Assembly (NCBI GenBank): GCA_021775415.1
Contig: JAJFHV010000019.1
Location: forward strand, 62,001 to 126,000
Length of the DNA: 64,000 bases
Reading direction: 5' to 3'
DNA from: Hyphomicrobiales bacterium
Lineage (GTDB): Bacteria; Pseudomonadota; Alphaproteobacteria; Rhizobiales; Rhizobiaceae
Shown here one piece after another: positions 1 through 64,000 of the stretch; position 1 is the stretch's first letter; every line of letters begins with the position of its first letter. Below the pieces are notes generated by a model. That model had not been told where the DNA came from and ran no database searches. It saw only the letters and a program-made list of their open reading frames with translations. The position numbers and the translations under genes are program-made.

Positions 1-1649
1 CCAACATACCCTGGAGGTGCACCAATCAGACGGGATACGGTATGGCGTTCCATGTATTCAGACATGTCAAAGCGCAACAGTTCCACACCCATGGCGCTGG
101 CAAGTTGGCGTGCAACTTCGGTTTTTCCGACCCCGGTTGGTCCAGAAAACAGGTAACCGCCAATGGGTTTGTCTGGTTCACGCAATCCCGCGCGGGAAAG
201 CTTGATCGCGGACGAAAGCGCGCTGATTGCTGCGTCCTGTCCGTAAACCACCCGCTTCAGCTGCGTTTCGAGGTTGGAAAGTACGGTGGCATCATCCTTT
301 GAAACAGTTTTTGGCGGAATACGTGCCATCGTTGCGACGGTTTCTTCGATTTCCTTGATGCCAATCTGCTTTTTGCGTTTGGAAACCGGTAGCAGTTTTT
401 GTGACGCGCCGGACTCATCAACAACATCGATTGCCTTGTCGGGCAATTTGCGATCATTGATGTAGCGCGAGGACAATTCCACCGAAGCCCGGATTGCCTC
501 ATTAGTGTATTTGATGTCGTGGAATTCCTCGAAATATGGCTTGAGACCCTTCATGATATCAATGGAGTCTTCAAGGGAAGGTTCCTTGATATCAATTTTC
601 TGGAAACGACGGACCAAGGCGCGGTCCTTTTCAAAGAACTGTCGGTATTCCTTGTAGGTAGTCGAGCCAATGCAGCGGATGGTACCCGAGGAGAGTGCTG
701 GTTTCAAAAGATTGGATGCATCCATGGCTCCACCGGAAGTCGCACCGGCACCGATCACGGTGTGGATTTCATCGATGAACATGATCGCGCCTGGATAATC
801 CTCGATTTCTTTCACGACCTGTTTAAGGCGTTCCTCGAAGTCTCCGCGATAGCGGGTCCCGGCAAGCAGGGTACCCAAATCAAGTGTAAAAATCGTACTG
901 TCGTGCAAAACTTCCGGGACGTCTTTTTCCACAATCCGTTTGGCAAGGCCCTCAACAATTGCGGTTTTACCCACTCCAGGATCTCCCACATAGAGGGGAT
1001 TATTCTTTGAGCGGCGGCACAACACCTGGATTGTGCGGTTTACTTCATCTGTTCGGCCAATCAGCGGATCAATACGCCCTGCTTTCGCTTTTTCGTTGAG
1101 ATTGATGCAATAAGCAGTAAGCGCATCCCCCTTGGTTTTGGTGTCTTCTTCGCCAAGGGCAGCCTGATCGTCCTCAATACCGCGAACCGGTCTGACTTCC
1201 GCTGAGCCACTGCGTTTTGCAATTCCGTGCGATATGAAATTCACCGCATCATAGCGGGTCATTTCCTGTTCCTGAAGGAAATACGCCGCATGGCTTTCGC
1301 GTTCCGCAAAAATCGCGACAAGCACATTTGCACCGGTCACTTCTTCGCGTCCTGAAGATTGCACATGAATAACCGCACGCTGGATAACCCGCTGGAATCC
1401 TGCCGTCGGTTTTGAATCTTCATCATAGCCGGTCACCAGATTGGCAAGCTCTGTATCTATATAGTCGGACAGATTTTCGCGCAGCGCGTCCATATCCACA
1501 TTGCAGGCACGCATTACAGCTGCCGCATCCTGGTCATCAATCAGAGCCAGCAGCAGGTGCTCAAGCGTTGCATATTCCTGAGACCGGTCGTTGGCAAACG
1601 ACAGGGCCTTGTGGAGTGCTTTTTCCAGACTGTCAGTAAATGAGGGCAA
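1..1649 (-). CDS. clpA: ATP-dependent Clp protease ATP-binding subunit ClpA (C-terminal part beyond the window)
   Basis: ClpA is the AAA+ unfoldase that feeds substrates to ClpP; with ClpS it degrades N-degron proteins. About 549 codons are present. The first 145 residues are a Clp N-terminal repeat domain beginning [11 protein letters not shown]. The first AAA+ module follows, with Walker A GDPGVGKT and Walker B IMFIDEIH, and then the start of the second module (Walker A GPTGVGKT, then GAPPGYVG at the window edge). No ATG fits the N terminus. The conserved start aligns with a TTG at 1649 behind a GGAG motif, so a TTG start is inferred. The gene follows clpS in the same direction with a 13-bp gap, the usual alphaproteobacterial order. 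It is intact as far as visible. Confidence 0.95.
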
Positions 1650-1662
1650 TAGGTGCTCCGGG

Positions 1663-2013
1663 TTATTTCTTTTCCATTACACATTGTAATGGATGTTGAT
1701 GTTTCTGGGCGAAATCCATGACTTGCGTGACTTTGGTCTCGGCCACCTCGTAGGAAAATACGCCACATTCTCCCACGCCATTGTTGTGAACATGCAACAT
1801 GATCTGGGTCGCCTGTTCCTGAGACTTTGAAAAGAACTGTTCGAGTACCATGATTACAAATTCCATCGGAGTAAAATCATCGTTCAACAAAAGCACCCTG
1901 TAAAGGCTCGGTTTTTTTGTTTTCGTCCGGATTCGGGTTGCAACACCTGTTTCATTGCCACCGTCATTCGACTGGTCGTCATCATCCTGCATTCGTAACG
2001 GCATGTCTGTCAT
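1663..2013 (-). CDS. clpS: ATP-dependent Clp protease adaptor protein ClpS
   Basis: Adaptor that binds N-terminal destabilising residues and delivers substrates to ClpA. The 116-residue product has a disordered acidic N terminus of about 35 residues. The ClpS core follows, with [16 protein letters not shown] (the NDD/TPMEFV signature of the N-degron pocket) and a C-terminal [12 protein letters not shown] strand. The frame stays open upstream to 2085, but the extra 24 residues do not look conserved, so the ATG at 2013 is used. Starts at 2004 or 1992 are also possible. It is transcribed ahead of clpA. The aat gene at 45.8 kb makes one class of the N-degrons that this adaptor reads. Confidence 0.93.
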
Positions 2014-2294
2014 GTTATTCGGACTGGATTCTATTGAGTGTAATATAATGCATGTTTGAGTTGTCGCAATACCGATGGCTGTCACGAAGAGTCACAAATC
2101 GGTCGCGGTTAACTATCATTCCAAATTATTTTCCAAAAAAGGTGAACCAACCGTTCATCATAAACGGATTGGTAACCACCTGTCCCTAGGGTGGATTGTT
2201 CATCCGGGCAATGGCCAGTGGCGTACATAATCCGGGATTTAGTTGTTTCAAGTATACCTCCTTTGTTTTTTGGAGGAAAAGACGGGGATTGGTT

Positions 2295-3683
2295 TTGCGT
2301 ACCCTTTCTACTTTTGGCCCTCGCCGATGTGCGATGGCATTAATTATTATTGTCCTAAGCACAACAATTGGCTTTGGTTTGACCAATGCCCATGCCGGCA
2401 ATTCAAAATATGCCGGCATCATTATTGATGCGAAAACCGGCAAGACACTCTATTCACACAAAGCTGACGCGATCCGTTACCCTGCGTCACTTACAAAAAT
2501 GATGACCCTGTACATGGTGTTTGAGGCATTTGCTGATGGCAAATTGTCAAAATCCGCCCGTATTCGCATGTCCAAGCACGCGGCATCCCAGCAACCTTCC
2601 AAGCTTGGCATCAAGCCCGGTGGCTCGCTTACCGCGGAACAGGCGGTTTATGCACTGGTTACCAAATCGGCCAATGATGTTGCAGCAGCGGTTGGTGAAC
2701 ATCTGGGTGGCACCGAATCCGGATTTGCCAAAATGATGACCCGCAAGGCACGTCAGCTTGGCATGTCTCGTACTACTTTCAAAAATGCTTCCGGTCTGCC
2801 GGCAAAGGGTCAGGTTACGACTGCCCGCGACATGGCGCGTTTGGGTATCGCGCTTCGCGAGCATTTTCCGGAACACTACAAGTATTTTTCAACCCGTTCG
2901 TTCAAGTATGGCAAGCATCGCTACGGCAATCACAATCGTTTGTTGGGTCGCGTAAATGGTGTTGATGGTATCAAAACCGGCTACACCCGCGCGTCAGGCT
3001 TCAATCTTGTAACCTCGGTTCAGGCAAAGAAGCGTTCAATTGTTGGTGTGGTGCTGGGCGGAAGGTCCGGCAAAAGTCGCAACGCGCAAATGACCAACAT
3101 GATTTCGAAATACCTCCGCAAGGCATCTCGCGGATCCAAAAAACAACTAATTGCCTCACGGAAATCAAGCGGGATTGTTCTGGCATCTGCCATTAAACTG
3201 CCATCAAAAGGGCCAGTGCCGATGTTCCGGGCGCGTGCTGACAGTGCTGCGCAGGCCCGGATTATTGCGGCACATTCTGTTAAAGTTGCATCAGCTACCT
3301 CGCAAGGCTTCGCGGCAGAGTCAGCTGCGGTGCGCTCAACGCTGCTTGCTTACAATGGCGAAGAATTGCCGGTTCCGGCAATCAGACCAGTCAACGACAT
3401 TCCGAACTCTGACCCGGTGCAAACTGCGGCTGTCACCTCGGGTTGGCAGATCCAGATTGGTGCGACCGAATCCAAAGCTGGTGCGCTTGGGCTTTTGAAC
3501 AAGGCACAGGCTAAGGCATCCTCGGCCTTGGCAGGCACATACACTTACACAGAAACTGTGGATAAGGGGAACTCCGTCCTGCATCGCGCCCGATTTGTCG
3601 GCTTTGCCAATAAAGCAGCGGCAAAGGATGCCTGCCAGGCGCTCAAGCGCAAGAAATTTGCCTGTCTGGTGTTGGCAAGCTGA
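2295..3683 (+). CDS. D-alanyl-D-alanine carboxypeptidase (S11 family, PBP5/6-like) with C-terminal SPOR domain
   Basis: Periplasmic low-molecular-mass PBP that trims the terminal D-Ala of peptidoglycan stem peptides. The chosen start gives 462 residues: a signal peptide ending near AHA-GN (residue 34), then the S11 catalytic domain with SLTK (Ser65), SAN (125-127) and KTG (227-229). A low-complexity linker leads to a SPOR-like domain over the last 75 residues (WQIQIGATESKAGA). SPOR domains bind denuded septal glycan, which suggests a division-linked role. The frame is open from 2196, but no good N terminus lies there. A TTG at 2295 has a GGGGA motif 6 bp upstream and yields a standard signal peptide. 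An ATG at 2334 is the alternative. Divergent from clpS. Confidence 0.88.
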   Translation: MRTLSTFGPRRCAMALIIIVLSTTIGFGLTNAHAGNSKYAGIIIDAKTGKTLYSHKADAIRYPASLTKMMTLYMVFEAFADGKLSKSARIRMSKHAASQQPSKLGIKPGGSLTAEQAVYALVTKSANDVAAAVGEHLGGTESGFAKMMTRKARQLGMSRTTFKNASGLPAKGQVTTARDMARLGIALREHFPEHYKYFSTRSFKYGKHRYGNHNRLLGRVNGVDGIKTGYTRASGFNLVTSVQAKKRSIVGVVLGGRSGKSRNAQMTNMISKYLRKASRGSKKQLIASRKSSGIVLASAIKLPSKGPVPMFRARADSAAQARIIAAHSVKVASATSQGFAAESAAVRSTLLAYNGEELPVPAIRPVNDIPNSDPVQTAAVTSGWQIQIGATESKAGALGLLNKAQAKASSALAGTYTYTETVDKGNSVLHRARFVGFANKAAAKDACQALKRKKFACLVLAS

Positions 3684-3731
3684 AGCCGAATTCACAACGA
3701 AGGATTGTTGAGAAGTAGCGTAATGAGTAGT

Positions 3732-4418
3732 TCACAAAAGAGTATCCTTGGCCTCATTTATCCGCGCAGCAAGAAACGTGGAGCCACCGCTGTCCGGGTG
3801 GACACGCTTCATCAGTCGCCTGTGCGCTTCGCGGATCTCGTCCGTCCCCGCTCCGGGGCGAAGACCAAGAACCTGATAGGCCTCCTCCTTGGTCATGGGT
3901 CCAGAGCCCGCCGTGCTGCTTTGCCCCGCGCTGGAACTTCGCTCCGTGTGCTCACTCCAGCCGGGTGTCCGGCGATCAAGATACGCTTCCATTAGCGCAC
4001 AGCTTTCGCCGTCACTGGAAAGCTCCTGGTAGAGTTCCATTATCACGGTGTCGGCAAGGTCCGACAAACGGTTTCCTTCGTTCTTTCCTGTCAAAACCAG
4101 TCCATCGAGTTCGCCGGTCTCATGGTCAAGTTCCATTTCCAGCCAGGCTGAACGCACGGTTGATTTCGGGCTGTTTCCCGTGTGGGTCATGCGAGTGATC
4201 CGGCGATTGCGCGCCCACCAGGTAAAGCCGACCGCTAGCAGGGGTATGCCAATGCCGCCCCGCCCTGCAAATGCAAGTATGCCACCCGTCCCCGCCAACA
4301 ACAGTGGACCGATGGTTCGTACAGTATCGGCAATCTTGCGCGGTGATGCGTTGACAAAGGTAAGGGCGAATATGCCGATCACCGCCAGCATTGCCAGGAA
4401 TGTAAGAACATAACCCAT
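3732..4418 (-). CDS. Membrane-anchored DnaJ-domain protein (TIM14-like)
   Basis: The 228-residue protein has a TM segment at residues 3-23 and one or two more near 36-68. A linker of about 110 residues follows, then a C-terminal J domain from about residue 174 (KEEAYQVLGLRPGAGTDEIREAHRRLM). The HPD motif that stimulates Hsp70 ATPase is present (KRVHPDSGG). The architecture, TM at the N terminus and J domain at the extreme C terminus, is that of TIM14-type co-chaperones, so it probably recruits DnaK to the inner membrane. Its start lies 3 bp after the stop of the VWA gene, so the two are almost certainly co-transcribed. The partner and client proteins are unknown. Confidence 0.82.
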   Translation of the reverse strand: MGYVLTFLAMLAVIGIFALTFVNASPRKIADTVRTIGPLLLAGTGGILAFAGRGGIGIPLLAVGFTWWARNRRITRMTHTGNSPKSTVRSAWLEMELDHETGELDGLVLTGKNEGNRLSDLADTVIMELYQELSSDGESCALMEAYLDRRTPGWSEHTERSSSAGQSSTAGSGPMTKEEAYQVLGLRPGAGTDEIREAHRRLMKRVHPDSGGSTFLAARINEAKDTLL

Positions 4419-4421
4419 TAT

Positions 4422-5135
4422 TTAACCGCGCAATTGTTCGAGGAGTAACCGGCTGTTGCGGCCTGATCTTGCTTCCAGTGCCTTGCGACCACCGCTGGCG
4501 TAAACTGCAACAGCTGCCAAAAGCTCTTCCAGATCCTTGGCAGATTTATCACCAAGCCGCATGAATGCGCCACCACTGAGGCGGGCAATTTCACGAAATG
4601 CTCGTTCGGCAATGCCATCTCTTCCTTCCAAAAACATGAAAGCTTTTACCCCCTTGAGGCCCAGTTCGCCTGCGAGATGGCAAAGCTTGTCGATGTCTTC
4701 TTCCATCGCGTCCCCGATGAAAACCAAGGCCGCTACCGGATTGCGTGAGGCTTCCTTGGTGGCGTGAGACAGCACTTTGGCGATTTGTGTCTGCCCACCC
4801 CGGCACTGGATTGTTGTCATGAGATTGGCCAGAGCCTTTGCATTTACCACCCATTTTGATGCGCGGCATTCGCCGAAGCCACGAAAATAGATGAGCTGGA
4901 CGGCAAGACCAGCCTTCTTGGCTGTGGCTTCAAACATTGAGGCCTGAATTTGACAGGCGCGATCCCAGGTCGGTTGGCGGCTCATGGTAGCATCGAGTGA
5001 GAAAATCAGCCGTCCGGATGCATTCGGATTGGTGCTCGAAGCTGTTTTGAGAAACGTCGCAATATCGGACGCAGCCGAACGTTCGGCAGGTGCTGGTTTA
5101 GATTTGGACTTCTGGGGCAGTGTATCCTTGGCCAT
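4422..5135 (-). CDS. VWA-domain protein, operon partner of the DnaJ-domain protein
   Basis: A 237-residue soluble protein with no signal peptide. A basic, low-complexity N terminus of about 22 residues precedes a von Willebrand A-like Rossmann fold. The first strand reads RLIFSLDATMSRQPTWD, so the usual DxSxS MIDAS loop is replaced by DATMS, a partial motif. A later strand reads ALVFIGDAMEED, and LSGGAFMRLG lies near the end. Its function is not known. The 3-bp spacing to the downstream membrane J-domain gene suggests that the two act together, perhaps as a scaffold or client-recognition pair. That role is inferred from context only. Confidence 0.75.
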   Translation of the reverse strand: MAKDTLPQKSKSKPAPAERSAASDIATFLKTASSTNPNASGRLIFSLDATMSRQPTWDRACQIQASMFEATAKKAGLAVQLIYFRGFGECRASKWVVNAKALANLMTTIQCRGGQTQIAKVLSHATKEASRNPVAALVFIGDAMEEDIDKLCHLAGELGLKGVKAFMFLEGRDGIAERAFREIARLSGGAFMRLGDKSAKDLEELLAAVAVYASGGRKALEARSGRNSRLLLEQLRG

Positions 5136-5244
5136 AGTTCAAGAATTGGGGTTTTGTCGTCCTTTTGCAAGGGGGATCGACGTTACGCCTCAGAATCAAC
5201 TGTTGATTTCATTTAGTGTCTCGGGGATTTGGCATTTATCTCCA

Positions 5245-5352
5245 TCAGGATTTGGTCTCGCCATCTGAAATCGAACAATATGCCAGAACGATTGAGAACA
5301 GGGCGAAAGAGCCAATCAAAAAGCACAAAACCATTATTCCATAATCAGTCAT
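5245..5352 (-). CDS. 35-residue single-pass membrane protein
   Basis: A short ORF reading MTDYGIMVLCFLIGSFALF..., with one hydrophobic helix covering about residues 5-25 and a polar tail (DGETKS). It starts with ATG behind a strong Shine-Dalgarno sequence (GGAAGGAT, 6 bp upstream). The start lies 54 bp from the edge of a perfect TTGATCCAGATCAA box, so microaerobic (FNR/FixK-type) control is inferred. Small single-TM proteins under such control often serve terminal oxidases (CcoQ, CydX), but I do not recognise this sequence as either and no oxidase gene is adjacent. The evidence for a real gene is the ribosome binding site, the clean helix and the regulatory box. Confidence 0.55.
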   Translation of the reverse strand: MTDYGIMVLCFLIGSFALFSIVLAYCSISDGETKS

Positions 5353-5406
5353 TTTAGATCCTTCCATATCTGCAGAAGGTCATTGCCAATTTTGTAAGTG
5401 CGTTCC

Positions 5407-5420
5407 TTGATCCAGATCAA
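5407..5420. promoter_or_regulatory. FNR/FixK/Anr-type binding site
   Basis: The sequence TTGATCCAGATCAA is a perfect 14-bp dyad matching the TTGAT-N4-ATCAA consensus of the FNR/FixK/CRP family. Its centre is about 61 bp from the start codon of the 35-residue membrane protein on one side and about 58 bp from the 65-residue Cys protein on the other. One site could therefore activate both genes at the usual -41.5 position, with leaders of roughly 17-20 nt each. No transcription start is known. Confidence 0.75.
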
Positions 5421-5471
5421 TTCCTGACGGTGATGCCAGTGTTAGATTCGGACAGCAGGAAAGGAAACAAC

Positions 5472-5669
5472 ATGGCATCGTTCCCGGACAAAAAACTCCG
5501 TATGTGCCCGGAAATCAAACAACCGGTCCGAATAGATCAGGATCAGGTACAGTGCCGCCAGCAACACGGTTGTGAGCAGCCCATCTGTCCGCTGGAACGA
5601 GAATTTTCCTCAAGCTCACTTGGTGTTCTAATGAACAAACTCGGGATTACCGGAACAGCAATACGCTGA
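5472..5669 (+). CDS. Small four-cysteine protein, FNR-box controlled
   Basis: A 65-residue product starting MASFPDKKLRMCPEIK. Four cysteines (12, 28, 34, 39) lie in the pattern C-x15-C-x5-C-x4-C within QCRQQHGCEQPICPLEREF, which suggests one zinc site or an Fe-S/redox site. The ATG has an AGGAAAGGAAA purine tract just upstream. The longer in-frame start at 5430 lies between the FNR box and this tract and is less likely. It ends 2 bp before the convergent HIT gene. The family is not recognised. A microaerobic or redox-linked role is inferred only from the upstream box and the cysteines. Confidence 0.55.
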   Translation: MASFPDKKLRMCPEIKQPVRIDQDQVQCRQQHGCEQPICPLEREFSSSSLGVLMNKLGITGTAIR

Positions 5670-5671
5670 TG

Positions 5672-6097
5672 TTATTTTAACGCAGCGCTTATCTTTTCAG
5701 CATTTTCTGCAAGTATCTCCGGCTTTTCCATGTCTCCGGTATGGGGGCGAAGTTTGACGCCATCAAAACGCGGGATCACATGGACATGCAGGTGAAATAC
5801 TACCTGACCGCCAGCTGGCTCATTGAACTGTTGGACAGTTAGGCCATCTGCTGAAAAGGCTTTCATTACGGCCGTTCCAATTTTTTTCACCGTGGCCTGC
5901 ACAACGCCAAGTGTTTCGATGTCTGCATCAAGCAGGTTTCGAGCAGGCATTTTGGGAATCACCAGACAATGGCCATCGCCGCGCGGCATGATATCCATGA
6001 ACGCAAATGTGTGTTCGTCCTCGTAAATCTTGTGACAAGGAATTTCACCACGCAGGATTTTGGCAAATATGTTGTCGTTATCATAAGCATCAGTCAT
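5672..6097 (-). CDS. HIT family nucleotide-binding hydrolase
   Basis: Histidine-triad protein of 141 residues, similar in size to Hint-type purine nucleoside phosphoramidases. The N-terminal FAKILRGEIPCHKIYEDEHTFAFMDI and the catalytic triad HLHVHVIPR (about residues 112-120) are clear, as is the GQVVFH strand before the triad. The frame runs on upstream to 6409, but that part lies inside the preceding gene. The ATG at 6097 overlaps that gene's stop by 8 bp, so translational coupling is likely. The substrate cannot be read from the sequence. Confidence 0.92.
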   Translation of the reverse strand: MTDAYDNDNIFAKILRGEIPCHKIYEDEHTFAFMDIMPRGDGHCLVIPKMPARNLLDADIETLGVVQATVKKIGTAVMKAFSADGLTVQQFNEPAGGQVVFHLHVHVIPRFDGVKLRPHTGDMEKPEILAENAEKISAALK

Positions 6098-7265
6098 CGT
6101 TTGTTTTCTCGTTTTTTCGGAATGGCGCATGGGCAGTGAGTGCCTTGTTTTCCATATCAACATGTTGGCGTTCATGCACCAGATAATCGCTGACGGCATC
6201 GCGAAATCCGGCATGGGTGATCCAGTGAGCGGAATGGGTACTAACCGGCAGATAACCGCGTGCAAGTTTGTGTGCGCCCTGTGCGCCGGCTTCGACACGC
6301 TTGAGGCCCTTAGAAATGGCAAATTCAATCGCCTGATAATAACAGACCTCAAAATGCAGGCAGGGATGGTCTTCAACACAGCCCCAATGACGCCCGTAAA
6401 GGCACTCATCCCCTATGAAGTTCAGGGCACCCGCCACATACTCACCGTTCCGCTTTGCCATGATCAGTAGAATTCGCTCGCTCATGGTTTGGGAAACTGT
6501 AGAGAAAAATTCGCGGGTTAGATAAGGCTGGCCCCACTTTCGGGCGCCGGTGTCCATGTAGAACACAAAAAAACGATCCCATATTTCATCGGTGAGCTCG
6601 GCGCCCTTCAAGCACTCAATTGTTATGCCGGTCCCATCCAGTGCGGTTTCACGTTCCTTTCGAATGTTCTTGCGTTTTCTTGACGACAGCGAATCCAGAA
6701 AATCATCGAAAGTCTTGTAACCATCGTTGATCCAGTGAAATTGCTGGTCGGTGCGTTGCAGATAGCCCTGTGCGCCAGCGAGCTTCCATTGATCTTTTAC
6801 CATGAATGTAATGTGGGCGGAGGAAACCTTCAGTCTTGCGCATAATTGTTTAAGCCCTTCGGCCAATGCTGCCATTCTTGTTTTACGGTCTTCGCATTGA
6901 GGCACCAGAAACCGGGGACCGGGCGCCGGCGTAAAGGGTATCGAACATTGCAATTTGGGATAGTAGTCGCCGCCGGCTCGCATGAATGCGTCTGCCCAGC
7001 CGTGATCGAAAACATACTCGCCCTGACTGTGATTTTTAAGGTAACAGGGAAGGGCAGCGAGTAATTCACCGTCGCTGGTTTCAAGCAGCAGGTGCTGCGC
7101 CAGCCAGCCGGTCTCAGCGCATGCTGAACCACTTCCCTCCAGGGCGTATAAAAACTCGTATGTGACAAAGGGATTGATTGGTGTGTCTGTCAGCAATCCG
7201 TTCCAGGCTGTCGGTTCTACACCTTCGAGCGTGGTAATTACACGTATTTGAAAACTCTCACTCAA
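6090..7265 (-). CDS. FemAB/GNAT-like protein (DUF482, COG3146 family)
   Basis: A 391-residue cytoplasmic protein with the tandem-GNAT layout of the DUF482 family. Conserved-looking stretches include NPFVTYEFLYALE near residue 30, FDHGWADAFMRAGGDYYPKLQ near 90, SSRKRKNIRKERE near 195, and EAGAQGAHKLARGYLP in the C-terminal half. Members are named after peptidoglycan or peptidogalycan biosynthesis, but biochemistry is scarce, so an aminoacyl- or acyl-transfer role is family inference. The start is a TTG at 7265, with no in-frame ATG near it. The 3-prime end overlaps the HIT gene by 8 bp. Confidence 0.8.
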   Translation of the reverse strand: MSESFQIRVITTLEGVEPTAWNGLLTDTPINPFVTYEFLYALEGSGSACAETGWLAQHLLLETSDGELLAALPCYLKNHSQGEYVFDHGWADAFMRAGGDYYPKLQCSIPFTPAPGPRFLVPQCEDRKTRMAALAEGLKQLCARLKVSSAHITFMVKDQWKLAGAQGYLQRTDQQFHWINDGYKTFDDFLDSLSSRKRKNIRKERETALDGTGITIECLKGAELTDEIWDRFFVFYMDTGARKWGQPYLTREFFSTVSQTMSERILLIMAKRNGEYVAGALNFIGDECLYGRHWGCVEDHPCLHFEVCYYQAIEFAISKGLKRVEAGAQGAHKLARGYLPVSTHSAHWITHAGFRDAVSDYLVHERQHVDMENKALTAHAPFRKNEKTNDD

Positions 7266-7348
7266 ACCAACAAGACCTGTATTTGTAACTGGAGGGATAG
7301 GTAAATATCAAAAACAGAAATGCATAAGGTTAAATGTGGTCTCTATGA

Positions 7349-8083
7349 TCACGGGGTAAAGCCTTCAAATGTGATTTGGTCGGCGTATTTTGCGCTTTTT
7401 TCCGCATCCTGCGGGCTTTTGATAGTCCAGCTGATGATTGGTCGTCCAGTCTTTTTGAAGTCGCGGACAAATCGGCACTCCAAAGTTTTAATCGAATAGG
7501 ACAGAAAATCGACATCACATTTTTCGGCAATTTCACGATGGGTGTCATATTCTTCATCCCCGCCCTCGGCGACCAACCCCAATGGCATGTGCGGTACATG
7601 TTTGCGCGCATCTTCAAGTAGTTGATGATTGAAAGACATGATTGCAAATGGTCCTTCATACCCTTCAAGTGCCGCAGCAACGGCTTTCAGGAAGCCCTTA
7701 TCAGCACCGGTTTGCCCTTTCATTTCCAGGACCAAGCCGGATTTCCCATCGACGAGGTTGAGCAGGGCAGACAAAGGTGAAATTACGTCCATTGTGTTCA
7801 TAATTGTAACACCGATTAGTGCAGCCGCATTCATGTCTCGAAAATTGCCGTTCTGGTTTGTCAGCCTGTCTAGCGTGTAATCGTGAAATACCATTGGTAC
7901 CCTGTCGACAGACGGCTGCAGGTCAACTTCAATTGAAAACCCTGCTGCAACCGCTTTATTGGCTGCGGACAGGGTGTTTTCAAAGATGCCTGCCTCACTG
8001 TCATGCAATCCACGATGGGCAATCGGGGTTTTACGCATCCAGTCGATTGAATGATTTACCCTGTCTGAAAGATCCAACGCCAT
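7349..8083 (-). CDS. Glycerophosphodiester phosphodiesterase family protein
   Basis: GDPD-fold TIM barrel of 244 residues that hydrolyses glycerophosphodiesters to glycerol-3-phosphate and an alcohol. The catalytic set is visible: IAHRG (His23-Arg-Gly), FENT (Glu-Asn), IEVDLQ with the metal-binding Glu/Asp pair, and VFHDYTLDRLT with the second His. There is no signal peptide, so it is probably cytoplasmic like UgpQ. It has its own ATG inside GCCATGGCG. An 83-bp gap separates it from the downstream FemAB-like gene, so shared transcription is possible but not certain. Confidence 0.9.
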   Translation of the reverse strand: MALDLSDRVNHSIDWMRKTPIAHRGLHDSEAGIFENTLSAANKAVAAGFSIEVDLQPSVDRVPMVFHDYTLDRLTNQNGNFRDMNAAALIGVTIMNTMDVISPLSALLNLVDGKSGLVLEMKGQTGADKGFLKAVAAALEGYEGPFAIMSFNHQLLEDARKHVPHMPLGLVAEGGDEEYDTHREIAEKCDVDFLSYSIKTLECRFVRDFKKTGRPIISWTIKSPQDAEKSAKYADQITFEGFTP

Positions 8084-8165
8084 GGCATTGCCTCAAAATT
8101 GTATCTGTATATGGTTCATCGATTCCAACCAACGCGATAGTTCCTGATTCCAGAAAGGCTGGCAA

Positions 8166-8999
8166 ATGTTTCTGAAAACTTCTCTGGTTAGCATGTTGGT
8201 TTTATCAACCAGCGGTTTCGCGTATGCGGCGGGGTTCGAAATCCTTGCACCTCATCGGGCTGTTTATGATGTGAAACTTGAAAAAGCCGAGGAGCGTTCC
8301 GGCATCGTGTCCATGAGCGGGCGAATAGTTTACGAGGTAAAGGGCAATGAATGTGATGGTCTGGCAACCCGTTTCCGGTTCGTTACCAATGTCGATACCG
8401 GCTCGGATACTTTTTTGACCGACCAGCAAACCAGTACGCATGAAAGTGCCGACGGCAAGGAATTTTCATTCCTGACGAAAAGCTTTGTGAATGAGATCGC
8501 CGATCAGGTTGTTCAAGGCAGTGCGGTAAGGCAGGGCGGGAAGCTGGATGTCAGTCTCGCAAGCCCGAAGGAACAAGAATTGGCGTTTGATGACGCAATC
8601 TTTGTCAGTTCGCATTTAATAGCGGTCATTGAAAAGGCAAAGCAGGGTGAAATCCTGGTTTCCCATGATGTGTTTGATGGTTCGGGAGCGGCGGACAAAG
8701 TGGTTTCCAGCGCAAGCATTATTGGCAAGGCTCGTCAAATTGATGGCAAGCTGGAGGGAGAGGAGCAACCGGTTCCCGATCGCCTTGACGGTAAAACTGC
8801 CTGGCCGGTAACCGTCAGTTACTTCGACAAGGATATTGATCAGGCATCGGAATCCCTGCCGATTTATGAAGCGTCATTTCTGCTGTATGGGAATGGTGTG
8901 ACGCGGAAACTGACGATGCGATATCCTGATTATTCTTTGAATGCTTCGCTCAAAACCATTGAGTTTTTTGAGTCAAAACCCTGTGAGTTGGAAAATTAG
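8166..8999 (+). CDS. eipB: EipB-family periplasmic envelope-integrity protein (DUF1849)
   Basis: A 277-residue secreted protein with a signal peptide ending at AYA-AGF (residue 22). It matches the EipB/DUF1849 family, a beta-spiral periplasmic protein needed for envelope integrity in Brucella. Family features present are the ILAPHRAVYDV opening, the Cys in NECDG (near residue 59) and the C-terminal Cys in SKPCELEN, which form a disulfide in characterised members. The last strands read YEASFLLYGNGVTRKLTMRYPDY. It is a single-gene unit, divergent from the GDPD gene and convergent with dinB. The assignment rests on family recognition from sequence. Confidence 0.85.
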   Translation: MFLKTSLVSMLVLSTSGFAYAAGFEILAPHRAVYDVKLEKAEERSGIVSMSGRIVYEVKGNECDGLATRFRFVTNVDTGSDTFLTDQQTSTHESADGKEFSFLTKSFVNEIADQVVQGSAVRQGGKLDVSLASPKEQELAFDDAIFVSSHLIAVIEKAKQGEILVSHDVFDGSGAADKVVSSASIIGKARQIDGKLEGEEQPVPDRLDGKTAWPVTVSYFDKDIDQASESLPIYEASFLLYGNGVTRKLTMRYPDYSLNASLKTIEFFESKPCELEN

Positions 9000-9029
9000 A
9001 ATCAAGTCACATCTCATTGAATAATAAGA

Positions 9030-10301
9030 TTATTTCTTGAATGTGAGCCCAAATTCAACTGCTTTGTCACCGAACTTTCCGCGCACGGCATCAATGGCGC
9101 GTTCAGCGCTCGCACGCTTCGACGCGTCTATATCCACCAAATCTTCGGGATCAGCATTTTCATCGGGGCCAAGCGTTGAGACACCAATTCCAAGCAGGCG
9201 GAATTTGGTTCCATCCAGTTCGCGCAATAGTAAATCACTGCCTGTACGAAAAATTCGATCCGCCAATTGGGTCGGGTCGGGGATTTGCCGGTTTCGGGTT
9301 CTGCTTTTAAAATCCGAGGTTTTTAACTTGAGCACGACCGTTTGACCGGCAATGTGCGATTTCTTCAAACGTGCGGATACTTTTTCCGACAGTGAACGCA
9401 GTATCGGCAGCAGCTTTTCCGGCTCGCTTATGTCGTCAAAAAAAGTGGTTTCCGAGCTGATTGATTTGGCTCCGCTGCCGGGGGTCACCGTTCGACTGTC
9501 TTTGCCGTTGGCAAGGCGTGAAAGGTGCAGCCCCATCGAACCATACCGTTTTGCGAGCTCGGTTTCCTCCATATCCTGAACTGTTGCAAGATCACGAATG
9601 CCGTCACGCGCCAGCATTGCCTGAGTCACCTTGCCAACACCCCAGACAATTGAAACGGATTGACGGCGCAGAAAGTCCAGCGCCTCTTCTTTCCCAACCA
9701 CGGAAAATCCCCGCGGCTTGTTCATATCTGAAGCAACCTTGGCCAGGAATTTGCAGTAGGAAAGGCCAACCGACACGGTGAGATCGAGCTTTTCTTCCAC
9801 TTCGCGGGCAAATCGGACCAAAACTTCTGCCGGGCAGGCGCCGTGCAGTCTTTGCGTTCCGTTGAGATCCAAAAATGCTTCGTCGATCGACAATGGCTCA
9901 ACCTGTGGTGTAAGCGTCCGCATCATTGTGCGGATCTCCTTGCCCGCAGCGACGTATTTTTCCATGTCTGGACGGATTACCACCGCATCAGGGCAGGCAT
10001 CCAGAGCCTTGAACATTGGCATGGCCGAGTGGACGCCGCGGATACGCGCCACATAGCAGGCGGTTGAAACCACACCGCGTTTGCCACCACCGATGATTAC
10101 CGGCTTGTTTGCAAGGTCTGGATTGTCGCGCTTTTCAACGGAAGCGTAGAATGCATCGCAGTCAATATGGGCAATCGCGAGTTTTCGAACTTCCGCGTGG
10201 CGCACCATGCGCGGGCTGCCGCAATTTCCGCATCTTGATTGGGATTTATCCGGCTCCAGCCAGGTCAAGCAATCGCGACACAAGCCTTCATCAGCGGGCA
10301 T
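9030..10301 (-). CDS. dinB: DNA polymerase IV (Y family) with N-terminal CxxC zinc-finger extension
   Basis: Translesion polymerase of 423 residues. The palm has [12 protein letters not shown] (Asp47, Asp49) and SIDEAFLDL (catalytic Asp-Glu). A helix-hairpin-helix VWGVGK segment and the little-finger domain follow. The extreme C terminus, VEFGLTFKK, resembles a beta-clamp-binding tail. Before the palm sit about 40 extra residues with C8-x2-C11 and C24-x2-C27, a likely zinc knuckle seen in rhizobial DinB proteins. A TTG at 10307 overlaps the upstream stop, but the ATG at 10301 has GGGGA ahead of it and is preferred. Encoded directly after the DUF3572 gene. Confidence 0.93.
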
Positions 10302-10303
10302 TT

Positions 10304-10582
10304 TCAATCCCCGTCGTTAAAATCAATGGGATCAAGTGCGTTACGAGCCTTTGCAATGTCGGCAGGATCAAGCCCGTAACTGGCGGCAAATGCCAGCAAA
10401 GTTGCCTCGTCGCCCATGAAAAAATCAAGAATTGCGGTCAAAAACACTAGAGAATCAGCCATTGCGCGTATTTTTGGCGGTTCAATCCCGGTCAGGGCTG
10501 CAAACCGCGAAAGTTGGGTCTCATCGCCTGCGATGAACTGAAGGCCTGAGATGGCGACATTTGATGCGTGTTCTGGTGTCAT
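10304..10582 (-). CDS. DUF3572 family protein
   Basis: A 92-residue, mostly helical acidic protein ([20 protein letters not shown]...) matching the small DUF3572 family of alphaproteobacteria, which has no known function. It ends 2 bp before the preferred dinB start and runs in the same direction, so the two are probably co-transcribed. A link to DNA damage tolerance is only a guess from that position. It is divergent from divK, with about 100 bp between them that would hold both promoters. Confidence 0.8.
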
Positions 10583-10686
10583 GATAATGTTTGCGTTTCG
10601 TCAATACAATTTGACTACAGTCGTAAACCATAATTGGCAACTGCACCCCAAGTTGCTTGGTCGGACGGAAACAGGGGTGGGGGAAT

Positions 10687-11058
10687 ATGGCTAAAAGTGT
10701 TCTGATTGTCGAAGACAATGAACTTAACATGAAGCTTTTCAACGATCTGTTGGAGGCGAACGGCTATGACATCATCCAGACCCGTAATGGTCTGGAAGCA
10801 CTAGACCTTGCCCGGGCCCACAAGCCGGATCTGATCCTGATGGATATCCAGTTACCGGAGGTTTCGGGTCTTGAGGTGACAAAATGGATCAAGGAAGACG
10901 ATGAACTCAGGGCTATACCGGTGATTGCGGTCACCGCATTTGCCATGAAGGGGGATGAAGAACGCATCCGTCAGGGGGGGTGCGAAGCATATATTTCAAA
11001 GCCGATATCGGTGGCGAAGTTTATTGAAACTATCAAATTTTATTTGGGTGACGGCTAG
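10687..11058 (+). CDS. divK: Single-domain response regulator DivK
   Basis: A 123-residue receiver domain and nothing else. The acidic pocket (VEDN), phospho-acceptor Asp53 in [12 protein letters not shown], the VTAFAMKG switch Thr and the YISKPIS lysine are all present. DivK is the cell-cycle regulator that controls the DivJ/PleC kinases and, through them, CtrA. The next gene is pleD, as in Caulobacter and rhizobia, which makes the name secure. The start is the ATG at 10687 rather than the in-frame GTG at 10657, because translation from 10687 gives the conserved [14 protein letters not shown] start. Confidence 0.95.
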
Positions 11059-11082
11059 TTGCCGTAAAAACAGGATTAACAA

Positions 11083-12459
11083 GTGACCGCTCGTATTCTT
11101 GTCGTTGATGATGTTGCCACGAATGTAAAGCTGCTTGAAGCACGCCTGATGGCGGAGTATTTTCAGGTGCTTACAGCCAGCAATGGTCGTGATGCGCTGC
11201 AACTTTGTGATGACGGTCAGTGTGATCTCGTTCTGCTTGATGTTATGATGCCCGAAATGGATGGGTTTGAGGTCTGTCGCAGATTGAAGGCCAATCCCAA
11301 AACGATGCATTTGCCTGTTGTGATGGTTACCGCGCTCGATCAGCCTGAAGACCGGGTAAGGGGGCTGGAGGCCGGTGCGGACGACTTCCTGACGAAACCC
11401 GTCAATGACTTGGCACTGGTTACACGGGTAAAAAGCCTTGTACGTCTGAAAATGCTGACCGATGACTTGCGGCTGAGGGCTGCAAATGGCGACGAACTTG
11501 CGATTGATCACTTCAAAAGTGCCGAGGATATCCACAATTCACAGCGTCGGGGTAAAATCGTAGTCATAGATGACCGCGCTTCATCTTATGAACGGCTTGT
11601 GCAGTTTCTATCCGTAGAAAACGATGTTTCCGTCATTACAGATCCGCAAGATGCACTGTTTAGGGTTGCCGACGGTGATTTTGAGGCTGCAATTATTTCG
11701 CTTAATCTAGAGAGTGTGGAAAGTCTGCGTCTGTGTTCGCATTTGCGATCACTGGAACGTACCCGCAATTTACCGCTTTTAACGGTTGCCGATCCCGATC
11801 AGGAAGAGATGGTTAGTCGTGCGCTGGAAATTGGGGTGAACGACTATGTGCGACGGCCGATTGACCAACACGAATTGATGGCGAGGCTTCGCACCCAGAT
11901 ACGTCGCAAGCGCTATAATGACTGTCTGCGGGAATCAGTCCAGCAAACTGTGGAGATGGCGGTCAAGGATGCGCTGAGCGGTCTGCACAACCGTCGCTAT
12001 CTGGAAAGTCATTTGGCTAATCTGTTTGACAAGGCCACTGCCAACGGTAAGCCGCTCTCAGCGATTATGTGTGACATCGATCATTTCAAGGCTGTGAACG
12101 ATACCCACGGCCATGATGTAGGTGACAGTGTCATTCGTGAATGTGCGGCACGGATTGCCAAAAGTGTGCGCAATATTGATCTGGCCTGCCGGTATGGTGG
12201 CGAGGAGTTCGTCGTTGTAATGCCGGGCACGGATATCGCGCTTGCGGGCATCGTGGCTGAGCGCATACGCAGTGAAATTGCCAACCATCCTGTCATCGTC
12301 AACAACGGTGCAGAGCAGGTTTCTGTCACCATCTCGATGGGTGTTGCCTGTATCGAAGAGGATGACGATACGCCTGCTAAGCTTCTTAAACGGGCTGATG
12401 TAGCGCTTTACGCCGCAAAACGTGAAGGTCGTAACCGGGTTGTGACAGAAGCAGCCTGA
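11083..12459 (+). CDS. pleD: Diguanylate cyclase response regulator PleD
   Basis: A 458-residue REC-REC-GGDEF protein that makes cyclic di-GMP at the pole after phosphorylation. REC1 has Asp53 in VLLDVMMPEMDGFEV and the FLTKPV lysine. REC2 (about 150-290) is degenerate, with an ALRF-like AIISLNLE where the Asp strand should be, as in Caulobacter PleD. The cyclase domain has the DALSGLHNRRYLE opening, the active-site GGEEF, and an inhibitory RNID I-site just before it, so product inhibition is expected. It starts at GTG 11083 behind AGGA. A 24-bp gap to divK implies one operon. Confidence 0.95.
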   Translation: MTARILVVDDVATNVKLLEARLMAEYFQVLTASNGRDALQLCDDGQCDLVLLDVMMPEMDGFEVCRRLKANPKTMHLPVVMVTALDQPEDRVRGLEAGADDFLTKPVNDLALVTRVKSLVRLKMLTDDLRLRAANGDELAIDHFKSAEDIHNSQRRGKIVVIDDRASSYERLVQFLSVENDVSVITDPQDALFRVADGDFEAAIISLNLESVESLRLCSHLRSLERTRNLPLLTVADPDQEEMVSRALEIGVNDYVRRPIDQHELMARLRTQIRRKRYNDCLRESVQQTVEMAVKDALSGLHNRRYLESHLANLFDKATANGKPLSAIMCDIDHFKAVNDTHGHDVGDSVIRECAARIAKSVRNIDLACRYGGEEFVVVMPGTDIALAGIVAERIRSEIANHPVIVNNGAEQVSVTISMGVACIEEDDDTPAKLLKRADVALYAAKREGRNRVVTEAA

Positions 12460-12580
12460 GTGGCCACCAATAAATAGTTGAAATTGCTGGAATTCCGGGA
12501 TTTTGCCTGTATTCACGTGCATTTTTTTATGCGTGAACGTTAAACATTAATCCTAACCATGGATGAAGAATAGCCGCCGG

Positions 12581-12800
12581 TTTGGTTACCAAATCGTTGA
12601 TTTTGGCGGTCAGTTGGTACACCTATCGGGTGACCGGCAGGATGATAAAGGCCGTTAAGGTCAGTTTTCCTGTCTGTCATACCCTACGGAGTGCTCAGGT
12701 CCGCCGCATCTCCTGGGTCCGTGGGGTCAGTCGGTCGGTCTCTGGATAATAATGGCCTCCTCGTACCATGACCAGAATACCGGCCGACCCAATTATTCCA
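12581..12800 (+). ncRNA. Candidate structured RNA between pleD and rpmG
   Basis: The 418 bp between pleD and rpmG carry no credible ORF but do carry clear base-pairing. At 12730-12788, a 10-bp arm (730-739 with 779-788, one G-U pair) is stacked on a 5-bp arm (741-745 with 772-776). An inner 4-bp stem presents the loop CCTCCTCGTA at 12756-12765. Further upstream are a 13-bp palindrome TTTGGTTACCAAA at 12581 and a GGTCA/TGACC pair at 12609/12631. A loop exposing CCUCCUC resembles the anti-Shine-Dalgarno loops of several alphaproteobacterial sRNAs. Strand is inferred from that loop. Promoter, ends and family are unknown. It could use the terminator at 12822. Confidence 0.3.
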
Positions 12801-12821
12801 GTCCAACGATGTTTGTATCTG

Positions 12822-12859
12822 CCAATAAAAAAGCTGCCATACAAGGCAGCTTTTATTGG
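12822..12859. terminator. Bidirectional intrinsic terminator after rpmG
   Basis: A strong hairpin with AAGCTGCC and GGCAGCTT arms around ATACAA. It is flanked by A-tracts and T-tracts on both sides and extended by CCAAT/ATTGG. On the minus strand it lies 18 bp past the rpmG stop. In the forward direction it could end a transcript from the pleD side. Confidence 0.8.
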
Positions 12860-12877
12860 TAGTCCAAAGATCAAGGA

Positions 12878-13045
12878 TTACTTGATTTTGGTTTCCTTGA
12901 AATCAACATGCTTGCGCGCAACCGGGTCGAACTTACGCTTGACCATTTTGTCGGTCATTGTGCGGCTGTTTTTCTTGGTAACGTAATAGAAGCCGGTGTC
13001 TGCAGTGCTTTCCAGCTTGATCTTGATGGTAGTGGCTTTTGCCAT
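12878..13045 (-). CDS. rpmG: 50S ribosomal protein L33
   Basis: A 55-residue ribosomal protein with the L33 sequence [20 protein letters not shown] and a C-terminal VDFKETKIK. It lacks the cysteine pairs of the zinc-binding (C+) form, so it is a C-minus L33. The frame is open to 13105, but the start at 13045 has AGGA upstream and matches the family. It is monocistronic, with its own terminator. Confidence 0.96.
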
Positions 13046-13194
13046 GGTCGTTCGTCCTGCTTGGGCCGGATTGAGGAATTGCTTCCGGTTGTGGAAATAA
13101 AACAAGGCTGCAACTCACTGCAGCCCCTGTTGTGGCGCAAATTACTGATGCGCCCTCGAAAGTCAAGGTCGGTGTGCCCGATTTTCAACCGGCC

Positions 13195-14379
13195 TTACCT
13201 GGAGAAGCTCACCCGTACGACATGCACAATGATGTATAGCCCGAAACATGAAAATATCGCCCAGCCAAACCCTGGGGCCCCGATCACGTCCATCGCTATA
13301 CCAGTGTACTGTGGGCCGACCATCATCCCAATCGCGTAGGCCATGATGAACGCAGCATTTGCCTGAGCCAGATCAGTGCCTGAAAGCCGGGCACCGAGAT
13401 GGGCAAGCCCAACTGTATACATACCGCCAATCACACCACCCCATATGAAAATGCATGCTGACAACAGCCACGGGTTCTCAATTACAACTAGTAGCATCAA
13501 CGCTCCGATTGCACCTATGAGTGCGCAACCCAACATGACGTTGCGCCGGTCTTTTACCTTGTCGCTCAAGATTCCAAGCGGTATCTGGCAGGCCAGATTT
13601 CCCAGTGCCAGGATCACAACCAACAGCGCCACACTTGTTTCAGTGTAGCCATATCGCGTGGCGTAGACTGGAAATAATGCAAGATCAGATTGCTCTGCCA
13701 TGCCGAACACAAGCGCTGACATGGTCGCTGTGGGAACCATAAACAGATATGGAAAAACAGAAGGAGTCTTGCCGGATTTTTCCATGACCGGCTGGCGATC
13801 TCTTGCGTACCAGGCTGGCCCTACGGAGAGCAGGATAATGATGCCGCCGATTGCGAATGGCATCAGTCCAGCAGTGCCCACAAATGCCAATATTGCGGGT
13901 CCAATCGCAAATCCCAAACCCAGCACAGTTCCGTAAATACCGAGAATCAATCCACGGCTTGCTTCGGGTGCACAGGAATTGATCCAGAATTCACTCAGGA
14001 CAAAGACTGTGACCAGTGTGCAGCTGAATACAAAGCGCAATAGGAACCATGCCGGCAGCGATTCAAACACATAGAAACCAACCAAAAACAAGGCTGAAAG
14101 AACGATCATCAGCACAAGGGTGTTTACGACTCCAAACCAGCGCGCAAGTGGTGTGATGAAAGGGATCATTATTATGCAGGCAAGGCCGGATATTGCCGTA
14201 TTGGCTCCGTTCAATGTCGAGGAGACCCCTCTTTGTTCCATGATCAGGCTCAACAGGGGAGAACTCAGACTAAGGGCCGCACCAACTGCCGCAATTGTTG
14301 CAATTGCAGCCGAAATTGAAACGATGTCGGCTTCCTTGAGGAGTGTCTGAAATCGGCTGATGGAAGGGGATGCGGTCAT
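13195..14379 (-). CDS. Major facilitator superfamily transporter
   Basis: A 394-residue MFS permease with 12 hydrophobic segments. Loop signatures include the cytoplasmic segment LARWFGVVNTLV after helix 2 and LSDKVKDRRNVMLG between helices 8 and 9 (a second-half DRxG-like motif). The substrate cannot be assigned. The start is the ATG at 14379 with AAAGGTGG upstream; a GTG at 14388 is in frame. It follows the Nudix gene with a 57-bp gap on the same strand, and may be the last gene of the topA-rnr-DUF983-Nudix run. Confidence 0.85.
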   Translation of the reverse strand: MTASPSISRFQTLLKEADIVSISAAIATIAAVGAALSLSSPLLSLIMEQRGVSSTLNGANTAISGLACIIMIPFITPLARWFGVVNTLVLMIVLSALFLVGFYVFESLPAWFLLRFVFSCTLVTVFVLSEFWINSCAPEASRGLILGIYGTVLGLGFAIGPAILAFVGTAGLMPFAIGGIIILLSVGPAWYARDRQPVMEKSGKTPSVFPYLFMVPTATMSALVFGMAEQSDLALFPVYATRYGYTETSVALLVVILALGNLACQIPLGILSDKVKDRRNVMLGCALIGAIGALMLLVVIENPWLLSACIFIWGGVIGGMYTVGLAHLGARLSGTDLAQANAAFIMAYAIGMMVGPQYTGIAMDVIGAPGFGWAIFSCFGLYIIVHVVRVSFSR

Positions 14380-14436
14380 GGCGACCACCTTTGGACCGGT
14401 AGACTTGTGGGGTCAAGCCATGTTCGCTCGGGGGCG

Positions 14437-15219
14437 CTAGATTACGCTTCGCTGAAACTTTCCCCGGATAGCATGGTAGTAGGGAGACGGGTAATCATCG
14501 GACAAATCCGGATCTTCCCGAAGACGGTTCAGTAATTCGACCAGCATAATACGGGTGATTTCGCGCGTGTTCTCAGAGACTGCTTTATGAGGACTGATCC
14601 ACTGCAATTCTTCCAACTCGCCACTGGGTGCGAATCCACCTTTGGGTGTGTGTGCGATCGCTGATTTGCGCACCACGAAAAACCAGGTGTCGAAGCGGCG
14701 TGCCAAATCCGGAGGTGTGACCGCACGGGCAAATAGCCGGATACCAGATAGAGACGGCACAATGTTGTTTTGCTGGAACAGCTCCCAATCGGGATGAGAA
14801 TAATTGAACTTGCCGGCTTCCCCCAAAAGCAAACCGCTTTCCTCTGCGGTTTCCCGGATTGCTGCTATTGCCAAGGCACGCGCACCACGGGTTGTGGATT
14901 TTCCACGCATGTTGGATTGCAGTCGAACATCGGTTTGTGGGCTTAGTGAATCATTTGAAGGGACCGAGCCATCGTTTCGGTCGATGGAACCGCCCGGAAA
15001 AACCAGTGCGCCGGGCATGAATTTCAATGCCTTGTTGCGCTTGCCCATCAAAACTTTTGGATCGTCTGGTGGACCATCTACCAGGATGATCGTGGCAGCA
15101 TTTCGGGGCTTTACATATCCTGTGTTTTCACGGACCCGGCCTTTGAGGTCGCGCTTTGTCGGGTTCGCGATCATCGCCTCGATCTGGTCAATACTGATTT
15201 TTGCCGGGTCAGTCGTCAT
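14437..15219 (-). CDS. Nudix hydrolase with an interrupted Nudix box (NUDT19/RP2-like)
   Basis: A 260-residue Nudix protein. The domain opens with ATIILVDG and MPGALVFPGGSIDR. The catalytic REXXEEXG part, AAIRETAEESGLLL, comes about 40 residues later instead of directly after GG. Such an insertion inside the Nudix box is typical of NUDT7/NUDT19-type CoA or acyl-CoA diphosphatases, so a CoA-related substrate is plausible but unproven. The ATG at 15219 overlaps the stop of the DUF983 gene by 11 bp, which suggests translational coupling. A TTG at 15228 is less likely. Confidence 0.85.
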   Translation of the reverse strand: MTTDPAKISIDQIEAMIANPTKRDLKGRVRENTGYVKPRNAATIILVDGPPDDPKVLMGKRNKALKFMPGALVFPGGSIDRNDGSVPSNDSLSPQTDVRLQSNMRGKSTTRGARALAIAAIRETAEESGLLLGEAGKFNYSHPDWELFQQNNIVPSLSGIRLFARAVTPPDLARRFDTWFFVVRKSAIAHTPKGGFAPSGELEELQWISPHKAVSENTREITRIMLVELLNRLREDPDLSDDYPSPYYHAIRGKFQRSVI

Positions 15220-15607
15220 GACCGCCAAAACCGTGCATCCGCATCGCCCATTGCGCGCCCAGAACAGCGCCTTTCAACGGACGCATCATTAGCACGGCAA
15301 CAAAAACAGCGGCAGCGACGGTAACGCCAATCAGGGGCCACATTTCAAGCAGTTGCCATCCCATCACGATCATCATCACGCCGAGCACGACATGACCGAC
15401 TACCAAAATGTTCAGATAGGCGGGTAAATCATCAGCCCGGTGATGATGCAGTTCTTCCTGGCAGTGCTCGCAATTATCCTTGATATACAATTGATGTGAG
15501 AACAGATCTCCGGTTCCGCAAGACGGGCACTTGCCGCGAAATCCGGTAATAATTGCGGAGGCAAGCGGACGGGTTTCAAGTTCGCCGGAATTTTCCAGTG
15601 TGGTCAT
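15209..15607 (-). CDS. DUF983 family zinc-ribbon membrane protein
   Basis: A 132-residue protein with an N-terminal zinc ribbon (CPSCG and CEHC, about 15 residues apart) followed by two TM helices at about 66-83 and 88-108. This is the DUF983 layout, a family without a proven role that in alphaproteobacteria often sits by rnr and Nudix genes, as here. It starts 13 bp after the rnr stop on the same strand. Confidence 0.85.
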   Translation of the reverse strand: MTTLENSGELETRPLASAIITGFRGKCPSCGTGDLFSHQLYIKDNCEHCQEELHHHRADDLPAYLNILVVGHVVLGVMMIVMGWQLLEMWPLIGVTVAAAVFVAVLMMRPLKGAVLGAQWAMRMHGFGGHDD

Positions 15608-15620
15608 CTCAAATACTTTC

Positions 15621-17915
15621 TCAGTGACGTTTGCGGCGTTTGCCGAAGTTTGTTTTTGCGCCCGAACGGCGACCGTTTTGAGGCCTTCGATTGGTGTTCC
15701 TCGAGCGTGGCAGGATGTTGCTTATGGTTCCTTCACTCATCATTTCAAACCGGAGTGCGCCGGACACAGGGGCTGCCTCAATCAGTTTTACATCGACCAA
15801 CTGGCCCATCTGGAATGTACTGCCGGTTTGTTCGCCTACCAGGGCGTGGCGGTCTTCATCATGGATGAAATACTCATCTGACAGTGAAGATATGGGAATG
15901 AAGCCATCGGCGCCAGTGTCATCAAGCGTGACAAACAGACCCGCTCGCGTCACACCATTAATGCGGCCAGAAAACTGATCGCCAACCCGCTCGCTAAGAT
16001 GCGCGGCAATCAGCCGGTCTACGGTTTCCCGTTCCGCCTGCATCGCGCGTCGTTCTGTAATGCAGATTGCCGCTGCGATTTCTTCCAGTCGTGCTTCTTC
16101 TTCTGGTGTTATTGCACCGGGGCCCAGTCCCAACGAGCCCACCAATGCGCGGTGGACAATCAGGTCGGCATAACGGCGGATGGGTGAGGTGAAATGCGCA
16201 TATCGAGCCAACTGCAATCCAAAATGCCCGATGTTGTCTGGGGTATATTCTGCCTGGCTTTGAGATCGCAGTACAACCTGATTGACCAGCTCTTCCTGCT
16301 CGCCGCCGCGAACTTTTGCCAGTATCTGGTTGAAATGCATGGCGCGAAGATTGCCAGGGCGCGCCAAAGACATATTCAGAGAGGATAGAAACTCACGAAG
16401 CGACTCCAGCTTTGCAAGCGATGGTGCGTCGTGGGTGCGGTAAATTAGTTTCTGTTTGCGGCGTTCAAGCGTTTCTGCAGCGCAGACATTCGCCTGGATC
16501 ATGAACTCTTCGACCAGCTTGTGAGCGTCCAGACGATCCGGCACGGTTACACGGTCTACTTCGCCTTTTTCGTTGAGGAGGATTTTTCGCTCCGGCAGAT
16601 CAAGCTCAAGTGGTTGGCGGTTGTTGCGACCTCGTTCCAGACAGCGATAGGCTTCCCACAATGGCTTTAGAACATTCTCCATCATCGCGTTTGCCTTATC
16701 GCCACCATCACCATCAATTGCCTTCTGGGCTTCCTGATAGGCAAGCTTGGCGGCTGAGCGCATGAGAATACGGTGAAAGGTGTGCTTGGTCTTGCGGCCT
16801 TCCGAATCAAATATCATTCGGACGGCGAGGGCAGGGCGATCCTCGTGTTCGCGTAGAGAACACAGATCATTGGAAATGCGCTCTGGCAGCATCGGTACGA
16901 CGCGATCCGGGAAGTACACAGAATTGCCACGCACAAGCGCTTCACGATCCATTGGCGAGCCGAGCAGAACATAAGCGCTTACATCCGCAATCGCCACATA
17001 GGCGATAAACCCGCCCGGCACATCGGGGTTCGGTTCAGCGTAGATTGCGTCGTCGTGGTCCTTGGCGTCTGCAGGGTCGATGGTGATCAGTGGAATGTCG
17101 CGCCAGTCTTCGCGGCCATCCGGCGTTACCGATTTTGCCTTTTCCGCTTCCTGCAAAACCTCATCAGGAAATACATACGGGATTTCGTTTGCATGGATTG
17201 CAATCATCGAAACCGCTTTTTCGCTGGCGATGGATCCAATCACGCGGGTGATGCGAACCTGTTTCAGCCCGTATTTAACCGATTTCAGGGTTTCGGCAGC
17301 AACCAGATCGCCATCCTTGGCGTCGCCCAGCATTCCCTGTGGAATATCAAATTCCGAAAGGCGTTTGATGGTCGGAATTAGCCGGATCAAATTTTCACGA
17401 ATGCGGACGATGCCTAAAATTTCATCGACCTGTTTTGTTAAAACCTTGATGATGGAGGCGGTGTAAATTCCGTCGGCCCCGGTCTTGGGTTCAAGCTTGG
17501 CGAGTACCCGGTTGCCAACTCCAGCAGTCTTTCCCTTGGCAGAATTCTTTCTGGAAAGCTCAATGACCGGCGGTTTACCCAACTCGCTCTCATCCCACTT
17601 CACCGGCTTTGCCAACAACCCGCCATCGCGGTCGCGGGTAACAATGTCGATTACACCAACGGGTGGTAATTTCCCCGGCTCCTGCAATCGCTTGCCCCGG
17701 CGTTCAATCAGCCCATCTTCAATCAAGCCCTTGAGCGTTGCTTTCAAGCCAATTCGCGCATTGCCCTTAATGTCGAACGCCTTTGCAATGTCACGCTTGG
17801 AATTGCGTTTTGGATTATCGGCGACGAACGCCAGAATTTCTTCGCGGGTAGGCTGGGAATCGGCGGGGATGCCCTTTTTGGATTTGGTCTTCTTTTTGAA
17901 TTTCTTTGGGGCCAC
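15621..17915 (-). CDS. rnr: Ribonuclease R
   Basis: A 764-residue 3-to-5 exoribonuclease of the RNB family that degrades structured RNA and takes part in rRNA and mRNA turnover. It has a basic N terminus (MAPKKFKKKTKSKKG), a winged-helix-like segment, cold-shock domains and then the RNB catalytic core. The core has ITIDPADAKDHDDAIYAE (Mg-binding aspartates). RYADLIVHRAL follows near residue 595, then an S1 domain (GRINGVTRAGLFVTLDDTGADGF), with a basic tail of NRRPQNGRRSGAKTNFGKRRK. It lies 24 bp after the topA stop and is probably co-transcribed with it. Confidence 0.95.
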   Translation of the reverse strand: MAPKKFKKKTKSKKGIPADSQPTREEILAFVADNPKRNSKRDIAKAFDIKGNARIGLKATLKGLIEDGLIERRGKRLQEPGKLPPVGVIDIVTRDRDGGLLAKPVKWDESELGKPPVIELSRKNSAKGKTAGVGNRVLAKLEPKTGADGIYTASIIKVLTKQVDEILGIVRIRENLIRLIPTIKRLSEFDIPQGMLGDAKDGDLVAAETLKSVKYGLKQVRITRVIGSIASEKAVSMIAIHANEIPYVFPDEVLQEAEKAKSVTPDGREDWRDIPLITIDPADAKDHDDAIYAEPNPDVPGGFIAYVAIADVSAYVLLGSPMDREALVRGNSVYFPDRVVPMLPERISNDLCSLREHEDRPALAVRMIFDSEGRKTKHTFHRILMRSAAKLAYQEAQKAIDGDGGDKANAMMENVLKPLWEAYRCLERGRNNRQPLELDLPERKILLNEKGEVDRVTVPDRLDAHKLVEEFMIQANVCAAETLERRKQKLIYRTHDAPSLAKLESLREFLSSLNMSLARPGNLRAMHFNQILAKVRGGEQEELVNQVVLRSQSQAEYTPDNIGHFGLQLARYAHFTSPIRRYADLIVHRALVGSLGLGPGAITPEEEARLEEIAAAICITERRAMQAERETVDRLIAAHLSERVGDQFSGRINGVTRAGLFVTLDDTGADGFIPISSLSDEYFIHDEDRHALVGEQTGSTFQMGQLVDVKLIEAAPVSGALRFEMMSEGTISNILPRSRNTNRRPQNGRRSGAKTNFGKRRKRH

Positions 17916-17939
17916 CAGAGGTCGGACCTAATTCCGTAT

Positions 17940-20477
17940 CTATTTCTTTTTCTTGCCACCCTTGGCAGCTTTTTCAGCGATCAGCACCAATGCTTCTTCC
18001 ATTGTCACTGCTTGCGGATCTTTGTCTTTTGGCAGGGTGGCATTTATTTTCGCATGATTCACATAGGGACCATACTTACCATCCTTGACGGTGACTGGAC
18101 CTTTAAGTTCAGGATGTTCACCAAGTTCCTTGAGTGCCGCTGCGCCACGGCGCCTGCCGCCACCCTTGGCCACTTTTTCAGCAATCACCGTGACAGCCCG
18201 ATTGAGGCCAACGGTGAAAACCTCTTCAACACTGTCAAGATTTGCATAGAGTCCATCATGCAGAACAAATGGGCCATAGCGGCCAATGCCTGCAGTTATC
18301 ATTTTGCCGGATTCTGGATGTTCACCCACGTCGCGTGGAAGCGCGATTAGCTGCATCGCTTTTTCATAGTCGATTTCCTGTGGGTCCCAACCTTTTGGGA
18401 TGCTCGCCCGCTTGCATTCTTTGCCTTCCCCACGCTGCACGTATGGACCAAAGCGACCGGTACGGAAGGTGATTTCTTCGTCAGTCTCCGGGTCGTTACC
18501 CAAAACCTTGGGTCCGTCATTGATGGCAGCGGCCTTTGCCTCTTCATCGGACTGACCAAGCTGTCTGGTGTAATTGCACTCGGGATAATTGGAGCAGCCG
18601 ATAAATGCACCGAACTTTCCGACTTTGAGACTCAATTGCCCTTCAGAGCAATTCGGACATGCACGGGGTTCAGAACCATCCTCACGCGGTGGAAATGCCA
18701 GGGGAGCCAACTCGACGTTGAGGGTATCCAGCACTTCGGTAACCCGCACGTCCTTGATTTCTTCAACACTTGCGGAAAATTGCGTCCAGAAATCACGCAA
18801 AACGTCTTTCCAGGACAATTCACCGGCAGAAATCTGGTCGAGCTGTTCTTCCAGATTGGCGGTGAAATCGTATTCGACATAGCGATTGAAAAAGCTTTCC
18901 AGGAAACTTGTTACAACGCGTCCTTTTGAGGCTGGCGTAAACCGGCGCTTTTCCAGTGTTACATAATCCCGATCCTGCAGGGTGGAGAGTACCGAGGCGT
19001 AGGTTGAAGGCCTTCCAATGCCCAGTTCTTCCATCTTGCGAATGAGTGAGGCTTCCGAATATCGTGGAGGCGGCTCTGTGAAGTGCTGTTTTGCTTCAAT
19101 ACTCTCGCGTTTGACGGCTTCGCCCTGGGCCATTGCCGGGAGGCGCTTGCCGTCTTCGTCTTCTTCGCCTTGCGGTTTTGCGGCTTCGTAAGCGGCGAGA
19201 AAACCATCAAACCGGACCACTGAACCATTGGCTCGCAGACGCGCCTGCTTACCGGAATTCTCGGCCAGGATGTCTACGGCGGTGCGATCAATTTCAGCCG
19301 ATGCCATCTGGCTTGCCATAGTGCGGCGCCAAATCAGGCCATACAGTTTTTTCTGGTCCTCATCGAGATGCTTGGCAACCGAATCCGGAATACGGGAAAT
19401 TTCGGTTGGACGGATCGCCTCGTGCGCTTCCTGAGCGTTCTTTGCTTTGCTTGAATAATAACGGGGTTTTTCCGGCACATGCCGGTCACTGTAGCTTTTT
19501 GCAATCTGGGAACGGATAGGGTCAATGGCTTCGGGAGCAACCTGCACGCCATCGGTACGCATATAAGTTATGAGGCCAACGGTCTCGCCACCAATATCAA
19601 TGCCTTCGTAAAGACGCTGCGCAACCTGCATGGTTTGCTTTGCGGAAAATCCGAACCAGCGGCTTGCATCCATCTGCAATGTTGATGTGGTGAAAGGCGC
19701 GTAAGGGTTGCGCTTGACGGGCTTGGGTTCAACTTTTTCGACGCTGAGGCTTGCGCCATCCAGCATTGTCTTGATTTCAGTTGCGAGCGCCTCGTTTGGA
19801 ATATCAAGGCGCTGAATTTTCTTGCCATCATATTCGGCAATTCGCGCTTCAAACTGCTTGTCCTCAAGGTTTGCAAGTGTCGCGATGATGGACCAGTACT
19901 CAACCGGCTGGAAGCGCTCAATCTCACCTTCGCGGTCGCAAATCAGGCGAAGTGATACGGATTGTACCCGACCAGCGGAGCGTGCACCCGGTAATTTGCG
20001 CCACAAAACCGGCGAAAGCGTAAAGCCTACAAGATAATCCAACGCGCGGCGTGCCAGATAGGCATCGACCAGCGGTTCATCAATCTGGCGCGGGTTGTCC
20101 ATTGCCTCAAGGACCGATTTCTTGGTGATCGCATTAAATACGACACGCTCAACCGGTTTGTCCTTGATGACTTTTTTATCGCGTAGAACTTGCAACACAT
20201 GCCAGGATATGGCTTCGCCTTCGCGATCGGGGTCAGTTGCGAGAATCAGTTTGTCGGCGTTCTTGACTGCCTTGGTGATGTCGCTCAACCGGGTTTTGGA
20301 TTTGCTATCCACAGCCCAGGACATCGCAAAATCTTCATCCGGTTTGACCGATCCATCTTTTGGCGGCAGGTCGCGGACGTGGCCATAGGAGGCCAGGACG
20401 GTAAAATCCTTGCCCAGATATTTGTTGATTGTCTTGGCCTTGGCGGGCGATTCTACAATAACAACGCTGTGCGACAT
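17940..20477 (-). CDS. topA: DNA topoisomerase I (type IA)
   Basis: An 845-residue enzyme that relaxes negative supercoils. The TOPRIM domain opens with VVIVESPAKAKTINKYLG and carries TDPDREGEAI (81-90). The catalytic Tyr305 lies in GLITYMRTDG. The C-terminal region has one four-cysteine zinc ribbon (CPNC...GCSNYPEC, about 595-620). Three repeats with an FGPYVQRGEG / YGPFVLHDG / YGPYVNHAK pattern follow, then a lysine-rich tail GGKKKK. The length is normal for alphaproteobacteria. The first gene of the topA-rnr-DUF983-Nudix-MFS run. Confidence 0.97.
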   Translation of the reverse strand: MSHSVVIVESPAKAKTINKYLGKDFTVLASYGHVRDLPPKDGSVKPDEDFAMSWAVDSKSKTRLSDITKAVKNADKLILATDPDREGEAISWHVLQVLRDKKVIKDKPVERVVFNAITKKSVLEAMDNPRQIDEPLVDAYLARRALDYLVGFTLSPVLWRKLPGARSAGRVQSVSLRLICDREGEIERFQPVEYWSIIATLANLEDKQFEARIAEYDGKKIQRLDIPNEALATEIKTMLDGASLSVEKVEPKPVKRNPYAPFTTSTLQMDASRWFGFSAKQTMQVAQRLYEGIDIGGETVGLITYMRTDGVQVAPEAIDPIRSQIAKSYSDRHVPEKPRYYSSKAKNAQEAHEAIRPTEISRIPDSVAKHLDEDQKKLYGLIWRRTMASQMASAEIDRTAVDILAENSGKQARLRANGSVVRFDGFLAAYEAAKPQGEEDEDGKRLPAMAQGEAVKRESIEAKQHFTEPPPRYSEASLIRKMEELGIGRPSTYASVLSTLQDRDYVTLEKRRFTPASKGRVVTSFLESFFNRYVEYDFTANLEEQLDQISAGELSWKDVLRDFWTQFSASVEEIKDVRVTEVLDTLNVELAPLAFPPREDGSEPRACPNCSEGQLSLKVGKFGAFIGCSNYPECNYTRQLGQSDEEAKAAAINDGPKVLGNDPETDEEITFRTGRFGPYVQRGEGKECKRASIPKGWDPQEIDYEKAMQLIALPRDVGEHPESGKMITAGIGRYGPFVLHDGLYANLDSVEEVFTVGLNRAVTVIAEKVAKGGGRRRGAAALKELGEHPELKGPVTVKDGKYGPYVNHAKINATLPKDKDPQAVTMEEALVLIAEKAAKGGKKKK

Positions 20478-20635
20478 GTTTAAAAACCGTGATGCTGACT
20501 TCGGGGCAATATTTCAATTCGATGTGTGCAAACAGGGAAATGCCCCAATCGGCGGCTCTTGCATTGGACAGGCTTTCGTCAATCGTCAACCCCAAAATTG
20601 AAATCAGGGCGTAAGAAAACAGGAATTTCACTTAA

Positions 20636-20675
20636 TAAGTGTGTATTGACAATATACACTTATAGATACTATCCT
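20636..20675 (+). promoter_or_regulatory. Promoter embedded in a 27-bp palindrome
   Basis: Positions 20636-20662 form an almost perfect palindrome: TAAGTGT and ACACTTA outer arms, TATTG and CAATA inner arms, one mismatched pair and a 1-base centre. The centre contains TTGACA (20646-20651). With an 18-bp spacer, TATCCT follows at 20670-20675, giving a credible sigma70 promoter that reads towards the small gene at 20818. A palindrome over a -35 box is the usual arrangement of a repressor operator. The rest of the 337-bp gap to topA holds no other clear element. Confidence 0.5.
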
Positions 20676-20736
20676 GATTTCACATTGTTACTATGTGCGG
20701 GACGCATTTTATTCTTCTGCAATAGGTAGGTCGAAG

Positions 20737-20778
20737 ATGGCGTTCTTACAACAATGCGTTTCATTTTGGGCGGTTTAA
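20737..20778 (+). CDS. Possible 13-codon leader peptide
   Basis: A short ORF (MAFLQQCVSFWAV) in the leader of the small gene at 20818. The same GGTAGGTC sequence precedes both this ATG and the GTG of the downstream gene. That duplication of the ribosome-binding context is the only support. It may be chance. Confidence 0.2.
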   Translation: MAFLQQCVSFWAV

Positions 20779-20817
20779 CAGCTGTGGGGCAGGGACAGCG
20801 GAACAGGTAGGTCCGTG

Positions 20818-21054
20818 GTGAATCAGAACGTCCCTCTTTTGGATAAGACTCCATCGTTTGCAGATTTTGACCGGTTTAACCAAATAGACCGGCAAACCCG
20901 TTTGCTCTATCTCATGGAACTGCTTGCTGAGCTGCGCAATCAGGCGTTGTCACTCAATGAAAAAACCCTGGCTTATCTGATTGAGATGTCGGTACTTGAG
21001 GCGGTTCAGTTAAGAGAAATTGAAGAGTTTCAACGCAAGCTTCCTGCGGATTGA
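20818..21054 (+). CDS. 78-residue hypothetical helical protein
   Basis: A small soluble protein, predicted all-helical, with a mixed charged and hydrophobic pattern (RLLYLMELLAELRNQ, TLAYLIEMSVLEAVQLREIEEF). It has no cysteine and no TM segment. Two GTG codons are adjacent; the second (20818) has TAGG at a better spacing. The amphipathic helices suggest a dimer or a protein-protein module. The family is not recognised. It is convergent with dprA, 27 bp away, and is the only gene reached by the palindromic promoter at 20636. Confidence 0.55.
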   Translation: MNQNVPLLDKTPSFADFDRFNQIDRQTRLLYLMELLAELRNQALSLNEKTLAYLIEMSVLEAVQLREIEEFQRKLPAD

Positions 21055-21081
21055 TGCGTGTCGGGCATATTGAGTTGGCAG

Positions 21082-22239
21082 TTATCCCAATTGCAATGAC
21101 ACCCGATTACCAGCATGTCGTTCCAGCCTGCCTGCCAGGTCCAATTCCATTAATACCAGTTGTACTTGTCCTGGCGTTGCGCCGGTAAAACGAATGATGT
21201 CATCAATTTCGCTGGGGGAGGGACCAAGCGCGGAGATTATTGCCTGCCGCAGTCGCTCGTCGGTATTTTCCGGCGCCAGGGGTTCGCTCTCATAGGTATT
21301 GTCATCTTCGTCCGCGCCATGAGTTCTGTTTTCGACTGTTGGGTCGAGCGGCGCAAGCGCATCGAGAACATCTTCTATTGCGGTTACCAGCGTGGCGCCT
21401 TGTTTGATCAGGCCATTGGTGCCTTCACTACGTGGATCAAGCGGTGAGCCGGGAACAGCCAGCACCAGTCTGCCCATCTCGTTGGCGAGCCGGGCCGTAA
21501 TCAGTGAGCCGGACCGCTTGGCTGCTTCCACAACGATAACAGCAGAAGCGAGACCGGTGATGATGCGATTGCGACGGGGAAAGTCTTTTGATCGTGGTTG
21601 CCAGCCAATTGGCATTTCCGAAACCACCGCGCCGCCATGATCCAGAATTTCACCGGCAAGCTCACGGTTTTCTTCAGGAAATACGTAATCAACACCTCCA
21701 GCAAATACGGCGATGGTGCCATGTTCCAGAGCAGCTTTATGCGCGGCCGTATCAATGCCGCGGGCAAGGCCGGACACAACCGCATAATCTGCTTCACCCA
21801 ATTGGTTGGAAAGTCTTTGCGCGAGCTTCATTCCAGAAATGGACGCGTTGCGCGATCCGACCATGGCAACGGCTTTTCGCGAAAGGATTTCTGACTTACC
21901 CTTCACGCACAAAAGCGGCGGGCATTGATCCGCATTGCGCAACAGGGGCGGATAGTCCGCTTCACCCATGGCAATGTAGCGGGCACCCGCATCCGCACAT
22001 TTTACAAGTTCGCGCTCTGCATCTTCTACGGTGCATACCTTGATGCGTGCCGCTGCACCGCCGCGCAAGGCAAGTTCCGGAAGGGCATCAATGGCCGCCG
22101 AGGCTGTCCCGTAATGTGAAATCAGATCCCGAAAGGTTGCCGGACCGACATTTTGGCTCCTAATCAACCGAAGCCAGTTGAGCCTTTGGTCGTCTGACAA
22201 CGAAAAGTAGCGTTTACCGGGATCAAGCGGCTGGTCCAT
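21082..22239 (-). CDS. dprA: DNA-processing protein DprA
   Basis: A 385-residue ssDNA-binding, RecA-loading protein of natural transformation. A SAM-like N-terminal domain (NWLRLIRSQNVGPATFRDLI) precedes the Rossmann-fold DprA/Smf domain with AMVGSRNASISGMKLA, VVSGLARGIDTAAHKAAL, GGVDYVFPEEN, FPRRNRIITGL and KRSGSLITARLANEMGR. A winged-helix C-terminal domain follows (SEIDDIIRFTGATPGQVQLVLMELDLAGRLER). The ATG at 22239 is preferred; an in-frame GTG at 22263 lies within plsY. The start overlaps or closely follows the end of plsY. Confidence 0.94.
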   Translation of the reverse strand: MDQPLDPGKRYFSLSDDQRLNWLRLIRSQNVGPATFRDLISHYGTASAAIDALPELALRGGAAARIKVCTVEDAERELVKCADAGARYIAMGEADYPPLLRNADQCPPLLCVKGKSEILSRKAVAMVGSRNASISGMKLAQRLSNQLGEADYAVVSGLARGIDTAAHKAALEHGTIAVFAGGVDYVFPEENRELAGEILDHGGAVVSEMPIGWQPRSKDFPRRNRIITGLASAVIVVEAAKRSGSLITARLANEMGRLVLAVPGSPLDPRSEGTNGLIKQGATLVTAIEDVLDALAPLDPTVENRTHGADEDDNTYESEPLAPENTDERLRQAIISALGPSPSEIDDIIRFTGATPGQVQLVLMELDLAGRLERHAGNRVSLQLG

Positions 22240-22249
22240 CAAGTTACGC

Positions 22250-22864
22250 TCACCGGCTGCCACCTATCCGGCCTTCCTGGCCTTTAACAAGGCGGACAAT
22301 GTTTTGATGGTGACGAACCCACAAGATCAGGGTCAGCAGAACAAACAGCTCCATCAATTGTGCCATCCCGGTGTAATAGAGGGCGATGCAAACTGCGACA
22401 CTGGCAATCAGTGCGGCGAGGGAAGAGTATCGGGTAACCACGGCGCTGACGAGCCAAACGACCCCGAATACCAGGGCGATTTTCCAGGTAAAGCCGAGCA
22501 GAATGCCAATATAGGTCGCAACACCCTTGCCGCCCTTGAATCCAAGCCAGACGGGGAAACAGTGGCCAATGAAGGCGCCAAGTCCCGCAATCACAGCCAC
22601 ATCCGGTCCGTACATCTTTGCAAGTACTACGGCGAGCGTGCCTTTTAAGAGATCGCCCAGCAGAGTTGCTGCCGCAATCATCTTGTTGCCAGTACGCAAT
22701 ACATTGGTCGCACCAATGTTGCCGGAGCCGATCTTGCGTACGTCTCCAAGGCCGGCCACCCGCGTCAAGATCAGGCCAAAAGGAATTGACCCCAGCAGAT
22801 ATCCGAATGCGAGTGCTGCCAAATAATACGGCGCAGCATTTGCCCAGCTGATTGGATCCGGCAT
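22250..22864 (-). CDS. plsY: Glycerol-3-phosphate acyltransferase PlsY
   Basis: A 204-residue integral membrane acyltransferase that moves the acyl group from acyl-phosphate to glycerol-3-phosphate, the first step of phospholipid synthesis. The signature loops are [11 protein letters not shown] near residue 27, [14 protein letters not shown] near 48 and [18 protein letters not shown] near 100. It has at least five hydrophobic helices. It follows pyrX by 16 bp and runs into dprA, so it probably belongs to the pyrB-pyrX-plsY-dprA transcript. Confidence 0.95.
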
Positions 22865-22880
22865 TTACAGTCTCTCTGAA

Positions 22881-24182
22881 TTACCCACACTCTTGGTAGA
22901 TAGTGCGTCCAGCGACCAGCGTTTGCAAGATTTTTCCGCTGAAGCGTTCTCCTTCAAACGGCGTGTTCTTGGAACGGGATACGATATTTTCCTCACGGAT
23001 AACGAATGGAATATCCAGATCGGCAATGACAATGTCAGCATCCTTACCTGGTTTCAGGCTGCCCCCGGGAAGGCCGAAGATCCGCGCCGGCCTTGTAGAC
23101 ATTGCATCGATCAATCGCGACAATCCAACCTCTCCATTGTGATAAAGACGCAGAGCTGCCGAGAACAACGTCTCAAGACCGATAGCACCTTCAGCGGCTT
23201 CCTCGAACGGGTGACGTTTGGTGTCTGCGTCGTGGGGGTCATGGCTTGAGACTATGATGTCGATTGTGCCGTCTGCGAGTGCGGCAATCATTGCATTGCG
23301 ATCGTCTTCGGAACGCAAGGGTGGAGCCAGCCTCAAATAAGTGCGGTAACGGCCGACATCATTTTCATTGAGTGAAAGGTGGTTGATTGAAATTCCGCAG
23401 GTAACGTTATGGCCCTGCTTCTTGTAGGTAGAGATCGCATCGGCTGAATCCGATGTCGAAATTTTTGCTGCGTGGTAATTGCCACTCGTAAGGGCTGCAA
23501 TTCGCAAGTCGCGCTCAAGGGCGATGATTTCTGCCTCACGTGGAATGCCAGGCAATCCCAAATGAGTTGCATTGATCCCCTCGTTCATAACACCGTTGGA
23601 AGACAGATCCGGGTCGAGCGTCTCCTTGGAGATAACAAGGCCGAAGTCTCTGGCGTAGGTAAGGGCGCGCCGGAACGTCAGATTGTTTCGGATCGAGCGC
23701 TTGCCCTCGGTGAGCATGACCGCACCAGCTTCCTGCAAAAGCCCGAACTCGGTAAGCTCCTGGCCTTTGAAGCCCTTGGTGATGGCGGCGGAAGGATAAA
23801 TCCGTACTTGTGCATCATCGCGTGCGGCTCTTCTCACAAAGTCTACCAATGAGACATCGTCGATCACCGGATCCGTCTCGGGCATCATGATGAAGCTCGT
23901 AACCCCACCCGCTGCGGCGGCTTTACTAGCAGAGGCGATGGTTTCGCGGTGTTCGCTGCCCGGTTCTCCGACATAGACCCGCGCGTCGACAAGACCCGGA
24001 AAGATGTGCTTGCCCTTTGCGTCAATTATTTCCGCGCCTTCTGGAGCGTCGATCTTCGATGTTCCGGCATTCACCGCGTCGACCTTGCCGTTCGACAGCA
24101 GAAGCGATGCCGGGCCGTCTATGTCCTGTGAGGGATCAACGAGATGGCCACCCGTTATAAGCGTCTTGACTGCCTTAGGCAT
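22881..24182 (-). CDS. pyrX: Dihydroorotase-like protein, probably non-catalytic (PyrX type)
   Basis: A 433-residue amidohydrolase-fold protein that aligns along its length with class I dihydroorotases. The metal-binding HxH that should follow the first strand is replaced: the sequence reads [15 protein letters not shown] instead of a DxHxHxRxPG motif. The later catalytic aspartate region reads [10 protein letters not shown] rather than the usual TDHAPH. This matches rhizobial PyrX/PyrC-like proteins, where an inactive homologue partners PyrB structurally. The ATG at 24182 has GGAGG upstream and overlaps pyrB by 8 bp. A true dihydroorotase should be elsewhere in the genome. Confidence 0.85.
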
Positions 24183-25134
24183 TTGCGCCTCCATTTGCGA
24201 TCAGTGCTTCAATCAGAGCCATACGTACGGCAACGCCCATTTCCACCTGGGCTTCAATGACGCTTTGGGCGCCATCGGCAACTTGAGATGAAATTTCAAC
24301 ACCACGGTTCATGGGCCCTGGATGCATTACCAAAGCATCCGGTTTGGCATATGCGAGCTTTTCGTTATCCAGTCCGTAAAAGCGAAAATACTCACGCACG
24401 GATGGTACAAGTGCCCCCGCCATGCGCTCTCGCTGAAGGCGCAACATCATCACCACGTCGACGTCCTTCAGACCATCTTCCATCTTGCGGAATACTTCGA
24501 CGCCTAGCTGATCGATGCCATTGGGAAGTAGTGTTGATGGAGCCACGACCCGGACGCGTGCACCCATTGCGTTGAGCAAAATGATGTTTGAGCGGGCGAC
24601 ACGGGAATGCAAAATATCACCGCATATCGCAATAGTGAGACCCTCCAGCCGGTTCTTGTAACGCTTGATCGTCAAGGCATCGAGCAGCGCCTGTGTGGGA
24701 TGTTCGTGTGAACCATCACCAGCGTTGATCACTGAACAGCCAACCTTGTTGGCAAGCAGTTCAACCGCACCAGCCGACTGGTGACGTACCACCAGCAAAT
24801 CCGGCTGCATGGCATTCAATGTCATCGCGGTGTCGATCAGGGTTTCTCCCTTTTTGACCGACGAGGATGCGACCGACATGTTCATCACATCCGCACCGAG
24901 CCGCTTGCCGGCTAATTCGAAGGAAGATTGAGTGCGGGTGGACGCTTCAAAAAACAGGTTGATTTGGGTGCGGCCGCGCAGCACGGCTTTCTTTTTTTCC
25001 TGCTGGCGGGAGACAGAAACCGCATCATTTGCCAGCTCCAAAAGTTGGGTAATTTCCACAGCAGTAAGATCGGCAATGCCAAGCAAATGCCGTTGGGCGA
25101 ACCGTGCGCCGGGAATTTTGTTTTCAGTTGTCAT
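24175..25134 (-). CDS. pyrB: Aspartate carbamoyltransferase catalytic subunit
   Basis: A 319-residue transcarbamoylase for the committed step of pyrimidine synthesis (carbamoyl phosphate plus aspartate). The carbamoyl-phosphate loop [25 protein letters not shown], and [10 protein letters not shown] and [13 protein letters not shown] of the aspartate domain are all present. An in-frame start at 25173 would add 13 unconserved residues, so the ATG at 25134 is used. No pyrI regulatory gene is nearby. The overlap with the PyrX gene supports a PyrB-PyrX complex as known in other bacteria. Confidence 0.96.
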
Positions 25135-25394
25135 TAAAAGCCCAGCTATAGGGGCGGTTTGCCGATTTAACAAGCCCCGTTTCGCATCATTTCATGGTTT
25201 GCTGGTGGATAGCTAATGGAATATGATAATCGGTGCGCAAGGCAACCATTTAACATGCAATTTATGTCTGTTTGCATCCAGCATCTGGTCCAATGAATTG
25301 TGCTAATTGGAACCATCTGGCTCTACCCAACAGAAAAACTTGCGGTGATGATGATTGTCAGATAGCAGGCACACCAAATTTATGGAGACCAGTC

Positions 25395-26783
25395 ATGAAT
25401 GAGCAAATCAACCAGAATGACATTAGCCACGTGGTTGAAGCCGACAAGGCGCATGTATGGCACCACCTTGTCCAACACGCAAAGTTTGACACGGTCGATC
25501 CCAACATAATTGTTGAAGGCAAGGGTATGCGGGTCTGGAACCAGGCCGGTCGGGAATTCGTCGATGCGGTTTCTGGGGGTGTTTGGACTGTTAACGTCGG
25601 CTATGGCCGGGAAAGCATCGCCAATGCGGTTCGTGACCAGCTGATGAAAATGAACTATTTTGCCGGTTCCGCGGGAAGCATTCCGGGCGCTCTTTTTGCT
25701 GAAAAGCTGATTGAAAAAATGCCGGGCATGAGCCGCGTTTATTATTCAAACTCGGGTTCTGAGGCGAACGAGAAATGCTTCAAGATTGTGCGCCAGATCG
25801 CACACAACAAATATGGTGGCAAGAAACACAAGATTCTTTACCGCGAGCGCGACTATCACGGCACAACCATTGCCACCCTTTCAGCTGGTGGCCAGGACGA
25901 ACGCAAGGGGCAATACGGCCCGTTTACGCCAGGCTTTGTGGAGGTTCCGCATTGTCTTGAGTACCGCTCCCAGTGGGGTGAGGTGGACGATTATGGTATT
26001 CGCGCTGCAAATGCGATTGAGGAAGTCATCCTGCGTGAAGGGCCCGATACGGTTGGTGCACTCTGCCTGGAGCCGGTGACAGCCGGCGGCGGTGTCATCA
26101 CGCCACCGGAAGGTTATTGGGAGCGCGTTCAGGAAATCTGCAAGAAGTATGATATTCTGCTGCACATCGACGAAGTTGTGTGTGGCATGGGTCGTACCGG
26201 TACCTGGTTCGGTTACCAGCATTACGGCATCGAGCCAGACATGGTGACCATGGCGAAAGGCGTTGCATCCGGTTATGCGGCGATTTCCTGCACGGTCACA
26301 ACGGAAGCAGTCTTCCAGATGTTCAAGGCGGACCCAAGCGATCCGATGAGCTATTTCCGGGACATCTCCACCTTTGGTGGTTGTACGGCGGGCCCGGCAG
26401 CAGCACTTGAGAACATGCGCATTCTTGAAGATGAAAATCTGCTCGAAAACACCACTTCGATGGGCGATTACCTGATTGAAAAGCTTGAAGAACTCAAAGC
26501 CAAGCATCCGATCATTGGTGATGTGCGTGGCAAGGGCTTGTTCTGCGGTGCGGAACTGGTCAAGGACCGCGATACGCGTGAGCCGGTTGAAGAAAGCGTT
26601 TCGCAAGCAATTGTTGGGGCATGCATGGCCAATGACGGTGTGATCATCGGGGTGACAAATCGCTCGCTCAAGGGTTTTAACAACACCTTGTGCCTGAGCC
26701 CGGCGCTCATCTGTACCAAGAGCGATCTGGACCAGATCGCCGAGAGTATCGACACCGCCATTACGCAGGTAGCTGCTGGCTAA
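25395..26783 (+). CDS. tpa: Taurine-pyruvate aminotransferase
   Basis: A 462-residue class III PLP aminotransferase very like the Tpa enzymes of marine alphaproteobacteria, which turn taurine and pyruvate into sulfoacetaldehyde and alanine. Typical stretches are HVWHHLVQH, VWTVNVGYGRESIANAV, YYSNSGSEANEK, the PLP-lysine motif TMAKGVASGYAA, and FRDISTFGGCTAGPAAAL. The ATG at 25395 follows GGAGACC; the open frame upstream to 25272 is not conserved. No xsc, tau transporter or tauR gene lies within the window, so the rest of the pathway must be elsewhere or the substrate differs. It ends at a strong terminator. Confidence 0.82.
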   Translation: MNEQINQNDISHVVEADKAHVWHHLVQHAKFDTVDPNIIVEGKGMRVWNQAGREFVDAVSGGVWTVNVGYGRESIANAVRDQLMKMNYFAGSAGSIPGALFAEKLIEKMPGMSRVYYSNSGSEANEKCFKIVRQIAHNKYGGKKHKILYRERDYHGTTIATLSAGGQDERKGQYGPFTPGFVEVPHCLEYRSQWGEVDDYGIRAANAIEEVILREGPDTVGALCLEPVTAGGGVITPPEGYWERVQEICKKYDILLHIDEVVCGMGRTGTWFGYQHYGIEPDMVTMAKGVASGYAAISCTVTTEAVFQMFKADPSDPMSYFRDISTFGGCTAGPAAALENMRILEDENLLENTTSMGDYLIEKLEELKAKHPIIGDVRGKGLFCGAELVKDRDTREPVEESVSQAIVGACMANDGVIIGVTNRSLKGFNNTLCLSPALICTKSDLDQIAESIDTAITQVAAG

Positions 26784-26808
26784 CGACCCAAAACTTACAG
26801 TGTTTAAG

Positions 26809-26840
26809 GCGCGTGATCATGTCGGTCACGCGCTTTTTTT
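26809..26840 (+). terminator. Intrinsic terminator after tpa
   Basis: Perfect 8-bp stem (GCGCGTGA and TCACGCGC) with a 9-base loop, followed at once by a run of seven T, 26 bp past the tpa stop. Confidence 0.92.
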
Positions 26841-26975
26841 ATGTGTGGTTTATGGGGGTAGATGGATTTCGTAGCTCTCGTTCGCTCATGACCCAATGCA
26901 CGGATGGGGTTAACAAACATCTGCCGAATCAGCTACTTACTGGCTGGTGTGGGCAAACTGATGCTTGGGAATACC

Positions 26976-27755
26976 ATGGCGACAGGATACTGGCCCCGCG
27001 TTTTCATATTTGCAACGCTAATTGCTTCGTGTTTAGGTTCGTTCGCATTTTCCGCAGCGGCGGAAGAATTACTACCAAATCCAGATGACCGCAGGTCTAG
27101 CTTCGATAGTCGCTGGACCGGAATTTACATTGGTGGGCATATTGGAGTTCATGACATTGACACGATAGGCATTTTCGATGCCTTCGAGCCAGGCGGTGGA
27201 ATACCCGACCTGAGTAATCTTGGTGACAGTGGTGCACACAGAGGTGTCCAGGCCGGAGTCAATTTTCAATGGCACCACATTTTCTTAGGCGTTGAGGCAG
27301 ATGCGAGTTGGGGCGGGTTCAACCAGTCTTACACTACAATCCAAGACGGCTCAGCTTCGGAAGCTTTTCTTCTAAGCTATCCTATCGTCGGTAATCTTGA
27401 TTACCTTGCAACGATCCGTGGTCGAATGGGTTTTGATACTTCCGGTTTGAGCGGATTTGAATCACTGCTCTATTTGACCGCAGGTGTGGCGTTCACGACA
27501 TTTGAAATGGATATTGCAGATGGTCGCAGCATGGTCGAATTTGATGCAATGGGAATAGTTTTTGGTGGGGGAGTTGAATGGGCGCTTTCAGACCAGTGGT
27601 CACTGAGAGCTGAATACCTGCATTACGATTTCGACGAGCGATTGGATATCGCAAGTGTGGCTATTTCAGGCATCTTTGATGCCAATGCAGGAAATTTTGT
27701 AACACTCGACAACATTGATATCTTCAGGATTGCGCTGAACTATAGATTCTACTGA
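26976..27755 (+). CDS. Outer-membrane beta-barrel protein (Omp25/RopB-like)
   Basis: A 259-residue secreted protein with a signal peptide (FIFATLIASCLGSFAFSAAA). The mature part starts with a polar stretch and then WTGIYIGGHIGV, the opening strand of 8-strand OMP_b-brl barrels. GVQAGVNFQWHHIFLGVEADASWG, YLATIRGRMGF, LYLTAGVAFTTFEM and WSLRAEYLHYDF continue the barrel. It ends in NYRFY, a C-terminal Phe/Tyr insertion signal for BAM. Several starts are possible (26904, 26961, 26976); the last has GGGA at good spacing. It lies alone behind the tpa terminator. Confidence 0.75.
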   Translation: MATGYWPRVFIFATLIASCLGSFAFSAAAEELLPNPDDRRSSFDSRWTGIYIGGHIGVHDIDTIGIFDAFEPGGGIPDLSNLGDSGAHRGVQAGVNFQWHHIFLGVEADASWGGFNQSYTTIQDGSASEAFLLSYPIVGNLDYLATIRGRMGFDTSGLSGFESLLYLTAGVAFTTFEMDIADGRSMVEFDAMGIVFGGGVEWALSDQWSLRAEYLHYDFDERLDIASVAISGIFDANAGNFVTLDNIDIFRIALNYRFY

Positions 27756-27773
27756 TAATCGAATGGTAGCACG

Positions 27774-27800
27774 ACTTCCGCTTATGACCCAAAGCAGATA
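27774..27800. repeat. Degenerate dispersed repeat, copy A
   Basis: The sequence TTCCGCTTATGACCCAAAGC resembles a second copy at 29718 on the far side of the cyclase gene. From memory, this motif (reverse TTTGGGTCATAAGCGGAA) recurs in alphaproteobacterial intergenic regions, but that was not checked. Its function is unknown. Confidence 0.35.
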
Positions 27801-27829
27801 TTTGAATGTAAGATTAGTTTAGCCCGCAC

Positions 27830-29614
27830 TTATTGGGGAATTGAGTTGGCTGACAATCGAAAAACCGTAACTGGTTTCTTCCGGCCTTTGACAGAAAACT
27901 GTCCCGCTTTCATTAGTTCAAATTTGTCGTCTAGATAATTGGCTGTAACATTACTAACCAGAATGATTGCGCTCTTGCCGTCATCAAGATCGCCTGCCAG
28001 TTTTTCAATCCTGCTGCAGGTGTTTACCGTATCGCCAATCACGGTGTAGTTCATGCGCCCCACAGCACCAATGTTTCCTACAATCAGCGGACCGGTGTGT
28101 ATTGCAATCTTGATCCTTTGTTCGTGGCCTGCTTCAGATAATGCCTCGGCCATTGCCAGAGCTGCACGACAGGCCCGTTGGGCGTGATCCACTTGTTTTT
28201 CAGGAGCCCCCCAAAATGCCATCGCCGCGTCGCCAATGTATTTGTCCAGCGTTCCTCCTTCAGCCTCAATACACTGATTGAGTATTTCAAAATGCTGGTT
28301 GAGTTCAGCGGCAATATCTCCAGGCTTCTTTGTTTCCGAGTTGGCGGTAAATCCAACAATGTCGGTGAACATCACTGTGAGTTCCAGTTCCCGCGATGAA
28401 ACCGCAGACTTGTCTTTTTGCTGTATCAACCGGCGAACCAATTGTCGGGGCACGTAGGTTTCAAACCAGCGCAATCCATCAAGCATTTGATTGAAGGCAT
28501 TTGCCTGATCGTTGAGCTCGGTTATTCGCGAAGGTGGCAGAGGTTCAATTCTGTCGAGATCGAGATTACCGATCTTCAGGGTTGCAGTGGCGGTTTTGCG
28601 TACCGGCTCTGCAACTTTGCGGGATAGAATAATTGCACCCAATATTGCCAGTCCCAGCAGAAACAACCCGCCAACAATTGATTGGTGCAGCCGTTTGATT
28701 TGGGTGTCCCAATCACTCCTCGGTGAGTAAGCACCAAGTATCCATGACACGTTTCCAAAATCTCCAATCTCGCGAGATAGAGCAAGGAACACGTCATTAT
28801 TCACGCGAATTTCCCGAACATCAAACGCCGCTTCTGGCCCAGTGAAGTCGGCAGGTATCGACAAGAAGCCGTCAATTACAGGATTTTCCAATGCAGCGAC
28901 ATCGTACAGCGGGTTGTCTGTATCTAGTGCTGCGGTAGGCAATTGCGGCAACCGGGAATGAGCGAGTAGGCGATCCTCTCCATAAATAATGAATCCGGTA
29001 ATGCCATATGCATTACCCAGTTCATCAACAAGTGCAGACAACTCTTCCACCGATACCCCAGCGGCGGCTGTGCCAATATATTCTCCCTCGCGAAATAGTG
29101 GAGCAGCCACCGATACCAGCGTCTTTCCGTCCACTCTGAAAGGTTCGTTCCAAACCAGTTTGCGATTGGCGCGAACCCAATTGAGATATTCCTTCAGGTC
29201 CTGTTTTTCATGATTATCTTCAGTTTCTACAACCAATCGGCCATTTTCACCACGCGCCACCACAAGTTCCCGACCATCCCGCTGCCACACTGCGATATCT
29301 GAAACCTGCGGAGCAGCGGCCAATGCACCACTCAGCATCAAAACGGATTCATGTTTTAGGGCCGGATCAAGTTCACCGTTCGCTGCTTGTTGGACCAAGA
29401 ACTCAACAATCGCCTCAGCTGGTGTGAGGTGTTGCTTTACATCTGCTTCAAGCGATTCCATGAAGGATTTGGCGGAATCCAATACAAGTTCGGAGGTGTT
29501 TTTGAAGTTTGCATACGCCGATAACAGCAACACCGCACCCGCCGCCAAAGCAACCAATCCGCCGATAGCTGCCACAAGCAGCACTGTAATTGAAATGCTG
29601 GCAGGTCTATTCAC
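27830..29614 (-). CDS. Membrane-bound adenylate/guanylate cyclase with Cache-type sensor
   Basis: A 594-residue class III cyclase. It has a TM helix at about 8-32, a periplasmic Cache-like sensor of about 280 residues (YIGTAAAGVSVEELSALVDE), a second TM near 315-335 (GLFLLGLAILGAIILS) and a HAMP-like linker. The catalytic domain holds the first metal Asp in LTVMFTDIVGFT, the second in YIGDAAMAFWGAP, and the transition-state Asn/Arg in GDTVNTCSRIE. It probably makes cAMP in response to an extracytoplasmic ligand. GTG start at 29614 with GAGGAT upstream. It is a lone gene flanked by two copies of a short repeat. Confidence 0.88.
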   Translation of the reverse strand: MNRPASISITVLLVAAIGGLVALAAGAVLLLSAYANFKNTSELVLDSAKSFMESLEADVKQHLTPAEAIVEFLVQQAANGELDPALKHESVLMLSGALAAAPQVSDIAVWQRDGRELVVARGENGRLVVETEDNHEKQDLKEYLNWVRANRKLVWNEPFRVDGKTLVSVAAPLFREGEYIGTAAAGVSVEELSALVDELGNAYGITGFIIYGEDRLLAHSRLPQLPTAALDTDNPLYDVAALENPVIDGFLSIPADFTGPEAAFDVREIRVNNDVFLALSREIGDFGNVSWILGAYSPRSDWDTQIKRLHQSIVGGLFLLGLAILGAIILSRKVAEPVRKTATATLKIGNLDLDRIEPLPPSRITELNDQANAFNQMLDGLRWFETYVPRQLVRRLIQQKDKSAVSSRELELTVMFTDIVGFTANSETKKPGDIAAELNQHFEILNQCIEAEGGTLDKYIGDAAMAFWGAPEKQVDHAQRACRAALAMAEALSEAGHEQRIKIAIHTGPLIVGNIGAVGRMNYTVIGDTVNTCSRIEKLAGDLDDGKSAIILVSNVTANYLDDKFELMKAGQFSVKGRKKPVTVFRLSANSIPQ

Positions 29615-29717
29615 TCCAGAATCCTCAAATTTAGAGTCGCCAATCTAGCGCAGGCACAGGAATAAAAACACCGAATTTGCAATTAACAACGAAGCACGAA
29701 AGAGGTCGTAAATTACT

Positions 29718-29745
29718 ATGTCCGCTTCTGGCGCAAAACGGACAC
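29718..29745. repeat. Degenerate dispersed repeat, copy B
   Basis: GTCCGCTTCTGGCGCAAAAC and its right end form a small hairpin (TGTCCG with CGGACA). It matches copy A at 27774 in 17 of 25 aligned bases. It lies in the 270-bp gap between the cyclase and the Bcr/CflA exporter, which has no other clear element. Confidence 0.35.
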
Positions 29746-29884
29746 GTCAATATATGCGGCAGAATGAATAACCAGATGATCGGTGTTGGTCATTTTGTCT
29801 GCAAAGCTGAATTGTCGCCAATGAAACGGCCACTCACGCTTTTATGGGTTGTGAATCAACCTGTGATCCCATAGTGCGGATGGT

Positions 29885-31102
29885 ATGTCTGAACCCAAGC
29901 AACCGCTGCCCTTTATCGAGTTTGTCATTCTGCTTGCCATGATGATTTCCATCGTGGCTTTGGCAACCGATGTAATGTTGCCGGCGCTGGACATCATGGG
30001 CAGGGATTTGGGTGTTGCCAATCCCAATGATACCCAGCTGATTATTTCATCGCTGTTTGTCGGGTTCGCGGTCGGGCAGGTTGTGGCGGGTCCGGTATCC
30101 GACAGTATTGGGCGCAAGCCGGTGATCTATGGTGGGTATGTGATTTTTATCGCCGGTTGCCTGTTGTCAATTTTTGCGACCAGTTTTTCTGTGATGATTG
30201 TTGGCCGCATCCTACAAGGACTGGGTGCTGCGTCGCCCAGGATTGTAACATTGGCTTTGGTGCGTGATGGTTATGAGGGGCGGTCGATGGCACGGATCAT
30301 GTCAATCGTCATGGCTATTTTCATCATCGTTCCGGCCATCGCACCGGCGATTGGACAGGCTATCATTTATGCTTCCGGTTGGCGGGGCACATTCGTTTCA
30401 TTGCTCGTTCTTGCGGTTGTTTGTTTTTGCTGGTTCGGTCTGCGACAGCCGGAAACCCTGCCTCCAACAGCCCGTCGCAAATTTTCGCTCTCCAACGTTG
30501 TGTCGGGATTACTGGAGGCAATTCAATGCCGAGCAGCGCTTGGTTACACGATTGCCGCTGGTCTGATATTCGGACCCTTCCTTGGTTATTTGAGCTCAGC
30601 CCAGCAGATATTTCAGGCAAGCTATGGAACTGGCCAGTTGTTTGCGATTTATTTTGGAGTTGCGGCGCTCTCGATCGGAGCTGCATCCTTGTTGAACGCA
30701 CAGCTTGTTATGCGGTTGGGCATGCGCCTCTTAACATGGCGTGCGCTGGTTGGAACGACAGTGATATCAATCGGGTTCATTGCACCAGCCTTGTTGTATG
30801 ATGGTCTGCCGCCGCTGTGGTTCTTCATGCTGTGGTTGCTGGCGAATTTCTTTTGTGTCGGGATCATGTTTGGCAACTTTAATGCATTGGCAATGGAACC
30901 TCTGGGTCACATGGCGGGGCTTGGTGCGGCGATGGTTGGTTCGTTGTCTACACTTATTGGGCTGCCGCTTGGCTGGGCTGTCGGTAAAAGTTTCGACGGT
31001 GGGGTGTTTCCTCTGGTTGCAGGATTTGCAATCTGTGGATTTGCCGCGATGCTGGTCATGATGTGGACGGAAAGAACCGCCAAAATTCCAGCAACTCGCT
31101 GA
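29885..31102 (+). CDS. Bcr/CflA-family drug:proton antiporter (MFS)
   Basis: A 405-residue 12-TM exporter of the DHA1 Bcr/CflA group. Family signs are LATDVMLPALDIMGRDLGV at the end of helix 1, the loop 2-3 motif GPVSDSIGRKPVIYGG, the helix 4 motif GRILQGLGAASPRIVTLALVRD, and the proline-glycine antiporter motif in helix 5 (VPAIAPAIGQAI). The substrate is unknown; bicyclomycin, chloramphenicol and sulfonamides are typical. The gene starts at ATG 29885 and stands alone, divergent from the cyclase. Confidence 0.88.
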   Translation: MSEPKQPLPFIEFVILLAMMISIVALATDVMLPALDIMGRDLGVANPNDTQLIISSLFVGFAVGQVVAGPVSDSIGRKPVIYGGYVIFIAGCLLSIFATSFSVMIVGRILQGLGAASPRIVTLALVRDGYEGRSMARIMSIVMAIFIIVPAIAPAIGQAIIYASGWRGTFVSLLVLAVVCFCWFGLRQPETLPPTARRKFSLSNVVSGLLEAIQCRAALGYTIAAGLIFGPFLGYLSSAQQIFQASYGTGQLFAIYFGVAALSIGAASLLNAQLVMRLGMRLLTWRALVGTTVISIGFIAPALLYDGLPPLWFFMLWLLANFFCVGIMFGNFNALAMEPLGHMAGLGAAMVGSLSTLIGLPLGWAVGKSFDGGVFPLVAGFAICGFAAMLVMMWTERTAKIPATR

Positions 31103-31224
31103 ATTTCGGCTAGCCTTGGCGCTACACCGGTATGTGTAAAAACCTGAAACAGGGTTGTGTGAACTCCAAGGAAATTTCAAGGTAGCAAATACCCAAGACC
31201 AGGCAGGATGGGCGAGAATTCCGT

Positions 31225-32871
31225 ATGATAAAATCTGTGTTTGATACCCATGAAGTCATGAACCAGTCGCCCGACTATGGCGGATTCAATGCCTATACGA
31301 GTGATCCCGTTCTGGGGCGCGTAACATCAAACCTGCCTGATGATGTAAAAGCTGGATTGAAAAACCAGGGCGAGTGGGGTGGCCATCCGGAAACATTGAA
31401 GCTCGCGCGTCTCGCCAACACCCATCTGCCGGAACTTCATACCCATGATGCAAAGGGACGAAGAACCGGCATTGTCGAATATCATCCGGCCTATCATGCA
31501 CTGATGCGGCGGGCGGTATCCATCGGTCTTCATTCTTCAATCTGGCGCGATGACGGAGCCGAGAAGGGTTGCCGTAATGTGGCAAGGGCCGGGCGGTTTT
31601 TCATCTCCGCTGGTGTTGAGCACGGTCATCTTTGCCCTATCACCATGACCAATGCATCATGTGCTGCGCTGATTGGCAATCAGGATATTTTGAAAGAGTG
31701 GCTACCCGGTATCCTGTCACAGAAATACGATTCTTCGCACAAACCGGTGGCGCAAAAAAACGGCGTCACGATTGGCATGGGGCTTACTGAAAAGCAGGGT
31801 GGATCGGATGTACGTTCAGCAACCACACGTGCTGAACCGCTTAAGGATGGGCAATGGCAAATTACCGGGCACAAGTGGTTTTTGTCAGCACCGATGTGCG
31901 ACGCATTCATGGTTTTGGCGCAGACGAAGAAAGGTCTTGGATGCTTTCTGGTGCCACGCATTCTGCCGGATGGTTCGGCAAACGGCATGCACCTGCAACG
32001 ATTGAAGGACAAGCTGGGTAATCGTTCGAACGCCTCCAGCGAGGTGGAGTTTCACGGAAGTATCGGTCGACTGGTTGGTGAAGCGGGCAAGGGTATCAGC
32101 GATATCATGGAAATGGTGACGCTGACCCGGATGGATTGTGCCATTGCCTCTGCCGGTATCATGCGAACAAGCCTTGCAGAAGCGGTTCATCACACCCGCC
32201 ATCGTGAAGCGTTTGACGCAAAGCTGATTGATCAGCCATTGATGCAGCGGGTATTGGCCGATATGGCGTTGGATAGTGCGGCTGCAACTGCCATGACGTT
32301 TCGACTTGCCGCGTCATTTGACCAGGCACCATCCAATCCGGCGGATGCGGCTTACGCAAGGTTGATGACCCCGGTGATCAAATACTGGGCCTGTAAGATG
32401 GCACCCGCACTCGTCTATGAGGCGATGGAGTGTCTGGGTGGTAATGGATATGTGGAAACCGGCAATCTTGCGCGGCACTATCGCGAAGCCCCCCTAAATC
32501 CGATCTGGGAAGGATCCGGCAACATCATGTGTCTTGATGTGTTGCGGGTGATTTCCAGGAGCAATGGCATTCTTGATGCGGTTTTATCGATCCTTGAGCG
32601 GGATATCGGTACGGTGGGTGCGGTAAAGACCATCGATGTTATTCGCTCGGCTGCGCAAATGGCTGAACGCGATCCAGGTTCCGCGCGTATCTTGACCGAG
32701 CAGCTTGCTTTTACTGCGGCGGCGGCTGAACTAAACCGGATTGGGGCAGGGGACGTTGCGGCTGCATTCATGGAGACCCGGTTGGGTGGCCTATGGCGCA
32801 ATAGCTACGGTATGCTCGATAATCGCCACGATGCAGGCGCCATCCTTGACCAGACCTTTCCTGCTTGGTGA
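31225..32871 (+). CDS. Acyl-CoA dehydrogenase family protein, AidB-like
   Basis: A 548-residue flavoprotein of the AidB branch of acyl-CoA dehydrogenases, longer than typical ACADs (about 380). It has the AidB-style N terminus (NQSPDYGGFNAYTSDPVL), GMGLTEKQGGSDVRSATT and GHKWFLSAPMCDAFMVLAQ in the FAD domain, LGNRSNASSEVEFHG, and ECLGGNGYVETGNLARHYREAPLNPIWEGSGN. E. coli AidB binds DNA and limits alkylation damage; whether this one does is not visible. No Ada or AlkB gene is nearby. Confidence 0.88.
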   Translation: MIKSVFDTHEVMNQSPDYGGFNAYTSDPVLGRVTSNLPDDVKAGLKNQGEWGGHPETLKLARLANTHLPELHTHDAKGRRTGIVEYHPAYHALMRRAVSIGLHSSIWRDDGAEKGCRNVARAGRFFISAGVEHGHLCPITMTNASCAALIGNQDILKEWLPGILSQKYDSSHKPVAQKNGVTIGMGLTEKQGGSDVRSATTRAEPLKDGQWQITGHKWFLSAPMCDAFMVLAQTKKGLGCFLVPRILPDGSANGMHLQRLKDKLGNRSNASSEVEFHGSIGRLVGEAGKGISDIMEMVTLTRMDCAIASAGIMRTSLAEAVHHTRHREAFDAKLIDQPLMQRVLADMALDSAAATAMTFRLAASFDQAPSNPADAAYARLMTPVIKYWACKMAPALVYEAMECLGGNGYVETGNLARHYREAPLNPIWEGSGNIMCLDVLRVISRSNGILDAVLSILERDIGTVGAVKTIDVIRSAAQMAERDPGSARILTEQLAFTAAAAELNRIGAGDVAAAFMETRLGGLWRNSYGMLDNRHDAGAILDQTFPAW

Positions 32872-32882
32872 GAAGCGGTTTG

Positions 32883-32897
32883 TTAACCTTTCGTTAA
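32883..32897. promoter_or_regulatory. CtrA-type binding site
   Basis: TTAACCTTTCGTTAA fits the full CtrA consensus TTAA-N7-TTAA, and a third TTAA follows within 3 bp. It lies about 75 bp upstream of the DUF6105-like gene. CtrA is the cell-cycle master regulator controlled through DivK, which is encoded in this window. The sequence match is direct; occupancy is inferred. Confidence 0.45.
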
Positions 32898-32968
32898 CCT
32901 TAACAAATGGTTTACGTTGTGTGTCGACTTCGCTCACGGCATTATACATTTGTTAAAACAGGTGATAG

Positions 32969-33364
32969 ATGCGCATAATTCTCATACTTTGGGCTATCCC
33001 GATTATCCTCTTTTGGGGTTGGTATGCCTTGAGTGTGAATGACATGCATTTTGGCAATTTGTTTTTGTCCCGCCTGTTCCATGACCATATGTTCCAGATC
33101 TACGGGAACATGCTCAACATGCCTCCGGAGGAGGTTCCAGCCAAAATTGCCGGTGTGTTTATCTTCGATACGGGGCTGCTGTTTTCAATTGCTGCATTCC
33201 GCTGGCGCAAGTCATGGCTGCCCGGCACGCTTGCCTGGTTTCGTGATGTGAGTGGATGGGATGTAGAGCATGGATCTACAACAGAGCCGTTGATCGATGG
33301 CTTTTTTTACGGCGACCAGTCGCCTATAGGGAATTCAGTCGGTCAAGCGCGCCCTGCAGAATAA
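32969..33364 (+). CDS. DUF6105-like membrane protein
   Basis: A 131-residue protein with an N-terminal hydrophobic helix (ILILWAIPIILFWGWYAL, residues 3-20) and a second near 63-78. HDHMFQIYGNMLNMPPEEVP lies between them. It resembles a small rhizobial family of unknown function (DUF6105 from memory). Its last 41 bp overlap the convergent ruvX gene, so the C-terminal 13 residues may be poorly constrained. A CtrA-type box lies upstream. Confidence 0.65.
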   Translation: MRIILILWAIPIILFWGWYALSVNDMHFGNLFLSRLFHDHMFQIYGNMLNMPPEEVPAKIAGVFIFDTGLLFSIAAFRWRKSWLPGTLAWFRDVSGWDVEHGSTTEPLIDGFFYGDQSPIGNSVGQARPAE

Positions 33365-33791
33365 AGCTCGCGGCCACAGCATCGATTTTTTCTGCGCGTT
33401 TTTTTCGCGACATATCCGCTTCAATCATTACCCGTTCGGCCGCGACTGTCGATAGGCGTTCGTCCCAGAATGCCACCGGCTGGCTAACAAACTTTTCTAG
33501 ATTGCGAACAAAAGCGCGGGTTGCCTGCACCCTTGGTCCCTCACTGCCGTCCATGTTGAGGGGGAGACCGATCACCAAGGCGAAGATGTTTTCATCCTCT
33601 ACCATTTTGTTGAGTGCGGCGGCATCCAGAGAGAACTTCGTTCGCATCATGGTTTGGCGAGCCGAAGCAATTGTCAGTCTTGTGTCGGAGATTGCGATGC
33701 CAATGGTTTTCGTTCCAAGGTCGAGACCCATCAGACGCTGGTTCTTGCCATGAAGTGCTGCTAGCGCATTAATTTCTACAGTATTGCCTGA
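33324..33791 (-). CDS. ruvX: Putative pre-16S rRNA nuclease / Holliday junction resolvase-like protein YqgF
   Basis: RNase H-fold protein of about 155 residues, with LMGLDLGTKTIGIAISD (first metal Asp), the strand IFALVIGLPLNMDGSEGPR, and VAFWDERLSTVAAERVM. It is thought to process pre-16S rRNA ends. The frame is open to 33896, but that would place the start inside the divergent hydrolase. A TTG at 33791 with GGAAG 6 bp upstream gives the usual length and leaves about 80 bp for divergent promoters. The 3-prime end overlaps the DUF6105-like gene by 41 bp. Confidence 0.88.
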   Translation of the reverse strand, partial: SGNTVEINALAALHGKNQRLMGLDLGTKTIGIAISDTRLTIASARQTMMRTKFSLDAAALNKMVEDENIFALVIGLPLNMDGSEGPRVQATRAFVRNLEKFVSQPVAFWDERLSTVAAERVMIEADMSRKKRAEKIDAVAASFILQGALDRLNSL

Positions 33792-33872
33792 CAATTGGGT
33801 CTTCCGGGTTGAGTGCACGAATTGCCGCTCTATGATGGGTTTTCCAGACAAAAGCAATTGGCGGAACGCGTT

Positions 33873-34580
33873 ATGAAAATCACCTGGTATGGCCATTCAG
33901 CGTATGGGCTTGAATTTGCCAGCACAAAAATCCTGATTGATCCCTTTCTCGAGGGAAACCCCACCTGGGGCAAGGGCTGGGAGGAGGCAGCTGAAGGAGC
34001 GACGCATGTCTTGTTGACCCACGGCCATGATGATCACATCGGAAGTGCTGCAAATATCTGCAAAGCAAGCAGGGCACAGCTGGTCGCGAATTTCGAACTT
34101 TGTATGTATCTGGTGGGCGAGGGGGTATCGGACGGTCAGATCAACCCGGGCAATCACGGTGGCACGGTGGATTGTGGCGGGTTCTCCACCACTTTCGTCA
34201 ACGCGATACATTCATCATCAACACAGACCGGCGAGGGCAAAAACCTCTATCTTGGCAACCCGGCCGGACTGGTCATTCATGCGCCGGGCGAAAAGACTGT
34301 ATACCACATGGGCGACACGGATATTTTCGGTGACATGGCGCTGATTGAGGAATTGCACAAGCCAGCGGTGGCAATGGTGCCGATTGGTGACCGATTTACC
34401 ATGGGCGGAGCAGTGGCGGCACTTGCCTGCAGACGCTACTTCAATTTTGATACCGTATTCCCCTGCCACTACGGCACATTTGGGGTGCTTGATCAAACGG
34501 CTGACGCATTTGTGGAAGCGATGGAGGATCAGGCAGACCGGGTGAAAATCATGGAACCCGGTGAAACAACTGAAGTGTGA
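33873..34580 (+). CDS. Metal-dependent hydrolase, UPF0173 (metallo-beta-lactamase fold)
   Basis: A 235-residue MBL-fold enzyme of the UPF0173/YtkL group. It begins MKITWYGHSAYGLEF and carries THGHDDHIG (the HxHxDH metal motif), NPGNHGGTVDCGGF, HMGDTDIFGDM (bridging Asp) and FPCHYGTFGVL (last His). The physiological substrate is unknown. The ATG at 33873 is used because upstream in-frame residues are not conserved. In many rhizobia this gene sits between ruvX and gatC, as here. Confidence 0.9.
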   Translation: MKITWYGHSAYGLEFASTKILIDPFLEGNPTWGKGWEEAAEGATHVLLTHGHDDHIGSAANICKASRAQLVANFELCMYLVGEGVSDGQINPGNHGGTVDCGGFSTTFVNAIHSSSTQTGEGKNLYLGNPAGLVIHAPGEKTVYHMGDTDIFGDMALIEELHKPAVAMVPIGDRFTMGGAVAALACRRYFNFDTVFPCHYGTFGVLDQTADAFVEAMEDQADRVKIMEPGETTEV

Positions 34581-34585
34581 TCAGC

Positions 34586-35134
34586 CTAGTTTCGATTGAG
34601 TTCAAACCGGCTGGTGGTTACCCAGTGTCCAGTTTCGGGGTCGATATCGATGATGGATAACATCATTTGATCCGGGTTGGTCTTTGCGATTCTCATAATG
34701 GCTGAGCGGTCTCCATTTACCTCGCCTGCCCAGGTTATGTTCAATCCGATTGCATCTCCTACCCGTTGACCCTCAAGCGCGGCGGGACCGGTACGTGCGC
34801 CAATATAGGAGCCAGTGTATTGTCCGTCGTTTAGCACCAGCTCAGCCGATACAGCTTTCATGATTACGACTAGTGCCCGGCAAATTCCGTCCAGTTTGAG
34901 GGAGGTGTTTGTGGTCGCGGATTCAAAGCGGCAGTCAACCGCTACTTCCGGGAATGAGGTCTTTACCCTGACAATACCTTTACCTTGCCAATCGCCCTTG
35001 AAGCTTTCCAAATATGAAGCCTCATCAGCAAGACTGGAGAATGATAATTCGAGCATAAATGCGAATGCTATAACTGCGACAATGGGTTTCAAATTGACAG
35101 TTCCGGTTGGCGTTGGTTTCGTGCTTTGTTGCAC
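34586..35134 (-). CDS. Secreted hypothetical protein
   Basis: A 182-residue protein with an N-terminal hydrophobic helix (IVAVIAFAFMLELSFSSLA) that may be cleaved at LADEA near residue 37. The mature part is beta-rich, with the repeated pattern GDWQGKGIVRVKTSF...DCRFESAT and a pair of cysteines (near residues 68 and 85). A lipocalin-like or small beta-barrel fold would fit but is a guess. GTG start with AAGG upstream. It is convergent with the UPF0173 gene, 5 bp away, and divergent from gatC. Confidence 0.65.
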   Translation of the reverse strand: MQQSTKPTPTGTVNLKPIVAVIAFAFMLELSFSSLADEASYLESFKGDWQGKGIVRVKTSFPEVAVDCRFESATTNTSLKLDGICRALVVIMKAVSAELVLNDGQYTGSYIGARTGPAALEGQRVGDAIGLNITWAGEVNGDRSAIMRIAKTNPDQMMLSIIDIDPETGHWVTTSRFELNRN

Positions 35135-35282
35135 ACAAGAACCTTATCCATCTTTATGCGGGAAGAACTCATCAAATCTAATGCACGAATGAGCAAATAA
35201 AGTTGAACCTTTTGCCCCCCGGCGCTATAGGCTACGGGAAATCTCTCCACTTTAGAAGTGACTGTACAATTGGAATATTCCC

Positions 35283-35570
35283 ATGTCTGTTGATCTTGAA
35301 ACCGTAAAACGGGTGGCCAAGCTGGCGCGACTTGCCATCGACGATGAGCGGGCCACGCGTATGCAGGGCGAACTCAATGCAATTCTGGGATTTGTAGAGC
35401 AACTGAACGAGGTTGATGTCGAGGGTGTTGAACCGATCACATCGGTTGTCGAGATGGACATGAAAAAGCGCGTTGATGAAGTCACCGACGGAGACAAGGC
35501 GGCGGATATTGTTGCCAATGCGCCTGCAACGGATGATAATTTTTTCATGGTGCCGAAGGTGATTGAATAG
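35283..35570 (+). CDS. gatC: Asp-tRNA(Asn)/Glu-tRNA(Gln) amidotransferase subunit C
   Basis: A 95-residue small subunit that wraps between GatA and GatB and stabilises the complex. The family pattern [21 protein letters not shown] opens the protein, a [15 protein letters not shown] centre follows, and [11 protein letters not shown] closes it. It starts the cluster gatC-GNAT-gatA and stops 1 bp before the next ATG. Confidence 0.96.
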
Positions 35571-36038
35571 ATGATTTCGGTTGCCAGTGAAACACCGCTG
35601 CAGGATGAGGTGCGTGGGATGATTGTGCAGCTCAATGCGTTTTTGCGACCACAATCTCCACCGGAGTTTCAGTTTCAAATGTCGGCTGAAGAGATGGCTT
35701 TTGAAGACACGACAGTGTTTGTAGCGCGCGAAGATAACGCAAGGGCTGTGGGTATGGGATCACTTAAAGCGCATAGCAAGGCGCTTGGCGAAGTAAAGCG
35801 GATGTTCACATTACCGGAACACCAGTGCAAAGGTGTTGGTTCCATGATCTTGTCCAAAATCGTTGATGAAGCCAAAAGCCGGCAGATGAATGAACTTGTG
35901 CTGGAAACCGGCGTAACCGATGCGATGCGCTCGGCTGCGGAACTCTACAAGCGTCACGGGTTTCAAGCTTGCGGGCCGGTACTTGATTACCCCGATTCCG
36001 GTCATAACCAGTTTTTCAGAAAAAAGTTGTCCCAATGA
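35571..36038 (+). CDS. GNAT family N-acetyltransferase inserted in the gat operon
   Basis: A 155-residue GNAT protein. The acetyl-CoA loop is [23 protein letters not shown] (Q/R-x-x-G-x-G/A pattern as Q-C-K-G-V-G), and [17 protein letters not shown] lies near the end. Its start directly abuts the gatC stop and its stop overlaps the gatA ATG by 4 bp, so it is translationally coupled to both. The acceptor substrate is unknown. Its place between gatC and gatA is seen in some other alphaproteobacteria and need not mean a shared function. Confidence 0.85.
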
Positions 36039-37516
36039 GCGAACTTACCTCCCTTACTATTGCCCAAGCGCGCGAAAAGCTGAACGCTGGCGAAATAACT
36101 TCAGTTGAACTGACGGAGGCTTATCTTTCGGTAATCGATGCAGCGAATGAAAGCCTCAACACCTATGTGGTGGTGACGGCCGACAAGGCACGCAAGATGG
36201 CGAAAGCCTCGGATGAGCGTCGGGCTGGTGGAACTATTGGCGGGCTGGAGGGTATACCGCTTGGCATCAAGGATTTGTTTGCCACCAGAGGTATTCACAC
36301 CCAGGCGTGTTCGCACATTCTGGATGATTTCAAGCCGGAGTATGAATCCACGGTCACGCAGAATCTTTGGGATGATGGCGCTGTGATGCTCGGTAAACTC
36401 AACATGGACGAATTTGCCATGGGTTCATCCAACGAGACATCTTACTATGGCCCGGTAAAAAATCCCTGGCGCGAACAGGGTTCAAATACAGCGCTGGTGC
36501 CGGGCGGTTCTTCCGGCGGCTCCGCGTCCTCTGTGGCAGCACATCTTTGTGCCGGGGCAACCGCAACCGACACCGGTGGCTCAATCCGTCAACCGGCGGC
36601 GTTTACGGGTACTGTCGGGATCAAGCCAACCTATGGCCGTTGTTCACGTTGGGGAATTGCAGCGTTTGCATCTTCACTGGATCAGGCGGGGCCAATTTCG
36701 CGTGATCTGCGTGATGCGGCAATCATGTTGAAGTCGATGGCAAGCGTTGATGCCAAGGATACAACTTCCGTCGACTTGCCGGTGCCGGATTACGAAGCGA
36801 GCATCGGCAAATCAGTCAAGGGCATGAAAATCGGCATTCCGAAAGAGTACCGGGTTGACGGAATGCCGGAGGAAATCGAGGCGTTATGGCAAAAGGGCAT
36901 TGAGTGGTATCGCGATGCTGGTGCCGAGATTGTCGATATATCATTGCCGCACACGAAATATGCGCTTCCAACCTATTACATTGTGGCACCTGCGGAAGCC
37001 TCATCCAATCTGGCGCGTTATGACGGGGTGCGATACGGGTTGCGTGAAACCGGCAGTGACATCACGGACATGTATGAAAAGACCCGTGCAACCGGATTTG
37101 GTCATGAAGTTCGGCGGCGGATTTTGATTGGCACCTATGTGCTCTCATCGGGTTACTATGATGCCTATTATCTGCGTGCGCAGAAGGTTCGTACTTTGAT
37201 CAAGCGTGATTTCGAGACTGCATTTGCAGACGGTATTGACGCAATCCTGACCCCTGCGACACCATCCTCCGCATTTGCAATTGGTGACGAGGAAATGGCG
37301 GCTGATCCGGTCAAGATGTATTTAAACGACGTTTTCACGGTGACTGTGAATATGGCCGGACTACCGGGGATCTCTGTGCCCGCCGGTCTCGACAACAAGG
37401 GTTTGCCACTTGGTTTGCAGTTAATCGGTAAGCCGTTTGCGGAAGAAGAGTTGTTCCAGGCCTCTCATGTGATTGAACAGGCAGCAGGTAAATTCGAAGC
37501 TGAGAAGTGGTGGTAA
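36035..37516 (+). CDS. gatA: Asp-tRNA(Asn)/Glu-tRNA(Gln) amidotransferase subunit A
   Basis: A 493-residue amidase-signature enzyme that releases ammonia from glutamine for GatB, so that Gln-tRNA (and possibly Asn-tRNA) is formed by transamidation. The catalytic Ser-cisSer-Lys triad is visible: Lys in [14 protein letters not shown], and the serines in [15 protein letters not shown] and [13 protein letters not shown]. The last residues of the gene share TAATG with the next start. gatB is separate, about 2 kb downstream. Confidence 0.97.
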
Positions 37517-37818
37517 TGGTTGCAAACCTTGAACCAGCCGAGTGCAAGTCAATGTCGGATGTGCGGGCGGAAATAGACCGACTGGACGCTGAGTTGATTG
37601 CGTTGTTCGCCGAACGCGAGAGCTATATCAAGCGCGCTGGTGAGATCAAACAGGTTGAAAAACTGCCGGCAGATATTCCGGTACGGGTTGAAGCGGTAAT
37701 TGCCAATGCGCGCAAACTTGCGGAAGAACAAGGGCTTGATGGTGAGTTTTACGCCCATGTGTGGCGGAAACTGGTGGAGCATTCCATTGCGATGGAAGAT
37801 CGTATTCTTGAGGATTGA
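37516..37818 (+). CDS. Chorismate mutase (AroQ type II fold)
   Basis: A 100-residue all-helical chorismate mutase of the AroQ class: SMSDVRAEIDRLDAELIALFAERESYIKRAGEIKQ gives the first long helix with the conserved Arg and Lys, and FYAHVWRKLVEHSIAMEDRIL the last. It converts chorismate to prephenate; related proteins of this size are isochorismate-pyruvate lyases. The ATG at 37516 shares one base with the gatA stop (TAATG), so it is coupled to gatA. Confidence 0.85.
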   Translation: MVANLEPAECKSMSDVRAEIDRLDAELIALFAERESYIKRAGEIKQVEKLPADIPVRVEAVIANARKLAEEQGLDGEFYAHVWRKLVEHSIAMEDRILED

Positions 37819-37822
37819 TTAA

Positions 37823-39034
37823 ATGAGCATCAGAAATTCTACAGTAGGGCCGCGGACAACCGCAATTCATGCTGGCGGCGAGCCCGATCCCCATACGGGT
37901 GCCTCCGCTCCCAACATCGTTATGTCGTCGACCTATGTGTGTGATGAGCCCGCCGGTTTTTCCGCGCATGATTTGAATGAGGATAGCCCGTTTCTCTATT
38001 CGCGCTGGGCCAATCCGTCAGTGGCGGCTCTGGAAAAGAAGATTGCCGCGATTGAGGGTACAGAGGCATGTCTGTGTCTTGCTTCCGGTATGGCGGCGGT
38101 AACAGCTATATTCCTGACCACGCTGAGTGCAGGGGATCATGTGATCGTTTCAGATGTATCCTATGCGGGTGTGGCGGAACTGGCACGTGATACGCTTCCC
38201 CGCTTTGGCATTGAAGTCTCAATTGTCACCATGAGCGATCTTGATGCAGTAGCTGGCGCAATCAAGCCGAACACGAAGCTCATTCACACGGAAACGCCGG
38301 TCAATCCGATTATGAGACTGACTGACCTGAAAGCGGTTTGTGATCTGGCAAAACAGGCCGGTGCGAAGGTCTCGTGCGATTCAACTTTTGCGTCTCCAAT
38401 TGCCACAAGGTGCGCGGATCTTGGGGTTGATTACGTGATGCACTCGGTCACCAAATACATTGGCGGGCATGGCGATGCTGTCGGTGGAGCCGTTGCTGGC
38501 ACAACCGAAAATATCAGGACGCTTACTCTGGAGGCTGGTATTCACCACGGTGGGGTGATGTCGCCCTTTAATGCATGGTTGATCGCGCGTGGCGCTTCCA
38601 CGCTGCCGTTGCGGATGAAGGCGCATGAAGAAACCGCACTTCAGGTTGCGCAGTTTCTGGAAACTCATCCCAAGGTTACAAAGGTTCTGTATCCGGGCCT
38701 TGAAAGTCATCCACAACACGACCTAGCAAAGCGTCAGATGCAGAATTTTTCCGGCATGATGTCCTTTCAGGTGGGGTCGGAATCAGATGGTGACCGGATC
38801 GCTGCCCGCATGGCCAAGGACCTTGAAATCATCCATTACGCGGTCTCGCTCGGGCACCACCGTAGTCTTGTATTCTGGATGCCAACCGAAGGTTTGATGG
38901 AATCGTCCTTCCACCTGGAAGGAAAACAGCTTGAAAGCTATCGCGACTATGCCGGAGACGGTATTTTCCGCCTTTCAGTTGGCCTTGAAGATGCAGAAGA
39001 TTTGAACCGTGATCTGGACCGGGTATTGGGTTAG
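37823..39034 (+). CDS. Trans-sulfuration family PLP enzyme (cystathionine/methionine gamma-lyase type)
   Basis: A 403-residue Cys/Met metabolism PLP enzyme. The fold markers are SPFLYSRWANPSVAALEKKIAAIEG, ASGMAAVTAIFLT, the PLP Asp/Ser in VSCDSTFASPI, and the PLP lysine in MHSVTKYIGGHGDAVGG. It cannot be told from sequence whether it acts as gamma-lyase, gamma-synthase or O-acetylhomoserine sulfhydrylase. It lies 4 bp after the chorismate mutase stop and probably shares its transcript. The stop overlaps the convergent membrane gene by 4 bp. Confidence 0.88.
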   Translation: MSIRNSTVGPRTTAIHAGGEPDPHTGASAPNIVMSSTYVCDEPAGFSAHDLNEDSPFLYSRWANPSVAALEKKIAAIEGTEACLCLASGMAAVTAIFLTTLSAGDHVIVSDVSYAGVAELARDTLPRFGIEVSIVTMSDLDAVAGAIKPNTKLIHTETPVNPIMRLTDLKAVCDLAKQAGAKVSCDSTFASPIATRCADLGVDYVMHSVTKYIGGHGDAVGGAVAGTTENIRTLTLEAGIHHGGVMSPFNAWLIARGASTLPLRMKAHEETALQVAQFLETHPKVTKVLYPGLESHPQHDLAKRQMQNFSGMMSFQVGSESDGDRIAARMAKDLEIIHYAVSLGHHRSLVFWMPTEGLMESSFHLEGKQLESYRDYAGDGIFRLSVGLEDAEDLNRDLDRVLG

Positions 39035-39414
39035 GTCTCGGCCCTGGTTCTTTTCCGTAAGGCCAGAACAATCAGTACCCAGCCCAGAACACCCTTTGCA
39101 TGTTTTGAGAATGTAGCGTCTTCGGTAAATGTTAAAAACTGGAAGATTTCGACTGGACCGGGCGGCTTTCGAATAACGCTTTGAACCGGAAGACCTTCAA
39201 ATATCAGCATGTAGTAGGTGTAGTAGAATTGCGGTGACAGGGACACGAAGAGCCCGAGAAAAACGATTGCCAGACCGACGCCTACCGATTTGGAATATCT
39301 GCTGGAGACCTTTAAAAACAAGCCAATGGTAATGAATGCCATAGCCGTTGAAAGCAGGATGAGACCTGTGCGGCCAAGTAGCGTGAGGGTATAAAAAGAA
39401 TCGCCTTCATACAT
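39031..39414 (-). CDS. Hypothetical three-TM membrane protein
   Basis: A 127-residue protein with hydrophobic helices at about 12-34, 43-60 and 108-121 and a short loop (QFYYTYYMLIFEGLPVQSV) with aromatic residues. The family is not recognised. It sits alone on the minus strand between the PLP enzyme and gatB, and so interrupts an otherwise forward gat region. Its 3-prime end overlaps the PLP gene by 4 bp. Confidence 0.6.
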   Translation of the reverse strand: MYEGDSFYTLTLLGRTGLILLSTAMAFITIGLFLKVSSRYSKSVGVGLAIVFLGLFVSLSPQFYYTYYMLIFEGLPVQSVIRKPPGPVEIFQFLTFTEDATFSKHAKGVLGWVLIVLALRKRTRAET

Positions 39415-39532
39415 GATGGAAATTGGCCTAGACAGAAGATCAACTGAATGGCATCTAGCATATCTTTCGTGTTACTTCACAATCCCGTTGTTGGGCCATT
39501 TGTAGGCACATGGACAAGCAGGCAGACACTTA

Positions 39533-41035
39533 ATGACTGAACTTATCGACACAAGAACCCCTGAACCGAAACGCTTTATCGCTGGCGCGAGTGATGACTG
39601 GGAAGTCATCATCGGGCTTGAAGTGCATGCGCAGGTAACCTCGAAATCGAAGCTATTCTCTGGCGCCTCGACCGAGTTTGGTGCGGAGCCGAATGCCAAT
39701 GTCTCGCTGGTTGATGCGGCGATGCCCGGCATGTTGCCGGTAATCAATGAGGAGTGCGTTGCTCAGGCAGTGCGCACCGGCTTAGGACTTAACGCGCAGA
39801 TTAATCTACGCTCGGTGTTTGATCGTAAAAACTACTTCTATCCGGATCTGCCACAGGGCTACCAGATTTCTCAGTTCAAGGACCCGATTGTCGGCGAAGG
39901 GGTGGTGACGGTTTCAGTCGGGCCGGACAAGCAGGGTAACTTCGAGGACATCGAAGTTGGTGTTGAGCGTCTTCACCTGGAGCAGGACGCCGGTAAATCC
40001 ATCCACGACCAGCATCCGACCATGAGTTTCGTGGATTTGAACCGCACCGGTGTGGCGCTGATGGAGATTGTATCAAAGCCGGATATCCGTTCATCGGATG
40101 AAGCGAAGGCCTATATCACCAAACTTCGGACAATCCTTAGATATCTCGGTACTTGCGATGGCAACATGGATGAGGGATCGCTTCGGGCTGATGTCAATGT
40201 TTCCGTACGCAAGCCGGGCGGAGATTTCGGCACGCGTTGCGAAATCAAGAATGTAAATTCGATCCGGTTTGTCGGGCAATCAATTGAATATGAAGCGCGG
40301 CGCCAGATTGCGATCCTTGAGGATGGTGGCACGATTGATCAGGAAACCCGCCTGTTTGATCCGGCCAAGGGTGAGACCCGCTCCATGCGCTCCAAGGAAG
40401 ATGCGCATGATTACCGCTATTTTCCTGATCCTGATTTGCTGCCGCTGGCATTCAGCCAGGCCTATGTAGATAGCTTGAAGAGCGATTTACCGGAATTGCC
40501 GGATGCCAAACGCTCCCGGTTCATCGACGAGATGGGATTGTCAGCCTATGACGCTTCAATCCTTGTGTCTGAGAAGGCAGCAGCTGATTATTTCGAGCAG
40601 GTGGCGGAAGGCCGGGATGGTAAAACTGCCGCAAACTGGGTAATAAATAACTTACTAGGTAAGTTGAACGAAGCCGGGCAAGACGTTGAAAATACATCAA
40701 TTTCTCCAATTCAGATTGGTTCGATTATTGATTTGATCAAGGAAGGCACAATCTCTGGTGCAATCGCCAAGGAGTTGTTTGAGATTGTTTGGGAAGAAGG
40801 TGGAGATCCTGCTGAAATCGTGGAAGCCCGCGGTATGAAACAGGTGACCGACACCGGTGCGATTGAAAGCGCTGTGGATGAAGTGATCGCCGCCAATCCT
40901 GAAAAAGTTGACCAGGCGAAGGAAAAACCAGCCCTTGCAGGTTGGTTTGTCGGTCAGGTTATGAAGTCGACTGGTGGCAAGGCTAATCCTCAGTCGGTAC
41001 AGGCACTGGTGAAGCAAAAGCTTGGGATCGAATGA
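39533..41035 (+). CDS. gatB: Asp-tRNA(Asn)/Glu-tRNA(Gln) amidotransferase subunit B
   Basis: A 500-residue subunit that binds misacylated tRNA, phosphorylates the acyl group and transfers ammonia. It has [39 protein letters not shown], the HLEQDAGKS motif, [33 protein letters not shown] and the C-terminal YqeY/tail domain ending [11 protein letters not shown]. It completes gatCAB. It is expressed from its own region, about 120 bp after the minus-strand membrane gene. Confidence 0.97.
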
Positions 41036-41040
41036 ACCAG

Positions 41041-41115
41041 TCCTCACCCTGAGCTTGTCGAAGGGCGAGGGCGAGGTGCATTGATCCTTATTCTTCGACA
41101 GGCTCAGAATGAGGA
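41041..41115. repeat. REP-like inverted repeat
   Basis: Imperfect 23-bp inverted repeat. The left arm has CTGAGCTTGTCGAAG (41049-41063) and the right arm CTTCGACAGGCTCAG (41093-41107), each flanked by CCTCA or TGAGG. The hairpin starts 6 bp past the gatB stop. Repeats with the core CTTCGACAAGCTCAGG are widespread intergenic palindromes. It could act as a terminator or mRNA-stability element. Confidence 0.7.
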
Positions 41116-41124
41116 TTAGATAGA

Positions 41125-41625
41125 ATGATCTGGGTTCGCACCGCCACCCGCAATGATCTGCCGGCAATCCGGAAAATTCTGGTTGAAACCTGGCATGCCA
41201 CTTATGACGAAATCTACGGGGTTGAGCGGGTCAACGAGATTTGCGGCGACTGGCATTCCCTTGAAGCACTTGAGGAAAATCTTGAACGTCCGCACTCCGA
41301 GTTTTTGGTGGCGGATGATGGTAACGCACCATGCGGGATGGCCTATGCCAGCCAGTCAGAAAAGACGATAAATCTGCACCAACTCTATGTGCTGCCTGAG
41401 TTTCATGGGCAGCGCGCTGGACTTCAACTGCTTGTTGAAATCGAAAATTCGTTCATGGATTGCAATGAAATTGCACTCGAAGTTGAAGAAAACAACAAAA
41501 GAGCTGTGGATTTTTACACTGTCTACGGGTTTCAGGATGCGGGTAAAACAACCAACTGCGGCAAGGATGGCTCAGGGATTCCGGCACTGATCTTGAAAAA
41601 GCAGATTGTCTACGCCGAAGACTGA
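41125..41625 (+). CDS. GNAT family N-acetyltransferase
   Basis: A 166-residue single-domain acetyltransferase. It begins MIWVRTATRNDLPAIRKILVETWHATY, a typical first beta-alpha unit. The acetyl-CoA loop is LYVLPEFHGQRAGLQLL (Q-R-A-G-L), and LEVEENNKRAVDFYTVYGFQDAG is the conserved C-terminal part. The substrate is unknown. It starts directly after the REP-like element behind gatB. Confidence 0.85.
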   Translation: MIWVRTATRNDLPAIRKILVETWHATYDEIYGVERVNEICGDWHSLEALEENLERPHSEFLVADDGNAPCGMAYASQSEKTINLHQLYVLPEFHGQRAGLQLLVEIENSFMDCNEIALEVEENNKRAVDFYTVYGFQDAGKTTNCGKDGSGIPALILKKQIVYAED

Positions 41626-41647
41626 TTTTTAATACTTGGCGTAATTC

Positions 41648-41676
41648 ACTTTCACACAAGCGAGTTTTGTGAAAGT
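41648..41676. repeat. Inverted repeat upstream of glutamate dehydrogenase
   Basis: Twelve-base arms ACTTTCACACAA and TTTTGTGAAAGT (one mismatch) around a 5-base loop. It lies 22 bp past the GNAT stop and 29 bp before the dehydrogenase ATG. No T-run follows, so an operator or leader hairpin is as likely as a terminator. Confidence 0.5.
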
Positions 41677-41705
41677 CTGTTGCTTTAGCTCAGAGGAGGC
41701 AGCAA

Positions 41706-43136
41706 ATGGGGAACACATCATCCAAGGAACCGGGTTTTCGTGAAAGCGTAAACTTGATGTTCGACCGTGCCGTTCGGCACATGAATCTATCAGAGGGGTT
41801 GGTTGAAAAAATCAAAGTGGCAAATTCCACTTACACGGTTCGATTTGGCGTGAAGTTGCGCGGAGATATACGGACTTTCACCGGCTATCGCTCGGTTCAT
41901 TCGGAACATTCGGAGCCTGTGAAAGGTGGGATTCGCTATGCGCTCAGTGTCAACCAGAATGAAGTCGAGGCGCTGGCTGCACTGATGACCTATAAATGTG
42001 CACTGGTGGAAGTTCCCTTCGGTGGTTCAAAAGGCGGTCTTTGTATCGATCCGCGAGAATGGGACCAGGATGAACTGGAGCGTATTACGCGGCGATTTGC
42101 CTTTGAACTGATCAAGCGGGACTTGATCAATCCATCTCAAAATGTACCGGCACCAGACATGGGTACCGGTGAACAGGAAATGGCGTGGATTGCAGACCAG
42201 TATCACCGCATGAACACAACCGACATTGATGCGCGTGCCTGTGTCACCGGCAAGCCGCTCAACGCTGGTGGTATCCGTGGCCGGGTGGAAGCTACCGGGC
42301 GAGGCGTACAATATGCTATCCGGGACTTTTTCAGGCACCCGGATGATCTGGAAGTTGCTGGCCTGTCCAAAGGAATGGCTGGCAAACGGGTCATTGTTCA
42401 AGGATTGGGCAATGTGGGATATCACGCAGCCAAGTTCATGCAGGAAGAAGATGAATGCCTGATCACGGCAGTGATTGAACGCGATGGTGCAATCATCAAT
42501 GAAAAAGGCCTCGATGTTGAAACGCTGTTCGCCCACATCAAGGAACATGGGGGTGTCGCGAAATACCCGCACGGTAAATACGAGAAGGATGGTTCAAAAG
42601 TACTGGAAATGGAATGCGATATTCTAATTCCGGCGGCGCTTGAAAGTGTGATCAACCTTGAAAATGCCGACCGGATCAAGACCAAGCTGATATGTGAAGC
42701 TGCAAATGGCCCGATCACTGCTGGTGGCAATGAAATCCTGCGCGACAAGGGAGTTGTTATCATTCCAGACATGTTTGCGAATGCGGGTGGTGTGACGGTG
42801 TCTTACTTCGAGTGGGTGAAGAACCTTTCGCATATCCGTTTTGGACGCATGCAGAGACGGCAGGAAGAGGCGCGCCAGGAAATGGTGATTGAAGCGCTGG
42901 AAAAAATGACAGGCAAGTCGTTTCCAAATGAGTTGCGTGGGGCATTTGTCAGCGGTGCTGACGAATTGACGCTGGTCCGCTCCGGTCTCGATGACACCAT
43001 GCGCGGTGCCTATGCGGATATGCGGCAGCTATGGCTTGACAAACGCAAAGACGACAAGGAGATGGATCTACGCACAGCGGCGTTCATGATCTCTATTCAG
43101 CGTGTTGCGGACAGTTATCGGGCTCTGGGACTATAG
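41706..43136 (+). CDS. Glu/Leu/Phe/Val dehydrogenase (glutamate dehydrogenase)
   Basis: A 476-residue amino-acid dehydrogenase. The glutamate-binding lysines are in KGGIRYAL and TYKCALVEVPFGGSKGGL. The catalytic Asp lies in VPAPDMGTGEQEMAWIAD, and the NAD-binding glycine loop in VIVQGLGNVGYHAAKF. ICEAANGPITAGGNEIL and MFANAGGVTVSYFEWVKN complete the family. It is probably NAD-dependent glutamate dehydrogenase, linking 2-oxoglutarate and glutamate. Its strong ribosome binding site (GAGGAGG) predicts high expression. A 29-bp inverted repeat lies in its leader. Confidence 0.92.
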   Translation: MGNTSSKEPGFRESVNLMFDRAVRHMNLSEGLVEKIKVANSTYTVRFGVKLRGDIRTFTGYRSVHSEHSEPVKGGIRYALSVNQNEVEALAALMTYKCALVEVPFGGSKGGLCIDPREWDQDELERITRRFAFELIKRDLINPSQNVPAPDMGTGEQEMAWIADQYHRMNTTDIDARACVTGKPLNAGGIRGRVEATGRGVQYAIRDFFRHPDDLEVAGLSKGMAGKRVIVQGLGNVGYHAAKFMQEEDECLITAVIERDGAIINEKGLDVETLFAHIKEHGGVAKYPHGKYEKDGSKVLEMECDILIPAALESVINLENADRIKTKLICEAANGPITAGGNEILRDKGVVIIPDMFANAGGVTVSYFEWVKNLSHIRFGRMQRRQEEARQEMVIEALEKMTGKSFPNELRGAFVSGADELTLVRSGLDDTMRGAYADMRQLWLDKRKDDKEMDLRTAAFMISIQRVADSYRALGL

Positions 43137-43230
43137 CGAGGTTTCCTTTTCCAGGAACATATATTGTTGGCGGTCAGTAGTCGGCAACAATCTGGTTGTG
43201 AAGGGTTTATCCAATCAATAGGGTTTGCTG

Positions 43231-44127
43231 ATGAACCCTGATCGACCACTTCTTGGTATCATGTTGATGCTGAGCTTTTGCGCCATTATCCCGCTGGGTG
43301 ACGCGATAGCCAAATTGCTTGGAGGGATAATTCCCTTGATGCAGTTGGTGATTGTGCGATTCGGTATGCAGGCTGTACTTTTATTGCCCGTAATCTGGAT
43401 TGCAGGCGGATCATTTTTGATGCCGCGCTGGGTGTTCAAGCTATCGATTATCCGGTCTGTCTTGCACGTACTCGGCGTCGGCGGGATGTTCCTTTCTCTC
43501 CAATATCTTCCGCTGGCTGATGCGGTTGCGATTGCATTTGTGATGCCATTCATCATGCTCATTTTGGGAAAATATGTGCTTGATGAAGAAGTAGGAATGA
43601 GGCGGTTGGCTGCCTGCGCCGTCGGATTTTTGGGAACCATGTTGGTAATTCAGCCGAGCTTTGCGGAGGTTGGGTTGCCCGCCCTGATACCGCTGTTTGT
43701 TGCGTTTGTCTTTTCGCTGTTCATGCTTGTCACACGCCAAATCGCCAAGCACTGTGATCCGATTGGCCTGCAATGCCTGAGTGGGGGGATATCAGTGGCG
43801 ATAATGACGTTGATCTACGTCGTTATAAGGATTTTTGATGTTCCAGGTGTCTACTTCGTGATGCCCGACTACAATTCAGGCTGGTTGCTTGTTGGTTTGG
43901 GCGTTGTTGGCTCGTTTGCTCATTTGTTGATGACATGGTCATTGAGGCTAGCGCCTTCTGCCACACTTGCGCCGATGCAGTATCTGGAAATTCCAGTTGC
44001 AACTTTGTTGGGTTGGCTGATTTTTGAAGATCTTCCAAATGACCTGGCCGCACTTGGAATCGTGATTACGATTATGGCGGGACTGTACGTTGTGCTTCGG
44101 GAACGTTCTGTTGCGCTTTCGGGCTAA
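43231..44127 (+). CDS. EamA-family (DMT) transporter
   Basis: A 298-residue permease with ten hydrophobic helices in two EamA repeats. The first ends near VGFLGTMLVIQPSF and the second contains GSFAHLLMTWSLRLAPSATLAPMQYLEIPVATLLGWLIFEDLP, the typical EamA signature. It probably exports a small metabolite; none can be named. The ATG at 43231 is preferred over the TTG at 43225. It stands alone between gdh and the NDUFA12 gene. Confidence 0.85.
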   Translation: MNPDRPLLGIMLMLSFCAIIPLGDAIAKLLGGIIPLMQLVIVRFGMQAVLLLPVIWIAGGSFLMPRWVFKLSIIRSVLHVLGVGGMFLSLQYLPLADAVAIAFVMPFIMLILGKYVLDEEVGMRRLAACAVGFLGTMLVIQPSFAEVGLPALIPLFVAFVFSLFMLVTRQIAKHCDPIGLQCLSGGISVAIMTLIYVVIRIFDVPGVYFVMPDYNSGWLLVGLGVVGSFAHLLMTWSLRLAPSATLAPMQYLEIPVATLLGWLIFEDLPNDLAALGIVITIMAGLYVVLRERSVALSG

Positions 44128-44258
44128 TTGACTGCTTCTCCCGAAGACAACCGAATGCAAAAGTTGCGAACGTTCAATTGAGTATTTGGCCTTGTGTTCA
44201 TCTGATCATCGCGGCATAAACTGGTTCAAGTCGATTGCTCGTTGATGGTGGAAATTGC

Positions 44259-44633
44259 ATGTTGCTCTTCAAACAAATCTTTACCTGGTGGAATGGCTCG
44301 ACCTGGAACACGCGGTTCCATATCTGGCGCAACGCCAAAAAAATTGGTGAGGATGAAACCGGCAACAGCTATTTCGAACATCGAGATGGCAGACGGTACG
44401 TACAATATGCGGACCAGGCTGAGGCAAGCGCCATACCGCCAGGCTGGCATGGTTGGATGCATTACCGCGTGGATACACCACCGACAGAGGAAAATTATCA
44501 GGCACATGAGTGGCAGAAGCCGCATAAGCCAAACATGACCGGCACGGCTGGCGCGTATTTTCCAAAAGGTTCACTTTCCAGTGCAGAAGAGCGGCCCCGG
44601 GTGACCGGGGACTACGACGCCTGGACTCCCTGA
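44259..44633 (+). CDS. NADH:ubiquinone oxidoreductase subunit NDUFA12
   Basis: A 124-residue accessory subunit of complex I, the bacterial counterpart of mitochondrial NDUFA12/B17.2, found in alphaproteobacteria. Motifs are TWWNGSTWNTRFHIWRNAKKIGEDETGNSYFEHR, RRYVQYADQAEASAIPPGWHGWMHYRVDTPP and HKPNMTGTAGAYFPKGSL. The frame is open from 44235, but the conserved N terminus is MLLFKQIFTWWNG. The core nuo genes are not in the window. Confidence 0.93.
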   Translation: MLLFKQIFTWWNGSTWNTRFHIWRNAKKIGEDETGNSYFEHRDGRRYVQYADQAEASAIPPGWHGWMHYRVDTPPTEENYQAHEWQKPHKPNMTGTAGAYFPKGSLSSAEERPRVTGDYDAWTP

Positions 44634-44647
44634 CAACTGGATCATTG

Positions 44648-45367
44648 ATGGAACTTGGAACAGCGAAGATCGGTGAGGGTCTTCGTGTTTATGCGATCGG
44701 TGACATCCACGGCTGTTTGAGGGAACTTCAAAGCCTGCTTGAGATCATCGATAATGATTTGGCTCTATACCCGATTGATCACCACAAGCTGATATTTCTG
44801 GGCGATTATGTCGATCGCGGACCAGCCGCACAGGAGGTCCTGGAACTGCTGATTGCGCTCAATAACAGTGATCGCGATACTGTCATCTTGAAGGGGAATC
44901 ATGAGGACTGGCTAACGGGCTTTCTCAAAGACCCGGAGCTTACCGGCACCGGCTACATGCGTTGGGGTGGTATTCAAACGCTTGCATCCTACGGGGTTGA
45001 GGCAGAACCTGGAATTTCCTTCACAGACATTGCCAGACGGGCTCGAAAAGCTATTCCCAGAACCCATTGGGTTTTCATGAGAGGACTGCCACTTAGCTAC
45101 ACTCAGGACGACTATTTGTTTGTTCATGCCGGTATTCGCCCCGGAGTCGCCATGGCAAGCCAGATGGAACATGATTTGATGTGGATTCGTGATGATTTTC
45201 TTTGTCACTCGGCTCCGTTTGAGAAAGTGGTTGTGCATGGCCATACTCCGATTGACGTTCCGGAGGTGTGCAATAACCGGATTAATATCGATACGAGATG
45301 TTTTGACAGTGGCATGCTTACAGCGCTTGTGCTTGAAGGTTCGCAACACAGAATGTTGAGGACTTAA
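44648..45367 (+). CDS. Metallophosphoesterase (serine/threonine protein phosphatase family)
   Basis: A 239-residue calcineurin-like phosphoesterase. The dinuclear metal motifs are all there: YAIGDIHGCLRELQ (GDxHG), FLGDYVDRGP (GDxVDRG), ILKGNHEDW (GNHE), and the later histidines in LFVHAGIRPG and VVHGHTPID. It resembles PP1/lambda-phosphatase-type bacterial enzymes and could act on phosphoproteins or Ap4A. It starts 14 bp after NDUFA12 and may be co-transcribed. Confidence 0.9.
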   Translation: MELGTAKIGEGLRVYAIGDIHGCLRELQSLLEIIDNDLALYPIDHHKLIFLGDYVDRGPAAQEVLELLIALNNSDRDTVILKGNHEDWLTGFLKDPELTGTGYMRWGGIQTLASYGVEAEPGISFTDIARRARKAIPRTHWVFMRGLPLSYTQDDYLFVHAGIRPGVAMASQMEHDLMWIRDDFLCHSAPFEKVVVHGHTPIDVPEVCNNRINIDTRCFDSGMLTALVLEGSQHRMLRT

Positions 45368-45457
45368 ATTGAGATGCCGCACGCCTTTCCCGCGCCTACT
45401 TCCCATGCTATCGACTTGTTTTACACGAGGTAAGTGAGTCTGGATGCAGCAAGCCGG

Positions 45458-45874
45458 ATGAATAGAGAATTTCTTCAATTGAGAGTGATGGCGCTTTTTG
45501 CTGCTTTCATGCTGGTGGTGTTTGCCGCCGCGCCGGCCCACGCCGAGCGTATTGCAAATCGTGTTGCCGTGTTTTCCGGGATCGACAAGATTACAGGCCG
45601 TATTATCACGTTCGATGTTTATATCGACGAGACGGTCCAGTTTGGGGCACTTCAGGTTACTCCGCGGGTTTGCTACACCCGGCCTGTTACAGAGACGCCG
45701 AAAACGACCAGTTTTCTGGAAGTCGATGAAATCACCCTGGATCGCAAGATCAGGCGGATCTTTTCAGGCTGGATGTTTGCCGACAGCCCGGGTCTGAATG
45801 CGATTGAACACCCGGTTTATGATATCTGGCTGAAAAACTGTAAAATGGATTCTGAGGTTGCACCACCTTCCTGA
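45458..45874 (+). CDS. DUF2155 secreted protein
   Basis: A 138-residue periplasmic protein with a signal peptide ([22 protein letters not shown]). The conserved DUF2155 body follows: [41 protein letters not shown]...[27 protein letters not shown]. The two cysteines probably form a disulfide. Function is unknown. Its last 58 bp overlap the convergent aat gene, the usual neighbour in rhizobia. A GTG at 45434 is an alternative start. Confidence 0.85.
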
Positions 45875-46488
45875 TCCGTGAAATCGCCTTCTTCTTGAAG
45901 CGCTTCCTCCAGCATATTCTGATATGCTTCACGCGGTACTTCCACGACGCCAAAGCGTTCCAGATGTGCGGTTGTGAATTGGGTGTCCAAAAGAACAAAT
46001 CCACCTTTGATCATACGGTAAACGAGATGCACCAGTGCTGTCTTGGACGCATCGGTCATTCTTGAAAACATGCTTTCACCGAAAAATGCGCCCCCCAGAC
46101 GAACCCCGTAGAGGCCACCAACCAATTCGCCACCGTGCCATGCTTCCACGCTATGGCCATGGCCGAAATCATGGAGTTCGCAATAGAGTTCCCGGATACG
46201 CGGGTTGATCCATGTTTTCTTGCGGGTAGCGTTTTCTTCAGCGCAGTAATCCACAACTTTGCGAAAGTCGGTATCAAACCGGATTTCGAATGTATTCTTG
46301 CGCATCGATTTTTTCAGGCTTCGCGGAATGTGGAAACTGTCCAACGGCAGGATGCCACGCATTTCCGGTTCAACCCAGAACATGCCCGGGTCATCGGCGG
46401 ATTCTGCCATTGGGAATATTCCGCAGGCATAAGCTTTCAGGAGAACCTGTGGCGTGATCTCAAGCAGGATTTCGTCGCTGGTGGCCAT
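45817..46488 (-). CDS. aat: Leucyl/phenylalanyl-tRNA--protein transferase
   Basis: A 223-residue enzyme that adds Leu or Phe to proteins with N-terminal Lys or Arg and so makes N-degrons for ClpS-ClpAP. Motifs are [65 protein letters not shown], and [23 protein letters not shown]. It follows accC by 9 bp, so it probably belongs to the accB-accC-aat transcript. Its end overlaps the DUF2155 gene by 58 bp. Confidence 0.95.
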
Positions 46489-46497
46489 GGGCCATAT

Positions 46498-47838
46498 TTA
46501 TTTGTCAGCGAGATAATTTTCAAGCCAGTGGATGTCGTAATTTCCATCCTGCATGTCCTGATTGGAAACCAGGTCCCGGAACAGGGGCAGAGTGGTCTCT
46601 ATGCCATCCACGACAAATTCATCCAATGCCCGGCGAAGACGCATCAGGCACTCAACCCTTGTGCGACCATGGACAATCAGCTTGCCAATCAGGCTGTCGT
46701 AGTGGGGTGGAATTGAATACCCCTGATAAACGCCTGAATCGACGCGTACTCCAAGCCCGCCCGGTGGATGATAATACTGGATTGTGCCAGGCGAAGGCAC
46801 AAATGTTGATGGGTGCTCGGCATTAATGCGACATTCAATTGCATGGCCAGACAGCTGAACGTCTTTCTGCTTCACTGACATGCCGCTTCCGGAAGCAACA
46901 TGCAGTTGCTCATTTACCAGATCGATGCGGGTGATCATCTCGGTGACGGGATGTTCCACCTGCAGGCGGGTATTCATTTCGATGAAATAAAATTCGCCAT
47001 CCTCATACAGAAATTCAACCGTTCCGGCACCTGAATAACCCATGCCCTGTATTGCCTTGGCACAAATATTACCGATCTTTTTACGTTGAGCTTCGTTGAG
47101 TGCAGGGGAGACTGCTTCTTCCCAGACTTTCTGGTGGCGACGCTGCAGGGAACAATCACGCTCCCACAAATGAATGCCACCGCCCTTGCCATCACCCATG
47201 ACCTGAATTTCGATGTGGCGCGGCGTACTGAGGTATTTTTCTATATAGACAGCATCGTCGCCAAATGCGGCGCCTGCTTCACTGCGCGCGGTGTGTAAGG
47301 CTTCAGCGACATCGGCATCGCTGTTTGCTACCTTCATGCCGCGACCACCGCCGCCAGAAGCGGCTTTAATCAGCACAGGATAGCCAATTTCCGCAGCCAC
47401 TTTCTTGGCTTCAGCTGCATCAGTCACAGCACCCTCAGAACCGGGCACAACTGGTATGCCAAGACGTTTTGCTGTCTTCTTGGCTTCAATCTTGTCGCCC
47501 ATTATCCGAATGTGTTCGGCGGAAGGGCCAATGAATGTAATGTCGTGAGCTTCCAGAATTTCAGCGAATTTGGCATTTTCGGACAAAAATCCGTAGCCTG
47601 GATGGATCGCATCAGCTCCGGTAATTTCGCAGGCTGCGAGTATCTCGTGAATATTCAGATAACTAGCGCGTGCCGCTGGAGGGCCTATACAGACGCTTTC
47701 ATCAGCAAGGCGTACATGCATCGCATCTGCATCTGCTGTGGAATGGACGGCAACGGTCTCAATCCCCAACTCCTTGCAGGCCCGCAAAATTCGCAGGGCG
47801 ATTTCACCGCGGTTGGCAATCAGTACCTTGTTGAACAT
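46498..47838 (-). CDS. accC: Acetyl-CoA carboxylase, biotin carboxylase subunit
   Basis: A 446-residue ATP-grasp enzyme that carboxylates biotin on AccB, the first step of fatty-acid synthesis. It has MFNKVLIANRGEIALRILRACKELGI, HPGYGFLSENAKFAE, the glycine-rich ATP loop AASGGGGRGMKV, ERDCSLQRRHQKVWEEAVSPA and the catalytic region FIEMNTRLQVEHPVTE. It lies 17 bp after accB on the same strand. Confidence 0.97.
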   Translation of the reverse strand: MFNKVLIANRGEIALRILRACKELGIETVAVHSTADADAMHVRLADESVCIGPPAARASYLNIHEILAACEITGADAIHPGYGFLSENAKFAEILEAHDITFIGPSAEHIRIMGDKIEAKKTAKRLGIPVVPGSEGAVTDAAEAKKVAAEIGYPVLIKAASGGGGRGMKVANSDADVAEALHTARSEAGAAFGDDAVYIEKYLSTPRHIEIQVMGDGKGGGIHLWERDCSLQRRHQKVWEEAVSPALNEAQRKKIGNICAKAIQGMGYSGAGTVEFLYEDGEFYFIEMNTRLQVEHPVTEMITRIDLVNEQLHVASGSGMSVKQKDVQLSGHAIECRINAEHPSTFVPSPGTIQYYHPPGGLGVRVDSGVYQGYSIPPHYDSLIGKLIVHGRTRVECLMRLRRALDEFVVDGIETTLPLFRDLVSNQDMQDGNYDIHWLENYLADK

Positions 47839-47855
47839 TGTATCGCTGCTTTCGT

Positions 47856-48311
47856 CTATTCGATGAGAAGCAGTTGTTCACCAAATTCCACCGGTTGGCC
47901 ATCCTCAACAAGAATGGCTGCTACGGTGCCGGAAACCGGTGCCGCGATTTGGTTCATGGTTTTCATTGCTTCGATGATTACAACCGTCTGTCCCTGCTTT
48001 ACCTTATCGCCGATCTTGACGAATGGATCTGCGCCGGGCGCCGGGGAATGGTAGGCAGTACCTACCATGGGTGAGGGGACATTCCCGGCTGGTTTGGATG
48101 CCGCTTTATCATCAGCTGCAACCGGAGCTGCAATCGGTGCTGCCGCGGGGGCAGGTGCTGCGACCTGAACTGCGGGAGCGCTGCCTCCACGTGAAACCCG
48201 GATTCTCAGGTCATCCTGTTCCACTTCAATCTCAGTGAGATCTGTTTCATTCAGGATGCCCGCGAGGTCACGGATCAAGTTTTGGTCGATAGTGGTTTTT
48301 TTGGTTGCCAT
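47856..48311 (-). CDS. accB: Biotin carboxyl carrier protein of acetyl-CoA carboxylase
   Basis: A 151-residue carrier with an N-terminal domain ([32 protein letters not shown]), an Ala/Pro-rich mobile linker (residues 46-80) and a C-terminal biotinyl domain with the biotinylated lysine in [11 protein letters not shown] and the thumb [15 protein letters not shown]. In many rhizobia aroQ (dehydroquinase) precedes accB; here the 189-bp gap to the DsbA-like gene has no room for it. Confidence 0.96.
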
Positions 48312-48500
48312 GGTACTTTGCCGAAATGGAGTTAATTGAATTGACCCTAGAACAGGGTGAATATCAGATCAAATTTTTGAGCGGGTAAGACAAGTTTGTC
48401 TAAGGAACAATATGCCAGAGCACAAGCGCCAACGGTCAGCCCGCAGGGCTTATACACACGGCAGTAGCAAGTGGCAATCGGGTTTTGGAGGTTCTTTTAC

Positions 48501-49256
48501 TTATTCAGAGAGCTTCGCGATCCTTTGTTGTAACTGGTCGTAGCCAACCGCACCGAATATGATCTCATCTCCAACCACATAAGAAGGTGTTCCACTGATG
48601 CCCAGATCGTCGGCAAGGTCATAGGTTTCGCGAAAGCTCTCCACCACAAAGGGTTTTTCCATTTCGGCGCGCAACGCGGTTTCTTCAGCACCCATGGAAA
48701 TGGCCAGTTGCATTGCACGGTTGCCATCCTTGGGACCATTCAGTCCAAGAAGTTGCAGATGAAACTCGCCATATTTTTCAGGCACCAGCTTTGAAAATGC
48801 CAGGGAGACCCGATGGGCTTCTACGGATGCCTCGCCCAGGACCGGGAATTCTTTCAACACAAAGCGAATGTTATTGTCAGATTCAAGCAGGCGGGTCATG
48901 TCGTTCATTGCCCGAAGACAGAAGCCACAATTGTAGTCGAAAAATTCGACAATGGTGATCTTGGCATTTGGATCACCAATCTCGATTTGGTTGGCTGAGG
49001 CGTAAATAATGTCGCGTTTTTCCTCGAGCGTCTTTTTCTGGCTGGCCGCGACCTTCTCCTGCTCGCGTGATTCAAGCACATCCTGCATTTCAATCAGGAT
49101 TTCCGGGTTTCCCAGAAGGTATTCACGAACGATTTTTTCGATTTCAGCGCGATTGGTCGTGTCTTGCGCGCTTGTACTCATTGGCAAAAACGTAATCGCC
49201 GAAAGGCTCAGTGCAGCGGCAGTTACAATTGTGAATAGTGAAATTCGGGATCTCAT
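48501..49256 (-). CDS. DsbA-family thiol:disulfide oxidoreductase
   Basis: A 251-residue periplasmic thioredoxin-fold protein. The signal peptide ends near TSAQDT. A helical N-terminal extension follows (IEKIVREYLLGNPEILIEMQDVLESREQEK), then the DsbA domain with the active site FFDYNCGFCLRAM (CGFC) and the cis-Pro loop GISGTPSYVVGD. The extension and FDYNCxYC pattern match the BdbD/ScsC-like DsbA branch. ATG 49256 has GGAGAA upstream; the longer frame to 49298 is not used. Confidence 0.9.
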   Translation of the reverse strand: MRSRISLFTIVTAAALSLSAITFLPMSTSAQDTTNRAEIEKIVREYLLGNPEILIEMQDVLESREQEKVAASQKKTLEEKRDIIYASANQIEIGDPNAKITIVEFFDYNCGFCLRAMNDMTRLLESDNNIRFVLKEFPVLGEASVEAHRVSLAFSKLVPEKYGEFHLQLLGLNGPKDGNRAMQLAISMGAEETALRAEMEKPFVVESFRETYDLADDLGISGTPSYVVGDEIIFGAVGYDQLQQRIAKLSE

Positions 49257-49294
49257 GAAATTCTCCGGTGGATGAAACAAGCGCGTTTTGCGGT

Positions 49295-50695
49295 TCAACG
49301 AAACTTTTTAGGCTTATAGTCGATAATGTCTTGTAAACGAAGCCATTGTGGCGATCCGCTTTTCACTTTTGGTTGAGCGCGCTGCGCAAATACGCGAGCG
49401 TCCTTGAACTTGCCACTGAGAAATTTCTCTTCAGCGCTTGCTGCAATTGCCAAAACTTCGTTGCCTTGAAGGGCGTAGGCACGCGCCATGTAGCCGTACC
49501 CTTGTGAAGAATATCTATCGCGTGAGAGGCCTGCTTTCAGGTTTTTGATCGCGGCATCCAGGTTTTTTGGGTTGTTGGTTTCAAGTAGCGCATGACCAAG
49601 TCCAATCTGCAAAAGCCCTGCCTTGCGTTGGTTCAGCTCAACCGCCTTTGCGTATTGGACTACAGCGGCTCGTGCCTTGCCCGCATTCAACAGGATTTCG
49701 CCTTTCATCTCATACAAAAAGGGATTGTTCGGCTGTTCGGTAATCAACTTGTCCAGTTGGCGCACTGCTTTGTGAGTTGAGCCAGCGAGATAGGTCGATA
49801 TTGCGTATCCGTAGCGGGCGGGTGCGCTGTTCAGATTTTTTCTAAAGGCCGCTCGAACGGCACCTGGTCCTCCGGTAAAAGCGATAATTTTTGCCCGGGC
49901 CATGTCGTGGCGAAGCTGCAGACTTGGTGGGTCTTTTTTTCCGAAGTGCGGGCTTTCCGCAGCAACGGTTTTCAACAATCCAACCCGTTCGGTGGGGAGC
50001 GGATGGCTGATTGCGTATGGGTCAAGTCCGCCATTGCTGAATAGAGAATTCTTTGAAAGCCGGCGGAATGTATTCAACATGCCGAGAGAAGATTGGCCGG
50101 TCTTGTTCAGCAAGGTAACGCCTGTACGGTCTGCGGCCAATTCGTCCTGACGCTGGTATGACAACAAGCCCCGGGAGATTGCGTGTTGGCTGCCCAGCAC
50201 AATGGCAGTACCTGCTGTTGGATCGGAGCCTCCCGATACAGCAACCCCAATACCGGCCAAAGCCGATAACACCGCCATGACTTGCGCCTTTTCCAACCGG
50301 TCACGAAGGCCGGTGAGATGGCCACCAATAATATGACCAGTTTCATGGGCAAAAACGCCAATTACTTCGTTTGGTGTGTCTGATTTTGCGATGGCGCCAA
50401 TGTTGATATACATGCGGGTTCCGGTCACGAACGCATTGAATTCATTGCGGTTGAGCAGGAATACTTCTATGCCGTTGCGCTTCATGCCGGCTGCCTGGAA
50501 GAGTGGGTTGGTGTAATCCTTGACCAGTGTTTCAATTTCCGCATCGCGCACCCAGGGCAGGGAGGTCCGTCGCTTCTGCGAGAAAGAGTCGGCAATCGAC
50601 AAAGTTGTCACAAGAATGCCAACGCAAATGAAAAGAACAATCCGATTTGCGAGGCTGGTCAGATTGCAAGTGACTATGATTGGTCGTGAGCTCAT
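49295..50695 (-). CDS. M48-family metalloprotease with TPR repeats (BepA-like)
   Basis: A 466-residue exported or membrane-anchored zinc protease. A hydrophobic segment (IVLFICVGILVTTLSIADSFS, near 18-38) precedes the M48 domain with HExxH in VIGVFAHETGHIIGGHL and the downstream zinc ligand in LAADRTGVTLL. The last 170 residues have TPR-like repeats (NPFLYEMKGEILLNAGKARAAVVQYAKAVELN). E. coli BepA, with this layout, repairs or degrades stalled outer-membrane proteins, a likely role here. It starts upstream of the DsbA-like gene, with a 38-bp gap. Confidence 0.9.
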   Translation of the reverse strand: MSSRPIIVTCNLTSLANRIVLFICVGILVTTLSIADSFSQKRRTSLPWVRDAEIETLVKDYTNPLFQAAGMKRNGIEVFLLNRNEFNAFVTGTRMYINIGAIAKSDTPNEVIGVFAHETGHIIGGHLTGLRDRLEKAQVMAVLSALAGIGVAVSGGSDPTAGTAIVLGSQHAISRGLLSYQRQDELAADRTGVTLLNKTGQSSLGMLNTFRRLSKNSLFSNGGLDPYAISHPLPTERVGLLKTVAAESPHFGKKDPPSLQLRHDMARAKIIAFTGGPGAVRAAFRKNLNSAPARYGYAISTYLAGSTHKAVRQLDKLITEQPNNPFLYEMKGEILLNAGKARAAVVQYAKAVELNQRKAGLLQIGLGHALLETNNPKNLDAAIKNLKAGLSRDRYSSQGYGYMARAYALQGNEVLAIAASAEEKFLSGKFKDARVFAQRAQPKVKSGSPQWLRLQDIIDYKPKKFR

Positions 50696-50865
50696 CGAAG
50701 TCCGTTCGGGCGCAGTGAATGCTGAATGTCTCTATTGTCCGTGATCGTGTTCTTTTTTAGGACAATCGACCATCATCTATCTCGTAATTTTGTGCAAGTA
50801 GCGATATAGGCACACAATTCAACTTTGTGCTACTGCATGTCGCGGCGGCAAGCGGGGCTGTGTAA

Positions 50866-52026
50866 ATGTATCCTTCCAGGCGTAGTCAGATTGAACCATT
50901 CCGGGCAATGGACGTGGTTGCGCGTGCAAATCAGGCGGTTGCCGAGGGACGCGACATCGTAATGATGTGTGTCGGCCAACCGGGCTCACCAGCCCCAACA
51001 ACTGCGCGTGAGGCTGCCCGGAGCGCGTTGGACCATGGAAGGATCGGCTATACGACCGCTGCAGGTATTGATCCGCTTCGCAGGCGCATCGCGCAACATT
51101 ATATGGACAAGTACTCGGTTGAACTCGACCCGGCCCGGGTGTTTGTAACCACCGGATCTTCAGCGGGTTTCATTCTGGCATTTCTTGCAGGCTTTGATCC
51201 CGGTGATCGGGTGGCGATCCCGTCACCTGGATACCCGGCCTATCGCAACATATTGCGGTCCTTGTCGCTGGAGCCGGTGGAACTTGCGACGCGGGAAGAT
51301 GAACGCTGGGTAATCTCTGCCGACATGTTGCGTGAAGCGCACTCCAAGAAGCCCCTCAATGGCATCTTGATTGCTAATCCAAACAATCCCAACGGCACAA
51401 TGATGAAACCTGATGCTTTTCATGAGCTCATGCAAACCAGTGCGGAATTGTCCGTGAATTTCATATCGGATGAAATCTACCATGGGTTGACTTACGCGCA
51501 GCCGGAAATTTGTGCTCTTGAAATCAGCGATGAGTGTTTCGTCATCAACTCGTTTTCTAAATATTTCTGCATGACCGGGTGGCGGGTGGGCTGGATGGTT
51601 GTGCCTGAAAACATGAGTGAAACAGTCGACCGACTGCAACAGAACGCTTTCATCAGCGCGCCGGAAATTTCACAGATTGCAGCGCTTTCTGCCTTTGATG
51701 GCATTGATGAAATGGAACGGGTCAAACAGGGATATGAAGCCAATCGGACGCTGGTGCTGGACCGCTTGAGCAGACTTGGATTAAAAAAGGTTCACCCGAT
51801 TGATGGAGCGTTTTACGCCTATGTGGAGACATCCCGAATTTCAAACGATTCCCTGGCTCTTTCAGCAAGGATTCTGGATGAAGCAAACGTAGCATTGACT
51901 CCTGGTATCGATTTTGACACGGCCGAGGGAAAAAGCTGGATGCGTTTTTCCTTCGCCGGTGACAACGCTACGTTAGTCGAAGGATTTGACCGGTTGGATG
52001 AGTGGCTAAGCCGACAGAATCTTTAA
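50866..52026 (+). CDS. Class I/II PLP-dependent aminotransferase
   Basis: A 386-residue fold-type I aminotransferase. It has VFVTTGSSAGFILAFLAGFDPGDRVAIPSPGYPAYRNIL, ILIANPNNPNGTMM (substrate/PLP Asn), FISDEIYHGLTY (PLP Asp-x-x-Tyr) and the PLP lysine in INSFSKYFCMTGWRVGW. A C-terminal MRFSFAG carries the substrate Arg. Preferred amino acid is not readable. It is convergent with rne, 4 bp away. The 170-bp upstream gap shows no clear element. Confidence 0.9.
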   Translation: MYPSRRSQIEPFRAMDVVARANQAVAEGRDIVMMCVGQPGSPAPTTAREAARSALDHGRIGYTTAAGIDPLRRRIAQHYMDKYSVELDPARVFVTTGSSAGFILAFLAGFDPGDRVAIPSPGYPAYRNILRSLSLEPVELATREDERWVISADMLREAHSKKPLNGILIANPNNPNGTMMKPDAFHELMQTSAELSVNFISDEIYHGLTYAQPEICALEISDECFVINSFSKYFCMTGWRVGWMVVPENMSETVDRLQQNAFISAPEISQIAALSAFDGIDEMERVKQGYEANRTLVLDRLSRLGLKKVHPIDGAFYAYVETSRISNDSLALSARILDEANVALTPGIDFDTAEGKSWMRFSFAGDNATLVEGFDRLDEWLSRQNL

Positions 52027-52030
52027 TTGG

Positions 52031-54985
52031 CTAAAAGAAACTGCCGCCACCACTCCACCAGCCTGCGCCTTTGGTGCCCTCAGCTGCCTCTTTTGAGTCT
52101 GCGTCTTCGTTGCCTGATTGGGCCGTCTCTGTGACAGAAGTCTCATCGGAGGAGGATTTTGCCTTTCTTGGACGTGTTGTATTCCGAGCGCGGGCAGGGG
52201 GTTCCTCAACAACCGGTTCAGAAACCACTTCGGATTGGACAGCAGGTTCGGCAATTGCTTCAACCACAGCAGCATCTTCCGCAATAGGTTCAACTGCTTT
52301 CTTGGTTTTGCGCGGTCTCCGGTTTCGCGATTTTGGCTTTTCTTCCGCCTCTACCTCCGGCGACGGGATTTCAGCATCGGACTTGGCGGCTTCTGCGCCA
52401 GCCTCGACGGCAGCCTCTCCTTGAGCTTCTACGGATGCATCATTACTTGCTTCTTCACCGCCAGCGTTTTGGCCGCGGTTTTTACGGCCACCGCGTTTAC
52501 CACGGCGTCGCCGGCGACGGGGTTCGCCATCACCGTTTTCATCACTATCGGCAGATGTCTCGCTGACCTCGACGGTATCATCGCCTGCTGCATTGACAGA
52601 TGGTTCTGAATCCTTGCCACGACGTCTTCCGCGACCGCGTTTCCTTGGTCCAGTACTGTCCTCATTTGAGCTATCTGAATCCATTGCAACTGAATCTTGT
52701 TCATCAGAAGTGCTGGTAACAGGAGCGGTAGCATTACCTCTGGCGGGTTCGCCCTTTTCGACGGTAAATTCCTGTCCCTTGATTTTGTAGTCACCCTCGA
52801 TCTGAATTTTTAGCCCATAGCGGTTTTCCAGTTCCATCAACGCGAGGCGCTTGATGTTCAGGATTTGGATAGCAATCTCCGGTGTGGTTTTAACAACCGC
52901 GTCAAATCGATTGTGTTTGGCGAGGTGTTCCTCGATGCCCCGGAAAATATGCAAGGCAATTGCTGAATCCGAACGCACATGGCCTTGACCACCGCAATGA
53001 GGGCAAACATTCATTGTGCTTTCAAGAACGCTGGCGCGAATGCGCTGACGTGACATTTCCATCAGGCCGAAATGTGAAATTCGACCAACCTGGATGCGGG
53101 CACGATCGTTTTTCAGACATTCCTTGAGTTTTTTCTCAACCGCCCGGTTATTGCGCCGCTCTTCCATGTCGATGAAGTCAATCACAATCAAACCAGCCAG
53201 GTCGCGTAACCGAAGCTGGCGTGCGGCTTCTTCAGCCGCCTCCAGATTGGTTTTGAGCGCTGTGTCCTCAATCGAATGTTCGCGTGTTGCACGACCCGAG
53301 TTCACATCGATAGCGACGAGGGCTTCAGTTTGGTTCATCACCAAATAGCCACCTGATTTTAGCGTCACCTGAGGGGATAGCATCCGGTCAAGGTGGGATT
53401 CCACGCCAAACTTTGAGAAAATTGTCTGCTGATCAGTGTATTCTTTCACGTTCTTTACGTGGCTTGGGATGAGCATGCCCATGAATTCGCGGGCTTCGCG
53501 ATAGCCGTTTTCTCCGGCAACCAGAACTTCGTCTGTATCCTTGTCGTAAAGATCGCGAATTGACCGTTTGATGAGGCTGCCCTCCTCATAAACCAGGCAA
53601 GGCGCTGATGAAGAGAGAGTCAAGTTTCGAACTTGTTCCCACAGGCGCATCAGATACTCAAAGTCGCGCTTGATTTCTGCTTTTGTGCGTGAGGCACCCG
53701 CGGTTCGCAGGATGACACCCATGCCTTCCGGCACTTCAAGTTCCGATGCGATTGTTTTAAGTCGCTTTCGGTCATTGGCGTTGGAAATCTTGCGTGAAAT
53801 TCCCCCGCCACGTGCAGTATTGGGCATCAAAACCGAGTATCGTCCGGCGAGCGACAGATAGGTTGTAAGTGCTGCACCTTTGGTGCCGCGCTCTTCCTTG
53901 ACGACCTGGATCAGCAAAACCTGACGGCGTTTTATAACTTCCTGTATCTTGTACTGACGACGGTTTCTGCGCCTTTCCGGCACTTCCTCCATTGCGTCTT
54001 CCTGGCCAACAGACTCGACATCGTCGTCGCCATTGGCCTCGTCATCACCATTTTCGTCAGGAGCTGCTTCAACTTTGGCTTCAGACTTTGACTTGCGTCG
54101 GGATCTCGATCTTGATTTTTTTGGCTTGTCTGCTGCAGTTTCTTCTTTCGCGGCGGCTTCAACTTCAGTTGACGCTTCGGCCACAACTTCGGTTACACCC
54201 TCGGCTTCAGTTTCTGAAGCGGCGACTTCTTCCTGGGGAGCTTCTTTCTTGGTCTTGGCAGGTTTGCGTCTTGTGGTGCGACGCTTGGGCTTGGCTGGCT
54301 TGTCTTCAGCTTCTACCTCGTTGTCAGCATCGTCAGCGCCATCTCCATCATCTTCACCCGGCAAGGCTTCCGAAATTGAATCGGTTTCAACCATCGCAGC
54401 AATTGTGGTCGGCGTATCGTCCTCATCGCTTGAAGTTTCATCTTCCCCAGCGTCCTTGTCACCTGAATCTGGCTCTGGCTGCGGTTCGTCGTCGGTGGTT
54501 TGTTCTGCGGCATCTATTGCGGTTTGCGCATCAGATTCGTCTGCGTTTGCTGCTGCATCCGCATCAGGGCTTGCCTCATCTGCATCGGTAGTATCTTCAG
54601 ATTTGGCTTTTCTGGAGCGACGCTTGGGCTTTCCCGCTTTTTTTGATGGGGCTTTTTCGTCTTCTGCGTCATCCTCATCACGGTTGGCGCGAGCCTGCGC
54701 GGCTTCTTCATCAAGCAGAGCCTGGCGGTCAGCCACCGGAATTTGATAATAGTCGGGATGAATTTCGCTGAATGCCAGAAAGCCGTGGCGATTTCCGCCA
54801 TAATCAACAAAAGCAGCCTGCAACGAGGGTTCAACCCGCGTTACCTTTGCTAAATATATGTTGCCTCTAAGTTGCTTTTTTTCCTGGGATTCAAAATCAA
54901 ATTCTTCAATTCGGTTGCCACGCACTACCGCTACCCGGGTTTCTTCCGGGTGGGAGGCGTCTATCAGCATTTTGTTTGTCGACAT
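52031..54985 (-). CDS. rne: Ribonuclease E (Rne/Rng family) with a split S1 domain
   Basis: A 984-residue endoribonuclease and degradosome scaffold. The S1 domain starts at residues 36-97 (LRGNIYLAKVTRVEPSLQAAFVDYGG) and resumes near 340 (RNRRQYKIQEVIKRRQVLLIQVVKEERGTKG). About 240 residues between are a low-complexity acidic/basic insertion. The 5-prime sensor and DNase I-like domains follow, with AIDVNSGRAT, LIVIDFIDMEE and the zinc-link CPHCGGQG. The last 270 residues are disordered, rich in Arg, Glu and Ala, and end in KGAGWWSGGGSFF. The GWW motif is the PNPase-docking signature described in Caulobacter RNase E. ATG 54985 has GGAGA upstream. Confidence 0.95.
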   Translation of the reverse strand: MSTNKMLIDASHPEETRVAVVRGNRIEEFDFESQEKKQLRGNIYLAKVTRVEPSLQAAFVDYGGNRHGFLAFSEIHPDYYQIPVADRQALLDEEAAQARANRDEDDAEDEKAPSKKAGKPKRRSRKAKSEDTTDADEASPDADAAANADESDAQTAIDAAEQTTDDEPQPEPDSGDKDAGEDETSSDEDDTPTTIAAMVETDSISEALPGEDDGDGADDADNEVEAEDKPAKPKRRTTRRKPAKTKKEAPQEEVAASETEAEGVTEVVAEASTEVEAAAKEETAADKPKKSRSRSRRKSKSEAKVEAAPDENGDDEANGDDDVESVGQEDAMEEVPERRRNRRQYKIQEVIKRRQVLLIQVVKEERGTKGAALTTYLSLAGRYSVLMPNTARGGGISRKISNANDRKRLKTIASELEVPEGMGVILRTAGASRTKAEIKRDFEYLMRLWEQVRNLTLSSSAPCLVYEEGSLIKRSIRDLYDKDTDEVLVAGENGYREAREFMGMLIPSHVKNVKEYTDQQTIFSKFGVESHLDRMLSPQVTLKSGGYLVMNQTEALVAIDVNSGRATREHSIEDTALKTNLEAAEEAARQLRLRDLAGLIVIDFIDMEERRNNRAVEKKLKECLKNDRARIQVGRISHFGLMEMSRQRIRASVLESTMNVCPHCGGQGHVRSDSAIALHIFRGIEEHLAKHNRFDAVVKTTPEIAIQILNIKRLALMELENRYGLKIQIEGDYKIKGQEFTVEKGEPARGNATAPVTSTSDEQDSVAMDSDSSNEDSTGPRKRGRGRRRGKDSEPSVNAAGDDTVEVSETSADSDENGDGEPRRRRRRGKRGGRKNRGQNAGGEEASNDASVEAQGEAAVEAGAEAAKSDAEIPSPEVEAEEKPKSRNRRPRKTKKAVEPIAEDAAVVEAIAEPAVQSEVVSEPVVEEPPARARNTTRPRKAKSSSDETSVTETAQSGNEDADSKEAAEGTKGAGWWSGGGSFF

Positions 54986-55003
54986 TGTTGTAAGTCTCCG
55001 CAA

Positions 55004-55700
55004 ACGCGGGGCCGTAATTTTCTGAGTTCGGTGTCGTAAGGAATACGCACATTCTCAACAAGTAATGGGATTCTTGTGAGAGCCGCGACAGAATTCGGGA
55101 TACGTTTGCTATTTTGGGGGCGAACGAAAAATTGTGCATAAACATGATCACAGCGCCTTCGTCCTGCCGAACACGGCGAGGTGGACTATTTTGGCTCTGG
55201 ATACTCATAGGATGCACGATTTCTTTCGCGTTCGTTTAAAGGGACCGGAAAATCCGGCCGGTGAAGCGTTTGTGGGCCATCTGATTTATCAAGGCCTCTG
55301 ACGCTGTATCGGTGCAGTTCAACTGGTTGACAGGTGACCCGCGCGAAACTTTCTTGGCACAACCTTGAGGGAACAATTATTCCGTCAGGATATCATTATT
55401 GTGGAAAATCCAGTGTAATTTACCTTCATCCCCGCAATGCCAATGATTCCTAAATAGGTAAAACATGTTCAAAGTACAAGCTAAATCGCTGGTGGTGTCT
55501 CAATTCTGCGCGAATTGGCTAACAATCGATGAGTGGGCATTTTTACGAAAATTATTCAATCATCGACGGCGGTTGAACAGTTAGCCGATTTGTCGGCCAA
55601 CAAACCGAAAACCGTGTTCAAGGGGTAGTCTGTTTGGTAAACCACGCGTATGGCACTGATTCCCGTTGCACCTACAATTGAATTCGCCAGAGTGGTTTGA
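55004..55700. other. Intergenic region between divergent rne and amiC
   Basis: About 700 bp without a convincing gene. It should hold the long 5-prime leader and promoter of rne on the minus strand and the amiC promoter on the plus strand. I see one compact GC-rich hairpin (CCGGAAAATCCGG at 55245-55257, extended by GGCCGGT). A long rne leader is expected, because RNase E commonly controls its own mRNA through it, but I cannot identify a known element. Confidence 0.4.
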
Positions 55701-56915
55701 ATGAAAACGATACTATCCCGCCTTTTTGCACTTGTTTTGATTGTTACTGCGATTGCCAGCCAGCCAATGGGTGTCGCGTTTGGTGGTGAATTGCCAATCG
55801 CATATTCAGGCAGGATTGCAGGAGATGAGAAAAGCACCCGTTTGCTGCTTGATTTTGACCGGGAAATAACAATCCAGGCATTTTATATGGATCAGCCGGA
55901 CCGGGTAGTGATTGATCTCAACGAAGCAGTTTTCAATCTGGGTAAAGGGCAGGCTCTTAATCCGCGTGGTCTGATTTCATTTATGCGTTATGGTACCATC
56001 ACCAGCGGTAAATCGCGGATCGTGTTGTCGCTGGCTGCTCCCTCTCAAATTGTCACGAGTTCAGTGAAACAGCACGGAAATGGCGATGCGTATCGCCTGG
56101 TGCTTGATCTTGAGGTTACGAGTGTTGAGCGTTTTTCCGAACTCCTGGAGGAGCGGCGCAGTATTGCTAAAAGCAGCGGCGCAATTGCCGCGAAGAGCGA
56201 TCGGCCAAAGCCATCATTGAAACCTGCTGGACGGTTTACAATCGTGCTTGATCCCGGCCATGGCGGAATTGATGGAGGCGCAGTGGGATATGGCCGGGCC
56301 ATAGAAAAGGACCTAGTGCTTTCATTTGCGAAAATTCTTGAAGAAAGATTGCGTGCGGCCGGACCGTTTGATGTGAAGATGACCCGGGAGAGTGATGAAT
56401 TTGTTTCTCTCAAACAGCGGCTGGCGTTCGGGCAGGATGTCGGAGCAGATCTGTTTATTTCCATTCATGCGGATTCTCTAGCCCAACGTGATGTGCGTGG
56501 GTCAACGGTCTATACACTCTCCAAAAAGGCTTCTGACCGCCTGTCTGAACAGCTGGCAAATTCTGAAAACAGTGTCGATCTAATCGCCGGGCTTTCCTTG
56601 CCGGAGGAGGCCGAGACGATCACGGATATTCTAGCCGATCTTACAACGCGGGAGACAAAACAGTTTTCACGGCAGTTTTCCGGAATCCTCGTGAACAAAT
56701 TGCAAAACCGAATAAAACTGATCAAAAACCCACAGCGTTCGGCAGCGTTTGGGGTATTGAAGGCTCCAGAAGTGCCGGGCGTGCTACTCGAACTGGGTTA
56801 TCTGTCGAATGCACAAGATGAAAAACTGCTGAGAAACCCGGAGTGGCAAGCGAAAGTCGCAGAAGTGGTGACTCAATCAGTTGTGGCGTATTTCAAGCCA
56901 AGAACAGGAGAGTAA
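55701..56915 (+). CDS. amiC: N-acetylmuramoyl-L-alanine amidase with AMIN domain
   Basis: A 404-residue periplasmic amidase that splits septal peptidoglycan during division. It has a signal peptide (LVLIVTAIASQPMGVAFG), an AMIN domain at about 35-140 (TRLLLDFDREITIQAFYMDQPDRVVIDLNEAVF) and an Amidase_3 domain from about 180. That domain has zinc ligands in VLDPGHGGIDGGAVG, the Glu in AIEKDLVLSFAK, FISIHADSL and the catalytic Glu in GVLLELGYLSN. It is probably activated by EnvC/NlpD-type M23 proteins. Next to the PBP1a gene, as in many rhizobia. Confidence 0.93.
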   Translation: MKTILSRLFALVLIVTAIASQPMGVAFGGELPIAYSGRIAGDEKSTRLLLDFDREITIQAFYMDQPDRVVIDLNEAVFNLGKGQALNPRGLISFMRYGTITSGKSRIVLSLAAPSQIVTSSVKQHGNGDAYRLVLDLEVTSVERFSELLEERRSIAKSSGAIAAKSDRPKPSLKPAGRFTIVLDPGHGGIDGGAVGYGRAIEKDLVLSFAKILEERLRAAGPFDVKMTRESDEFVSLKQRLAFGQDVGADLFISIHADSLAQRDVRGSTVYTLSKKASDRLSEQLANSENSVDLIAGLSLPEEAETITDILADLTTRETKQFSRQFSGILVNKLQNRIKLIKNPQRSAAFGVLKAPEVPGVLLELGYLSNAQDEKLLRNPEWQAKVAEVVTQSVVAYFKPRTGE

Positions 56916-57110
56916 ATCCCTTTCCCGGTTTATGATTGTGGTTGAGAAATATTGGAGAGCAATATATATGTTTCCGTTGGGTAACTGGGTGTCAATTTGC
57001 GTTAATTGAGATAAATATCACAATGTTTCCGCATTCCTTGGTCCATAAAGGTGGCGGATAGCGGTACTGCAAATGTTACAGTCTGCAAAATCGAATCAGG
57101 CGAACAACAC

Positions 57111-59582
57111 ATGCTATTGAGAATATTCGGATATTTGTTCGGGATGGGAATATTGGTAGCCATTTGCGCAGTGGCTGTCGTGTCCTGGTATGTGAGTGAT
57201 CTGTCGAAAGACCTTCCGGATTACGAAGTGCTAAACGCCTATGAACCCCCGGTTACGACCCGTATCCATTCCTCCGACGGTTCGCTGATGGCGGAATATG
57301 CGCGCGAACGCCGCCTTTTCCTGCCAATTCAGGCCGTTCCCGAATTGATCAAACAAGCATTCCTGTCAGCCGAAGACAAGAATTTCTACAAGCACAATGG
57401 AATTGATCCCAGCGGACTTGCCCGAGCCGTTATTACAAATTTGCGCAATTACGGTACTGATCGGCGCGCGGTTGGTGCTTCCACCATTACCCAGCAGGTT
57501 GCAAAAAACTTTTTGTTGTCAAATGAACGTTCCATTGACCGCAAGATCAAAGAAGCCATTCTGTCCCTGCGTATTGAGCAGGCTTACTCCAAAGATCGAA
57601 TTTTGGAGCTTTATTTAAACGAGATATTTTTCGGCCTGGGTGCCTATGGTGTTGCGGGAGCGTCGCTGACCTATTTCGACAAATCGGTTCATGAGCTGAC
57701 TTTGCATGAGGCGGCCTATCTGGCAGCACTACCGAAAGCACCAAACAACTACCATCCGTTCCGCAAAACCGAAAAAGCCATCGAGCGCCGCAACTGGGTA
57801 ATTGATCGCATGGTTGTCAACGGCTATGCGGGCGCTGAAGAGGCTGCAAAAGCCAAGGAAATGGGTCTGGATGTCAATCCAAGGCGAGGCTCAAGCTATT
57901 TGTTTGCCTCGGAATATTTTGCTGAGGAAGTGCGCCGCGAGATCGTTGGTCGATACGGCGAAGACGCGCTTTATGAGGGTGGCCTTTCCATTCGAACAAC
58001 GCTTGATCCGCAAATGCAGGTTTATGCACGTCGGTCCTTGATCAACGGGTTGGTGAAATTTGATACTGCTCGCGGGTTTCGCGGACCAGTCGAAAAAGTC
58101 GAAGTTGGCGCTGACTGGGGCGAGGCGATTGGAGAAATTGAAGACCTTTCGGATGTTCCAGAGTGGAAGTTGGCGGTTGTATTGGCGACGGAACCAGGTT
58201 CAGCAACCATTGGACTTCAACCTGGTAAAGAAGCATCCGGCAAACTCAAATCCGAACGTCGGCTGGGGTCCATTGCACTTGATGAAATGAAATGGGCGCT
58301 GGCTGTACGCATCAAGGATGACAAACGAACGGCCAAAGGCGTCGATGGGGTGCTTAATCCAGGCGATGTGATTTATGTGGAATCCACAGAAGGAGATGTT
58401 GAAACCGCCAAACGTTTCACGCTTCGCCAAACGCCGGAAATCGCAGGTGCGGTGATTGCGATGGACCCGCATACCGGTCGTGTGCTGGCAATGGCTGGAG
58501 GATTTTCATTCGCAGATTCCCAGTTCAACCGGGCAACGCAGGCTTACCGTCAACCCGGTTCATCCTTTAAACCGTTCGTTTATGCAGCAGCACTCGACAA
58601 TGGCTATACACCGTCTTCCGTGGTGCTCGATGCCCCCATCAAAATCAACCAGGGCCGGGCGCTTGGTATCTGGGAACCCAAAAACTATGGCGGTAAATAT
58701 GCAGGACCTTCCACTCTGCGGCTTGGTATTGAGCGCTCACGGAATTTGATGACCGTGCGGCTTGCCAAGGACATGGGCATGCCACTGGTTGCGGAATATG
58801 CCGAGCGGTTTGGAGTTTACGACAAAATGCTTCCTGTTCTTTCCATGTCGCTTGGTTCTGGAGAAACCACAGTGCTCAGGATGGCTGGTGCATATTCGGT
58901 GCTTGCAAATGGCGGGAAATCCATCAAACCCTCGCTGATTGACCGCATTCAGGATCGCTACGGCAAAACCATATTCAAACACGAAGAACGCATCTGCCAT
59001 GATTGCAATGCTCAATCGTGGCAAGGGCAGGAAGAGCCCGAGCTGGAAGATGACCGCGACCAGGTGCTTGATCCGATGACGGCCTACCAGATGACCTCGA
59101 TGATGGAGGGGGTTGTTATTCGTGGAACAGCAACCAGCGTCAGTGCACTGGGTGTTCCGGTTGCTGGCAAAACCGGCACGACCAATGAGGAAAAAGATGC
59201 TTGGTTTGTCGGGTATACACCTGATCTGGTGACCGGCGTTTATGTTGGGTATGACACCCCGCGCCCGATGGGACGGGGCAGTACTGGTGGTGGACTTGCC
59301 GCACCGATTTTTACCGAATTCATGCAGTCGGTTCTTGAAGGCAAGAACCCGGTCAACTTTCGTGTTCCCAAGGGTATCAAATTGATACCGATCAACCGCA
59401 AGACCGGCCTGCTGGCAAATGCTGGGGGTGATGAGGTGATCATGGAGGCTTTCAAGCCTGGTACTTCACCACCGGATGTTTACTCGGTGATTGGTTTTGC
59501 AGACGATCTGCTAAGCGGCGAGTTGACCGTTTCACCAGATGCCAACCGGGCGATCCTGTCTGGTACGGGTGGGTTGTACTAG
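57111..59582 (+). CDS. mrcA: Penicillin-binding protein 1A (bifunctional glycosyltransferase/transpeptidase)
   Basis: An 823-residue class A PBP. The TM anchor is at about 5-28. The GT51 domain carries FLSAEDKNFYKHNGIDPSG, GASTITQQVAKNF and RKIKEAILSLRIE. An OB-like linker follows, then the transpeptidase domain with SSFK in RQPGSSFKPFVYAAAL, SRN in IERSRNLMTVRLA, and KTGTTNEEKDAWFVGYTPDLVTGVYVGYD. The open frame upstream to 57051 lacks conservation, so the ATG at 57111 is used. The last 38 codons include an 83-bp segment (59466-59548) that recurs at 60348, after the metal cassette. The tail may therefore have been replaced during an insertion. Confidence 0.95.
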   Translation: MLLRIFGYLFGMGILVAICAVAVVSWYVSDLSKDLPDYEVLNAYEPPVTTRIHSSDGSLMAEYARERRLFLPIQAVPELIKQAFLSAEDKNFYKHNGIDPSGLARAVITNLRNYGTDRRAVGASTITQQVAKNFLLSNERSIDRKIKEAILSLRIEQAYSKDRILELYLNEIFFGLGAYGVAGASLTYFDKSVHELTLHEAAYLAALPKAPNNYHPFRKTEKAIERRNWVIDRMVVNGYAGAEEAAKAKEMGLDVNPRRGSSYLFASEYFAEEVRREIVGRYGEDALYEGGLSIRTTLDPQMQVYARRSLINGLVKFDTARGFRGPVEKVEVGADWGEAIGEIEDLSDVPEWKLAVVLATEPGSATIGLQPGKEASGKLKSERRLGSIALDEMKWALAVRIKDDKRTAKGVDGVLNPGDVIYVESTEGDVETAKRFTLRQTPEIAGAVIAMDPHTGRVLAMAGGFSFADSQFNRATQAYRQPGSSFKPFVYAAALDNGYTPSSVVLDAPIKINQGRALGIWEPKNYGGKYAGPSTLRLGIERSRNLMTVRLAKDMGMPLVAEYAERFGVYDKMLPVLSMSLGSGETTVLRMAGAYSVLANGGKSIKPSLIDRIQDRYGKTIFKHEERICHDCNAQSWQGQEEPELEDDRDQVLDPMTAYQMTSMMEGVVIRGTATSVSALGVPVAGKTGTTNEEKDAWFVGYTPDLVTGVYVGYDTPRPMGRGSTGGGLAAPIFTEFMQSVLEGKNPVNFRVPKGIKLIPINRKTGLLANAGGDEVIMEAFKPGTSPPDVYSVIGFADDLLSGELTVSPDANRAILSGTGGLY
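59466..59548 (+). repeat. Direct repeat, copy 1: 3-prime end of the PBP1a gene
   Basis: This 83-bp stretch codes for residues PPDVYSVIGFADDLLSGELT and onwards in PBP1a. It matches 60348-60430 in 72 of 83 positions, in the same orientation. Seven of the 11 differences are silent in the PBP1a frame or are C-to-T changes. The two copies bracket the MerF-like and MerR genes. Confidence 0.85.
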
Positions 59583-59620
59583 GCATTGGCTTGAGCGTGA
59601 GCAGGGTCGGTGTAACATTT

Positions 59621-59821
59621 TCAACTTTGTGCCTTGTAATACCGATAATAAAGAATGGCCCCCGCTGCGGCTAGCATCAAGAGTCCAATGCTCACCTTGC
59701 CTAGAAGGGCTAATCCTATGCCGCCTGCGGCGAAGGCTGCAACAACCGGTGGGATAATGAGAGGCAAACAGCAGGCCACGCACGCTGCCATGACCAGTGT
59801 TACGGATTTTTTGATATTCAT
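59621..59821 (-). CDS. Small MerF/MerT-like membrane protein (putative metal transporter)
   Basis: A 66-residue protein with two hydrophobic helices: residues 7-30, carrying C14-x2-C17-C18-L-P, and 38-57. A vicinal Cys-Cys followed by Pro in the first helix is typical of MerF/MerT mercury-uptake proteins (CC-x-P type). It lacks the second C-terminal cysteine pair of MerF. ATG 59821 has AAAGG upstream; residues encoded before it are not conserved. It is divergent from a MerR-type gene and follows a MerR-type promoter, so induction by a thiophilic metal is likely. No merA or merP is present. Confidence 0.65.
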   Translation of the reverse strand: MNIKKSVTLVMAACVACCLPLIIPPVVAAFAAGGIGLALLGKVSIGLLMLAAAGAILYYRYYKAQS

Positions 59822-59878
59822 AGTTTTACCTTTTTTGGATTTTGACTTGATTCCTGTCTGCGAAGAAATACCGTAACC

Positions 59879-59895
59879 CTTCAAGTTACTTGAAG
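59879..59895 (-). promoter_or_regulatory. MerR-type operator and promoter
   Basis: CTTCAAGTTACTTGAAG is a perfect 8-bp-arm dyad with a 1-base centre. On the minus strand it sits in a 19-bp spacer between TTGTTC and TACGGT, the stretched spacing that MerR-family activators correct by DNA distortion. The promoter reads into the MerF-like gene. The regulator gene starts on the other side. Confidence 0.65.
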
Positions 59896-59913
59896 AACAA
59901 GAGGTTTATTCCA

Positions 59914-60336
59914 ATGGCATCACACGGCCCTGTGTTCACAATTGGCAGCACGGCGAAAAGGGCTGCAATAAAGACATCGCGCATAAGATATTATGAAGAA
60001 ATTGGCCTGCTGCCCAAGGCTGCCCGCACACAAAGCGATCAACGCATCTACACCACGGCTGACCTGAAGCGCATAATATTCATAAAGTGGTGCCGAGACT
60101 TTGGTTTCTCGCTTGCGCAGGTCCGCAAGCTGCTAGGGCTCTCGGTCAGCGCAAGCCACGATTGCAGCGAAGTTGGTCAAATTGCGAGTGAGCACCTCGG
60201 CGAAATCCAACAAAGAATTGCGGAGTTGCAACAGCTGGAGACCACGCTTCGCGGGCTAATCAATAAATGTGAGGGAGTTTGCGGTGGGAGCCCCGGGCGT
60301 GAATGCCTTGTGTTTGAGGGTATCCAAGTTTCCTGA
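59914..60336 (+). CDS. MerR-family metal-responsive transcriptional regulator
   Basis: A 140-residue MerR-type activator. The winged HTH has KTSRIRYYEEIGLLPKAARTQSDQRIY, and DLKRIIFIKWCRDFGFSLAQVRKLLGL follows. A long dimerisation helix (92-118) leads to the metal loop. Cys84 (SHDCSEV), Cys119/Cys123 (NKCEGVC) and Cys131 (GRECLVF) match the three-cysteine pattern of MerR (Cys82, Cys117, Cys126), so a thiophilic metal such as Hg, Cd or Pb is likely. The start at 59914 is preferred to the in-frame start at 59890. It forms a two-gene unit with the divergent MerF-like gene. Confidence 0.85.
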   Translation: MASHGPVFTIGSTAKRAAIKTSRIRYYEEIGLLPKAARTQSDQRIYTTADLKRIIFIKWCRDFGFSLAQVRKLLGLSVSASHDCSEVGQIASEHLGEIQQRIAELQQLETTLRGLINKCEGVCGGSPGRECLVFEGIQVS

Positions 60337-60347
60337 CCCCCGATAAC

Positions 60348-60430
60348 TCACCACTGGATGTTTACTTGGTGATTGGCTTTGCCGATGATTTGCTGAGCTG
60401 TGAGTTGACCGTTTCACTGGATGCCAACCG
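60348..60430 (+). repeat. Direct repeat, copy 2: displaced PBP1a tail fragment
   Basis: 83 bp matching the end of the PBP1a gene (59466-59548) at 72 of 83 positions. In the PBP1a frame it would read P-L-D-V-Y-L-V-I-G-F-A-D-D-L-L-S, so the frame is kept but four changes alter residues (P to L, S to L, G to C, P to L). It has no start codon and is not expressed as PBP. Its minus strand codes for the last residues of the VWA protein. Confidence 0.85.
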
Positions 60431-61159
60431 TGTCGGGGTTGTGTTACCGGCTACCGGCGTTGGACGAATTTCCCGTTCCAGTTTTTTGCCAATGGCCCGT
60501 GAAAAATCAGTGTAGTCCTGCGCTGTCATCACGAATGCGCCTGGACCGCCGATCAACTGGCTACGGAAATAAGCTTTGAGATCGGGGATTTCGTTAAGGA
60601 TCGCCAGCCCGTTAATCGTGATGTCGTGTTCGATAACTTTTTCGCGTGCCTGACGCAGCAAACGACCGTCATTGGAGCGGCCGTCACCGGAGAGATCAAT
60701 CACCCTGCGCAGGCCTGAATAGTTGTTGGTTTGTATTTCGTTCGACGCGACCGCCAGCGCATCGCCGATTGCCGTTTGACCGGCGGGAGCTGGCCTGTTC
60801 ATGGATTCTATCTGGATGGCAAAATTCAACACATCGGCTTTTCCATCAAGATGTGTCCAATCGACAGATTTGTACTGAAGTGTCTGTTGAGCCCATTGAA
60901 TAACACATACCACAATGCCACCGGATGCCAGTACAGCCTCGAGGACGGCAGGGCTTCTTACCGCGTCCGCCAAGCCATCGATTTGCAAACGGTATTCCTG
61001 CTCATTTACGCTTGCGGATACATCGACCAGCAACGCGAGTTCAAGGCCGACTGTCTGGCGGCTCTGTCCATAAGCAGGGACGATACTCGCCACCATCGAG
61101 AATACCAGAAAGAGTGCACAAATGTGTGGAACCAATCGGGCTCTTTGAGCGATACGCAT
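60362..61159 (-). CDS. DUF1194 secreted VWA-domain protein
   Basis: A 265-residue exported protein with a signal peptide (ALFLVFSMVASIVPAYG). The VWA domain has the intact MIDAS motif LLVDVSASV, and the DUF1194 patterns IQWAQQTLQ, GQTAIGDALAVA and RVIDLSGDGRSNDG. The role is unknown. The final 22-23 residues are encoded by the complementary strand of the duplicated PBP1a tail (60362-60430), so the natural C terminus may have been replaced. It is convergent with the MerR gene. Confidence 0.8.
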   Translation of the reverse strand: MRIAQRARLVPHICALFLVFSMVASIVPAYGQSRQTVGLELALLVDVSASVNEQEYRLQIDGLADAVRSPAVLEAVLASGGIVVCVIQWAQQTLQYKSVDWTHLDGKADVLNFAIQIESMNRPAPAGQTAIGDALAVASNEIQTNNYSGLRRVIDLSGDGRSNDGRLLRQAREKVIEHDITINGLAILNEIPDLKAYFRSQLIGGPGAFVMTAQDYTDFSRAIGKKLEREIRPTPVAGNTTPTRLASSETVNSQLSKSSAKPITK

Positions 61160-61395
61160 GACCTAACCTATCCAAACTTTGAGATCATTGCCAGATTTCG
61201 GTTCGCGGTAGCGCCCGGGATGACAGTGTGGTTCGCCATACAATGCCATGCCACTACCTCAAAACGGGTGCCTGAGTGTAAATGTGTGTCCAATTTTCTC
61301 TCACATGTTTACAGTACTACGAAGGATGCCTATGTTCCGGCTGGATTTTGGAAAATCCTGATTCCACATTATTGAATGATACGAGGTAGCAAGAA

Positions 61396-62521
61396 ATGCG
61401 TGCAGAAACGCAGGCAATTGTCTCTGAAATCAAGCAGGCCGTAAGCCTGCTGAGGAGGCACCTTTGACTGGGATAAATCCAATGCGCGGCTTGGCGAATT
61501 AAACGCCAGGGCCGAAGATCCTGACTTATGGAATGATTCCGATGCAGCGCAGAAACTGATGCGCGAGCGACAGCATCTTGAGACCAGCATCAGCACCATT
61601 CGAGATATTGAGTCCGAGCTTGATGACCACATCGGATTGATTGAGCTGGGTGAAGAAGAAGGTGATACAGCAATCGTTGCAGAAGCAGAAGCTGCACTTG
61701 CGAAAATGCAATCCGAGATGGGTCGTCGTCAGGTTGCAGCACTGCTTTCGGGTGAAATGGATACGAACAATTGCTTTCTTGAGGTCCACGCCGGAGCGGG
61801 TGGGACCGAGAGTCAGGATTGGGCGAACATGCTTTTGCGGATGTATATCCGCTGGGCCGAGAAGAATGGCTTCAAGGCGGAGGTGTTGAGTACAACAGAC
61901 GGGGATGAGGCCGGTATCAAGGCTGCATCGATCATGGTGCGCGGTGACAATGCGTTTGGCTGGCTGAAAACCGAATCCGGAGTGCACAGGCTGGTGCGGA
62001 TATCACCGTTTGACAGCAACGCGCGGCGCCACACATCATTTTCATCAATCTGGGTCTATCCCGAGATTGATGACAATGTGGAAATTGAAATCCAGGACAA
62101 GGATATTCGAGTTGATACCTACCGCTCGTCAGGAGCTGGAGGACAGCATGTGAACACCACGGATTCTGCTGTGCGGATAACGCACTTGCCGACCGGTATT
62201 GTTGTTACCTCGTCTGAAAAGTCACAACATCAAAACCGTGCGAATGCGATGAAGGCGTTGCGGGCACGGTTGTTTGATATGGAAATGAAAAAGCGCCAGG
62301 AATCCATACAGGAAGCGCATGACTCCAAGTCGGATATTGGGTGGGGACACCAAATCCGTTCCTACGTGCTGCAACCCTACCAGTTGGTGAAGGATTTGCG
62401 CACAGGCGTGGACAGTACCTCACCTGATAATGTGCTGGATGGCGATCTCAATCCGTTTATGGAAGCAGCTCTTGCCCACCAGGTGACCGGCAGTGACGGG
62501 GTGGTGGAAGATCTGGAGTGA
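61396..62521 (+). CDS. prfB: Peptide chain release factor 2, expressed by programmed +1 frameshift
   Basis: RF2 reads UAA and UGA and releases the peptide with its GGQ motif. Frame one starts at ATG 61396 with GAGG upstream and reads MRAETQAIVSEIKQAVSLLRRHL, then TGA at 61465. A +1 shift leads into D-W-D-K-S-N-A-R-L and a full RF2 of about 374 residues. RISPFDSNARRHTSF is the region before the GGQ. SSGAGGQHVNTTDSAVRITH has the GGQ, and the tripeptide anticodon SPF is also seen. The join is 61396-61464 plus 61466-62521. It is autoregulated: low RF2 favours the shift. Confidence 0.93.
61453..61468 (+). promoter_or_regulatory. RF2 programmed frameshift site
   Basis: AGGAGGCACCTTTGAC: an internal Shine-Dalgarno (AGGAGG), then the slippery CTT codon, the in-frame TGA stop, and C as the next base, a weak stop context. 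The spacing of 3 bases from AGGAGG to CTT is the canonical layout. Autoregulates prfB. Confidence 0.95.
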
Positions 62522-62543
62522 TGGTGAGCCAAAGCGGATGCTC

Positions 62544-63908
62544 TTACAAAAGCGCCTTGAGATTTTTGGCCGCTTTCAGGAAGCGCATGGGGTTTATCGG
62601 CTTGTCGTTCTTGCGAACCTCGTAGTGTAGATGAGGGCCCGTGCTTCGTCCGGTAGTGCCGACCTTGCCAATGATGTGTTCCATGTCGACCTTCTGGCCG
62701 AGGCGCACCAGTATCCTGCTTAAGTGAGCGTAGCGTGTAGTATAACCATTGCTGTGTTTGATTTCGACTATCTTGCCATAGCCGCCCTTGCGACCCGCCT
62801 TGATAACAATACCGCTGCCCGCCGCGTGAACCGGTGTGCCACGACTTGCCTTGAAATCCATGCCGGAGTGCATTGCCATTCGACCATTGAAGGGGTCGAC
62901 CCTGCTACCAAACCGGCTTGAAACCGAGCCGTTCATCGTAGGCCGGTAGAGCGGCAGTGACCGAGCCATCTGCGTGACTTCATTCAACAAGGTAAGGGAA
63001 TCATCCAGTGCCTCCAGATGCAGGCTGAAGTCGACCGTTTGGTCCAACGGAATAAACGGACCACCGATATTTCTCTTTACTGTTCCCGGAACTGCGAAAC
63101 CGGCGGATGCCAACACGGAAGCTATTTTCTTGCTCCGGCCTGAAGCGGCAATTCTAAGGCTGTCCATTTTCTGTCGCTGACTTGCATCGATCGTGCCGAT
63201 GGAATTTGCGATCTCGCCAAACAGGCTTTCGGTAAACCTGGAGGTCATTTCAGGAATATGGATGTTTCGCGCGACCTGAAAACCGGTGTCATCCGGATTT
63301 TGCGCAATCAGAACGCTAGTCTGTGCAGTTTTGCTGTTTCCTTCCAGAGAACCGCGCAAGCTGAACGCACCCGCAAATGCGACAAGCTTGTCGGAGCCGG
63401 ATACGTCAATGCTGCTGGATTTGACGGGCTCCGAACTCTCGGGCTGTATCTTGGGTGTGATAGTTGGAACGGTGCTGCCTGTTTCATCCTGGAGGCCATG
63501 TGCTTTTGCTTTTTCCAGTAGTCCGTTCATGCGTGTGCCGCGATTTCCGAGGTTGTCCTGTCGGGCAATGAGGTCGCGAACGCGAGCTTCAATGGCTTGC
63601 TGGTCCAGTAACTGACGCGATGTTACGCGGTCCAGCTTTGCCCGTAGTGCCGCGATACGATCCTCATATTCATATTGGACGCGCGCTTGTCTTGCATAAG
63701 AGGCGTTGATCAAGTCATCGCGAAATACCAAATATGCGGTGGCGCTGAAATACCCAACCATGAACATGAACATGACGCCCAGAAACACCGAGAATACTAC
63801 CGGTTTTATGGTGAACAGGCGGGATTGGCCGTTTCTGGTAATCAAAACCGTATGGGGTTCAGCGCGCTTGCCAAAGCTTACTGGCTCGCGAATTTGGGAA
63901 GGACTCAT
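62544..63908 (-). CDS. M23-family metallopeptidase, membrane-anchored
   Basis: A 454-residue bitopic protein. The cytoplasmic tail is basic, then comes a TM at about 36-58 (VFSVFLGVMFMFMVGYFSATAYLVF). A coiled coil (QVRVQYEYEDRIAALRAKLDRVTSRQLLDQ-like, about 75-130) precedes a long linker. The C-terminal M23 domain has the zinc ligands in MAMHSGMDFKASRG (H..D) and HLHYEVRKNDKPINP (HxH), and RYAHLSRILV. It is probably an endopeptidase or an amidase activator of EnvC/NlpD type, matching amiC in this window. ATG 63908 is preferred to the in-frame start at 63953. Confidence 0.9.
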   Translation of the reverse strand: MSPSQIREPVSFGKRAEPHTVLITRNGQSRLFTIKPVVFSVFLGVMFMFMVGYFSATAYLVFRDDLINASYARQARVQYEYEDRIAALRAKLDRVTSRQLLDQQAIEARVRDLIARQDNLGNRGTRMNGLLEKAKAHGLQDETGSTVPTITPKIQPESSEPVKSSSIDVSGSDKLVAFAGAFSLRGSLEGNSKTAQTSVLIAQNPDDTGFQVARNIHIPEMTSRFTESLFGEIANSIGTIDASQRQKMDSLRIAASGRSKKIASVLASAGFAVPGTVKRNIGGPFIPLDQTVDFSLHLEALDDSLTLLNEVTQMARSLPLYRPTMNGSVSSRFGSRVDPFNGRMAMHSGMDFKASRGTPVHAAGSGIVIKAGRKGGYGKIVEIKHSNGYTTRYAHLSRILVRLGQKVDMEHIIGKVGTTGRSTGPHLHYEVRKNDKPINPMRFLKAAKNLKALL

Positions 63909-64000
63909 AAATCGACACTCATACCAAGAAAACACATCCTGCAATTGAAACAATTTATGGTTAATAAACCGTGACGATGATGCAGCTTTTGGTTTTTGAC

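Follow-up and report, generated by a model that had tools for sequence, protein, structure and literature searches.

Genes and a direct repeat behind the PBP1a gene

In the 64-kb window (the whole stretch of DNA analyzed), an intact mrcA-type PBP1a gene occupies positions 57111 to 59582 of the forward strand. Its 823-amino-acid product ends in ...SGTGGLY and scored above the cut-offs of the Pfam families Transgly, PCB_OB, and Transpeptidase as well as of TIGR02074; the terminal GTGGLY was shared by all 11 genus loci and by 21 of 80 named loci. Behind the gene lies a cassette of two divergent genes in a region of only ~790 nt. One, on the reverse strand (59621 to 59821), encodes a small protein of 66 amino acids counted from its ATG, with a CVACCLP motif, which matched no Pfam or NCBIfam family and which we take, by eye, to be MerF-like. 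The other, on the forward strand (60336 being its last position and 59890 its TTG start, with an alternative ATG at 59914), encodes a MerR-family regulator that exceeded the Pfam cut-offs for MerR_1, MerR, and MerR-DNA-bind and whose C terminus is complete and aligns with homologues. None of the NCBIfam models that this regulator matched gave a score above its cut-off, the MerR equivalog reaching 90.9 bits against a cut-off of 150.85; judged by that score and by the lack of a MerF family match, the cassette proteins do not qualify as mercury-resistance mer components. Farther downstream, a 265-amino-acid DUF1194/VWA protein (above the Pfam DUF1194 cut-off) is encoded by an open reading frame on the reverse strand (60362 to 61159), followed on the forward strand by prfB (RF2; 61396 to 62521) with its PCRF and RF-1 domains.

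The initial annotation had reported an 83-nt duplication of the PBP1a tail (59466 to 59548 and 60348 to 60430). We confirmed it as the core of a 92-nt direct repeat that reaches slightly further left. Copy 1 (59457 to 59548, forward strand) is coding and comprises PBP1a codons 783 to 813. Copy 2 (60339 to 60430, forward strand) is a fossil remnant of the PBP1a tail, no longer coding, decayed, and lacking the end of the gene. The two share 84% identity over 92 nt, with 15 mismatches and no gaps. Their local alignment score of 62 compares with a maximum of 19 among 300 first-order Markov resamples of positions 59583 to 61390, and they form the sole direct repeat with an E value of ≤1e-4 in the window (E = 1.5e-18). 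Chance similarity was ruled out by the resamples together with the window-wide search.

Between the copies lie the final 34 nt of PBP1a (59549 to 59582, forward strand), the MerF-like gene, and the MerR gene. The 34 nt are present only after copy 1: gapped extension past the edges of the repeat revealed no similarity, either after 60430 (P = 0.59) or before 60339 (P = 0.33). Copy 2 stops 34 nt before the gene end and overlaps the 3' end of the DUF1194 gene, whose final 22 codons and stop codon lie antisense within it. Its left edge forms an abrupt non-homologous join directly after the MerR stop. Five of the nine nucleotides at 60339 to 60347 match at this junction, with no clear microhomology, and the join cannot be placed exactly.

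The locus in relatives and the origin of its parts

A second PBP1a tail was found at none of 100 relatives' loci, which came from ~90 genomes, the genus loci having been fetched twice and two further loci (L029 and L064), on contigs of equal length, appearing to be one contig. These were 100 of 101 loci, one with <300 nt downstream being omitted; loci of the own genome and PBP1a paralogues of <50% were excluded. Nor was MerF, MerR, or DUF1194 detected near PBP1a (E ≤ 1e-6) at any of 91 relatives' loci, namely, the 11 genus loci and the 80 named loci, the latter being the best of at least 591. A prfB match started ≤700 bp from the PBP1a stop at 67 of the 80 named loci and at 2 of the 11 genus loci. 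Among the remaining named loci, prfB lay further away at seven and was missing at five, and one was too short; among the remaining genus loci, six had no prfB in >3 kb downstream and three were too short. On the evidence of gene order, we take prfB to be the probable ancestral downstream neighbor of PBP1a. Seven of the 80 relatives carried other DNA between PBP1a and prfB, and no tail repeat occurred in any of them. The absence of a second tail from the cassette-free relatives supports the annotated insertion at the PBP1a 3' end, in which the gene ended up with an intact tail while the displaced one decayed beyond the insert.

Integrase elements at gene 3' ends leave a restored gene end and a displaced old end. 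The layout fits an element of this kind that targeted the PBP1a 3' end as its attachment site and later lost everything except the MerF/MerR pair. Several findings make such site-specific integration very improbable. The six matches to the tyrosine recombinase family PF00589 in the genome all lie on other contigs, so that none is inside or beside the insert, and the transposase family PF01527 had no match in the genome; within these two families, the remark that no integrase remains held true. Moreover, an attachment repeat would reach the gene end on both sides, but copy 2 falls 34 nt short of it. The insert is small for such an element, the relatives' loci contain no tail repeat, and a literature search for PBP1A as an integrase or genomic-island integration site found none.

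The closest DUF1194 relative in G003, the nearest sampled relative, lies on a different contig from PBP1a, beside a gene resembling an FAD dehydrogenase, which means that DUF1194 moved in one of the two lineages. This movement would suit an arrival of copy 2 together with DUF1194, on a chromosome piece from elsewhere in which a PBP1a tail fragment was joined to DUF1194. Such an arrival is barely credible, as it needs the coincidence of a tail fragment landing 0.8 kb from its source; in addition, no DUF1194 lies within ~1.5 kb of the two genes of the own genome that best match the G003 neighbor gene, both only putative orthologues of it.

Relatives of the cassette proteins were sparse. MerR relatives reached ≤41% identity in the 11 other genus genomes and 40 to 47% in 5 of 198 other family genomes (E ≤ 1e-30), and at E ≤ 1e-36 the 384 other class genomes contained none. 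The MerF-like protein, sought in 199 family and 385 class genomes, matched only in its own genome, a search in which distant forms may be missed. Against plasmids, it gave no match at E ≤ 1 with low-complexity filtering, a result that does not demonstrate absence, since an unfiltered comparison placed a 37% identical MerF-like frame on a Pelagibacterium plasmid, 0.4 kb from its MerR. That MerR is 54% identical to ours, the best plasmid relative among the matches listed; both parts fall within 0.7 kb, and the frame, which sits behind the neighbor of MerR, is absent from the plasmid's gene table. On Sinorhizobium pEm1132b, the MerR is 51% identical and its annotated divergent neighbor starts with a similar CAACC stretch, Cys-rich and membrane-like. 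The third of the three plasmids viewed, pSinB, has a MerR of 46% identity and no MerF-like neighbor. Unlike the present cassette, the Pelagibacterium and pEm1132b clusters contain an additional domain or gene, located between these parts or behind them. From these gene neighborhoods, a plasmid with a MerR relative and a MerF-like neighbor is a plausible kind of source. No donor molecule or genome was identified, PBP1a lying beside a MerR relative at none of the eight loci viewed.

Divergence of the two tails

The two copies differ from each other at 15 sites and from G003 at 17 and 24 sites, respectively. At the 15 sites that separate the copies, G003 carries the base of copy 1 in 10 cases and that of copy 2 in 3, with 2 matching neither; at the differing third positions alone, the counts are 3, 3, and 2. 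Two clean shared-derived sites unite the copies, with none conflicting. A likelihood tree of the tails with 15 relatives, for which 92 nt have little resolving power, left copy 1, copy 2, and G003 in an open trichotomy; in this tree, crude trimming left a few extra upstream codons in three rows (G004, G002, and L068).

Changes in each copy were counted from the inferred node. All four changes in copy 1 are synonymous and at third positions (one rests on an outgroup tie-break), corresponding to 4 of 24 synonymous versus 0 of 68 non-synonymous sites (P = 0.004). Copy 2 accumulated 11 changes, distributed 2/5/4 over codon positions 1/2/3, of which 6 alter an amino acid. Neither its synonymous excess (5 of 24 versus 6 of 68 non-synonymous sites; Fisher P = 0.15) nor its third-position excess (5/12; P = 0.37) was significant, and the direct contrast in amino-acid-changing substitutions, 6 of 11 in copy 2 versus 0 of 4 in copy 1, was not significant either (P = 0.10). 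As established by hand, the third positions of the antisense DUF1194 frame coincide with those of the PBP1a frame, so that a constraint test on the DUF1194 frame would not be independent. Roughly 4 changes among 24 synonymous sites for copy 1 and 11 among 92 sites for copy 2 are compatible with a single split, with copy 2 unconstrained since.

These counts bear on the initial annotation, which traced the incoming tail to a different, related species; the copies would then already have diverged as coding DNA before the displacement. Its observation that many differences fall at third positions stands (8 of 15), but much of this excess is contributed by copy 1. The conclusion drawn from it, that both copies once evolved as coding sequence, found no support in the substitutions of copy 2, and the non-significant synonymous excess on that branch is what speaks for it. 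Nor was a related donor supported, given that the copies are nearest to each other in both distance and shared-derived sites, weak as this is beside a trichotomous tree. The annotation had named mutual closeness of the copies within this strain as grounds for abandoning its reading, and on the available sequences this closeness was found, again weakly. Its expectation that a cassette-free relative would lie nearer to copy 2 failed, as G003 favors copy 1 overall and is equally close to both at third positions. Since decay after the split explains the differences by itself, we consider a foreign tail unlikely; the incoming tail need not have come from another species, as one duplication followed by decay suffices.

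A tandem duplication, in which MerF/MerR arrived behind an intact PBP1a, unequal sister-chromosome exchange then doubled the unit of PBP1a tail, MerF, and MerR, and the arrival of DUF1194 finally deleted the duplicate MerF/MerR together with the terminal part of the second tail, is somewhat improbable. It requires no difference between the copies at the moment of duplication, and tandem duplication is described as the commonest form of partial duplication in bacteria (PMC3784515). On the other hand, it requires three events and should have passed through a second MerF and MerR, of which there is no remnant, the tail pair being the only direct repeat in the window at the threshold given above.

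A probable recombination scar and its known counterparts

We put at about one in two the probability that the cassette entered on DNA carrying a PBP1a 3' end, through homology to PBP1a, and displaced the resident tail; that copy 2 arose in the present lineage, after the split from G003, is part of the same estimate. The incoming molecule would have carried a PBP1a end and the divergent MerF-like/MerR pair. Recombination through the PBP1a homology may have taken the form of one crossover with a circle; alternatively, a linear piece may have recombined at its homologous end and been joined illegitimately at the opposite one. Copy 1 and the last 34 nt, supplied by the incoming DNA, would have completed the working gene, and the resident tail, shoved beyond MerR, would then have decayed. 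With the true end of the gene only after copy 1 and the fossil starting 2 nt past the MerR stop, the layout is the one expected if the incoming DNA supplied the gene end; one end of the insert is homologous to the resident gene, and its opposite end is joined non-homologously. A second event must be invoked to explain why copy 2 is truncated. Either afterwards or during the same upheaval, DUF1194 would have come to lie directly after the fossil, which would have lost its last 34 nt, so that the DUF1194 reading frame now terminates within it. We infer how the recombination proceeded and which insertion came first; donor and sequence of events were not seen, because no relative was found with the cassette at this position or with an intermediate arrangement.

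The displaced tail may also have been overprinted, its antisense strand now coding for the last 22 residues and the stop of DUF1194, a tentative idea that would explain why the 92-nt fossil is free of gaps. If so, a scrap of a housekeeping gene now serves a different gene as coding sequence on the opposite strand. More generally, the locus is a legible record of small accessory cassettes settling by important genes without breaking them: the gene receives a functional end, and its former end stays alongside as a neutral clock. The pairing of a functional and a dead copy makes constrained and unconstrained change comparable at a single locus.

Comparable partial duplications are described in a study of homology-facilitated illegitimate recombination and single crossovers (PMC3240628). 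In an Escherichia coli conjugation test reported there, 56 of 60 clones yielded a PCR product for partial duplication of the homologous locus, and the duplications, of 109 to 950 bp in 14 sequenced clones, were interpreted as the product of one crossover with a circle that bore part of the homologous sequence. Integration leaves a partially duplicated homologous locus in both cases, but that work used laboratory selection with a plasmid, whereas here an old natural event over 92 nt is seen after decay. For rhs genes, Jackson et al. 2009 proposed C-terminal displacement via circular intermediates, by one crossover with a circle (PMC2935791). There, as proposed here, the gene obtains its end from incoming DNA, and its former end persists as a silent fragment downstream of the intact gene. 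The new rhs ends differ and change the protein, whereas our two ends encode nearly the same housekeeping tail, with six substitutions in copy 2, and the inserted cargo consists of two genes unrelated to it. Displacement of Vibrio T6SS effector-immunity modules, as outlined in PMC5361080, likewise places a module beside an anchor gene, shifts older genes downstream, and is proposed to use one-sided homology; it differs in its effector cargo and successive events from the single event beside a cell-wall enzyme gene considered here. Set against these systems, the locus looks like a recombination scar of a known kind, an ordinary insertion scar and not a new mobile element.

The PBP1a tail repeat and the gene that meets it

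The genome holding the window (3.46 Mb, 23 contigs) encodes an intact PBP1a (57111-59582) with the C-terminal end ...SGTGGLY. The tail duplication reported in the initial annotation was confirmed as an ungapped pair of 92 nt with 15 mismatches, comprising copy 1 (59457-59548), within the PBP1a gene, and copy 2 (60339-60430), the sole direct repeat in the 64 kb at E<=1e-4. The DNA between the copies consists of the final 34 nt of PBP1a, which copy 2 lacks, and a cassette of two divergent genes: one for a Cys-rich protein of 66 aa (59621-59821, minus strand), the other for a MerR-family regulator, whose stop lies 2 nt from the start of copy 2. Further downstream, prfB starts at ATG 61396, with an in-frame TGA at 61465 after CTT and the +1 frame onward from 61466; an in-frame TGA followed by the +1 frame is the customary programmed frameshift arrangement of RF2 genes.

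Copy 2 is met by a DUF1194/VWA gene (60362-61159, minus strand), whose final 22 codons and stop (60362-60430) run antisense to this fossil of the PBP1a tail. Judged from sequence, the C-terminus of the DUF1194 protein appears to be made from the fossil. Of 199 family genomes, two had such a DUF1194 at E<=1e-55: that of the window and G003, the nearest sampled relative, where it has 62% identity and lies on another contig than PBP1a. There it adjoins an ORF that by eye resembles an FAD dehydrogenase (region L033 4410-5249). The locus is ordinary in kind and a neat example; its least ordinary point is that DUF1194 may make use of the fossil's opposite strand, where the sequence shows an open frame.

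Divergence of the two copies

Copy 1 and copy 2 differ at 15 positions, copy 1 and G003 at 17, and copy 2 and G003 at 24. When sites were polarized by adding two relatives' loci (L065 and L067) as outgroups to these three sequences, two clean shared-derived sites united the copies and none conflicted; with the outgroups counted separately, five sites grouped the copy pair, two copy 1 with G003, and one copy 2 with G003. A likelihood tree of 17 rows left the branching of the three unsettled.

Since the inferred node, copy 1 has undergone 4 changes, all third-position and synonymous (one hangs on an outgroup tie-break), and copy 2 has undergone 11 (codon positions 2/5/4), of which six change an amino acid (6/11 versus 0/4, P 0.10). 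Because copy 1 changed at 4/24 synonymous versus 0/68 non-synonymous sites (P 0.004), against 5/24 versus 6/68 in copy 2 (P 0.15; sorted by hand), selection has been acting on copy 1. The copy 2 counts show no significant sign of selection and do not bear out the earlier proposal that both copies served for a time as coding DNA. The C-to-T changes ascribed to the displaced tail were recovered, accounting for six of the changes in copy 2. Overall, the rates of change agree with a single duplication, after which copy 2 drifted.

The PBP1a-prfB gap and the cassette

Among the named relatives' loci (best 80 of at least 591), the prfB match started <=700 bp from the PBP1a stop in 67, was farther away in 7, and was absent over >3 kb in 5; one locus was too short. 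The corresponding counts for the 11 genus loci were 2 within <=700 bp, 6 absent over >3 kb, and 3 too short. On the basis of these adjacency counts, we took PBP1a-prfB as the ancestral order. In the seven named loci with a more distant prfB (L066, L076, L086, L097, L098, L112, and L142), its match started 0.7-3.2 kb past the PBP1a stop, and no tail repeats were found between the two genes. Since the gap is filled in these 7 of 80 loci, it seems to be a recurrent site of DNA uptake. MerF, MerR, and DUF1194 had no match at E<=1e-6 in the 91 relatives' loci (80 named and 11 genus). In G003, whose PBP1a is 84% identical, a transporter-like ORF (by eye) follows PBP1a (L023 7114-7545).

The Cys-rich protein, which we take to be MerF-like and, by eye, a membrane protein, matched no Pfam or NCBIfam family. 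Alignment with relatives showed the C-terminus of the regulator to be complete; the regulator scored below the cut-off of each NCBIfam model matched. Neither "MerF" nor "MerR of mercury resistance" is meant here as a literal label. Among the matches listed, the nearest plasmid MerR relatives were 54% and 51% identical. On a Pelagibacterium plasmid, a frame with 37% identity to the MerF-like protein (L145 2256-2642) occurs ∼0.4 kb from a MerR relative; this frame overlaps a small annotated gene in part and extends behind it, is absent from the plasmid's gene table, and was not returned by a low-complexity-filtered plasmid search. On Sinorhizobium plasmid pEm1132b, the divergent neighbor of the MerR relative opens with a similar Cys-rich stretch; a third plasmid inspected had neither a MerF-like frame nor a Cys-rich divergent neighbor. 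The cassette thus has the look of a fragment pared down from such plasmid-borne clusters.

Origin of the duplication

A simple target-site duplication would put the native gene end after copy 2; it does not fit, because the true end follows copy 1 only. That position, together with the lack of a tail repeat in all 100 relatives' loci tested, upholds the proposed insertion with tail displacement. The layout is that expected of an incoming piece of DNA that joined the chromosome via PBP1a homology, bringing with it both the PBP1a gene end and the cassette. Tandem duplication of tail and cassette with later partial loss could give an identical layout. For the incoming piece, the donor could have been the same species; a different one, as the initial annotation suggested, is possible, but nothing demands it. 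The original observation stands, and its interpretation is supported in part.

Related routes have been described. For rhs genes, a similar circle-based route that leaves displaced tips behind has been proposed (PMC2935791), and for Vibrio effector modules, insertion by one-sided homology (PMC5361080). Partial duplications of this sort are on record from E. coli: in a conjugation test, 56 of 60 clones gave a duplication-diagnostic product, 14 sequenced clones carried duplications of 109-950 bp, and these were ascribed to a single crossover involving a circle on which part of the homology lay (PMC3240628).
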